From positions 1 to 34,149 of the forward strand of contig JAFUHX010000003.1 in NCBI GenBank assembly GCA_017474045.1: a DNA stretch of 34,149 nt, written 5' to 3'. Under the pieces are notes generated by a model. That model did not search any database. It worked only from the letters and a program-made list of their open reading frames with translations, and was not told the origin of the DNA. The translations under genes were made by a program, and so were the position numbers. This document shows, in pieces, positions 1 through 34,149 of this stretch (its first letter is position 1; each line of letters starts with the position of its first letter). The DNA comes from Clostridia bacterium. GTDB taxonomy: Bacteria > Bacillota > Clostridia > Oscillospirales > Acutalibacteraceae.

Positions 1-42
1 AAGCAGTTTTTACAGAGATATTTTTCGTTTAAAGGAAATGAT

Positions 43-78
43 AAACTCCCCGTCATACTCGTGTATTACGGGGAGTTT
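43..78 (+). terminator. Intrinsic terminator of a gene left of the window
   Basis: AAACTCCCCGT (43-53) and ACGGGGAGTTT (68-78) form an 11-bp perfect stem with a 14-nt loop. On the plus strand it runs into TTTTC, while on the minus strand no T-run follows. It therefore most likely ends a plus-strand transcript that starts outside the window. Between it and the stop codon at 166 there is only a weak 5-bp hairpin (118-132), which could serve the minus-strand gene. Confidence 0.7.
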
Positions 79-165
79 TCGTGATGTTTAAGCGGAAAAG
101 AGCCTGTAAAAACCCTAACTTCCTTACGAAGTGTCGCCCAAGGTGTCATTTTTATTTTTATAGTC

Positions 166-2283
166 TTAATCCACAATAATTCCTTCAGTTAAAATAATTT
201 CCTCTGTGGGAAGCTCTTCCTCATAGAAAACAACGCTTTCAATCATTTCAGCTGTTTCAAGGTCAAAGCTTGCAACGCTGCGGTTTGTTACGGTATAAAG
301 AGTTTTTCCGATGTACGCTCCTCTTAAGAAGCCGAAATAATCTGTAATTTCCGAGGGGTGAGCAAAATTCTGTTTTTCAGTAAATTTTCCGTCTTTAACT
401 GTCATCAGCTTAAACTGATAGCTCTGACCGCCCTGAAGGTCATATCTCAGCGGAAAGCCAAAAGTGTTGCCGTTTGAAAGGGTCATAAAGGCTTTGTGGT
501 CGCTGTTGACCTCACAAAAAGCACCTTTTATAATGTGAGTATCCATTTCCTTAGGCTTTTCCGGGTCAGAAACATCAAAGAGTGAAAGCTTTACGCTTGA
601 AAAATCTGCGCTTTCTTCGTCGCCGTCATAACCTACACCAACAAGAAGACCTTCTCCGATGGGGTGAAGATATTCTGAAAAGCCGGGGAGCTTGAGCTCA
701 CCCTTCATTTCGGGAGAGTCAGGCTTGCTCAGGTCAATAACAAACAGCGGGTCAGTATTTCTGAAGGTTACAACATAGGCGTAGTTTCCCATGTATCTGA
801 CGCTTTTTATCTGTTCGTCTTTGGCAATATCAAAAAGCTCTCCGATAACATTCAGCTCACCGTCGAGAACATAGAGGCTGCTGATGTCGCAATCTTCGTT
901 ATAGTCATAGTCTGTTGTGGCAATTCTGAAAAAGCCGCCGTTTTCATCCATTGAAAATTGGTTATCAACCATTCCGGGAACAATACCGCTTTTTCTGAAC
1001 TCAACTTTTCCGTTTTCCAAAGAAAAAACATAAAGATTTGTTCTGTGTCTGCCGGACATCTTGTCGGTACTGCTGATATATTCCGTGTCGGCAACATAAA
1101 GCTTTGACTGAGAGCAATAAACCTCTGAATAGCTTCCGAGAACGGTTTCGGCGCTGACCTCTCCCTTTTCGTCTGAGGTGTCGTAGCCTGAAACTACAAC
1201 ATAGGTCCTGCTTTCTTTTTCTCTGTCAGCAACATAAATATCTTCAACAGAGATTGCCTTTTCTTCAATTTTGGGAATATATTTTTCGCCGTCTGAGTCG
1301 CCGTTAAGATTGACAAGATATTCCGTAACGGTATAGAGATAGCTGCCGACCATTCTTGAGGTAAGATATTCGCCGTCCTGAGTAATATAGCGAAGAAGCT
1401 TTGGCGAGCTTTTTTCTGAAATATCATAAACAGCCGTTACAGCATCAGAATTGAAAGGATAATAATAGCTGTAAGAAAAAGAGGAATAATATTTTTTCTC
1501 ATTGTTTTCTTCTGCTTTTTCGCTTTCGGTTCCAACAGCTACAAGACGGTCACCGTTTAAATAAATTTCTCTGACAAAAAATGTTTTTTCTTCGTCCTTT
1601 GCTTTAAGCTCCTGTGAAAAAGCAACTGACATATCTTTTGTGTCAATTATTGTCAAGCGTTTCTGATTTGAAATAATATAAAGAAACCTTCCGTCGTTTT
1701 TAACAATGTCTGCTTCGTCAACTCCCTGAACCTGAGTGTTGGTCTGGCTGAAGGATTCTTCTTTAACTTCAAAAGACTGAGAAGCCGAGCCTGTTCCATT
1801 GGTGTTAAGGGCGCTTCCCGGTGCTTCCATATCAGCAGCCATGTCTCCTTCAGTTGAAGAAAATTTCAATGTATCGTTAAAGATTCCATCGATGAAGTCA
1901 TCAACATCGTCATATTTTTTCATGTTTAAAAAGTAGTTTTTAATATCTTTTTCGTCCTGGAATTTCATAACAGCCTTAGGCGCAATTCCAAGGTCAATGG
2001 CTTCATATTTAACCTCGGGCTTGTTCTCTTGCGCAGACAAAGTTGTCTGCTCATCATAATTTATGGGAACCTGAACGGTCTGAGAAACAAACACGCTGGT
2101 TAAAACAACAGCAACACTTGCGGCAACCGCAACGGCTTTAAGAAAAACATGTTGACTTTTTCTTTTTTGCTTAATATTTTTTTCTTTAAGCATTTTTGTA
2201 ATATTTTCTTTTGAAAGGCTTTCAGGAACTTCATCCTTTGAAGAAAGCATTTCTTTTATATCTTCAAAATTTTCAGTTTTCAT
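166..2283 (-). CDS. Membrane-anchored beta-propeller protein, likely anti-sigma partner
   Basis: This 705-residue protein matches the secreted beta-propeller family (Pfam Beta_propel, PF09826). A charged cytoplasmic N-terminus (residues 1-45) is followed by one membrane helix (about 46-66), a linker, and from about residue 185 a long beta-rich extracytoplasmic region with repeated strands such as GRFLYIISNQKRLTIIDT. Its ATG overlaps the ECF sigma stop codon (shared bases 2280-2283), and its Shine-Dalgarno site GGAGG lies inside the sigma gene, so the two are translationally coupled. The layout (short cytoplasmic tail, one helix, outer sensor domain, sigma gene directly upstream) is that of an anti-sigma factor. 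I infer that the tail binds the sigma factor, but the tail shows no classical zinc-binding anti-sigma motif. The signal sensed is unknown. Confidence 0.85.
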   Translation of the reverse strand: MKTENFEDIKEMLSSKDEVPESLSKENITKMLKEKNIKQKRKSQHVFLKAVAVAASVAVVLTSVFVSQTVQVPINYDEQTTLSAQENKPEVKYEAIDLGIAPKAVMKFQDEKDIKNYFLNMKKYDDVDDFIDGIFNDTLKFSSTEGDMAADMEAPGSALNTNGTGSASQSFEVKEESFSQTNTQVQGVDEADIVKNDGRFLYIISNQKRLTIIDTKDMSVAFSQELKAKDEEKTFFVREIYLNGDRLVAVGTESEKAEENNEKKYYSSFSYSYYYPFNSDAVTAVYDISEKSSPKLLRYITQDGEYLTSRMVGSYLYTVTEYLVNLNGDSDGEKYIPKIEEKAISVEDIYVADREKESRTYVVVSGYDTSDEKGEVSAETVLGSYSEVYCSQSKLYVADTEYISSTDKMSGRHRTNLYVFSLENGKVEFRKSGIVPGMVDNQFSMDENGGFFRIATTDYDYNEDCDISSLYVLDGELNVIGELFDIAKDEQIKSVRYMGNYAYVVTFRNTDPLFVIDLSKPDSPEMKGELKLPGFSEYLHPIGEGLLVGVGYDGDEESADFSSVKLSLFDVSDPEKPKEMDTHIIKGAFCEVNSDHKAFMTLSNGNTFGFPLRYDLQGGQSYQFKLMTVKDGKFTEKQNFAHPSEITDYFGFLRGAYIGKTLYTVTNRSVASFDLETAEMIESVVFYEEELPTEEIILTEGIIVD

Positions 2284-2819
2284 TCTGTAACCTCCGTTTC
2301 GCTTTTTAAAAAAACTCTCAGCTTTTCCGCTGCCCTTGAAAGCTTTGAGCGAACAGTTCCTGCCTTCATGGAAAGCATTTTTCCAACTTCTTCGCTTTTA
2401 TAGCCGCAGACAAAAGAAAGAATAACAATTTTCCTTTCCTCAGAAGAAAGGCTTTCCAACGCCTTCTGAATTTCAACAGAAAGCTCGCCGTTCTTTTCAG
2501 CGGCGCAGATATGTATTGCGTTTTCAAGAGGAACCTTGTTTTTTGAAATTGCTTTTTCTTTTTGTTTCTGCTTGCAACAGTTAAACAGAATTTTGAAAAT
2601 CCACGCTTTAAAGCTTTCTGCCTTTTTCAGCCTTTTAATGTTTTCAAAGGCGCAAAGCACCGTTTCGCTGACTGCGTCTTCCGCAAGAATTTGAGAAGAG
2701 GTCCAATACAAAGCAAAGCGATAAAGATCCTTTGAATAATGAGAATAAATTTCACCAAAAGCCTCAATATCACCTTTTTGGGCCTGTCTGACCAGATCAT
2801 GCATAATTTCTGAGCTCAT
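2280..2819 (-). CDS. ECF-type RNA polymerase sigma factor
   Basis: This 179-residue sigma-70 family protein has only regions 2 and 4, as expected for the ECF group. Region 2 covers about residues 8-85 (FGEIYSHYSKDLYRFALYW, then AEDAVSETVLCAFENI and FKAWIFKILFNCC). Region 4 is the C-terminal helix-turn-helix (LSSEERKIVILSFVCGYKSEEVGKML, then AGTVRSKLSRA). I start at the ATG at 2819, preceded by GGATG at 8 nt, rather than at the GTG 9 nt upstream. It is the first gene of a two-gene operon with the membrane beta-propeller protein, which is probably its regulator. On the minus strand about 40-50 nt upstream lies GCAACAAAAC, which resembles the AAC-containing -35 element of many ECF promoters, so autoregulation is possible but unproven. 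Confidence 0.93.
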   Translation of the reverse strand: MSSEIMHDLVRQAQKGDIEAFGEIYSHYSKDLYRFALYWTSSQILAEDAVSETVLCAFENIKRLKKAESFKAWIFKILFNCCKQKQKEKAISKNKVPLENAIHICAAEKNGELSVEIQKALESLSSEERKIVILSFVCGYKSEEVGKMLSMKAGTVRSKLSRAAEKLRVFLKSETEVTE

Positions 2820-2940
2820 ATTTATCACATCCGTTCATATAATAAGATAAAAAAGGATCGTGTTTTGTTGCAATCAAAAGAAAAATTTTTCAAAAATATT
2901 TTTTTCTTCTCCGTGGAAAACTTATAGAGGGTGATTCAAA

Positions 2941-3111
2941 ATGTCTGAAAAAATAAAAATCAAAAAAAGCAGTCTCAGTCCCAAGGTTCAAAGCATTGTT
3001 GAAATCTGGAAGGGCAACAAAAACCGAAGCAGCGACGTTTTAGGGTGGTACACGGGAACACCCACGCTGACAGACGATTTAAAACCGGAGCAAGACGCAG
3101 ACGACCTTTAA
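2941..3111 (+). CDS. Small conserved hypothetical protein (56 aa)
   Basis: ATG at 2941 follows AGAGGGTGA at a good distance, and the frame runs to TAA at 3109-3111. The product is lysine-rich at the N-terminus and ends with SDVLGWYTGTP, then a short acidic stretch and QDADDL. From memory, a DVxGxYTGTP...QDADDL pattern recurs in short uncharacterised clostridial proteins, which argues that this is a real gene although it is below usual ORF cut-offs. It is transcribed divergently from the ECF sigma gene and is followed 13 nt later by a terminator, so it is a self-contained unit. No membrane segment, signal peptide or catalytic motif is visible. Function unknown. Confidence 0.8.
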   Translation: MSEKIKIKKSSLSPKVQSIVEIWKGNKNRSSDVLGWYTGTPTLTDDLKPEQDADDL

Positions 3112-3124
3112 AATTTCAGCATGG

Positions 3125-3155
3125 GGGGATGTAAAAGCCTTATTTTTATATCCCC
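3125..3155 (+). terminator. Intrinsic terminator of the small ORF
   Basis: GGGGATGTAAAA (3125-3136) pairs with TTTTATATCCCC (3144-3155), a 12-bp stem with one G-T pair and a 7-nt loop, followed by TTTCCTTT. It lies directly after the stop codon at 3111. The stem resembles that of the terminator at 19928-19960. Confidence 0.8.
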
Positions 3156-3164
3156 TTTCCTTTG

Positions 3165-3310
3165 TGAGCGCAAAAAACGCGCGGAATAAGCAAATGTTTT
3201 TTGCTATCTTTAGTAATTTTATAGCTTTAAAGGGTTTCTCCGGCAGTTCAAAAGCGGAAGAAACCCTTTATTTGCTTCGTTTTCTGCGGTATGCACATTT
3301 TTTGCAGCCG
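3165..3310 (-). repeat. Structured intergenic repeat, copy A (minus orientation)
   Basis: First of three copies of a ~145-nt element. Read on the minus strand it contains GCATACCGCAGAAAAC, a hairpin made of AAAGGGTTTC and GAAACCCTTT (plus strand 3229-3238 and 3260-3269), and a T-rich right end. Outer arms also pair: AAGCAAAT (3188-3195) with ATTTGCTT (3270-3277), and GCAAAAAA (3170-3177) with TTTTTTGC (3298-3305). It fills the gap between the converging 3' ends of the small ORF and the DHHW gene. Boundaries are approximate. Confidence 0.75.
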
Positions 3311-3314
3311 CTTT

Positions 3315-4508
3315 TTATTTTTTTAAAAAGCCTTCAAGACTTGTGTCTTCAAGAAAAGTGTTGAGGTTATAAATAAAAGCCATGTGGCTGAAGTCATAGT
3401 CTTTCATAATTTCTGAAAGCTTATCGCTGCAATAGCGCGGGTCAACCACAACAATTTTTGAAAAGAAGGGCGCAAACATGGGAATCATGCAGTTTGCATA
3501 GGAATCCTTTAAAATAAGAAGTGCATTTTCTGTTTCGGCACTTGTTGAAATTATAATTTTGTCAAAGTTGCCCCCCATAAAAACTTCATAGTGGTTTTTG
3601 TTTTCAAGCTTTGATTTATCAAAATAAGAAGCTGTTTTTGTTCCCTGAGCCTCATAATATAAAACAGAAGAAACCTTCGGCTCTGAAGGAAAACAAATTT
3701 CAACGCTGTCTGAAATGTCTCTCACCTGAGAAGAAGAGGCAAGCGTTCCCTGAAAGGAAGAAGACACCGTTTGAAATTCAAATTTTGTTTTACTTATGTC
3801 AATTTTCCAGTTTTTCATTAAGGCCCGGAAGGCTTCAAGGGCTGCGTGGCTTGTCCAATGGTGGTCGGTTTTATAAAAAAGCTTTTCTTTATCCTCTTGT
3901 TTTTCAAAGACCGAATAGCAATCAATAAATTGAATTTTTCCTTTTGAAATGGCTTCTTCGGCAGCCTTCAGCTGAGACTTCTGACTCTCTTCAGCAACAA
4001 AAGAAGGAAGATATTGAGAAAGAAGCGCTGAGGAATTGGGCGACAAAACAAATGCAGTTTTAATGCTTTTATTCTTTTTTGAAAAAGAGTTAAGAGTGCT
4101 GAAGACTCCGTTCATCTTTTCGCTGTTATAGCTGCTCTGCTTTTCAAAAAGAAAACCGTTTTTTCCAATATAAACGCCATTTTCTTCTTTTATTCCCACA
4201 AGGCGATCGGCCTCGGTTTTAAGCTGAATAATTTTTTCTCTGAGTGGAAACTGGTCAGCCAGCCACGACTCAAAATCTGTCATAAAAGATCCGTCGGCAA
4301 GAGAAGAAAAGGTCAGGGCAGGTCTCTGAGCAAGAACTCTGTTTTCGCTTTCGCTCATTTCTTTATCGCTGCTGAAAACAAAAAACAACGAAACCGAAAC
4401 TATAATGAGGCTGAAAAGCGCAGTCATAATAATGCTCAAAACATTCATTGAAGAATCATCATGCTGATCTTTTTCGTTTTCTTTAGGGTCAAGTTGATTA
4501 TTATTCAT
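3315..4508 (-). CDS. DHHW family protein (AlgX/AlgJ-like acetyltransfer partner)
   Basis: This 397-residue protein has one N-terminal membrane helix (about 22-45) after a polar tail and an extracytoplasmic SGNH-like domain. The family signature DHHW is at 215-218, within FYKTDHHWTSHAA, and the ENRVLAQRPAL segment (about 55-65) is typical of the family. Proteins of this type work beside MBOAT acyltransferases to move acyl groups, usually acetyl, onto extracellular polysaccharides. That fits its position 12 nt downstream of the MBOAT gene at the end of the four-gene cluster. AAAGGA precedes the ATG. The substrate cannot be read from the sequence. Confidence 0.88.
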   Translation of the reverse strand: MNNNQLDPKENEKDQHDDSSMNVLSIIMTALFSLIIVSVSLFFVFSSDKEMSESENRVLAQRPALTFSSLADGSFMTDFESWLADQFPLREKIIQLKTEADRLVGIKEENGVYIGKNGFLFEKQSSYNSEKMNGVFSTLNSFSKKNKSIKTAFVLSPNSSALLSQYLPSFVAEESQKSQLKAAEEAISKGKIQFIDCYSVFEKQEDKEKLFYKTDHHWTSHAALEAFRALMKNWKIDISKTKFEFQTVSSSFQGTLASSSQVRDISDSVEICFPSEPKVSSVLYYEAQGTKTASYFDKSKLENKNHYEVFMGGNFDKIIISTSAETENALLILKDSYANCMIPMFAPFFSKIVVVDPRYCSDKLSEIMKDYDFSHMAFIYNLNTFLEDTSLEGFLKK

Positions 4509-4520
4509 TGGTTTTTTCCT

Positions 4521-5933
4521 TTAAAATCTGAAATATAAAAACGGGTTATAGGTGTCGCTGACAAGGCAGACAACACAAAAAACAAAAATCAGAATATATT
4601 CCGCCGTATGAAGCAAAAATCTCAGTTCTTTGTTTTTGAAGCGGGGAAAATCTCTGAACACGCCGAAAGAAGAAAGAGCCATAACCAGAAGAATAAAACC
4701 ATAGCTGCTGAGATAATAAAGACTCTGAGTATCGAATAGCTCTGAAGAGGCAAACATTGCTTTCAGATAAAGCGCCGCAGAGCCCATGCTTTCCGAGGCG
4801 AAAAATACCCAGCCCACCATAACGATAACCATGGTTAAAATATGTTTAATCCACAAGGGAATTTTTTCAAGAACCGAAGCAAAAACAAATTTTTCAAGAA
4901 GAAGAAGCGCACCGTAAAAAGCTCCCCAGACAACGAAGTTCCAGCTTGCTCCGTGCCATAAGCCTGTCAGGCACCAGACAGCCGCAATATTAAAAATTGT
5001 TCGCTTGCTTCCCTTTCGGTTTCCGCCGAGAGAAAAATAAACATAATCTCTGAACCAGGAGCTTAAAGAAATATGCCACCTCTTCCAGAAATCCTTAATG
5101 CTTGTGGCAGTATAGGGAAAATTGAAGTTCTGAATAAAATCAAAGCCAAGAATTTTTCCAAGACCCAAAGCCATGTCGCTATAGCCGCTGAAATCGAAAT
5201 AAATCTGCATGGTATAGCATAAAATTCCGAACCACGCCGTTAAAGCCGGCATTGAATTCAGGTCCTGAGCTGAAATTTCAGACCACACTGCACCGATTGT
5301 GTTGGCAAAAATTACCTTTTTTCCAAGTCCCCTTATAAAAAAGAGAAGACCGACAGAAATTTTTCTTTTCGAAATTTCTCTTTTAACAAGCTGTTTTTCA
5401 ACGTCGTTATATTGAACTATGGGACCTGCAATAAGCTGAGGGAACATACAGATATAAAGAGCGAAGGGCAAAAGCTTATCCTGAGCTTTAACCGTTCCTC
5501 TGTAAACATCAATAACATAGCTGAGAGCCTGAAAGGTATAAAAAGAAATTCCCACCGGCAAAGCAAAAGCTTTATAGTTCAAAGAAAGCGAAAAAATGTT
5601 TTCAACATTTTCAGCCACAAAGCCGGCGTATTTGAAAATCCCAAGAAGAATAAGATTAAAGGCAACGGCAAAGAAAAGAACAGCCTTTTTTTGCTTTTCA
5701 AAACCGTCATAAAATTGAAGATGGCGCCCGATATTATAGTTAAAACAGATGCTGACCAGCATTAAAACAATATAAACCGGTTCACCCCAAGCGTAAAAAA
5801 TCAAGCTTGCAAGAAGAAGAATAATATTTTTCTTTTTAAATTCCGTTTCTTCCCTTTCAAAAACGGGAACAAAATAAAAAATAGCAGTTATGGGAAGAAA
5901 AGCAAACAAAAAGGTAAGACTGCTGAATAACAT
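4521..5933 (-). CDS. MBOAT family O-acyltransferase (AlgI/DltB-like)
   Basis: This 470-residue polytopic membrane protein carries MBOAT signatures: DFWKRWHISL at 281-290, SLGGNRKGS just after, and the catalytic histidine in LWHGASWNF (His327). The length and about ten membrane segments match the AlgI/PatA group. It would pass an acyl group across the membrane for transfer to a surface glycan by the neighbouring DHHW and GDSL proteins. AGGAG lies 6 nt before the ATG. The gene sits 15 nt after the DUF4358 gene in one transcription unit. A DltB role is less likely because no dltA, dltC or dltD is present. Confidence 0.94.
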   Translation of the reverse strand: MLFSSLTFLFAFLPITAIFYFVPVFEREETEFKKKNIILLLASLIFYAWGEPVYIVLMLVSICFNYNIGRHLQFYDGFEKQKKAVLFFAVAFNLILLGIFKYAGFVAENVENIFSLSLNYKAFALPVGISFYTFQALSYVIDVYRGTVKAQDKLLPFALYICMFPQLIAGPIVQYNDVEKQLVKREISKRKISVGLLFFIRGLGKKVIFANTIGAVWSEISAQDLNSMPALTAWFGILCYTMQIYFDFSGYSDMALGLGKILGFDFIQNFNFPYTATSIKDFWKRWHISLSSWFRDYVYFSLGGNRKGSKRTIFNIAAVWCLTGLWHGASWNFVVWGAFYGALLLLEKFVFASVLEKIPLWIKHILTMVIVMVGWVFFASESMGSAALYLKAMFASSELFDTQSLYYLSSYGFILLVMALSSFGVFRDFPRFKNKELRFLLHTAEYILIFVFCVVCLVSDTYNPFLYFRF

Positions 5934-5948
5934 TTTAAACTCCTGAAT

Positions 5949-6419
5949 TTATAATGAACTTTTAAAAGCCGAACGAAGCTCAGCCGGGCTGTCGCAAACA
6001 GAAAAAACAACAAAGCCTTCTTTTTCTTCAAGAACAAAAGACTTCAGAAGGGCACTTTGCTCAGGAGCATAGCCTTCAAAGAGGTTGCTTTTTTCTTCGT
6101 TTTTGGTTTTAAGGTTAGAAATCAGCTCTTCTTTGTTTTCAAAGTCACCGAGCTTGATAATAAGAAGCTCTTTAACCTGCATAACCGAATCTGAAGCATA
6201 GTAAACAGCGCTTTCAAAATCCGACTTTTCAAAGCCGCATTTTTCTTTGAATTTTTGTTCGTCACATTCCTGAAGCTCTGAAAAATCAGAGGTGTTTTTT
6301 AAAGCGTCAAACATTTCCTGCGCTGTTTTATTGCTGACTTTGTTTTCGCTTGAAAGAAACAGCACAAAAAGAACCACAACAAGAACACACAAAAATTCTT
6401 TAAATTTAATTGCTTTCAT
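5949..6419 (-). CDS. DUF4358 domain-containing protein
   Basis: This 156-residue protein has an N-terminal membrane anchor (FLCVLVVVLFVLFLSSE, about 9-26) and an outer domain rich in Lys and Glu. The pattern FESAVYYASDSVMQVKELLIIKLGD, followed by a helix and a hydrophobic strand near the end (EGFVVFSVCD), fits DUF4358, a family commonly found beside MBOAT and DHHW genes in clostridia. The start codon lies 2 nt after the TAA of the GDSL gene, so the two are coupled. The role is unknown; by context it is an accessory lipoprotein-like or anchored subunit of the acylation machinery. No lipobox cysteine is seen. Confidence 0.8.
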   Translation of the reverse strand: MKAIKFKEFLCVLVVVLFVLFLSSENKVSNKTAQEMFDALKNTSDFSELQECDEQKFKEKCGFEKSDFESAVYYASDSVMQVKELLIIKLGDFENKEELISNLKTKNEEKSNLFEGYAPEQSALLKSFVLEEKEGFVVFSVCDSPAELRSAFKSSL

Positions 6420-6421
6420 TT

Positions 6422-7225
6422 TTAATATATTCCCTTTTCACGCATAATAAATTTAAGCCAATGTTTTTCATAAAATGCCTTTGCCAGATGAATTCCGTCT
6501 GAGCCATAATATTTTTTGCCCTTTTCAAAGGCAGGCCTTGAATCAAGATATTCAACCTCAAAGCTTTTACACATTTTAATAAGTCTTTTATTATAGGTAT
6601 TGATTTTTCCGAAGCGCACTGCTTTGGCAACGCTTCTGTCAACAGGAAAAATCAGACTGACAATAATACGGCAGTCAGGAAGCTCTTTTTTAAGCTGTTT
6701 AATAAGCTTTGAATACATGTTTATAAAATTATCAAGAAGAACCTTTTCTGTTGAGAGCATATTGATTCCGTAGTGTAAAATTAAAACAGGGGGACGAAGC
6801 TTGATAATTTTTTCCATGTTGTCTGAAAGATGATAAAGGCTTGCGCTGACCTGAGTAATAAGCTTTTTGGAATTGAGAATATTATAAATTTCAAGGCCGT
6901 TCATTAAAGAGTCGCCCACAAAATAAACGTTTTTAAAAACCTTTCGATAGGTTTTTGTTCCCTTTTTAATTTCCTTAATGCTTTTTTCAACTGCCTTTGC
7001 AACAGCCTGAGGCTGACTAGCCTGAGCAAGCTTTTCGGCAGTTTTTTCAATTTCTTTTTCAGCCGTTTCAACCGTGTCTGAAAAAAGCGAATCTAAAACG
7101 GCGCCGCCGTTAACGCTGCCGTTTTCCTTCTGCGGTGCTGAGCTTTCCATTGCAGCAAAATTCGTTATTGGAACTATAAGCAGCAAAAGTGATATAAAAA
7201 GCGAAAAAATTCTCTTTTTCAACAT
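6422..7225 (-). CDS. Secreted SGNH/GDSL-type hydrolase or acyltransferase
   Basis: This 267-residue protein has a signal peptide or anchor (about 5-25). A variable, helix-rich linker (40-95) is followed by an SGNH domain: block I VYFVGDSLMNG with GDSL at 104-107, block III HYGIN with G153 and N155, and the catalytic pair in GSDGIHL (Asp243, His246). This is the arrangement of SGNH enzymes that transfer or remove O-acetyl groups. It is the first gene of the cluster, with GGAGG at 6 nt before the ATG. I infer that it completes acyl transfer to a cell-surface glycan received through the MBOAT and DHHW proteins. Esterase activity is the alternative. Confidence 0.87.
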   Translation of the reverse strand: MLKKRIFSLFISLLLLIVPITNFAAMESSAPQKENGSVNGGAVLDSLFSDTVETAEKEIEKTAEKLAQASQPQAVAKAVEKSIKEIKKGTKTYRKVFKNVYFVGDSLMNGLEIYNILNSKKLITQVSASLYHLSDNMEKIIKLRPPVLILHYGINMLSTEKVLLDNFINMYSKLIKQLKKELPDCRIIVSLIFPVDRSVAKAVRFGKINTYNKRLIKMCKSFEVEYLDSRPAFEKGKKYYGSDGIHLAKAFYEKHWLKFIMREKGIY

Positions 7226-7367
7226 TATTCCTCCGAAAAAAACAATCTTATATAAGTTTATACTGAATAACGGAATAAATCAATAGAAAAAAAGAGAAAC
7301 AAACATAAAAACAAGAAATTTTTTGCTCCGTTTTTCTCAGGAAAATTAAATTAATTGAAAATTTGTG

Positions 7368-7396
7368 TTGACAAACCGCTTTCTTTGCGATATAAT
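7368..7396 (+). promoter_or_regulatory. Sigma-A promoter of tRNA-Thr
   Basis: TTGACA (7368-7373), a 17-nt spacer, and TATAAT (7391-7396): a perfect housekeeping promoter ending 21 nt before the tRNA. Confidence 0.93.
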
Positions 7397-7417
7397 AACA
7401 AAGCTGTTTAGCAAGTT

Positions 7418-7493
7418 GCTGCTATGGCGCAGTCGGTAGCGCGCATCCTTGGTAAGGATGAGGTCACCGGTTCAAATCCGGTTAGCAGCTCCA
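7418..7493 (+). tRNA. tRNA-Thr (anticodon GGT)
   Basis: A 76-nt cloverleaf. The acceptor stem GCTGCTA (7418-7424) pairs fully with TAGCAGC (7483-7489), with discriminator T and encoded CCA (7491-7493). The anticodon arm is CATCC-TTGGTAA-GGATG, which gives anticodon GGT (reads ACC and ACT). The T-arm is CCGG-TTCAAAT-CCGG. It has its own consensus promoter and terminator. Its 3' end is a usual integration site for tyrosine integrases, and an integrase gene starts about 100 nt downstream. Confidence 0.97.
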
Positions 7494-7530
7494 AGCCCTT
7501 GAAACTTCAGGTTTCAAGGGCTTTTTCTTT
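7494..7530 (+). terminator. Intrinsic terminator of tRNA-Thr
   Basis: AGCCCTTGAAAC (7494-7505) pairs with GTTTCAAGGGCT (7511-7522) around a 5-nt loop, followed by TTTTCTTT. It starts at the base after the CCA end. Confidence 0.95.
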
Positions 7531-7551
7531 GCTTTTCATAATTTTATCTGT

Positions 7552-7589
7552 GTGCATCCTTTTTTACAAAATTTAATGAAAGGATGCAC
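7552..7589 (+). promoter_or_regulatory. Hairpin covering the integrase ribosome binding site
   Basis: GTGCATCCTTT (7552-7562) pairs perfectly with AAAGGATGCAC (7579-7589) across a 16-nt loop. The 3' arm contains AAAGGA, the only purine-rich Shine-Dalgarno candidate for the integrase ATG at 7597 (or the ATG at 7576 in the same frame). If transcribed, the stem would hide the ribosome binding site, giving low or conditional integrase translation. Confidence 0.6.
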
Positions 7590-7596
7590 TCTCATT

Positions 7597-8528
7597 ATGC
7601 GTTCAAAAATTGTATTTCGTGGACAATCAGAAAAAAATCTCAAAGAAGTATTTGAAGACTTCATTACTTCACAGACCGCAAGGGGTATTTCAGATATTAC
7701 TATCAGAAGTTACCGACAACATTTACATAGTATATCCAAACATTTGGATATTGAAACACCCTTTGATGAACTAACCAAAAGACAACTCGAAGAAATGATT
7801 TTATCTATGAGGGCAAACGGTCTTGCTCACAACTCAATAGCAACTTATGTCCGGATGCTTCACACCTTCTTTAATTGGTGCAACCGTGAAGGGCTTACAA
7901 CTCTGAACATAGAAAACATCAGAGAAAAAGAAACAATCAAAGAAACCTATTCAGACGAAGAACTTGAACTGCTCCTGAAAAGACCGGGAAAGAAAGCGGA
8001 TTTCAGTGAGTTCAGAAGTTGGGTTATTGTAAACTTCTTCATGAACTGCGGATGCCGTGCGGCGACTGTCGAAACATTCAGAACCGTGATGTTGACCTGA
8101 AGGGAAGACAGATAATATTCAGACACAACAAGAACGGCAAAATTCAGGTTGTTCCCCTTTGTAGCAGAATGGTTGTTATTTTAAGTGATTATATGTCTGT
8201 CCGCAAGGGTAAGCCTGAAGACTATCTTTTCTGTTCTCAATACGGTGAAATGTTATCAGAAAATGGTTTGAGAATTGCTCTTGAACGATATAATAAAAAG
8301 CGAGGGGTTAAGAAAACAAGTATGCACCTGTTCCGCCACACCTTTGCAAGAAAATATTTGGTTGACTGTGGCGGTGATGCCTTTATGCTTCAGCGACTTT
8401 TGGGGCATAGCACTCTGAATATGACAAAACATTACTGTTCTATTTTTGATGCGGACATTTCAAAGAACTATGACCGAGTTTCACCCTTGGAACAGTTAAC
8501 CAAACCAAGAGAGACCATTAAACGCTGA
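7597..8528 (+). pseudogene. Tyrosine recombinase/integrase with a single-base frameshift
   Basis: Two overlapping frames together encode one phage-type integrase of about 310 residues. The first frame holds the SAM-like DNA-binding domain (FITSQTARGISDITIRSYRQ, then NSIATYVRMLHTFFNWC) and the first catalytic arginine (MNCGCRAAT). It then runs into a stop at 8100. The second frame resumes with RNIQNRDVDLKGRQ and carries the rest of the active site: HLFRHTFARKYL and LLGHSTLNMTKHY. Losing one base near 8069-8071 explains the switch: an extra C would give GCRAATVRNIQNRDVDL, the expected family sequence. No classical slippery heptamer is present. The gene lies just 3' of tRNA-Thr, the usual position of an element integrase. 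It is either inactivated, which fits the decayed look of the region, or the base was lost in assembly. Confidence 0.85.
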
Positions 8529-8568
8529 TTTGAACATCTCTGAACATCTTATAACATCAACGAGCAAA

Positions 8569-8594
8569 GGGCGAAGGAAATTTAACCTTCGCCC
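8569..8594. terminator. Hairpin between integrase and WYL regulator
   Basis: GGGCGAAGG (8569-8577) pairs with CCTTCGCCC (8586-8594). It lies between two converging 3' ends and includes the stop codon of the WYL gene. The T-runs on either side are weak, so termination is likely but not certain. Just upstream, GAACATCT occurs twice in a row (8532-8549). Confidence 0.55.
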
Positions 8595-9604
8595 TCATCT
8601 TTATACATATCTGAAACTTTTTCAATAAATTTTTTCATTTCCTCAACAACCGGTTGAGGGCTTAATATCTTTGCCCCTCTTCCAAAAGTAGAAATCCAAG
8701 CAAAGAAAGGCGGACTGATTTCAACTAACGGATTTATTATAAAATGCTTTTCTCCGTCAGGAATGATAATAACATCTTTGCCGAATTGATCTATAACGGC
8801 ATCCGCAAAACGGTTGATAAAACGCATCCTGACTGTATATTTTTCGCCGTGATACATCTGAAAGACCTTTGCTTCTCTATTGGTCAGATGTTCAGCCTTA
8901 AAGAGTTCTGCACCCTCACGGTCTTCAGGAATGGGTGATGTTATCTTTTCCATGCGGTCAACTCTGAAACTGCGGAAGCCCTCTTTTTCTGAAAGGTAAG
9001 CATAAAGATAATAATTGCCGTTATCCCAATGGAACGCAAAGGGGCTGACTATGTATAACTCACCTTTTTTTGAATATTGCTTGGGCTTCTGCTTGTTAGG
9101 GGTATAATGAAAATACCTGAACCCTATTTTCATATTCAGAGAAATTGCAAGGTGTATCTTGTCAACATCCTTTACAACACTGTCATTTTTACTGCGGACA
9201 CGGTTTGACACATAAGCGGTTCTGTTCAGACTGTCCTTTGTGTAAACATCTGCAAAATCTTTGATTTTTGCCGTAATTGACCGTGCTTCCTCTTGGGTAA
9301 TAAACTTTGATGACTGAATACTGTCAACAATCAAACGCAGTTCGTATGGCTCAAATTTGGGCTTTGTAATATAATACCCTCTTTGCTTTGCACTGTATTC
9401 AATCGGTTCGCCGAAGTCAACCTGAAGCCTGAATATATCGTTATATATCGTTTTGGGTGATGCTTCAATTCCTTTTGAAGCTAAATATTCGCAAATCTTG
9501 TTTGCGTTTTTTGCATGGTCTTTATTTGTATTCGCCCTCAAATAGTCTCTGATGTAAAGAAGCTTTACACCCTGACCTGAAGACCTACCCTGTCCTTTCG
9601 CCAC
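8582..9604 (-). CDS. WYL-domain transcriptional regulator
   Basis: This 340-residue protein has an N-terminal helix-turn-helix region (about 12-75: LLYIRDYLRANTNKDH, SPKTIYNDIFRLQVDFG, YSAKQRGYYI), as in the YafY/DeoR-like group, and a C-terminal WYL domain. The WYL part shows KIGFRYFHYTPNKQ, YIVSPFAFHWDNGNYYLYAY and the typical RSFRVDRM segment. Such proteins sense small ligands, often nucleotides or nucleic-acid fragments, and control accessory loci. The start is GTG at 9602-9604 with AGAGGTGG close upstream. An extended -10 TGATATAAT lies on the minus strand at 9632-9640. It lies in the putative integrative element, divergent from the basic membrane protein, which it may regulate. Confidence 0.88.
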   Translation of the reverse strand: MAKGQGRSSGQGVKLLYIRDYLRANTNKDHAKNANKICEYLASKGIEASPKTIYNDIFRLQVDFGEPIEYSAKQRGYYITKPKFEPYELRLIVDSIQSSKFITQEEARSITAKIKDFADVYTKDSLNRTAYVSNRVRSKNDSVVKDVDKIHLAISLNMKIGFRYFHYTPNKQKPKQYSKKGELYIVSPFAFHWDNGNYYLYAYLSEKEGFRSFRVDRMEKITSPIPEDREGAELFKAEHLTNREAKVFQMYHGEKYTVRMRFINRFADAVIDQFGKDVIIIPDGEKHFIINPLVEISPPFFAWISTFGRGAKILSPQPVVEEMKKFIEKVSDMYKDEGEG

Positions 9605-9631
9605 AATACCACCTCTGAATGATTTTAGAGT

Positions 9632-9640
9632 ATTATATCA
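9632..9640 (-). promoter_or_regulatory. Extended -10 promoter of the WYL gene
   Basis: On the minus strand TGATATAAT (TGnTATAAT; the -10 hexamer is at 9632-9637) lies about 28 nt upstream of the GTG start. The -35 match is poor (TTTTCT), as is common for extended -10 promoters. Confidence 0.6.
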
Positions 9641-9678
9641 CAGAAATCCAAAAGAGAAAAGTATGAGGGCGGATTATG

Positions 9679-9707
9679 TTGATTTTTCTGCAAAACAATG
9701 CTAAAAT
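9679..9707 (+). promoter_or_regulatory. Promoter of the basic N-terminal/membrane protein
   Basis: TTGATT (9679-9684), a 17-nt spacer and TAAAAT (9702-9707), 34 nt ahead of the ATG at 9742. Confidence 0.55.
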
Positions 9708-9741
9708 GAAACAAATACTATAAATGAATTGGAGTAAAAAT

Positions 9742-10326
9742 ATGAAATTCGGCATGAGAAAACCAAGCATTAAAAAGAGTTTTAGTGCCAGAACCACTGG
9801 AAAAATTAAAAGAGATTTAAAAAAATCAGTCAATCCTTTGTATGGCAAAAAAGGAATGGGAGTAATTAACAACCCGCAAAAATCAATTTACAACAAAGTT
9901 TATAATAAAACGACTTTTGGTGTTTCAGATTTAGTTTCTAATTCCAACAAGAAAAATACAAATGATAACAGTATTCCACAAGAATTAGATTATTTCCTTA
10001 GATTGCAACAAATGAGTTCTGACGATTTTACAGAAGAAGAATTGGATTCTATGAGTGTCGAAGAACTCGCCGCTATACACAACGGAGAACAACATAGAAA
10101 GAGTTGCAGAATACTGGGATTGTTTTTCAAAATAATTTCAGTTGTTATTGCCATAATTTTTGGTTTGCCAAGTTTATTTTCTTTGATAATTCCTCTATTA
10201 ATTTTCACAATAATTTTAAGTATTTTATCTTGGAAGTTAGGAGTAAAACTTTCGAAGGAAGGATTGAAACCAAATAACAAAAACAACAAAAACAACTTAG
10301 ATGAAATATTGGACTCTGATGAATAA
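9742..10326 (+). CDS. Accessory protein: conserved basic N-terminus plus two membrane segments
   Basis: This 194-residue protein starts at the ATG at 9742, which has GGAG 8 nt upstream; the in-frame ATG at 9724 has no such site. Residues 1-60 are strongly basic and carry FGMRKPSIKKSF, ARTTGKIKRDLKKS, NPLYGKKGMG and YNKVYNKTTFG. From memory, this block recurs at the N-terminus of otherwise different small proteins in Firmicutes accessory regions; its role is not known. A low-complexity polar and acidic middle follows, then a strongly hydrophobic stretch (about 127-165) able to cross the membrane twice, and an Asn/Lys-rich tail. The base composition is more AT-rich than the neighbouring core genes, in line with transfer. 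Confidence 0.75.
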   Translation: MKFGMRKPSIKKSFSARTTGKIKRDLKKSVNPLYGKKGMGVINNPQKSIYNKVYNKTTFGVSDLVSNSNKKNTNDNSIPQELDYFLRLQQMSSDDFTEEELDSMSVEELAAIHNGEQHRKSCRILGLFFKIISVVIAIIFGLPSLFSLIIPLLIFTIILSILSWKLGVKLSKEGLKPNNKNNKNNLDEILDSDE

Positions 10327-10329
10327 ACA

Positions 10330-10366
10330 AAGTATGAGAGATTTGATTTCTCTCATACTTTTTTAT
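10330..10366 (+). terminator. Intrinsic terminator after the basic membrane protein
   Basis: AAGTATGAGAGA (10330-10341) pairs with TCTCTCATACTT (10349-10360) around a 7-nt loop, followed by a run of T. Confidence 0.9.
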
Positions 10367-10425
10367 AAGTCAGACATTTAACACACAATATAATCTACGA
10401 TTATAACTGTTAAGTGTCTGACTTA
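10366..10425. repeat. 60-bp nested palindrome
   Basis: The outer arms TAAGTCAGACATTTAACA (10366-10383) and TGTTAAGTGTCTGACTTA (10408-10425) match over 17 of 18 bases. Inside, TATAATC (10389-10395) and GATTATA (10399-10405) form a second inverted repeat on nearly the same axis. It sits between an element gene and a recombinase remnant. It could be a recombinase binding or crossover site, a transposon end or an operator. Confidence 0.7.
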
Positions 10426-10433
10426 ATTTTATG

Positions 10434-10541
10434 TCAACTCTCCAAAAGTCCAATGTATTTGTAGGCGGTAGTTCTGCTGATGTCGCACACCCTCGCGAAC
10501 TTTGAAAGCCTTGTGTTCTGCAAACAAAAAACGATATTACT
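10434..10541 (-). pseudogene. Remnant of a recombinase-type helix-turn-helix C-terminus
   Basis: An open minus-strand stretch of 35 codons, without a start codon, encodes NTRLSKFARVCDISRTTAYK followed by YIGLLES and a stop. This is a helix-turn-helix like the C-terminal DNA-binding segment of serine resolvases and invertases (cf. SRTTxYK). The rest of the gene is missing: an in-frame stop lies at 10542-10544. It marks old mobile DNA at the right edge of the integrase region. The exact family is uncertain because so little remains. Confidence 0.55.
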
Positions 10542-10553
10542 TTAATCTAAAAC

Positions 10554-10587
10554 AACGGAGACAGCTTCTTCATGAAGTGTCTCCGTT
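10554..10587 (-). terminator. Intrinsic terminator of the zinc-ribbon gene
   Basis: AACGGAGACA (10554-10563) pairs with TGTCTCCGTT (10578-10587), with an inner CTTC/GAAG pairing. On the minus strand it is followed by GTTTTAG. It lies 34 nt after the end of the zinc-ribbon gene. Confidence 0.75.
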
Positions 10588-10621
10588 ATTGTTAGCTTTT
10601 AAATTTGATTAAATTTTCTCG

Positions 10622-11146
10622 TCAGATAACTTCCTCTTCAAGAATTTCGGGAGCCTGCTGAGTCATTACATAGTTATCGTCATATTCATCTCCAAGGGCA
10701 TATTCAACATATTCATCGTCAAAAATAAAGCCCTCATCAATTTCAGACATTCCGAAAAATGCAAAAAGAAAGCTTCCGATGAAAACAAGAGCCGCAAAAA
10801 TCATTGAAACTACAATACTGATTATTGAAAACTTAAGGCAATCCTTGGCTCTTTTAGGTCTTTTGTCTCTGTCAATAAAATAAATAATCATTCCAACAAC
10901 AGGCCAGAGGAAAGAAAGCACTTTATAAATCGTTGTGCTTTCGTTTTCTTCAACCGGGGGCTGATTATAGCCATAGTTATTATATGGCTGACCGTTTTGC
11001 TGATAGCTGTATTGAGTGTTGCCGTAGGGCTGGTCAGGTGCAGCGGGAGAATTTGTTTCACTTGGTGAAGATGAAATTTCGGCGCCGCAGCTTCCGCAAA
11101 AGCGATTTCCGTCAGCAACATAGCTGTTACATTTAGGGCAATACAT
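10622..11146 (-). CDS. Zinc-ribbon membrane protein
   Basis: This 174-residue protein begins with a zinc ribbon (Cys3, Cys6, Cys17, Cys20 in CPKCNSYVADGNRFCGSCG). A Gln/Tyr/Asn/Pro-rich linker (about 25-67) follows, then two membrane segments (about 72-90, and 102-132 with SIVVSMIFAALVFIGSFLF), and an acidic tail rich in Asp, Glu and Tyr. Proteins of this layout are common in Firmicutes and uncharacterised; the ribbon is thought to mediate cytoplasmic protein contacts. It has its own promoter (TTGACT, 17 nt, TATATT) and terminator, so it is a single-gene unit. Codon use is like the core genes. Confidence 0.85.
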   Translation of the reverse strand: MYCPKCNSYVADGNRFCGSCGAEISSSPSETNSPAAPDQPYGNTQYSYQQNGQPYNNYGYNQPPVEENESTTIYKVLSFLWPVVGMIIYFIDRDKRPKRAKDCLKFSIISIVVSMIFAALVFIGSFLFAFFGMSEIDEGFIFDDEYVEYALGDEYDDNYVMTQQAPEILEEEVI

Positions 11147-11173
11147 AGGTTTTCTTCCTTTCCGTTTTTCTTT

Positions 11174-11202
11174 AATATAGCATTTTTGAAAATAAAAGTC
11201 AA
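11174..11202 (-). promoter_or_regulatory. Promoter of the zinc-ribbon gene
   Basis: On the minus strand: TTGACT (11197-11202), a 17-nt spacer and TATATT (11174-11179), 27 nt before the ATG at 11146. Confidence 0.82.
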
Positions 11203-11231
11203 CATCAGGGTAATAATTAACAAAAAATTAG

Positions 11232-11259
11232 TTGAAAAAGGAGTTTTTTATGATATAAT
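11232..11259 (+). promoter_or_regulatory. Promoter of the GPH transporter
   Basis: TTGAAA (11232-11237), a 16-nt spacer and extended -10 TGATATAAT (hexamer 11254-11259), with AAGGAGAG ahead of the ATG at 11291. Confidence 0.85.
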
Positions 11260-11290
11260 TTTCTAAAATTGGTAAATAAGGAGAGATTTT

Positions 11291-12688
11291 ATGAAAAAAG
11301 AAATGAATTTTAAAGAAGTTCTCGCCTATTCCCTTGGTCTTTTCGGCTTTCAGGCAATAGTCGGTCTTCTAAACTCTTATCAGGCAGAGTTCTATCATGC
11401 GCAGATGGCAGCCAACCTTGCCGTTGTGGGAATTCTGATTTTATGTGTCAAGGTTGTTTCGGCAATTTTTGACCCCGTGGTAGGAAATCTCATTGAAAGA
11501 AGCAACAGCCCCAAAGGAAAAATCAAGCCTTTTATTCTCTATTCCCTTTTGCCGCTGGCAGTTATGACGGTTGTTCTTTTTATAAAGGTTCCTCTGACCT
11601 CAACTGCCCTTTATTGCTATATTTTCGTAACCTTCCTTTTGTGGAGCATGGCAATGACTCTCGGCGACGTTCCCTCTCAGGGAATTGCCGCAGTAATGAC
11701 CTCAAACCCTGATGAAAGAACAAACGTTATTTCAGTCGCCAACACCTTTAAACAAGTCGGCTTTTCCGCTGCCGCTGTTATAGTACCCGTTGTCTGCCTT
11801 CTCATTCCCGGCGGCTCAAAGGTTTTCGGAATTCCTGAGGGTGAAAAAGACAGCCCCATAAGCTCTGCCGAATATCTGGCTGTTGCGGTTGTTGTTGCTG
11901 TTTTAGGTTGCCTTCTTTTCTCGCTGATTTATTTTGTTAACAAAGAGCGAGTTCCCTATACCGCTGAAAAAATGAGCTTTTCTGAAATGTTTTCTGTTTT
12001 AAGAAAAAACAAGCCTCTCATGATGGTTATTGTTTCTTATTTTCTCGGCTCAGGAAGACAGATGGCAATGGCTATTCAGGTTCAGGCTTCAAACGCCATC
12101 CTCGGCAGCGAAAACTATGTTCTTCTTCTTGGAATAACCACCGCTGTGGGCTCAATGCTCAGCATGGCACTGACTCCCGCTTTGATTAAAAAACTTGGCG
12201 AAAAGAAAGCCTTCATTCTTCTTTCGGTTTATGGCTTCGCCATTTCTGTTTTGGCATATATAGTTTATGCTTTCATCACAACAAACATGATTGTTATGTT
12301 CATCTTCCTTTTCCTGACCGGTCTTCAATTCGGCGCTGTTACCCTCATGCCCATGATTATGGTTTCAGACTGCGTTGACTACTATGAATATGAAACAGGA
12401 AAAAGAACAGACGGCCCTGCTTTTTCAATTTTAACTCTGACAATTAAGGTCTGCCTCGCCATCGGCGCCGCATTAGGTCTTGTTTTTGTTCAACTCTCCG
12501 GCTACACAGCCGAGGCAACCGAGGTTCTTCAGGAAACAAAGAACACCATCTATTTTGCCTATGTTGCCCTTCCCGGAATTTTCAGCCTTCTGGCAGTTTT
12601 CCCAATGTTGAAATATGACCTTTCCGGCAAGAAGAAACAGATGATTTCAGCTGAGCTTCAGAAGAGAAGAGAAAAAACAAAGGCTTAA
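11291..12688 (+). CDS. GPH-family MFS sugar:cation symporter
   Basis: This 465-residue polytopic protein has about twelve membrane segments. It matches the glycoside-pentoside-hexuronide (MelB-like) family: the first-half loop shows IFDPVVGNLIERSNSPKGKI, with the conserved Asp, Gly and Arg of the DxxxGxxxxR cation/sugar site, and the second half carries a cytoplasmic loop with YYEYETGKRTDGPAF, another family hallmark. It likely imports a glycoside or oligosaccharide with Na+ or H+. It has its own extended -10 promoter and a strong terminator after the repeat at 12703-12847. It converges on the malQ operon, which could process an imported glucan, but the substrate cannot be told from sequence. 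Confidence 0.92.
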   Translation: MKKEMNFKEVLAYSLGLFGFQAIVGLLNSYQAEFYHAQMAANLAVVGILILCVKVVSAIFDPVVGNLIERSNSPKGKIKPFILYSLLPLAVMTVVLFIKVPLTSTALYCYIFVTFLLWSMAMTLGDVPSQGIAAVMTSNPDERTNVISVANTFKQVGFSAAAVIVPVVCLLIPGGSKVFGIPEGEKDSPISSAEYLAVAVVVAVLGCLLFSLIYFVNKERVPYTAEKMSFSEMFSVLRKNKPLMMVIVSYFLGSGRQMAMAIQVQASNAILGSENYVLLLGITTAVGSMLSMALTPALIKKLGEKKAFILLSVYGFAISVLAYIVYAFITTNMIVMFIFLFLTGLQFGAVTLMPMIMVSDCVDYYEYETGKRTDGPAFSILTLTIKVCLAIGAALGLVFVQLSGYTAEATEVLQETKNTIYFAYVALPGIFSLLAVFPMLKYDLSGKKKQMISAELQKRREKTKA

Positions 12689-12702
12689 TTATATAGCAAT
12701 CA

Positions 12703-12847
12703 GAAGCTATTAAAAATACAGATCGCATAAAACAAATAAAGGGGTTTCTTTTGGCAGCTTAAAGGTTGAAAGAAACCCTTTAACTATAGGAAATCTGAAC
12801 ACAAAAAATCATTTTTCATTTGTTCTGCGTATTTTTTTCATAAGCTT
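12703..12847 (+). repeat. Structured intergenic repeat, copy B
   Basis: Second copy of the ~145-nt element: ACAGATCGCATAAAAC, then the GGGTTTC/GAAACCC hairpin (about 12740-12781), then a T-rich right end. Outer arms pair: AAGCTATTAAAAATA (12704-12718) with TATTTTTTTCATAAGCTT (12830-12847, imperfect), and AACAAAT (12731-12737) with ATTTGTT (12818-12824). It lies between converging gene ends. Confidence 0.78.
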
Positions 12848-12887
12848 AAACAAGTGGCTGTAAAACTCGATTTACAGCCACTTGTTT
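12848..12887. terminator. Bidirectional terminator
   Basis: CAAGTGGCTGTAAA (12851-12864) and TTTACAGCCACTTG (12871-12884) form a 14-bp stem, with flanking AAA and TTT extending it. T-runs lie downstream in both readings. It separates the GPH gene (+) from the malQ operon (-). Confidence 0.93.
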
Positions 12888-12905
12888 TTTGTTTGTTTAT
12901 TTTTC

Positions 12906-13385
12906 TTATTCTTCAGTTTCTTCCTCTTCAACTTCTTCAAGAATAACATCCTGATTGGTGAAGAACTTGATTTTGTTAATAGGAACTCCCAAAGCCTTTT
13001 CACATGCCGCGCTTAAAAGACCCATCATTTTTGATTCAATTACAGTATTGATAACGGCAAAATCAATGAGAACGGAAATCTGATTTTTAATGAATTCAAC
13101 GTCTTTATCTTCAAAATATGCTGCGTCAATTTCTTCAACGCTGACCCCTGTAAGAGACATATCCTGATTATAAAGCTTTCTGTTTTTTTCGAAGCATTTC
13201 TGCATAAGGTCAAGCATCTGATCTGCTTTTCCGCTTTTAAGAGCGTTGGAAAGTGAGGTTGTTTTCATCTGAAGCTTGAAGTTAAGGTGGCAGCTTTTAA
13301 CAACTGCGTTTGCCAATTTAACAAGCTCGGGGTTGATTTTTTCGGGAACAAAAATTTCGCCGTCTTTAACATAAAAATAGCTCAT
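12906..13385 (-). CDS. Uncharacterised protein (159 aa), last gene of the malQ operon
   Basis: I do not recognise this protein. It is soluble and mostly helical by composition, opens with YFYVKDGEIFVPEKINPELVK, has a central hydrophobic helix (ISVLIDFAVINTVIES) and ends in a very acidic tail. There is no signal peptide, membrane span or cysteine cluster. It lies 25 nt downstream of the channel-like 842-residue gene and is followed by the operon terminator, so the two are probably made together. It may be a cytoplasmic partner of the channel-like protein; this is inference from position only. Confidence 0.7.
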   Translation of the reverse strand: MSYFYVKDGEIFVPEKINPELVKLANAVVKSCHLNFKLQMKTTSLSNALKSGKADQMLDLMQKCFEKNRKLYNQDMSLTGVSVEEIDAAYFEDKDVEFIKNQISVLIDFAVINTVIESKMMGLLSAACEKALGVPINKIKFFTNQDVILEEVEEEETEE

Positions 13386-13410
13386 AATAAACTCCTTTGA
13401 TTTAATATTT

Positions 13411-15939
13411 TTAAACTGTTAATTCTTCTTTGATTTCTTCTGTGTTCTTTTTTTCGCTCAGAGTTTCGCTCTTTTTTTCTTTCTGAGGAAGCAAGTCTTT
13501 GAGCTGTTTATAATCATAATCAACATAATCTTTTCGGTTGAATACACCCAGGCGGTCAAGATCATCCAGATTATCGTCGGGAACTCCTGAAAGAACAAAC
13601 AAAATCTTGATAAGATCGGTGTTGCGCGGATATTTTTCGCAGAATTCATCAAGACTTTCAAACCGTCTGTCTTCCGCCAGAGGAACACAGCTGAAGGCTT
13701 CTGAAAACTTCTGATAGCTGAATTTGTTTTCAATCAGAGCCTCCAGGCAGGAAATCAGTTTTTCTGAATCAGCCTCAAGGGCAGCTTTTTCATATTTCTC
13801 AAAAAGAAGAGTATCACTCACTTTTTCTTTTTCAAGAAGGCAGACATGAAGATTGAAAAGATCGAGCTTTTCCTTAGAGCCCTCAAGAACAAGCTTATGA
13901 GTTTCCAACAGCTTGTCTTGCATTTTTTCGTGATACTTTTCATAAAAGAGAATCATCTGTTTCGAAGTGGGAGCGCAATAGCCGATTGAGCGTGTATAGG
14001 CGTTCCACCTTCTCTTTTCAAGCCACAGAAGCTTCGCAACATAGTCGTTGACCGTTTCTCTGTCAAGCTTTGAAAAATCGATGTCGGCTTTAAACCTTCC
14101 GTTTTCATCATAGAAGCCCAAAGAAAACTCTTTTGTTTTTCTTGAATAAGCCGAAGCAACATCACTTTTTTGGTTATACTGACCGTTGAAGTCAGCAACC
14201 TTTTTTTCAACAGCTTCGTTGCTGTCCTGCTCCTTTTTGGCTTCTTCCTGAGCTTCTTCAAAGGTTTGCAACGCTCTGTCAATAACTTCCTTATATCTTT
14301 CGCCCACAACATTGTAATATGTAAAGCGGTCATTAAGACAGCCGAAGAAATTAAGCTCTGTTTTGGTTGTGCCGGCTTCTGTCAGCTTGTTTTCGTTTTC
14401 AAAATGCTCCTGAAGCTCATCGCTTTCAACAATGCTGTTAATAACAACCGTTCTGTCTTTTCCAAGATATTTCCGGTCAATTTGTTTTTTCAGTCTTCTT
14501 GAAACGTCGGCGTTTTTTCCGTCGTCTCCCAAAGCAACAAGAACATAGTCAATTTCTTCAATTTCATCAATAGCCTTTGTGAAATCATAGGAATTAACAT
14601 CGGCTTTAAAAAAGTTAAAGCGGGCGTAATGACTCATTTTGAAGCTTCCGCCGTTGTTGCAGAATTCATTGCTAAATGCCTCGGGCATACTGCGCTGAAG
14701 GCGGCTTTTCAGCTTGTCTCCGTCAAGGGAAATAATATTAAAGCTAAGCTTAACCGGTGAAACCTTTCCTTTTTCTTTTTCTGCCGGATTGAGCATCTGA
14801 CCCAGCCAATAAGCAATTCTTATGAATTTTCTGGCAACAATTCCGCTTCCCACAACAACAACTGAAAGGCTGTCTTTCGGATTTTTCAAAAGAGGCTTAT
14901 AAAGGGGCTGTTTTTCAAGAAGCTCATAGATAAGAATATCGTATTCTCTGACAATAAAAACCTCAGTCGGAATGTTTTCATTTTTCATCTGTTGGTTTAT
15001 TCTGTCAGCCATCATATCAACGGCTGAACCGTCAGAAAAAACTCTTATTGAAACTTTTTTAACTCCCCGCCAGAGCTCCTTGTGTTTTTCGTCTGAGGTC
15101 AGCTTGGCAAGAATATGCATATTTTTATGAACCTGCTCGCTCATAAGATAATATGCTGTTTGCTCCCGGCCTACTATGTTGAGGTTGGAAATGTCTTCGT
15201 CAACATAGACTGCGCCGATTTTTCTGATTCTCGCGGCAAGGTCTGCAAGACCTTCTTTTTCGTCAGAAATATCTGTGTCGGCAAAAATAATCATTGCCTC
15301 CGGAAAATTATCTCTGATGCTTTCGGCAAGCTCTATTGATCTTTCGTTAAGCTCAGAAAAAATATGCTTGTTGGTTTTGCTTTTTCGGTTTTTTAAATGA
15401 AGAAGAAGGTTTGGGAAAATACTTGAAACGATGTCAATCAAAACTGCGCCGCCGGCAACGGGAGCCAGAACGACCAGAATCATATAGCAAATTCCAAATA
15501 AAACACTTTCGCCTTTTCCGCATTGAACTAAAACAATTGCCTCTCCGACAGAAAGAACATCCTGAAAATTTCCGTCTGCGGCAAAATTGAGAAAGCAACT
15601 GATCAACGCTTCAAAAATCTTTTTAAAAAACTCACCGGAGGTTTCACAGCCGTGACTTAAAACAGCGTAGGTCACATCAAAAAGGCTGAGGAACAAAAAC
15701 AAAATCGGATAAATCAGCTTGTTTTTCAGGCTGACACCCTTGTTGAAAAGAATATCACATACAAGCTTCAGAACTCCGCCTGCAAAGCTGATTGCAGACA
15801 AGAGACAAAAAATTGAAAAAGAAAATTTCAGCTTAAAGCACGCCAGAACAAAAGGAACTAAAGTCAACGCCGCAAGGAAAAGAACTGTTCCCATAGAAAC
15901 AGAGTTCTTTTTCAGGGTTTTCTCATAGAAACTTTTCAT
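13411..15939 (-). CDS. Channel-like membrane protein with TrkA/RCK-type Rossmann domains and a RyR-like domain
   Basis: This 842-residue protein has three hydrophobic helices at about 17-37, 41-65 and 72-97. A further membrane region at about 104-180 could form a pore-type hairpin (ISCFLNFAADGNF, then SVLFGICYMILVVLAPVAGG). Next comes a Rossmann-like segment (191-250, KHIFSELNERSIELAESI) lacking the glycine motif, and a second one with an intact motif (VVVVGSGIVARKFIR, 360-374) extending to about 550, as in TrkA_N/RCK proteins. An acidic coiled region (550-600) follows. At about 624-705, LLWLEKRRWNAYTRSIGY and LHVCL resemble prokaryotic RyR domains (EHxRWNAY...HxCL). By architecture this is a ligand-gated cation channel or a nucleotide-sensing membrane effector. 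It lies 19 nt after the hydratase gene, with AAAGGAG before the ATG. Confidence 0.65.
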   Translation of the reverse strand: MKSFYEKTLKKNSVSMGTVLFLAALTLVPFVLACFKLKFSFSIFCLLSAISFAGGVLKLVCDILFNKGVSLKNKLIYPILFLFLSLFDVTYAVLSHGCETSGEFFKKIFEALISCFLNFAADGNFQDVLSVGEAIVLVQCGKGESVLFGICYMILVVLAPVAGGAVLIDIVSSIFPNLLLHLKNRKSKTNKHIFSELNERSIELAESIRDNFPEAMIIFADTDISDEKEGLADLAARIRKIGAVYVDEDISNLNIVGREQTAYYLMSEQVHKNMHILAKLTSDEKHKELWRGVKKVSIRVFSDGSAVDMMADRINQQMKNENIPTEVFIVREYDILIYELLEKQPLYKPLLKNPKDSLSVVVVGSGIVARKFIRIAYWLGQMLNPAEKEKGKVSPVKLSFNIISLDGDKLKSRLQRSMPEAFSNEFCNNGGSFKMSHYARFNFFKADVNSYDFTKAIDEIEEIDYVLVALGDDGKNADVSRRLKKQIDRKYLGKDRTVVINSIVESDELQEHFENENKLTEAGTTKTELNFFGCLNDRFTYYNVVGERYKEVIDRALQTFEEAQEEAKKEQDSNEAVEKKVADFNGQYNQKSDVASAYSRKTKEFSLGFYDENGRFKADIDFSKLDRETVNDYVAKLLWLEKRRWNAYTRSIGYCAPTSKQMILFYEKYHEKMQDKLLETHKLVLEGSKEKLDLFNLHVCLLEKEKVSDTLLFEKYEKAALEADSEKLISCLEALIENKFSYQKFSEAFSCVPLAEDRRFESLDEFCEKYPRNTDLIKILFVLSGVPDDNLDDLDRLGVFNRKDYVDYDYKQLKDLLPQKEKKSETLSEKKNTEEIKEELTV

Positions 15940-15958
15940 TTTTTCTCCTTTTAGTTGC

Positions 15959-18232
15959 TCAGTTTTCAGCCTGAGCTTTATAATAATTCATCAAACAGCC
16001 TTCAAGAATTATTGTTTTTTCATCTTCTGTCAGGCCTTTAACATAAAGAGTTATGTCTTCAACGCCCTTTTCTGTTATAACCTTGGCGGGAATTTCTTCT
16101 TTTCCGTTTTTAATTGCTTCGCGGATTGAAGGAACAAAAACATAATCACCGGGAAGATAGTCAAACTTGGTTTCTTTATCAAGGGTGAAGGGAAGAATTC
16201 CCCAGTTAATGCAGTTACTGCGATATCTCTTTGTTGCAAATTCATAGCAGATATTTGCAAAGCCGCCAAGAACCTTCTGGCATGAAGCTGCCTGTTCTCT
16301 TGCAGAGCCGTCGCCGGGTCTGTTGGCAAAAACACAAGAGCCGAACTGAGTGTGTTTTGCAACCTCCTGAGCGTTGTCGGTTACTTTGGAGAGAACCTCT
16401 GTAACCTCAGCGCTGAAGCCTTCTCTTCTCTTCTTTTCCTCAGCGGCAACAGCCTTGGCTCTGGGAACATATTGCGGCTCTCTTCTTGAAAGCGCAAACT
16501 CAGAAAGTCGAAGAGGGTTGGAACGATAGGAAGAGGTTTCACCTGAAGGAATAAGCTCATCGGTGGTGGTTACCTCGTCATGAAGAACGCAGGCAAGCTT
16601 AACAAGAAGGTTATCTTCAAGAGCATACATAGCGGGCCAATCGGTAATATTGGGGCCGAACTTAAGCTCAGCGTCTTTTTCAGGCTTTTCAAATCCCTGA
16701 TAAACTCTTCTTTCATAAACGCCCTTTTCAAAGCTATAGGTTTTATCATATTCGGGAATTTCCACATCGGTTGCCGCTGTGAGAACGCCTTTGTTAAGCG
16801 CAGTTGCGGCAATGGAGCGTGCGTCAACAAGAGCAACACCTGAAAGCTGACCGTCGCCGGGCTTGCTTCCTTCTCTGTTGGGGAAGTTTCTTGTGGTGTG
16901 TCTTATTGAAAGACCGTTGTTTGCAGGAACATCTCCTGCACCAAAGCAAGGACCGCAGAAGCAAGGCTTGAAAAGTGCTCCGGCTTCAAGAAGCTTGCCC
17001 TGAACTCCGTTTTTAATGAGGGCAAGATTAACGGGAACAGAGGAAGGATAAACTGAAAGCGAGAAATATCCGTCGCCTGTTGATTTTCCGTCAAGAATTG
17101 CAGCTGCTTCACAGATGTTTTCAAACATACCGCCTGCGCAACCGGCAATTATTCCCTGGTCAACATAAATCTTTCCGTCTTTAACCTTGTCATAAAGCTT
17201 AAAATCAACCTTATCGCCAAACTGAGCCTTAGCCGCCGCTTCAACATCTTTGAGAATTTCGGGATTAGCCTGAAGCTCATGAATAGTATAGGCATTTGAT
17301 GGGTGGAAGGGTAAAGCAATCATGCTTTCAATTTTTGAAAGGTCAATTTTAACTGCCATGTCATAATAAGCAGCCTTTCCGGGTCTGAGCTCTTTATAGT
17401 CCTGAGGTCTTCCGTGAATACTATAAAATTCCTTAACCTTTTCGTCAGTTTCCCAGATTGAAGAAAGGCAGGCAGTTTCCGTTGTCATAACGTCAATGCC
17501 GATTCTGAAATCCATGCTGAGATTTTTAACTCCGGGGCCAACAAATTCAAGAACCTTGTTTGTAACAAGACCCTCTTTGAAAACCTTTCCACAAAGAGCA
17601 ATGGCAACGTCGTGAGGGCCGATTCCTCTTTTGGGGGCATTTTCAAGATAAACCAGAACCACCTGAGGAGCATTGATATCCCAGGTGTTTTTCAGAAGCT
17701 GTTTAACAAGCTCAGGGCCACCCTCACCAACAGCCATTGTTCCGAGGGCACCGTAGCGGGTGTGGCTGTCGGAGCCGAGAATCATGCTTCCGCATTTTGC
17801 CATCATTTCTCTTGCGTATTGGTGAATAACTGCCTGATTTGCAGGAACATAAATTCCGCCATATTTTTTAGCGGCTGAAAGGCCGAAAACATGGTCATCT
17901 TCGTTAATTGTTCCTCCAACGGCGCAAAGGCTGTTGTGGCAGTTTGTTAAAGCATAGGGAATGGGAAACTGTTTCAATCCGCTGGCTCTTGCCGTCTGAA
18001 TAATTCCCACATAGGTAATGTCGTGAGAAATCATTGAATCAAAGCGGATTTTCATTTTCCCTTCTTCTGAGCTTATGTTATGGCTGTTTAAAATTCCGTA
18101 GGCAATTGTGTCGTTGCGGCTTCCTGCCTCAACGCCCAAAGAAGCAAGCTGAGCCTTCTTTTCTTCGGCGGTTCCCTCAACAAGCTTTTCGCCTCCCACA
18201 AGATAAACACCGTTTTCAATAACTTCAATCAT
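15959..18232 (-). CDS. Aconitase-superfamily hydratase (YbhJ-like)
   Basis: This 757-residue protein is close to the length of E. coli YbhJ (about 750), a hydratase of unknown substrate in the aconitase superfamily. It shows aconitase signatures: NCHNS, LGSDSHTRYGALGT, GCAGGMFENI, and iron-sulfur cluster cysteines in FKPCFCGPCFGAGD, with another in GCAGG. The C-terminal swivel domain has EFATKRYRSNCINWGILPF with the substrate-binding Arg. It should reversibly hydrate or dehydrate a hydroxy-polycarboxylate in the cytoplasm. It starts 5 nt after the malQ stop codon, and its Shine-Dalgarno site AAAGGAT overlaps the malQ end, so the two are coupled. The pairing with malQ is unexplained. Aconitate hydratase proper is an alternative. 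Confidence 0.88.
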   Translation of the reverse strand: MIEVIENGVYLVGGEKLVEGTAEEKKAQLASLGVEAGSRNDTIAYGILNSHNISSEEGKMKIRFDSMISHDITYVGIIQTARASGLKQFPIPYALTNCHNSLCAVGGTINEDDHVFGLSAAKKYGGIYVPANQAVIHQYAREMMAKCGSMILGSDSHTRYGALGTMAVGEGGPELVKQLLKNTWDINAPQVVLVYLENAPKRGIGPHDVAIALCGKVFKEGLVTNKVLEFVGPGVKNLSMDFRIGIDVMTTETACLSSIWETDEKVKEFYSIHGRPQDYKELRPGKAAYYDMAVKIDLSKIESMIALPFHPSNAYTIHELQANPEILKDVEAAAKAQFGDKVDFKLYDKVKDGKIYVDQGIIAGCAGGMFENICEAAAILDGKSTGDGYFSLSVYPSSVPVNLALIKNGVQGKLLEAGALFKPCFCGPCFGAGDVPANNGLSIRHTTRNFPNREGSKPGDGQLSGVALVDARSIAATALNKGVLTAATDVEIPEYDKTYSFEKGVYERRVYQGFEKPEKDAELKFGPNITDWPAMYALEDNLLVKLACVLHDEVTTTDELIPSGETSSYRSNPLRLSEFALSRREPQYVPRAKAVAAEEKKRREGFSAEVTEVLSKVTDNAQEVAKHTQFGSCVFANRPGDGSAREQAASCQKVLGGFANICYEFATKRYRSNCINWGILPFTLDKETKFDYLPGDYVFVPSIREAIKNGKEEIPAKVITEKGVEDITLYVKGLTEDEKTIILEGCLMNYYKAQAEN

Positions 18233-18237
18233 TTAAC

Positions 18238-19764
18238 TCAATCCTTTCTCTGATATGGAATATACATTCTTCTGTAAACAGAATTTATTTCTTTAAAATA
18301 TTTTTCGTCAATAGAGTTAATGGCCTCTTCGCCGGCTCTGAATGTCCAGTTTTCTTCAGTAGTTCCCGGAACATTCATTCTTGCGTCTTTTCCGAAGCCG
18401 CACATATCCTGAAGAGCAACAACTGCAGTGTCTGAAGCACTTTTCCAGACCGTTTCAATAACGGCTCTGCATGAGCCGCTGTAGGCTCCGCCCTCTCCCC
18501 AGTTGTTTCCGCCGTAGCAGCAATAGCGAAGAGCATAGGCTCTTTCTTGCTCTGAGGCATCCCAAAGCCAACCGAGAATTGTGTTGTTGTCGTGAGTTCC
18601 CACATAAGAAACGCAGTTTTTGGGGTAATTATGGGGAAGATGGGTGCTGTCGCCGTTGGGGTCAAAGCCAAACTGAATAACTCTCATTCCCGGAAACTGA
18701 GTGTCTTCAAGAAGCTTAACAACATCTTCTCCGAAAAGACCCAGATCTTCAGCAACAATATCTGCCTCGGGAAGCTCTTTTTTAACAACGGAAAAAAGCT
18801 TCATTCCCGGGCCTTTTTTCCATTGACCGATTTTTGCCGTTTTGCTTTCAGCGGGAACTGCCCAATAGGAAGCAAAGGCTCTGAAATGGTCAATTCTTAT
18901 TTTGTCATAAAGCTTCATGGCGCAGCCTAACCTTTTAAGCCACCACTTATAGCCGTCTTCTTCCATTTTTTTCCAATTATAAAGAGGGTTTCCCCAAAGC
19001 TGACCGTCCTGAGAAAAATAATCAGGCGGAACTCCGGCAACATTTTTCAGGCTGAGGCTTTTTTCGTCAATTTCAAAAAGCTCAATATTGCTCCAGACAT
19101 CAACGCTGTCTTTGCTGACATAAACGGGCATATCACCGATAAAATAAACATTTTTTGAGTTTGCGTATTCCTTCAGTCTTCGCCATTGGGTGAAAAAAAC
19201 ATATTGGGAAAAAATATAAAATTCAATTTCTTCTTTGAATTCGCCGCTGTTTTTAACCGCGGTTTCATAGCGGGCAAATTTTTCTTCCCATTCCCACCAG
19301 GGCTTTTCGCCGTGAAAGTCTTTCAATGCCATAAACAGAGCATAGTCCTTTACCCACGGATTCTGTTGCGAAAAAATTTCGCAATGGGCTTTGATGTCGT
19401 CATTAATTCTTGAAAAAGCCGTTCTTAAAGCAATGAGCCTCTTTTCTCTTGCAAAAGAATGTTGGCTTTGATAAACCGTTCCTGAAAATTCAGCTTCTCT
19501 GACCTCTTCTTCGGTCAGAAGATTTTGTTCCAGAAGACCTCTCGGGTCAATCAGGGCAATATTTCCCGCAAAGGCACTGACCGAGCAATAGGGTGAACCA
19601 CTCTGGTCAACAGGAACAAGGGGAAGAACCTGCCAGAATCTGAAGCCCATTCTTTCAAGCTTATCTGCAAAATCAAAGGCTTCTTTTCCCATTACTCCCG
19701 TTCCGAAGGGACCGTTGAGGGAGGTAATATGCAAAAGAACGCCTGCTGTTCTCTGATTTTTCAT
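18238..19764 (-). CDS. malQ: 4-alpha-glucanotransferase (amylomaltase, GH77)
   Basis: This 508-residue cytoplasmic GH77 enzyme transfers alpha-1,4-glucan segments between maltodextrins. Signatures are LLHITSLNGPFGTGVMG at the start, PYCSVSAFAGN, KIRIDHFRAFASYW (nucleophile Asp in the RIDHF motif), VAEDLG (acid/base Glu) and VGTHDNNTILGW (third carboxylate). I start at the ATG at 19764, which has GGAGAG 5 nt upstream; the ATG 21 nt earlier has no ribosome binding site. A consensus promoter (TTGAAA, 17 nt, TATAAT) lies upstream. It is the first gene of a four-gene operon that ends at the terminator near 12887. Confidence 0.95.
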   Translation of the reverse strand: MKNQRTAGVLLHITSLNGPFGTGVMGKEAFDFADKLERMGFRFWQVLPLVPVDQSGSPYCSVSAFAGNIALIDPRGLLEQNLLTEEEVREAEFSGTVYQSQHSFAREKRLIALRTAFSRINDDIKAHCEIFSQQNPWVKDYALFMALKDFHGEKPWWEWEEKFARYETAVKNSGEFKEEIEFYIFSQYVFFTQWRRLKEYANSKNVYFIGDMPVYVSKDSVDVWSNIELFEIDEKSLSLKNVAGVPPDYFSQDGQLWGNPLYNWKKMEEDGYKWWLKRLGCAMKLYDKIRIDHFRAFASYWAVPAESKTAKIGQWKKGPGMKLFSVVKKELPEADIVAEDLGLFGEDVVKLLEDTQFPGMRVIQFGFDPNGDSTHLPHNYPKNCVSYVGTHDNNTILGWLWDASEQERAYALRYCCYGGNNWGEGGAYSGSCRAVIETVWKSASDTAVVALQDMCGFGKDARMNVPGTTEENWTFRAGEEAINSIDEKYFKEINSVYRRMYIPYQRKD

Positions 19765-19796
19765 TTTTCTCTCCATTAATTTCAAAATAATATGTT

Positions 19797-19825
19797 ATTA
19801 TACAATATTTTAAATAGGCTTTCAA
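19797..19825 (-). promoter_or_regulatory. Promoter of the malQ operon
   Basis: On the minus strand: TTGAAA (19820-19825), a 17-nt spacer and TATAAT (19797-19802), 32 nt before the malQ ATG. A hairpin (19844-19866, TTCTGTTT/AAACAGAA) lies just upstream and might bind a regulator. Confidence 0.85.
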
Positions 19826-19916
19826 GAGGTAAGGTTTAAGCTTTTCTGTTTTTTAAAGAAACAGAAGGTCGAAAATCAAACATTACCTCATATAAAAAAT
19901 AAAACGAAGATTTCGG

Positions 19917-19960
19917 CTAAAAAAAAGGGGGATGCAAAAAAACAAGTTTTTTACATCCCC
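19917..19960 (-). terminator. Intrinsic terminator of the coiled-coil GPH gene
   Basis: On the minus strand GGGGATG-TAAAAAAC pairs with GTTTTTTTGCATCCCC (plus 19928-19960, one mismatch), followed by a run of eight or more T (plus 19917-19926). It is 14 nt after the stop codon. Confidence 0.9.
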
Positions 19961-19974
19961 TCTTTCAAGGCTGA

Positions 19975-22539
19975 TTATTTTTTTGTTGCCTTTTCTTTTT
20001 TAGAAGCCTTTGCCTTTTCTTTTTCTTCTTTGTGAAGTCTGATTTTTTCCTGCTTTTCTTTTTCAAGGCGGAGTCTTTCTTCTTCAAGAGCCTGCTTTGC
20101 AGCCTCAGCAGAAGCCTTTGACTCCTCATATTTTGCAGCAATATCATCAAAATGAGCAAAGTTTTCTTTTTCCTTCAAAAGCTTTTCAGCGTCGCTGAAG
20201 GGCTTTGCAACACGGTTATAGTTAAGCTGAGTTTTGCTTTCGTTTTCAATTTCACGCTTAACTTCTTTCTTTTCGTTCTGAAGGCGCTTGATTTCAGCAG
20301 TAAGGTCTTTCACTGCTGACTTGTCCTTTGCCTTTTTGGCTTCAGCCTTCATGAGATGGCATTTTTTAATGTCATCATTGAGCTTATCTTCTTTTTCAAA
20401 AAGAGCTTCAAGAACAGCAAAATCAAATTTTTCAATATCTTTGTCTTTATAGAACTTTTTAATAATCTTGCAGGCTCTCAGCTTGTTTCTTGCCATGTCA
20501 ATCATAAACTCACGAAGGTCTTTTTCGTCTGCTGTTGTTTTAGGCATTTTTTTGGCAGCTCTGAGCTCTTGTTTGATTTCTTTTTTATCAAGATCTTTCA
20601 GGCCGTTGAGACCTTTTGAATAAATATTTCGGCAAAGCTCAACCTTTTTGGCTGCAGCAGGTCTTGAAAATTTATCAAGCTCAAGGCAAACAAACTTAGA
20701 AATTTCAATTTCTTCGTTTCTCTTAAATGCTTCTTTATAGGCTTTTTTTGCCTCACGGCGCTCCGGTCCTCGTTTAACAGATTTATAGGACTTTTTGGAA
20801 ATCGGCTGAACCTCTTCAGCGGCAAGCTGTCTTGCATTTCTGATAATATCAATGGCTTCAACGAGTCTTTCGTCGTTGCAAACGCCGTTGCCGTAGTCTT
20901 CAAAAAGGGCTCTTACTCTGAGAACTCTGACAACTGATTTTTGTTTTCTTTCGTTAAAGTCATACCAGAAAAAAGGAATAACATTCATTGTTGCACCAAT
21001 AGCAGCAACAATGATGAGAACCTTCAGAAGTCCGAGAAGAATATCGGGATCATAAAGAGCTGAATAAGAATAGCTGTAGCTGTTTTGTCCATTTTCAAAC
21101 TGCTTTTCAAGAATCTGAGCAACTGTCTTTCCGTCAGGGAAGATACGGTTCAGAATGTTTGGGTCGCTGGTTACCTTAATGGCGTTGGCTTCAGTCAGAC
21201 CTTTTTTCTCATAGATATAGGGAAGAACCGAAGAAGTAACAAGAGCGATAACTGTTCCTATAGTTGAAACAGCAGAGAACATTCCGTCAATTCTTTCACC
21301 GGTTTTAAACTGTTGATAGTCTCTGATGTCTGCCTGAATAGCAGGGTTAAGAATATGGGCAAAGGAACCCATAAGGGCGTTAAACCACAGACACATCATA
21401 ACAAGCCAGATTGTTGCGTTTTTAAGCTCGTTTGTGAAGGGGAGCATCATGAGAATAAACACGATGTTAAAGAGGTTGGTTACAACAAGAACTGCCTTTT
21501 TGCCCCATTTTCTGATGCAGAAGGGAGCAAGAAGCATTCCCCACAAAGAAGCGTTGCCATAGATAGTTGTTAAAAGTGTATATTCTCCCCATGTGCAAGT
21601 TCCGCCGTAGTTATAAAGCCAGTTGAGAATATTCTGATAAGCAATTTCAAGAAAGCCTATCCAGCTTGCAAGAGAGATTATCCAGAAATATTTGTTTTTG
21701 GCAACTGCACGAAGTGAATCGGTGAAGCTGATTGCAATAACGTGGCTTCTTGCCTGAACAATTTTTTCCTGAGTATAGCGGAAAACAACAATGCAAAGCG
21801 AAAGTCCCAGAATAGCAAGAATCGGGAAAAGAAGACGATAAATTCTTATATCTGTTGTTGTGGTTTTAAAAATTCCGCCTGCGATAGCCGGAGTAATAAT
21901 TCCGTAAATTGTTGGAGCAAAGGAATAAACAATGCATTTGACTGAAGAGACGTCTGCTCTCTCCTGAGAATCGGGAGAAAGAACGTGAATGAGGTTTTCA
22001 TAGCTGTCATAGAAGAAATAATAGAAGAAATGAAGAAGCAGGTTGAAAACCATAATCAAGGCGCATTTAGCAATATAGCCGCCCATGACCGCAGTTCCGT
22101 CTGACTTATAAAAAGCAACACCGGGGAAAAGCTCATAAAGATATTCATAGGGGAACCACACCATCAGAATACATATAATAGCCGTCGGAATTGCCATAGA
22201 AACAATATAGGGGCGATATTTACCTGCTTTGTTTCTGGTGTTATCAATAATTGTTGCTCTGATTCCGGTCAGCGGAATGTTGGCAAGAACCGCAATGACA
22301 TACATAATATACATATCCATCGGGCCGATACCCAAAGTACTTGTTAAAAGAACATTTCCCGTTCCGAGAATACATGCCGTTCCCAGCGTTATAATGAAAT
22401 AAGCTCCTATTCCTCCTCCCGAATAAGCTGCAATTTCTTTCATGGGCATATAGCGCTTAGGCATGGGATGATTCCAATAGGTGCCAATATTATCGGTAAT
22501 GTTTCTGAGTTTTTTCATTAATCCGTTTTCGCTTGCCAT
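19975..22539 (-). CDS. GPH-type MFS transporter with long C-terminal coiled coil
   Basis: This 854-residue protein has about 540 N-terminal residues forming a GPH/MFS transporter with about twelve membrane segments (for example TGIRATIIDNTRNKAGKYRP in the first-half loop and FKTGERIDGMFS in the second). Typical members are 450-500 residues. The remaining roughly 300 residues are a cytoplasmic, highly charged Lys/Glu/Ala region with heptad-like stretches and a final Lys-rich tail (KEKAKASKKEKATKK). Such a tail could bind a partner, a polymer or the membrane surface. AGGAGGAG precedes the ATG, and it is a single-gene unit with its own terminator. The sugar transported is unknown. Confidence 0.87.
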   Translation of the reverse strand: MASENGLMKKLRNITDNIGTYWNHPMPKRYMPMKEIAAYSGGGIGAYFIITLGTACILGTGNVLLTSTLGIGPMDMYIMYVIAVLANIPLTGIRATIIDNTRNKAGKYRPYIVSMAIPTAIICILMVWFPYEYLYELFPGVAFYKSDGTAVMGGYIAKCALIMVFNLLLHFFYYFFYDSYENLIHVLSPDSQERADVSSVKCIVYSFAPTIYGIITPAIAGGIFKTTTTDIRIYRLLFPILAILGLSLCIVVFRYTQEKIVQARSHVIAISFTDSLRAVAKNKYFWIISLASWIGFLEIAYQNILNWLYNYGGTCTWGEYTLLTTIYGNASLWGMLLAPFCIRKWGKKAVLVVTNLFNIVFILMMLPFTNELKNATIWLVMMCLWFNALMGSFAHILNPAIQADIRDYQQFKTGERIDGMFSAVSTIGTVIALVTSSVLPYIYEKKGLTEANAIKVTSDPNILNRIFPDGKTVAQILEKQFENGQNSYSYSYSALYDPDILLGLLKVLIIVAAIGATMNVIPFFWYDFNERKQKSVVRVLRVRALFEDYGNGVCNDERLVEAIDIIRNARQLAAEEVQPISKKSYKSVKRGPERREAKKAYKEAFKRNEEIEISKFVCLELDKFSRPAAAKKVELCRNIYSKGLNGLKDLDKKEIKQELRAAKKMPKTTADEKDLREFMIDMARNKLRACKIIKKFYKDKDIEKFDFAVLEALFEKEDKLNDDIKKCHLMKAEAKKAKDKSAVKDLTAEIKRLQNEKKEVKREIENESKTQLNYNRVAKPFSDAEKLLKEKENFAHFDDIAAKYEESKASAEAAKQALEEERLRLEKEKQEKIRLHKEEKEKAKASKKEKATKK

Positions 22540-22590
22540 TTTTCTCCTCCTGTTTAAAAAGATTAAGCAAAAAGTCTTTTGCCTTTGAGG

Positions 22591-22599
22591 ATTATAACA
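22591..22599 (-). promoter_or_regulatory. Extended -10 promoter of the coiled-coil GPH gene
   Basis: On the minus strand TGTTATAAT (TGnTATAAT; hexamer at 22591-22596) lies about 52 nt upstream of the ATG. No good -35 is present at 17 nt. Confidence 0.6.
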
Positions 22600-22796
22600 T
22601 AAAATTGATTAAATTATATCAAAATTATTAAAATCAAAAATTTTTGTTTATTTTTAACAGTCGGCAAGCAATTTTTTTGTCGAACTTTTCAGACGAACCG
22701 CTTTCGTTTGATTTCCTCTTTTTTAATTTTTTAAAATTTTCAGAAAACTTCATCACTCTGCACAAAAAAAGTAATATATTTTAATCATTGTGATAA
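22600..22796. other. AT-rich intergenic stretch
   Basis: This divergent intergenic region lies between the GPH gene and the aminotransferase. Apart from the flanking promoters I see only AT-rich sequence, with no ORF with a ribosome binding site and no clear hairpin. It could hold regulator sites for either gene. Confidence 0.6.
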
Positions 22797-22825
22797 TTGA
22801 CATTTTTTGCTAAAAGGAGTATAAT
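22797..22825 (+). promoter_or_regulatory. Consensus promoter of the aminotransferase-aldolase operon
   Basis: TTGACA (22797-22802), a 17-nt spacer and TATAAT (22820-22825): a perfect sigma-A promoter, which generally means high expression when not repressed. Confidence 0.95.
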
Positions 22826-22835
22826 TAGCAAGATA

Positions 22836-22851
22836 GTGAGTGACCACTCAC
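22836..22851. promoter_or_regulatory. Palindromic operator at the transcription start
   Basis: GTGAGTG-AC-CACTCAC is a perfect 7-bp inverted repeat with a 2-bp centre, starting 10 nt after the -10 box, so it covers about +5 to +20. Its size and half-site resemble TetR-family operators. No TetR-like regulator gene is in the window. Confidence 0.75.
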
Positions 22852-22891
22852 CCAAGATTATCTTTAAGAAATATATTTAGGAGGATTTATC

Positions 22892-24370
22892 ATGGACACA
22901 AGATTCGCTATCCAGGAATATCTTGACGCTCAGGCAGTAACCAAGAAGCTGGATTATCTCATCAGCCAACCCATCTACACAATCAAACCCGACGTTCTTG
23001 CAAAATACGAAGAAGAATATTTTGAAAAGAAATGTTCAAAATCAAAGGAAATGATTGCTGAAGCTAAGCAGATCATTCCCGGCGGTGTTCAACACAACCT
23101 CGCTTTCAACTATCCGTTCCCCCTTGTTTTCACAAAGGCAGACGGCGCAAAACTCTATGATATCGACGGAAACGAATATTACGACTTCCTTCAGGCAGGT
23201 GGCCCCACCGTTCTTGGCTCAAACCCCAAGGTAGTCAGAGATCAGGTTATTGACCTTCTCAACACCTGCGGTCCTTCAACCGGACTTTTCCATGAATTTG
23301 AATATAAGCTTGCTAAGAAAATTTCCGACAGCATGCCCACAGTTGATATGTTCCGTATGCTCGGTTCAGGAACAGAAGCTTGTATGGTAGCTTGCCGTGT
23401 TGCAAGACTTGCCACAAAGAAAAAGCATATTCTCAAAATGGGCGGCGCATACCACGGCTGGTCAGATCAGCTTGGCTACGGAATCCGTGTTCCCGGCTCA
23501 AAATTCACTCAGGCAAGCGGTGTTCCCATCCGTCTTATGAGAGATACTCAGGAATTCTTCCCCAACGATCTTAACGACCTTGAAAAGAAGCTTCGCAGAA
23601 ATCAGCTCAACGGCGGAACTGCTGCTGTTTTCATTGAACCCGTTGGTCCCGAAAGCGGAACTCGTCCTCTTGACAAAGACTTCAACAAAGGCGTTGAAAG
23701 ACTTTGCCGCAAATATGGCGCTCTTCTTATTTTTGATGAGGTTGTTACAGGCTTCCGTATCGGTATGTCCGGCGCTCAGGGCTATTATGGCGTTGAACCC
23801 GACCTCACCATCTTCGGCAAGGTAATCGCCGGCGGATATCCCGGTGCAGGCGGTATCGGCGGTAAGAGAGAATACATGAAATACATGGGCGCAGGCCTTG
23901 ACGCAAGCGGAATGAAAATTAAAAAGGCATTCTGCGGCGGTACTATGGCTGCAACTCCTCTTTCATGCGTTGCAGGTTACTATACTCTTGAAGAAATCGA
24001 CAAGCAGAACGCTTGCTACAAAGCCGGTATCATGGGCGACAGAATCACTGCCGGTCTCAACCAGATTATCGACAAATATAACCTTCCCTTCGTAGCATTC
24101 AACCAAGGCTCAATCTGCCACATGGAAACTGTTGGAACAATGCACTTCTCAATCGACTGGAGCAAGCCCTGGCAGATTCCTGCTGTTCTTAAGGCTACCA
24201 GCGAACGTAAAGAAGAAATGACACACATGGGTGCTGCATACATGGCTGAAGGTCTTGTTACTCTTGCAGGTTCTCGTCTTTACACTTCAGCAGCATACAC
24301 AGAAGAAATGATCGACGACGCTCTTTCACGTTTCGACAAAGTATTCGCAAATGTTGCTAAAAAGGCATAA
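22892..24370 (+). CDS. Class III PLP aminotransferase (glutamate-1-semialdehyde aminotransferase-like)
   Basis: This 492-residue fold-type I PLP enzyme belongs to the class III aminotransferase family. Visible features are GSGTEA (158-163, phosphate binding), YHGW (187-190), FDEVVTGFR with the pyridine-binding Asp282, and the Schiff-base lysine Lys310 in TIFGKVIAGGYPGAG. The GGYP..GG context and the early IPGGVQHNL resemble glutamate-1-semialdehyde 2,1-aminomutase (HemL), but no heme gene is nearby and the roughly 60-residue N-terminal extension is unusual for HemL. It is therefore better called a HemL-like transaminase or mutase of unknown substrate. AGGAGG precedes the ATG. It is the first gene of an operon with a class II aldolase, so the pair may make or break an amino- or keto-acid. 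Strong promoter and codon bias suggest high expression. Confidence 0.88.
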   Translation: MDTRFAIQEYLDAQAVTKKLDYLISQPIYTIKPDVLAKYEEEYFEKKCSKSKEMIAEAKQIIPGGVQHNLAFNYPFPLVFTKADGAKLYDIDGNEYYDFLQAGGPTVLGSNPKVVRDQVIDLLNTCGPSTGLFHEFEYKLAKKISDSMPTVDMFRMLGSGTEACMVACRVARLATKKKHILKMGGAYHGWSDQLGYGIRVPGSKFTQASGVPIRLMRDTQEFFPNDLNDLEKKLRRNQLNGGTAAVFIEPVGPESGTRPLDKDFNKGVERLCRKYGALLIFDEVVTGFRIGMSGAQGYYGVEPDLTIFGKVIAGGYPGAGGIGGKREYMKYMGAGLDASGMKIKKAFCGGTMAATPLSCVAGYYTLEEIDKQNACYKAGIMGDRITAGLNQIIDKYNLPFVAFNQGSICHMETVGTMHFSIDWSKPWQIPAVLKATSERKEEMTHMGAAYMAEGLVTLAGSRLYTSAAYTEEMIDDALSRFDKVFANVAKKA

Positions 24371-24388
24371 TTTAACCTGACTGACTGA

Positions 24389-24414
24389 GGGCAGACAACA
24401 CTGTCTGCCCTTTT
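24389..24414 (+). terminator. Terminator-like hairpin inside the operon
   Basis: GGGCAGACA (24389-24397) pairs with TGTCTGCCC (24402-24410), followed only by TTTTAATG. The short T-run suggests partial termination, reducing aldolase expression relative to the aminotransferase. Confidence 0.75.
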
Positions 24415-24442
24415 AATGATTTTAAGAAAGAAGGTTGCTTTT

Positions 24443-25657
24443 ATGGATATTCAAAAAGCGAAAGAAATTGTTGTTGAAGCCGGCAAACAGCTCGTTTCTT
24501 CAGGTCTTATTGCAAGAACCTGGGGCAATGTCAGCTGCAGAGTTGATGACAAAACCTTTGTTATCACTCCCAGCGGAAGAGCCTATGAAACTCTCACTCC
24601 CGACGAAGTTGTTCTTGTTAACATGGCTGACCTCTCTTATGAAGGAAACATCAAGCCCTCCAGCGAAAAGGGAATTCACGCTTCATGCTATATGCTTCGT
24701 CCCGACTGCAATTTCGTAATTCATACTCACCAAACAAACGCTTCTATTGTCAGCGCTCTCGGCTGTGACATCAACAACATCGAAGGCGAAAGCAAAGAAA
24801 TTATCGGCGATAACATTCCCGTTTCTGCCTATGGTCTTTCAGGAACAGGAACCCTTCGCAAAAATGTTATTAAAGCTATTAAGCGTTCAGATTCAAAAGC
24901 CGTTATTATGAAAAACCACGGCGCAGTTTGTCTCGGAGCCGATTATGACGACGCTTTCAAGGTTGCCTCTGAGGTTGAAAAGGTTTGCGCTGAATATGTT
25001 TTCACAAGATATTCTTCACTCACCGGAAAAGTTACTTCAACCTTTACCGATGTTTTTGAATATGTTGCCGATTTGAAACAGAGAGCAAATGACGTTCCCG
25101 ACGTTACAGCTTATGACAGCTCAAGAAACGGAAACATCATCACAATTAAAGACAAAGACGGCAACGAAGCCGTTACAATGGGTCTCAAAAAGGAGCAGAT
25201 TATTCTTGGCGAAAGAATTCCCTCTGAGGCTGATATGCACCTTGCAATCTACAGAGAGCGCCAGGATATCAACTATATTATTCACTCAGATGATGAATCA
25301 ATTGTTGCCGCATCAAAGGTTGTTAAAAAGAAGCTCAGACCTCTCATTGATGACTTTGCTCAGATTGCCGGCGTAACAATTCAGAATGTTGAATTCAATC
25401 CCAACGACACAATCAAAACCTCAAAGAAGGTTGTTAAGGCTCTTGGCAAAAACAAAACAGTTGCCCTCATCAGAAATAACGGCGCTGTTTGCTGCGGAAG
25501 CAACGAAGACGAAGCCTCTGCTTCAGAAATTGTTGCTGCTAAGAACTGCAAAACCTTTGTTGCAACTCAGCTTTTCGACAAAGCAAAATATGTTGGCAGG
25601 GTTGACGCTCTTCTTGAAAACGTTGTTTACAGACTCAAATATTCAAAGCAAAAATAA
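24443..25657 (+). CDS. Tandem class II aldolase/adducin-domain protein
   Basis: This 404-residue protein is made of two class II aldolase domains. The first (1-195) has the full active site: GNVSCR, ITPSGRAYE, SSEKGIHASCY, zinc ligands in HTHQ (His94, His96) and KNHGAV (His159). The second (about 215-404) keeps the fold (IPSEADMHLAIY, IIHSDDESIVAA, RNNGAVCCG) but has lost the second His of HTH and the distal His, so it is unlikely to bind zinc normally. Single-domain members have about 210 residues. The start at 24443 follows AAGG at 8 nt; an upstream ATG at 24416 lies in the terminator region. Partnered with a PLP enzyme, it probably acts in aldol cleavage or formation of a small aldehyde. 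The substrate is unknown. Confidence 0.87.
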   Translation: MDIQKAKEIVVEAGKQLVSSGLIARTWGNVSCRVDDKTFVITPSGRAYETLTPDEVVLVNMADLSYEGNIKPSSEKGIHASCYMLRPDCNFVIHTHQTNASIVSALGCDINNIEGESKEIIGDNIPVSAYGLSGTGTLRKNVIKAIKRSDSKAVIMKNHGAVCLGADYDDAFKVASEVEKVCAEYVFTRYSSLTGKVTSTFTDVFEYVADLKQRANDVPDVTAYDSSRNGNIITIKDKDGNEAVTMGLKKEQIILGERIPSEADMHLAIYRERQDINYIIHSDDESIVAASKVVKKKLRPLIDDFAQIAGVTIQNVEFNPNDTIKTSKKVVKALGKNKTVALIRNNGAVCCGSNEDEASASEIVAAKNCKTFVATQLFDKAKYVGRVDALLENVVYRLKYSKQK

Positions 25658-25670
25658 CAAAAGTATAAAA

Positions 25671-25701
25671 GAAAATCCCGAAATCAGATTTCGGGATTTT
25701 C
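25671..25701. terminator. Bidirectional terminator overlapping the GtrA stop
   Basis: GAAAATCCCGAAAT (25671-25684) pairs with ATTTCGGGATTTTC (25688-25701), with T-runs on both strands. The GtrA stop codon (25684-25686) lies at the hairpin tip, so the last GtrA residues (ENPEI) are encoded by the stem. Confidence 0.9.
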
Positions 25702-26181
25702 TTTATTGTTTGAAGTTTTTTCTTTTTTTCTGAAAATCAGGAGCTTGCTGAGAACATAGTTAATAGCCACAACCAAAACTCCGATAATCATTTTCGCCGT
25801 CATCAGACCGCTGAATTTAACAATTATAAAATCAAAAACTCTCTCTTTAAAGCCAAGCGCTTCCATAAGAAGCCACAGGCTTCCCTGCTCAACAAAATAA
25901 GAAAAAATTCTTGCTGAGAAAAAGGAAGGAATTTCTTTTTTCAAAACGGAAACACTCCAGCTTTTGCTTTCAAAAACAAAAATTTTGTTTGTTATATAAG
26001 CAAAGCTGACTGAAAAAAGCCATGAAGCTGTATTTGAAACAAGATAGAGGTCTTTTCCTAAAATAACATCAAATATTTTCAGCGAAGCAAAGCTGACAAC
26101 TGTGGTAAGCAAGCCGAAAAGCAAATATAAAATTGTTTCCTTGTTTATAAATGCCTTAATCAGTTTAATAATCTTATGCAT
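25684..26181 (-). CDS. GtrA family membrane protein
   Basis: This 165-residue protein has four membrane segments (starting ETILYLLFGLLTTVVSFASL) and GtrA-family features: NTASWLFSVSFAYITNKIFVF in the second segment, and NYVLSKLLIFR at the end. GtrA proteins are thought to move lipid-linked sugars across the membrane for surface glycan decoration. The ATG at 26181 overlaps the stop region of the PAP2 gene (8-nt overlap) and has AGAAGGCAGAG upstream. A longer reading frame from 26259 lies inside the PAP2 gene and is not chosen. Pairing with a PAP2 phosphatase suggests polyprenyl-phosphate recycling. Confidence 0.9.
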   Translation of the reverse strand: MHKIIKLIKAFINKETILYLLFGLLTTVVSFASLKIFDVILGKDLYLVSNTASWLFSVSFAYITNKIFVFESKSWSVSVLKKEIPSFFSARIFSYFVEQGSLWLLMEALGFKERVFDFIIVKFSGLMTAKMIIGVLVVAINYVLSKLLIFRKKEKTSNNKENPEI

Positions 26182-26878
26182 TCTCTGCCTTCTTTGGTTT
26201 AATTTTTTCCATAACCTTGTCAATAATCTTATCAACAACAGGGAAAAGGAATTTAACAATCAAAACGCCTATAAGTGCATAAACAACACCAACGATTGCG
26301 CCGGCGATTACGTCTGTGCAATAATGAACTTCAACATAAATTCTTGAGAAGCCCATCAGGAAGGCAAAAATTGTTCCGGGAATACCGATTTTTTTGTTAT
26401 ACCACAAAGCTGCAACCATTGCTGCGAAAGCAGAAGATGTGTGACCTGAGGGGAAAGACCAGCTTGAAGGCATGTGAACGATATCAGGGAAACGATATGT
26501 ATCAACCCACTCAGCTGCAAGCTCGGGAAGATTTTTAACATTTTCGGCGCATTTTTCATAAAGCACTTCAAAATATTTGTGGTCAGCGGGAATAGCATCG
26601 GGGCTGAACACAAAGAAGGGTCTTGGTCTTGCAAAAAGCTCTTTGAGAATCAGGTTGTTACCAACCTCCATTACAAGAAGGGCAACAAGCATAGCAAGGC
26701 CGACCTTGCGGAATTTCTTTGTAATAAGGAAAATGAGTCCCAGAAGAATGAAAAGAATTCCGTCGTCACCAAGAGTTGTTATGATTTTGAAAATCATGTT
26801 AAGAACGGGGTTCTGAATTGACTGAACCCATTCAAAAACGCTGAGATCAAAATTTAAAAAACTACTGAAGATATCCAT
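26174..26878 (-). CDS. PAP2 family membrane phosphatase
   Basis: This 234-residue protein has about six membrane segments and the full PAP2 signature: KELFARPRP (79-87), FPSGHTS with catalytic His146, and SRIYVEVHYCTD (178-189) with His185 and Asp189. It should dephosphorylate undecaprenyl pyrophosphate or a similar lipid phosphate at the outer face. Between motifs 1 and 2 lies an extended outer loop of about 55 residues rich in charged and Pro residues. AAAGGAG precedes the ATG. It is followed by GtrA in an overlapping arrangement. Confidence 0.93.
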   Translation of the reverse strand: MDIFSSFLNFDLSVFEWVQSIQNPVLNMIFKIITTLGDDGILFILLGLIFLITKKFRKVGLAMLVALLVMEVGNNLILKELFARPRPFFVFSPDAIPADHKYFEVLYEKCAENVKNLPELAAEWVDTYRFPDIVHMPSSWSFPSGHTSSAFAAMVAALWYNKKIGIPGTIFAFLMGFSRIYVEVHYCTDVIAGAIVGVVYALIGVLIVKFLFPVVDKIIDKVMEKIKPKKAENA

Positions 26879-26930
26879 TATAACTCTCCTTTCTGAAAAT
26901 TTTTATAATCAGCGGCCAAAGCCGTCAGAT

Positions 26931-27587
26931 TCAGATTTCAAACAGCTTTTTCAGCTGTTTCGAAGCGCTCCCTACAGTCAGGGCAACAACTGTGTCGCCG
27001 GCCATAAGAATGCTGTTTCCTCGGGGAATCATAAAAATTCCGCCGCGTTTCATATAAACAAGAACGCAGTCTTCCGGAACATCAAGCTCCATAACCTTTT
27101 TTCCGCTTTTTGACCATTTTAGCGGAATATCATATTCGCTGATTACGGCGTTACTGCTTCCGATGTCGGCAATAAGCTGAACCTGCGCTCCGTCAATTTC
27201 ATGCTCAATAAGCTGAGTCATAAGCTTCGTTGTGTCAAGAACAATGTCAATTCCCAGCTTTTTCATCAAAGCAACATTTTTGTTGTTGTTAATTTTTGAA
27301 ATAGTGCGCTTAACGTTAAATTGCTTTTTGGCAATTTCGCAGGCAATGAGGTTATCCTCATCCTTCCCCGTTGCCGCAATAAGAACCTCACACTTTCCCA
27401 CACCTGCGTTTGAAAGAGTTTCAAGTGTGGTTCCGTCACCGCAAAAAACGCCCACATCAAGCGTGGTTGCAATTTTTTCGCATCGATCCTTGTCTGAATC
27501 AATTATTTTAACATTATAGCCCGATTCAAGAAGATTTTTGGCAAGAAAGAAACCATGCCTTCCTGCTCCAACAATAATTATATTCAT
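26931..27587 (-). CDS. trkA: TrkA-type potassium uptake regulator
   Basis: This 218-residue protein has an N-terminal Rossmann TrkA_N domain with the glycine motif GAGRHG (7-12) and an acidic residue ending strand 2 (KIIDSD), then a TrkA_C domain (from about 140: IADIGSSNAVISEYDIP, GNSILMAGDTVVALT). It is a cytosolic NAD(H)/nucleotide-binding gating subunit for K+ uptake (Trk/Ktr). It lies 23 nt after a second TrkA gene. No trkH/ktrB membrane subunit is in the window, so the membrane partner must be elsewhere. Confidence 0.92.
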   Translation of the reverse strand: MNIIIVGAGRHGFFLAKNLLESGYNVKIIDSDKDRCEKIATTLDVGVFCGDGTTLETLSNAGVGKCEVLIAATGKDEDNLIACEIAKKQFNVKRTISKINNNKNVALMKKLGIDIVLDTTKLMTQLIEHEIDGAQVQLIADIGSSNAVISEYDIPLKWSKSGKKVMELDVPEDCVLVYMKRGGIFMIPRGNSILMAGDTVVALTVGSASKQLKKLFEI

Positions 27588-27610
27588 AAATTAAGCCTTT
27601 CAAAATCAGT

Positions 27611-28234
27611 TTATTGCCAGACAACAGAAAAAACAACAATATCTCCCTCGTCAACAATAAAATTTTCATTGTTTGCCAGAACGAGCTCTCCCGTTTCTTT
27701 AATCAGAGCAAAAACCATTTCGTTTTTTCTGCAAAAAATTTCGTTTGCCTCTTTTCCGAGAGTCTTTTTTCCTGCCTTTTCAAAAACGAACTGAACTGTG
27801 TTTCCCCCAAGCGTTATACTGCTGATTTCTTCGAAATCCTCTGTTACAATGTCAAAGAAAATATCGGTTTCGTGTCTGGTGGGGCAAACAGTTCGCAATC
27901 CAAACTTTCTGAAAACAGCCTCGCGGGCAGGGTCAAGAATCCGTGTGTAGATTTTTTCGGTTTCAAACTCAGTTTTTAACATCTGTGAAACCATAACGTT
28001 AATGTTGTCACTTTGAGTAACAACAACGGCAATGTCTGCGTTTTCACAGCCGGCATTTTTTAAAACATCAATGTCTGTTACCTCACCGCAGACAACAAGC
28101 CCTGAAAAATCTGAGGGAAGGCTTTCAAATTTTCTTTCGTCTTCGTCAACAATTGAAATGTCGAAGCCTCTTTCGTCAAGCTCTGCGGCTAGTCTTGCGC
28201 CGGTTTTTCCGCAGCCGATTATTATAACATTCAT
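27611..28234 (-). CDS. trkA: Second TrkA-type regulator
   Basis: This 207-residue protein has the same two-domain layout as its neighbour: GCGKTG (7-12), acidic end of strand 2 (SIVDED), and a TrkA_C domain (about 135-207, VFEKAGKKTLGKEANEI, VDEGDIVVFSV). Start chosen at the ATG at 28234 because AGGAGG lies 8 nt upstream; a longer frame to 28255 would begin before this site. The two TrkA proteins are diverged, so they may form a heteromeric gating ring or bind different nucleotides. Cotranscribed with the phosphoesterase gene. Confidence 0.9.
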   Translation of the reverse strand: MNVIIIGCGKTGARLAAELDERGFDISIVDEDERKFESLPSDFSGLVVCGEVTDIDVLKNAGCENADIAVVVTQSDNINVMVSQMLKTEFETEKIYTRILDPAREAVFRKFGLRTVCPTRHETDIFFDIVTEDFEEISSITLGGNTVQFVFEKAGKKTLGKEANEIFCRKNEMVFALIKETGELVLANNENFIVDEGDIVVFSVVWQ

Positions 28235-28255
28235 CAATTTGCCTCCTAAAATCAA

Positions 28256-28726
28256 TCACTCAAAAATTGAGCGAAAAGAAACATCAACAGCTCCCTTTTC
28301 AAGAGAAACAACAGCATATTTTCCACCGCATACAGCTCCGGGATTTATTAAATATACACCGGCTGAAGCATCTGTGTAAAAATCGCTTCGGTGGGTGTGT
28401 CCATAGAAAACAATATCTGCCCTGACAGAAAGAGCCAACTCAATCAGACCGTAATGCCAGCTTCTGACATTTTGCTTGTGGCCGTGAGTTGCAACGATTG
28501 TGTGGCCGCAAAGATATTTATATGCCTCGGTGTCTTTTTCAAAAGCGAAGTCGTTGTTTCCCTTAACACAAATAAAGCTTCTGTCGGGGTAATCACCTTT
28601 CACCTTTTCAATATCGGAAAGACCGTCACCAAGAAAGAAAATATATTTGCAGTCCTTTTCTTTTTCAATAGCTCTTTTCAAATAGGCAACGCTTGAATGA
28701 CTGTCTGACAAAACAAGAACCTCCAT
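28256..28726 (-). CDS. Metallophosphoesterase (YfcE/MJ0936 type)
   Basis: This 156-residue calcineurin-like phosphoesterase carries the full metal-binding set: SDSH (Asp8, His10), LGDGLSD, KGNND, ATHGHK and YGHTHRSD. The length fits the small YfcE/MJ0936 group with phosphodiesterase activity on small substrates. It is the first gene of the minus-strand run down to 25684 and lies 21 nt before the TrkA pair. Its promoter (TTGAAA, 17 nt, TAGAAT) overlaps the ribosome binding site of the divergent small-protein cassette. Confidence 0.93.
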   Translation of the reverse strand: MEVLVLSDSHSSVAYLKRAIEKEKDCKYIFFLGDGLSDIEKVKGDYPDRSFICVKGNNDFAFEKDTEAYKYLCGHTIVATHGHKQNVRSWHYGLIELALSVRADIVFYGHTHRSDFYTDASAGVYLINPGAVCGGKYAVVSLEKGAVDVSFRSIFE

Positions 28727-28767
28727 TCATAACACCGCCCTTTTCTTCATAATTATTATTAAGACTC

Positions 28768-28796
28768 ATTCTATCACAACTCGGGAGGTTTTTCAA
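28768..28796 (-). promoter_or_regulatory. Promoter of the phosphoesterase-TrkA operon
   Basis: On the minus strand: TTGAAA (28791-28796), a 17-nt spacer and TAGAAT (28768-28773) preceded by TGA (extended -10). The -35 overlaps the ATG of the divergent gene at 28796. Confidence 0.7.
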
Positions 28797-29035
28797 TGGA
28801 TAATAACATAAATCTTGACCCCAAACAAATTAAAAGTCTGATTGAAAAGCTGAAAAGCAGCGAAGGCTCTTCGCAGGAAGGGCTTGAAAAAATTGCCGGA
28901 GAATATCTTTCCCCTTCTCAGCTTGAAAGACTTAAAAACATTATGAACGACCCTCAGCTGATTAAATCAATTCTTTCTTCTCCTCAGGGAATGAAAATTC
29001 TCAAACAATTAAAGGGTGAAAGCAATGAATCTTGA
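28796..29035 (+). CDS. Small protein 1 of a three-gene cassette (79 aa)
   Basis: A soluble, helical, charged 79-residue protein with no motif I can assign with certainty. Pattern: LDPKQIKSLIEKLKSSEG, LSPSQLERLKNIMNDPQLIK, LSSPQGMKILKQLKG, which suggests three short helices with an SPxQ turn. GGGAGG lies 8 nt before the ATG. Its end overlaps the next gene by 11 nt, so the cassette is translationally coupled. The promoter is not clear. Confidence 0.75.
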   Translation: MDNNINLDPKQIKSLIEKLKSSEGSSQEGLEKIAGEYLSPSQLERLKNIMNDPQLIKSILSSPQGMKILKQLKGESNES

Positions 29036-29369
29036 CTCAATTAACGGCGAGGCTGTTTCTCAGCTTCTTTCTTCTCTCAGCGAAGAAGATATTGCCGGAC
29101 TTATGAATATGGCTCAATCTGTTTTTTCTTCTCAGACGCCGCCGAAAAAAGAAGAAAAAAAGAAAGAAGAGGGCTCCTTTGATTTTTCTTCCATTGCAAA
29201 AATCGCTTCGCTTATGGGCTTTTTATCAGGGGAAGAAAACGACCCTCGCTGCAATCTTCTTTCAGCCCTGAAGCCCCTTCTTTCAAAAGAAAAGCAATCA
29301 AAAGTTGACCAGGCAATAAAAATGCTTCATCTTATGGCGGTTTTGCCAAAGCTTAAAGAACTTAACTGA
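29025..29369 (+). CDS. Small protein 2 of the cassette (114 aa)
   Basis: A 114-residue protein starting at the ATG at 29025 (AAAGGG 8 nt upstream); a GTG 9 nt earlier lies in that ribosome binding site and is not chosen. The N-terminal helix (SQLLSSLSEEDIAGLMNMAQ) is followed by a Lys/Glu-rich linker, then a C-terminal block: DPRCNLLSALKPLLSKEKQS, KVDQAIKMLHLMAVLPKLKE. From memory, a block of the form DPR..LL.A.KP.LS..RQ.K.D.AI..L.L recurs in small clostridial proteins of unknown function. It has no membrane span. Confidence 0.75.
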   Translation: MNLDSINGEAVSQLLSSLSEEDIAGLMNMAQSVFSSQTPPKKEEKKKEEGSFDFSSIAKIASLMGFLSGEENDPRCNLLSALKPLLSKEKQSKVDQAIKMLHLMAVLPKLKELN

Positions 29370-29379
29370 GGTGACAAAA

Positions 29380-29751
29380 ATGGCAGAAATAAATTCTTCT
29401 TCTGATTTTATAAAAATGCAGGAGCAGGCAATTAAACGGGTTCGCGAAATGCACCGGAAGTCTCAGGCTTCCGCTGAAGAAAAAACTCCGCCCGAAATAA
29501 AAAGCAACAAAGCCGAAGACGCTCCTGAAAAAGAAAAGCCGAAAGAAAAACCTCCAATTATCATACCCCAAAAGCCTTCTGAGGCAAAAACCAAAACCGA
29601 TTTTGAAAAAAAGAGAGAAGATCATAATCCCTTTAGCGCTCTTTTAAACCTCGACGCCGACAAAAGCCTTGTTTTGCCTCTTTTGCTGTTTCTTGGAAAA
29701 GAGGGCGTTGACGATATGCTTCTTCTTGCCCTTCTCTACATAATGTCTTGA
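29380..29751 (+). CDS. Small protein 3 of the cassette (123 aa)
   Basis: A 123-residue protein: N-terminal helix (SSDFIKMQEQAIKRVREM), long Pro/Lys/Glu-rich disordered middle (30-90), and a C-terminal hydrophobic block (LDADKSLVLPLLLFLGKEG, VDDMLLLALLYIMS) that could be a membrane or lipid-contacting hairpin. GAGGTG lies 6 nt before the ATG, 10 nt after the previous gene. The layout (anchored tail plus disordered linker) suggests tethering of the other two small proteins. Function unknown. Confidence 0.75.
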   Translation: MAEINSSSDFIKMQEQAIKRVREMHRKSQASAEEKTPPEIKSNKAEDAPEKEKPKEKPPIIIPQKPSEAKTKTDFEKKREDHNPFSALLNLDADKSLVLPLLLFLGKEGVDDMLLLALLYIMS

Positions 29752-29776
29752 CAAAATTAATTTGTTGCTTTAATAT
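29748..29776 (+). promoter_or_regulatory. Promoter of the TSCPD gene
   Basis: TTGACA (29748-29753), overlapping the preceding stop codon, a 17-nt spacer and TAATAT (29771-29776). Confidence 0.82.
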
Positions 29777-29810
29777 ATTTCGGTGATAATAAAACCAAGG
29801 AGTGTTATTG

Positions 29811-30059
29811 ATGTTTGAATATAAAACAAAAGGTGTTTGCGCCAGAAGAATTTTTGTTGAGCTTGACGGAAACGTTGTTAAAAGCGTTAAATTTGAAGGC
29901 GGTTGCAACGGAAACACCAAGGGAATTTCAAAGCTTGTTGAGGGAATGACCGTTGAAGAGGTTGTTGACCGTCTGACAGGAATCGGTTGCGGCTTTAAAG
30001 CAACTTCTTGCCCCGATCAGCTGGCAAAAGCAGTTTCAATGGCTTATAACAACGGATAA
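29811..30059 (+). CDS. TSCPD domain protein (TIGR03905 family)
   Basis: An 82-residue protein that matches the TIGR03905 TSCPD family: EYKTKGVCARR, VKFEGGCNGNTKGISKLVEG and the name-giving TSCPDQLAKAV at the C-terminus. The domain is related to the C-terminal part of some ribonucleotide reductases; the role of the stand-alone form is unknown. It keeps four cysteines that could bind a metal. Start at the ATG at 29811, with AAGGAG 8 nt upstream. Own promoter, single gene. Confidence 0.93.
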   Translation: MFEYKTKGVCARRIFVELDGNVVKSVKFEGGCNGNTKGISKLVEGMTVEEVVDRLTGIGCGFKATSCPDQLAKAVSMAYNNG

Positions 30060-30114
30060 AAGACCTTTATTTTTGTGAATATTATCTAAATTTTTAATAA
30101 AAGTGTTTTCATTG

Positions 30115-30143
30115 TTGATTTTGGAATAAAAATTATATATAAT
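30115..30143 (+). promoter_or_regulatory. Promoter of the lysine riboswitch unit
   Basis: TTGATT (30115-30120), a 17-nt spacer and TATAAT (30138-30143). Transcription should start near 30150, at the 5' edge of the riboswitch. Confidence 0.9.
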
Positions 30144-30152
30144 CAAAGTTAA

Positions 30153-30310
30153 GATAGAGGCGCAGGTTTTATCAGTACGTTTCGGGAGCTGCTCAGACAG
30201 CTGTGAATGTTGCGGAAAGGAAAATCTGCCGAAGCCGGAATTTTCTGTGAAGTTCTGAGCTGGCAAGCAAAAGAAGATTTTGTTTGCTGTCGCATCTGCG
30301 GAGGGCTATC
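30153..30310 (+). ncRNA. Lysine riboswitch (L box)
   Basis: The P1 stem GATAG (30153-30157) pairs with CTATC (30306-30310). Between lie the conserved core blocks in L-box order: AGAGGCGCA near the 5' end, GGAAAGG, GCCGAAGCC, GAGCTGGC, CTGTCGCA and TGCGGAGGGCTATC at the 3' end. Size (about 160 nt), order and spacing match a five-helix L box. It directly precedes a terminator and an NhaC-type transporter gene, so lysine binding should stop transporter transcription. Confidence 0.94.
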
Positions 30311-30326
30311 ACACTTTGAGGAATGT

Positions 30327-30354
30327 GAGATTGCCCTGCGGTAATCTCTTTTTT
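30327..30354 (+). terminator. Riboswitch-controlled terminator
   Basis: GAGATTGCC (30327-30335) pairs with GGTAATCTC (30340-30348), followed by TTTTTT. Its GCCC can also pair with GGGC of the riboswitch 3' strand (30303-30306), a plausible antiterminator in the absence of lysine. Confidence 0.85.
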
Positions 30355-30390
30355 GTTGCCTGTTGGCAACTGACGAAGCGGCAAAGCCGC
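30355..30390 (+). promoter_or_regulatory. Two short leader hairpins after the terminator
   Basis: GTTGCC-TGTT-GGCAAC (30355-30370) and GCGGC-AAA-GCCGC (30378-30390) are stable stem-loops between the terminator and the ribosome binding site GGAGG (30403). They could stabilise the 5' end of the read-through mRNA. Confidence 0.6.
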
Positions 30391-30416
30391 AAAAATTTAA
30401 ACGGAGGATTTTAAAA

Positions 30417-32273
30417 ATGAAAAAGTCAACCACCTTTGCAAGAGTAATTCTTGCGCTGATGCTTGTTATTGCCTTTGCAATTCCTGCATCAACCGTTGCT
30501 TTTGCCCAAGAGGGTGAAACACCGGTTCTTTATTCAGACAGCACCGCAAACCCCGAAGTTGTTGAAAACGAAGCTGCTTTTTCTGTTGATGTTGACGGAG
30601 AAGCAATTCAATATGATTTCAACAACGAAGATGATGAAGATGAAATTAAATCAGCTTCAGATTATGTTGACAGCTACGCTGACAACCTTACAAACGACCC
30701 CGGCTTCAAAGAGCATATTGAATCTGCTCTTGCCAAAATCCGCGAATCAATCGGCTCTTACGCCACAGTTCTCGCTCTTCTTCCCCCGATAATTGCAATC
30801 GTTCTTGCTCTTATTACAAAAGAAGTTTATTCCTCACTTATCATCGGTATTGTTGTCGGCGGCTTCATTTATGCCGGCGGTAACTTTGAAACTGCAATCA
30901 ACCATGTTCTTTTCGACGGCTTTGTTTCAAGCCTTTCCGACAGCTACAACATGGGTATCATCATTTTCCTTGTTCTTCTCGGCGCACTTGTTTCAATGAT
31001 GAACAAAGCAGGCGGAAGCGCAGCTTTCGGCCGCTGGGCATCAAAACACATTAAGTCAAGAGTCGGCGCTCAGCTTGCAACAATTGCTCTCGGCTGCCTT
31101 ATCTTTATTGACGACTATTTCAACTGTCTCACAGTTGGTTCAGTTATGCGCCCCGTTACTGACAAACAGAATGTTTCCAGAGCAAAGCTTTCTTATCTCA
31201 TTGACGCCACTGCTGCTCCTGTTTGCATTATCGCTCCCATTTCTTCATGGGCAGCCGCTGTTGCGGGCTTTGCAAGAGGCGCAGGTGCTGAAAGCGGAAT
31301 CAGCCTTTTCGTTCAGGCAATTCCCTATAACTTCTATGCTCTTCTCACAATCGCAATGATGATTTTCATCGCTGTTACCAAGTTTGACTACGGCCCCATG
31401 AAGCTTCACGAAAAGAACGCCGTTGAAAAAGGCGACCTTTTCACCAGCGGAACCCGTGTTGACAGCGCAGACGTTGAAGCTAACCCCAAGGGTAAGGTTC
31501 TCGACCTCGTTCTTCCCGTTGTTGTTCTTATTATCTGTTGCGTTCTCGGAATGATTTATTCCGGCGGCTTCTTTGCAACAGGCGAAGACAAAGCAGGATT
31601 TATCGATGCCTTCTCAAACAGCGACGCTTCAGTCGGTCTTGTTATCGGTTCAGCAATTGCAATTGTTTTCACAGTTGTTTATCTTCTTATCAGAAGAGTT
31701 ATTACTTTCAAAGACGCTATGAATTCTCTTCCCGAAGGCTTCAAAGCAATGGTTCCTGCAATCCTTATTCTCACTTGTGCATGGACTCTTAAAGCTATGA
31801 CCGACAGCCTCGGCGCAAAAATCTTTATTTCTCAGCTCGTTGAAAACAGTGCCGGTTCCTTCCAGGCCTTCCTTCCTGCAATTATCTTCCTTATTGCTGT
31901 TGGCCTTTCATTTGCAACCGGAACATCATGGGGTACCTTCGGTATTCTTATTCCCATCGTTCTCAGCGTATTTGCTGCAGATAACCCCCTCACAATCGTT
32001 TCAATTTCAGCTTGTATGGCAGGTGCTGTTTGCGGCGACCACTGCTCACCCATTTCAGACACAACCATCATGGCTTCAGCCGGCGGACAATGCGACCACC
32101 TCAACCACGTTTCAACTCAGCTTCCCTATGCTTTGACTGTTGCAGGCGTTTCATTTGTCAGCTATATAATTGCCGGCTTTGTTCCCAACTGGCTTATTTC
32201 TCTTCCCATTGCTCTTGTTCTTATGGTTGGAACTCTCTTTGTTATCAAGGTAATAACAAAGAAAAAGGCATAA
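30417..32273 (+). CDS. NhaC-family transporter, predicted lysine importer (LysW type)
   Basis: This 618-residue polytopic protein of the NhaC Na+/H+ antiporter family has about twelve membrane segments. The family core is visible: GCLIFIDDYFNCLTVGSVMR, ATAAPVCIIAPISSWAA, FATGTSWGTFGILIPI and CGDHCSPISDTTIMAS. L-box-controlled NhaC-type proteins have been predicted as lysine importers (called lysW in comparative-genomics work), and the riboswitch here supports that. Unusually it has a signal-peptide-like N-terminus (MKKSTTFARVILALMLVIA, then FA-QEG, about 1-30) and an acidic outer segment (31-110) before the first core membrane helix; typical NhaC proteins lack this. GGAGG lies 9 nt before the ATG. 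Confidence 0.9.
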   Translation: MKKSTTFARVILALMLVIAFAIPASTVAFAQEGETPVLYSDSTANPEVVENEAAFSVDVDGEAIQYDFNNEDDEDEIKSASDYVDSYADNLTNDPGFKEHIESALAKIRESIGSYATVLALLPPIIAIVLALITKEVYSSLIIGIVVGGFIYAGGNFETAINHVLFDGFVSSLSDSYNMGIIIFLVLLGALVSMMNKAGGSAAFGRWASKHIKSRVGAQLATIALGCLIFIDDYFNCLTVGSVMRPVTDKQNVSRAKLSYLIDATAAPVCIIAPISSWAAAVAGFARGAGAESGISLFVQAIPYNFYALLTIAMMIFIAVTKFDYGPMKLHEKNAVEKGDLFTSGTRVDSADVEANPKGKVLDLVLPVVVLIICCVLGMIYSGGFFATGEDKAGFIDAFSNSDASVGLVIGSAIAIVFTVVYLLIRRVITFKDAMNSLPEGFKAMVPAILILTCAWTLKAMTDSLGAKIFISQLVENSAGSFQAFLPAIIFLIAVGLSFATGTSWGTFGILIPIVLSVFAADNPLTIVSISACMAGAVCGDHCSPISDTTIMASAGGQCDHLNHVSTQLPYALTVAGVSFVSYIIAGFVPNWLISLPIALVLMVGTLFVIKVITKKKA

Positions 32274-32292
32274 GCTTTTCCTTTAAAATTTT

Positions 32293-32331
32293 GGAGCTGT
32301 AAAAACCAATGTTTTTACAGCTCCACTTTTT
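32293..32331 (+). terminator. Intrinsic terminator of the lysine transporter
   Basis: GGAGCTGTAAAAAC (32293-32306) pairs with GTTTTTACAGCTCC (32311-32324) around a 4-nt loop, followed by ACTTTTTT. Confidence 0.95.
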
Positions 32332-32375
32332 TACTACCCGTTTGTTTTATGTAAACATATATATTTTCTCTGTGA

Positions 32376-33185
32376 TCACTTATTTTTTGTTCTGTCTTTT
32401 ATAACCTGTTCAATAGCAAACACCTGAAGGTGCTGAGGAAGACTGTTTAAAAGAAGAAGAAGGGGGTTTCTGTTAATTTTATAAACATATTTCGGTGTTT
32501 TTTCTGTCAGGGCTCTCAGCGCCGTCTGTGCAATATCTTCAGGCTCAATGTTTTTGGTTTCAACGCCGTCAACGATCTGGCGGAATTTTTTAGCATTGGT
32601 ATTATAAAGCTTTGTGTTTTCCATAAATCTTTCAAGAGCAGTTGTTGAAACATTAAGAAGTCCCGTTTTAACTGCACCGGGACGAATAACCGAAACAGAA
32701 ATTCCCAAAAGGTTTGTTTCCATTCTCAGCGAAAAAGCATATTTTTCCAAAGCGGCCTTTGTTATGGCATAAATACCTGTAAAGGGAAGAGGATCAAGGG
32801 GGGCAAGCTCACTTGAAGTTATAACAATTCTTCCGCCGCGGTTCAGAAGAGGCTTGAAAACCTTGTTAACTCTGTAAACGCCGAAAAGATTGATGTTAAA
32901 AATTCTGACAAAGCGCTGCTCGTCCATTTCCAAAAGAGAGTCCAGATCATAAACTCCGGCTGTGTGAATTATTGCAAAAAGGCTTTCAGCCTCTTCCTTA
33001 ACCTTTTCAAAAACGGCTTCAATCTCTTCTGTTTTGGTAACGTCGCAACGATAAAATTTCATATTTCCCGGTTCTTCAACCTGACAGTAATCCATTCCGA
33101 AAACATTATATCCCTTTGAAGAAAGAAGCTCACATATTGCTTTTCCCATTCCGCCGGCAGCACCGGTAACGAGAACATTTTTCAT
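32376..33185 (-). CDS. SDR family oxidoreductase
   Basis: This 269-residue short-chain dehydrogenase/reductase has the cofactor motif TGAAGGMG (7-14), acidic strand-end residue MDYC, CDVT, IHTAGVYD in the NAG position, ITSSELAP with the catalytic Ser, and YAITK with Tyr139 and Lys143. A helix-rich C-terminal extension (about 200-269) is typical of SDRs acting on hydrophobic substrates. The start is the ATG at 33185 (AAGGGTGA upstream); the reading frame extends 50 codons further up but without a ribosome binding site. An extended -10 TGCTATAAT on the minus strand is at 33214-33222. The substrate is unknown. Confidence 0.92.
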   Translation of the reverse strand: MKNVLVTGAAGGMGKAICELLSSKGYNVFGMDYCQVEEPGNMKFYRCDVTKTEEIEAVFEKVKEEAESLFAIIHTAGVYDLDSLLEMDEQRFVRIFNINLFGVYRVNKVFKPLLNRGGRIVITSSELAPLDPLPFTGIYAITKAALEKYAFSLRMETNLLGISVSVIRPGAVKTGLLNVSTTALERFMENTKLYNTNAKKFRQIVDGVETKNIEPEDIAQTALRALTEKTPKYVYKINRNPLLLLLNSLPQHLQVFAIEQVIKDRTKNK

Positions 33186-33213
33186 AAATATCACCCTTTT
33201 AACTGTTTTTTTC

Positions 33214-33222
33214 ATTATAGCA
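33214..33222 (-). promoter_or_regulatory. Extended -10 promoter of the SDR gene
   Basis: On the minus strand TGCTATAAT (hexamer 33214-33219) lies 28 nt before the ATG; the -35 is weak. Confidence 0.65.
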
Positions 33223-33291
33223 TAAAACTCTCTTTTTTTAATACACAATTTTTCATGTTTTGTATATTGCAATAAATTGGGTTTATCGCTC

Positions 33292-33320
33292 TTGCTTTTT
33301 TCTCTTCTTCGTGTTAAGAT
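33292..33320 (+). promoter_or_regulatory. Promoter of the O-acetyltransferase gene
   Basis: TTGCTT (33292-33297), a 17-nt spacer and TAAGAT (33315-33320) preceded by TGT. ACAAGGA then precedes the ATG at 33347. Confidence 0.55.
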
Positions 33321-33346
33321 TTCAAAAAAACACAAGGAATGATTTT

Positions 33347-33960
33347 ATGGATACAGATCTTCAGAAACAAAGAATGGCTGAGGGCAAGCTTTATCTGCCC
33401 AACGGCGAAAGCATTATGAAAGAACAGCTTGACTGCATGGAAAAGCTTTATGACTACAACAATACCCGCCCTCACGATTTTGAAAAAAGAGCAGCTCTTC
33501 TTAAAGAAATGTTTGCCGAAATCGGCGAAGGCTGCTATATTGAGCCTCCGCTTCACGCCAACTGGGCAGGAAAACACGTTCATTTCGGAAAAGAAGTTTA
33601 TGCCAATTTCAACCTGACTCTTGTTGACGACGGAAACATTTTTGTGGGCGACAACACAATGTTTGCCCCCAATGTTTTATTGCTACAGCCGGCCACCCCA
33701 TTCTTCCGTCTCTGCGCGAAAAAGGTGTTCAATATAACATTGATGTTCACATCGGGAAAAATGTCTGGCTGGGTGCCGGAGTTCTTGTAATGCCCGGAGT
33801 TTCAATCGGCGACAACAGCGTAATCGGTGCCGGAAGCGTTGTTACAAAAGATATTCCTGCAAACTGCGTCGCCTACGGAAATCCTTGCAGAGTAATAAGA
33901 GAAATCGGCGAACACGACAAAAAGTTTTATTATAAAAACAGAGAAGTAGATATGGAATAA
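33347..33960 (+). pseudogene. Sugar O-acetyltransferase (maltose acetyltransferase type) with a single-base frameshift
   Basis: The N-terminal part (33347 to about 33676) encodes MAEGKLYLPNGESIMKEQLD and the start of a left-handed beta-helix (IGEGCYIEPPLHANWAGKHV, HFGKEVYANFNLTLVDDG, VGDNTMFAPNV), as in maltose/galactoside O-acetyltransferases. Then the frame breaks and stops at 33790. The adjacent frame continues the family sequence to 33960: ATAGHPILPSLREKGVQYNI, VHIGKNVWLGAGVLVMPGVS, IGDNSVIGAGSVVTKDIPAN, CVAYGNPCRVI. The total of 614 nt is one base short of 204 codons plus stop. The loss is near the T-run at 33675-33678. A working enzyme would acetylate sugars using acetyl-CoA. Either a real null allele or an assembly error. 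Confidence 0.85.
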
Positions 33961-34004
33961 ACTTCGGCAATTGAATCTTAACTCTTAAATTTAATAATGT
34001 TTAA

Positions 34005-34149
34005 AGGAGCTGTAAAAAAAGTGCAGACCGCATAAAACAAGATAACTAAAGGTTTTTTTCGGTATTGAACTACCAAAGAAACCCTTTAAAACTGTAAAAA
34101 TCAGCAAAAGCAGGCAAAAACAAGGTTTTTGCGTTTTATGCTATAAACA
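34005..34149 (+). repeat. Structured intergenic repeat, copy C (cut by window end)
   Basis: Third copy: GGAGCTGTAAAAAAAGTGCA, GACCGCATAAAAC, then a hairpin (AAAGGTTTTTTTCGG to CCAAAGAAACCCTTT, about 34048-34087), and a right half with GGCAAAAAC-AAG-GTTTTTGC. GCATAAAAC (34030-34038) pairs perfectly with GTTTTATGC (34133-34141). It follows the O-acetyltransferase gene. Confidence 0.75.

Follow-up and report, generated by a model that had tools for sequence, protein, structure and literature searches.

The malQ locus and the P0001 gene

The window, that is the whole stretch of 34,149 nucleotides that was analyzed, carries malQ, an aconitase-superfamily hydratase gene and the genes designated P0001 and P0002 in this order, with gaps of 5, 19 and 25 bases (Table 1). 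A promoter-like site precedes malQ (19825-19797, consensus scan only). Since the short gaps, the promoter-like site and the hairpin behind P0002 fit a single unit, the four genes likely form one transcription unit, and P0002 is probably cotranscribed with P0001 at this locus.

P0001 is an intact open reading frame of 842 codons running from 15939 to 13411. The original prediction had placed a gene at exactly these coordinates, which is correct for the minus strand; the plus-strand reading of the frame is full of stops. The ATG is preceded by AAAAGGAG, and the ribosome sites of both the 842- and the 159-residue genes are good. The GC content of the P0001 gene is 0.398 and that of the window 0.399, so that composition gives no signal of a recent acquisition, and this possibility was dropped.

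Table 1. Features of the P0001 locus and domains of the predicted P0001 protein.
Feature	Position	Strand	Basis or remark
malQ 4-alpha-glucanotransferase	18238..19785	-	near the hydratase gene in most other loci
Aconitase-superfamily hydratase, genus core gene	15959..18232	-	NF008503 'hydratase', 1232 bits vs cut-off 641
P0001, 842-aa TM - Rossmann - RyR-like protein	13411..15939	-	translation; divergent member of a wide family
Membrane region, residues ~15-185	15385..15897	-	hydropathy peaks 28, 52, 84, 159/173; P160 in 77/78 rows
Cytoplasmic domain 1, residues ~186-355 (FSELNERS...)	14875..15384	-	conserved in family; Rossmann/RCK-like by eye only
TrkA-N-like Rossmann domain, residues ~356-560 (VVVVGSGIVARK)	14260..14874	-	hhalign vs local TrkA-N alignment
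Charged linker, residues ~561-620	14080..14259	-	sequence
RyR-like domain, residues ~621-800, long insertion; K642, W645, H698, D792	13540..14079	-	profiles and alignment
P0002, 159-aa gene	12906..13385	-	25 bases downstream of P0001
17-pair hairpin behind P0002, where the four-gene unit may end	12848..12887	.	consensus scan only

The hydratase gene has matches in 32 of the 34 genomes of the genus, the one in G003 being weak (31%). In 25 of 29 other hydratase loci malQ lies within 1.5 kb, with one or two small genes between them in five, and malQ and the hydratase gene are thus an old pair in the genus. Neither the 842- nor the 159-residue gene was found at any of these 29 loci (1.5-kb flanks, some contigs ending early). 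Relatives of P0002 occur in 11 other genomes of the genus (56-75% identity) among varied neighbors, none of which is a member of the P0001 family within 1.5 kb; where one genome holds both genes, they are on different contigs. P0002 itself gave no NCBIfam hit, Pfam matches below cut-off only (the best to AC39, E 0.0067) and one PDB match (E 0.67). As neither gene was seen in the flanks of the other hydratase loci and P0002 is unlinked elsewhere, the operon is a local arrangement. A functional link of P0001 to malQ and the hydratase was therefore rejected, as was P0002 as its partner. The malQ operon in which the original prediction had set the gene thus holds as a four-gene unit here and is not conserved. 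The same applies to its pairing of the 842- and 159-residue genes, and the combination with a glucan enzyme and a hydratase, which it had considered new, was seen in this genome only. Unconserved neighbors, which it had named as evidence against its reading, were found for the malQ unit and for this pair; the neighborhoods of the family at large are a different matter, as described below.

Other features of the window were also noted. At 7418-8528, a tRNA gene is followed by a gene resembling a tyrosine recombinase (by eye), split into two overlapping frames (7552-8100 and 8019-8528), which is possibly the remnant of an integrated element. At 30147-32273, a lysine riboswitch precedes a gene for a membrane protein of 636 aa, NhaC-like by eye, which may be involved in lysine transport. 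A pair of neighboring genes at 26931-28255, about 11 kb from the 842-aa gene, encodes ordinary TrkA-N proteins of 218 and 214 aa.

Domain organization of P0001

Taken alone, P0001 gave no useful match in Pfam, NCBIfam, PADLOC or the PDB. It hit neither the Pfam TrkA_N nor the RyR (PF02026) model, and in PADLOC it had no hit at E 0.01, a match to PtuB (E 0.019) being at chance level. The family profile matches it at 3.8e-186, P0001 itself being a row of that profile. The domains were hence followed in the family alignment.

In the membrane region, the last two of the P0001 hydropathy peaks are close together, and a weak additional peak at residue 367 falls within the Rossmann domain. The first 260 residues of 77 relatives show three hydropathy peaks in 56 cases, four in 18, five in two and two in one. 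The pore-type membrane hairpin proposed in the original prediction could not be demonstrated: the membrane part has no similarity to local K+-channel sequences, of which there were four rows only (hhalign E 0.45), the T-x-G-Y-G filter motif is absent by eye, and there was no Pfam Ion_trans_2 hit.

Two Rossmann domains had been predicted behind the membrane part, a degenerate and an intact one. The second is well supported, as residues 352-560 of the family alignment match the TrkA-N alignment (hhalign 97.1%, E 5e-11). Its 'intact' state needs qualification, since the third glycine of the motif, nearly invariant in the family, is replaced by alanine in P0001 (VVVVGSGIVAR). The first could be recognized by eye only: residues 183-355 gave no profile match to TrkA-N (hhalign 0.4%, E 0.15), and their assignment to that family was not retained.

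The C-terminal RyR-like block of the original prediction is supported. With the family profile, matches to solved RyR domains were obtained (6uhi, E 9e-10; 6uag, E 8.7e-5) that cover the second half of the domain, and 47 columns of the family alignment could be aligned with solo RyR proteins of bacteria (hhalign 91.2%, E 1e-6). With a profile of 16 mostly long relatives the RyR match is weaker (E 0.0047). The PF02026 cut-off was not reached among 10 relatives (best 19.0 versus 27.4 bits), and one of the 16 A3 members matched in a scan with this model (E 0.0017). In sequence comparison, it is thus the family profile that carries the RyR-like assignment, which has less support among the long relatives and extends over half of the domain. 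Taken together, the predicted order of membrane part, TrkA-type Rossmann domain and RyR-like end stands, without its first Rossmann domain and its pore hairpin.

Candidate ligand positions in the RyR-like domain

The phage RyR-domain protein RyDEP binds and cleaves 2'/3'cADPR by means of H75, W78, H100 and D117, according to the parts available of a preprint of May 2026 (PMC13232231). Several of its homologues only bind the signals without cleaving them, and some sequester them (same source, in part). The equivalent positions of P0001 (642, 645, 698, and 792 as in long relatives) were assigned by motif and spacing (HxxW, H, and D at H+17) and are not tool-derived. On this basis, P0001 displays K, W, H and D. 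The catalytic histidine position is H in 76 of 78 aligned rows and K in P0001 (K642) and L094. The equivalents of W645 and H698 are invariant (78/78), and D is found at H+17 in 51 of the 78 rows. D792 is present in 14 of the 16 rows of the A3 alignment; the other two, of the short type, are gapped there. Because W645 lies within the peptide pattern that had fetched the 78 rows, conservation was rechecked in 30 profile-found rows, P0001 included, which have H in 28, K in one (P0001) and a gap in one at the first position, W in 29 and the second H in 29. The insertion between W645 and H698 amounts to 53 residues in P0001, the longest of the 78 rows (21-47 in the other 77). Given the lysine at the RyDEP catalytic position, the RyR-like domain of P0001 would be likelier to bind a signal than to cleave it.

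Relatives of P0001

The relatives of P0001 show 19-30% identity to it, and no close orthologue was found. In a search of 59 genomes, matches were obtained in eight besides its own (23-30% identity). Profile matches occur in 9 of 34 genomes of the genus and 31 of 295 of the order, its own included, some of them being partial or kinase fusions. A scan with the pattern RW[NA]A[YF][MT]R[SAV]xG, with one genome per species, yielded 171 confirmed places, of which 79 loci were kept; conservation of the pattern residues is thus built into this set. A script that greedily takes the longest ORFs was used to predict the genes of the relatives. It missed the family ORF in four of the 79 pattern loci (L088, L092, L099 and L115) and in one of the 30 profile-found loci (L035), so that 75 and 29 loci were counted, respectively. 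The two sets overlap (e.g. G056 is L084 and G315 is L066) and include loci that closely duplicate one another; they are therefore not independent.

A quick tree of 89 rows separated two groups, one of mostly long (>700 aa) and one of mostly short proteins. P0001 joins the long group with a support of 82 and a branch of 1.73, values that leave its place in the tree unsure. Protein length, divided at 700 aa, served as a proxy for the tree group, the long L070 and L076 falling in the other one. P0001 is a divergent orphan member of a broad family without a model in the libraries.

No PADLOC hit at E 0.01 was obtained for the 16 family members scanned. Viral contigs gave no confirmed relative of the family or of P0002, a weak negative as the family scans were confirmed against the divergent P0001. 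The search for plasmid carriage had no hit, which is equally a weak negative with P0001 as a divergent query.

Gene neighborhoods of the family

Neighbors were labeled with profiles built from few seeds, and representatives were checked with Pfam or PADLOC; fused proteins may receive two labels. As several contigs are short, the counts are lower bounds. In the Pfam check, representatives matched RyR (E 7e-36), TIR_2 (2e-17), Peptidase_M41 (1e-29) and Card1_endonuc (4.5e-7), a second Card1-like protein staying just under its cut-off and a TerB match (0.0034) below it. The DUF4062 representatives were confirmed, one of them weakly. PADLOC assigned CARF-PDDEXK to the Card1-like representative (8e-27) and SAVED-TIR to all three TIR representatives, two of which also had a weak ThsB match (E 3e-5); it gave no hit for the DUF4062 or the solo RyR representative. 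A glutamate that we take to be the catalytic residue is present in 46 of 47 TIR rows, duplicates included. In the parts available of PMC13174449, DUF4062 is described as a TIR-like antiphage NADase, and its enzymes as giving plain ADP-ribose.

Within 5 kb of the family gene, the 75 pattern loci contain TIR (20), AAA+/M41 (13), solo RyR (11), Card1-like (10) and DUF4062 (5) genes as well as tandem family copies (8). A TIR or DUF4062 gene is found in 25 of them, and any of six classes (TIR, DUF4062, AAA+/M41, Card1-like, solo RyR and kinase fusion) in 45. The 29 profile-found loci, window included, contain TIR (9), solo RyR (8), AAA+/M41 (4), Card1-like (3) and DUF4062 (3) genes and tandem copies (4) at that distance. 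TIR or DUF4062 is present in 12 of these 29, at no more than 321 bases in eight of the 12, and any of the same six classes in 18; 17 are without an NADase gene within 5 kb and 11 without any of the six classes, some contigs being short. In 32 loci with full flanks, NADase genes account for 11 of 127, 3 of 87, 1 of 84 and 0 of 62 genes in successive 2-kb steps outward. In the genus, a TIR gene lies within 5 kb of six of the nine family copies, where about 0.25 would be expected from the 38 TIR hits that the eight genomes concerned contain (P ~2e-8, in a post hoc test that ignores islands and the clustering of TIR genes), and two of the seven DUF4062 hits of the genus are within 5 kb of family copies. 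The neighborhoods of many relatives fit the link of prokaryotic RyR and TrkA-type proteins to conflict that the original prediction had mentioned.

Of the nine genus copies, P0001 alone lacks both TIR and DUF4062 within 5 kb (one of the other eight has a DUF4062 match at cut-off, 4.9 kb away), and no labeled NADase or other conflict gene was found within that distance of it. Its own genome has five TIR hits, four of them over cut-off, and two DUF4062 hits. Among the pattern loci holding a single copy, the 18 whose protein has 700 aa or more have AAA+/M41 (5), Card1-like (4), DUF4062 (3) and TIR (1, L080) neighbors, and 17 of 49 short-protein loci have TIR. Long family proteins with TIR do exist in the genus (G022 and L200). 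As the TIR link is chiefly one of short proteins, it is weaker for P0001 and its nearer relatives.

Some loci deserve separate mention. On another contig of the same genome (C2), L195:4277-8818 encodes a protein of 1513 aa in which a protein kinase (Pfam) is fused to Card1-like and Rossmann-RyR parts (in-house profiles). It adjoins a PP2C phosphatase of 236 aa and a protein of 1162 aa without Pfam hit at E 0.01, and similar fusions occur in G030 and G004. Near the start of a contig of 4476 bases of that genome (C67), L193:383-667 encodes a solo RyR protein well over the PF02026 cut-off, which may be a partner of P0001 in trans. At L199:3-9572, a family member, a TIR gene, a CitMHS-type transporter, a large VWA-like (by eye) protein and a tubulin-like gene stand in one run, parts of which recur at other loci.

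Comparison with known systems

As in Thoeris, part of the family has a TIR gene adjoining a gene for a candidate ADPR-signal-binding domain with an output part. The output of the family is a TM-Rossmann-RyR protein, however, whereas that of Thoeris is a SIR2-SLOG or Macro protein in the parts of the sources available, and P0001 has no TIR gene within 5 kb, unlike nine of the 29 family loci. Known ThsA models were unmatched, and neither P0001 nor the 16 members gave a PADLOC hit at E 0.01. In the absence of an adjacent TIR gene and of a model match, P0001 was not classified as Thoeris. The family shares with RyDEP an RyR-like domain of the R12 (PF02026) type, in which, by our assignment, H75, W78 and H100 have equivalents in nearly all aligned relatives and D117 in many; RyDEP proteins are phage anti-defense proteins, whereas in the family the domain forms the C-terminal end of a large membrane protein of bacteria, and P0001 has K in place of H75. 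The R12 repeat of animal ryanodine receptors is likewise an RyR domain on a membrane protein, and the profile match to solved RyR domains agrees with this, but P0001 has a Rossmann layer and few helices, and the searches matched none of the other receptor parts. TrkA/RCK-gated K+ channels and Trk/Ktr systems also have a TrkA-N Rossmann domain behind membrane helices; P0001 differs from them by the absence of a K+-filter motif and by a membrane part unlike the four local K+-channel rows. The DUF4062 NADases (Swarozyc; PMC13174449, in part), within 5 kb in three of 29 family loci, are neighbors of the P0001 family and not relatives.

Among the literature matches listed, no title or abstract opening describes the TM-Rossmann-RyR architecture; an earlier description is possible. 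Words for RyR, Thoeris and TIR come together, among the matches listed, in PMC13232231 and in a review on axon degeneration (PMC8295901), both available in part. The main text of PMC8195603 and PMC7159879, as far as available, contains neither RyR nor TrkA, 'ryanodine' being present in two references of PMC8195603. The passages listed from PMC7016017 include no bacterial RyR link, and those from PMC13142454 nothing bearing on the family.

Proposed function of P0001 and its family

The nucleotide-gated channel or sensor of the original prediction is also our best guess. We tentatively favor, at somewhat less than even confidence, that P0001 belongs, as a divergent orphan, to a family of membrane receptors/effectors that are switched by ADP-ribose-type signals, in the manner of a Thoeris effector, and are linked to NADases, of which the ligand, gating, channel activity and role in defense are inferred. 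The basis is the domain make-up, the conservation of the assigned ligand-contact positions and the neighborhood link of the family; against it stand the absence of an NADase or conflict gene within 5 kb of P0001 and that of the RyDEP catalytic histidine. Its unsure place in the tree, the weaker TIR link of its nearer relatives, the family loci without an NADase nearby, the missing pore signature and the plain ADP-ribose ascribed to DUF4062 enzymes also count against it. That the proteins are signal-receptor membrane effectors of TIR-type immunity is of moderate likelihood for the family and of lower likelihood for the P0001 copy.

In such a mechanism, as pictured for the family as a whole, infection would activate an NADase of the TIR or DUF4062 type, which would produce an ADP-ribose-type signal. 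The C-terminal RyR-like domain would act as the sensor, and the TrkA/RCK-type Rossmann part, of which one domain is certain and a second possible, would form a cytoplasmic layer coupling it to the few helices in the membrane. Binding of the signal would cause a movement through this layer and a change of the membrane part, which might leak ions or otherwise harm the membrane and so stop the infection. Adjoining solo RyR proteins may buffer or remove the signal. In the case of P0001, an NADase acting in trans would be needed, possibly one of the TIR and DUF4062 hits of its own genome.

The strongest alternative, in itself rather unlikely, is that P0001 is a former defense effector which no longer has its partner or one of its key sensor residues and is drifting or reused for a new ligand. 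Its solitary position among the genus copies, the H642 to K change, the long branch and the record W-to-H insertion all agree with this. However, the frame is intact, W645, H698, D792 and many family motifs are kept, K at position 642 also occurs in L094, and its genome offers TIR, DUF4062, a solo RyR protein and the kinase-Card1-Rossmann-RyR fusion as possible trans partners. A housekeeping role seems a little less probable still. P0001 would then be a TrkA/Ktr-like membrane regulator that adjusts ion flux to metabolism upon sensing NAD(H), ATP or ADP-ribose, coupled to the glucan and organic-acid genes, as its clear TrkA-N domain, the ribosome sites and short gaps of the malQ-hydratase unit and its window-like composition would allow; yet the family is patchy in the genus and the order (own genome, partial matches and kinase fusions counted), is absent beside malQ and the hydratase in the 29 other loci, and has many members near TIR, DUF4062, Card1-like or AAA+/M41 genes. 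Least probable, and by some distance, is a membrane-anchored eraser or inhibitor whose RyR-like domain holds neighboring NADases in check by cleaving or sequestering ADPR signals, for although RyDEP cleaves and some homologues sequester such signals (PMC13232231, in part), most relatives keep the H, many the D at H+17, and solo RyR genes adjoin the family in eight of 29 loci, a mere anchor would in our judgement need neither conserved membrane motifs nor a Rossmann layer, and P0001 has no catalytic histidine.

The favored reading has a more specific form that we regard as unlikely for now. The protein would be a bacterial channel gated by cADPR isomers through its RyR domain, in a TIR-linked effector family whose Card1-like nuclease, AAA+/M41 protease and kinase-fused variants use this one sensor. 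A direct action of cADPR on animal ryanodine receptors has long been under dispute, and such a channel family would mirror this disputed control. If the reading is true, TIR-type immunity of bacteria has a membrane effector whose sensor shares the ryanodine receptor fold, and direct binding and gating by cADPR could be tested on a bacterial protein whose RyR domain is encoded next to a TIR gene. The family, of which 17 proteins were scanned without finding a PADLOC model, would then offer a candidate role for bacterial RyR domains, and the interest of the finding lies in the family as such and in a direct test of the sensing of cADPR isomers by an RyR domain.
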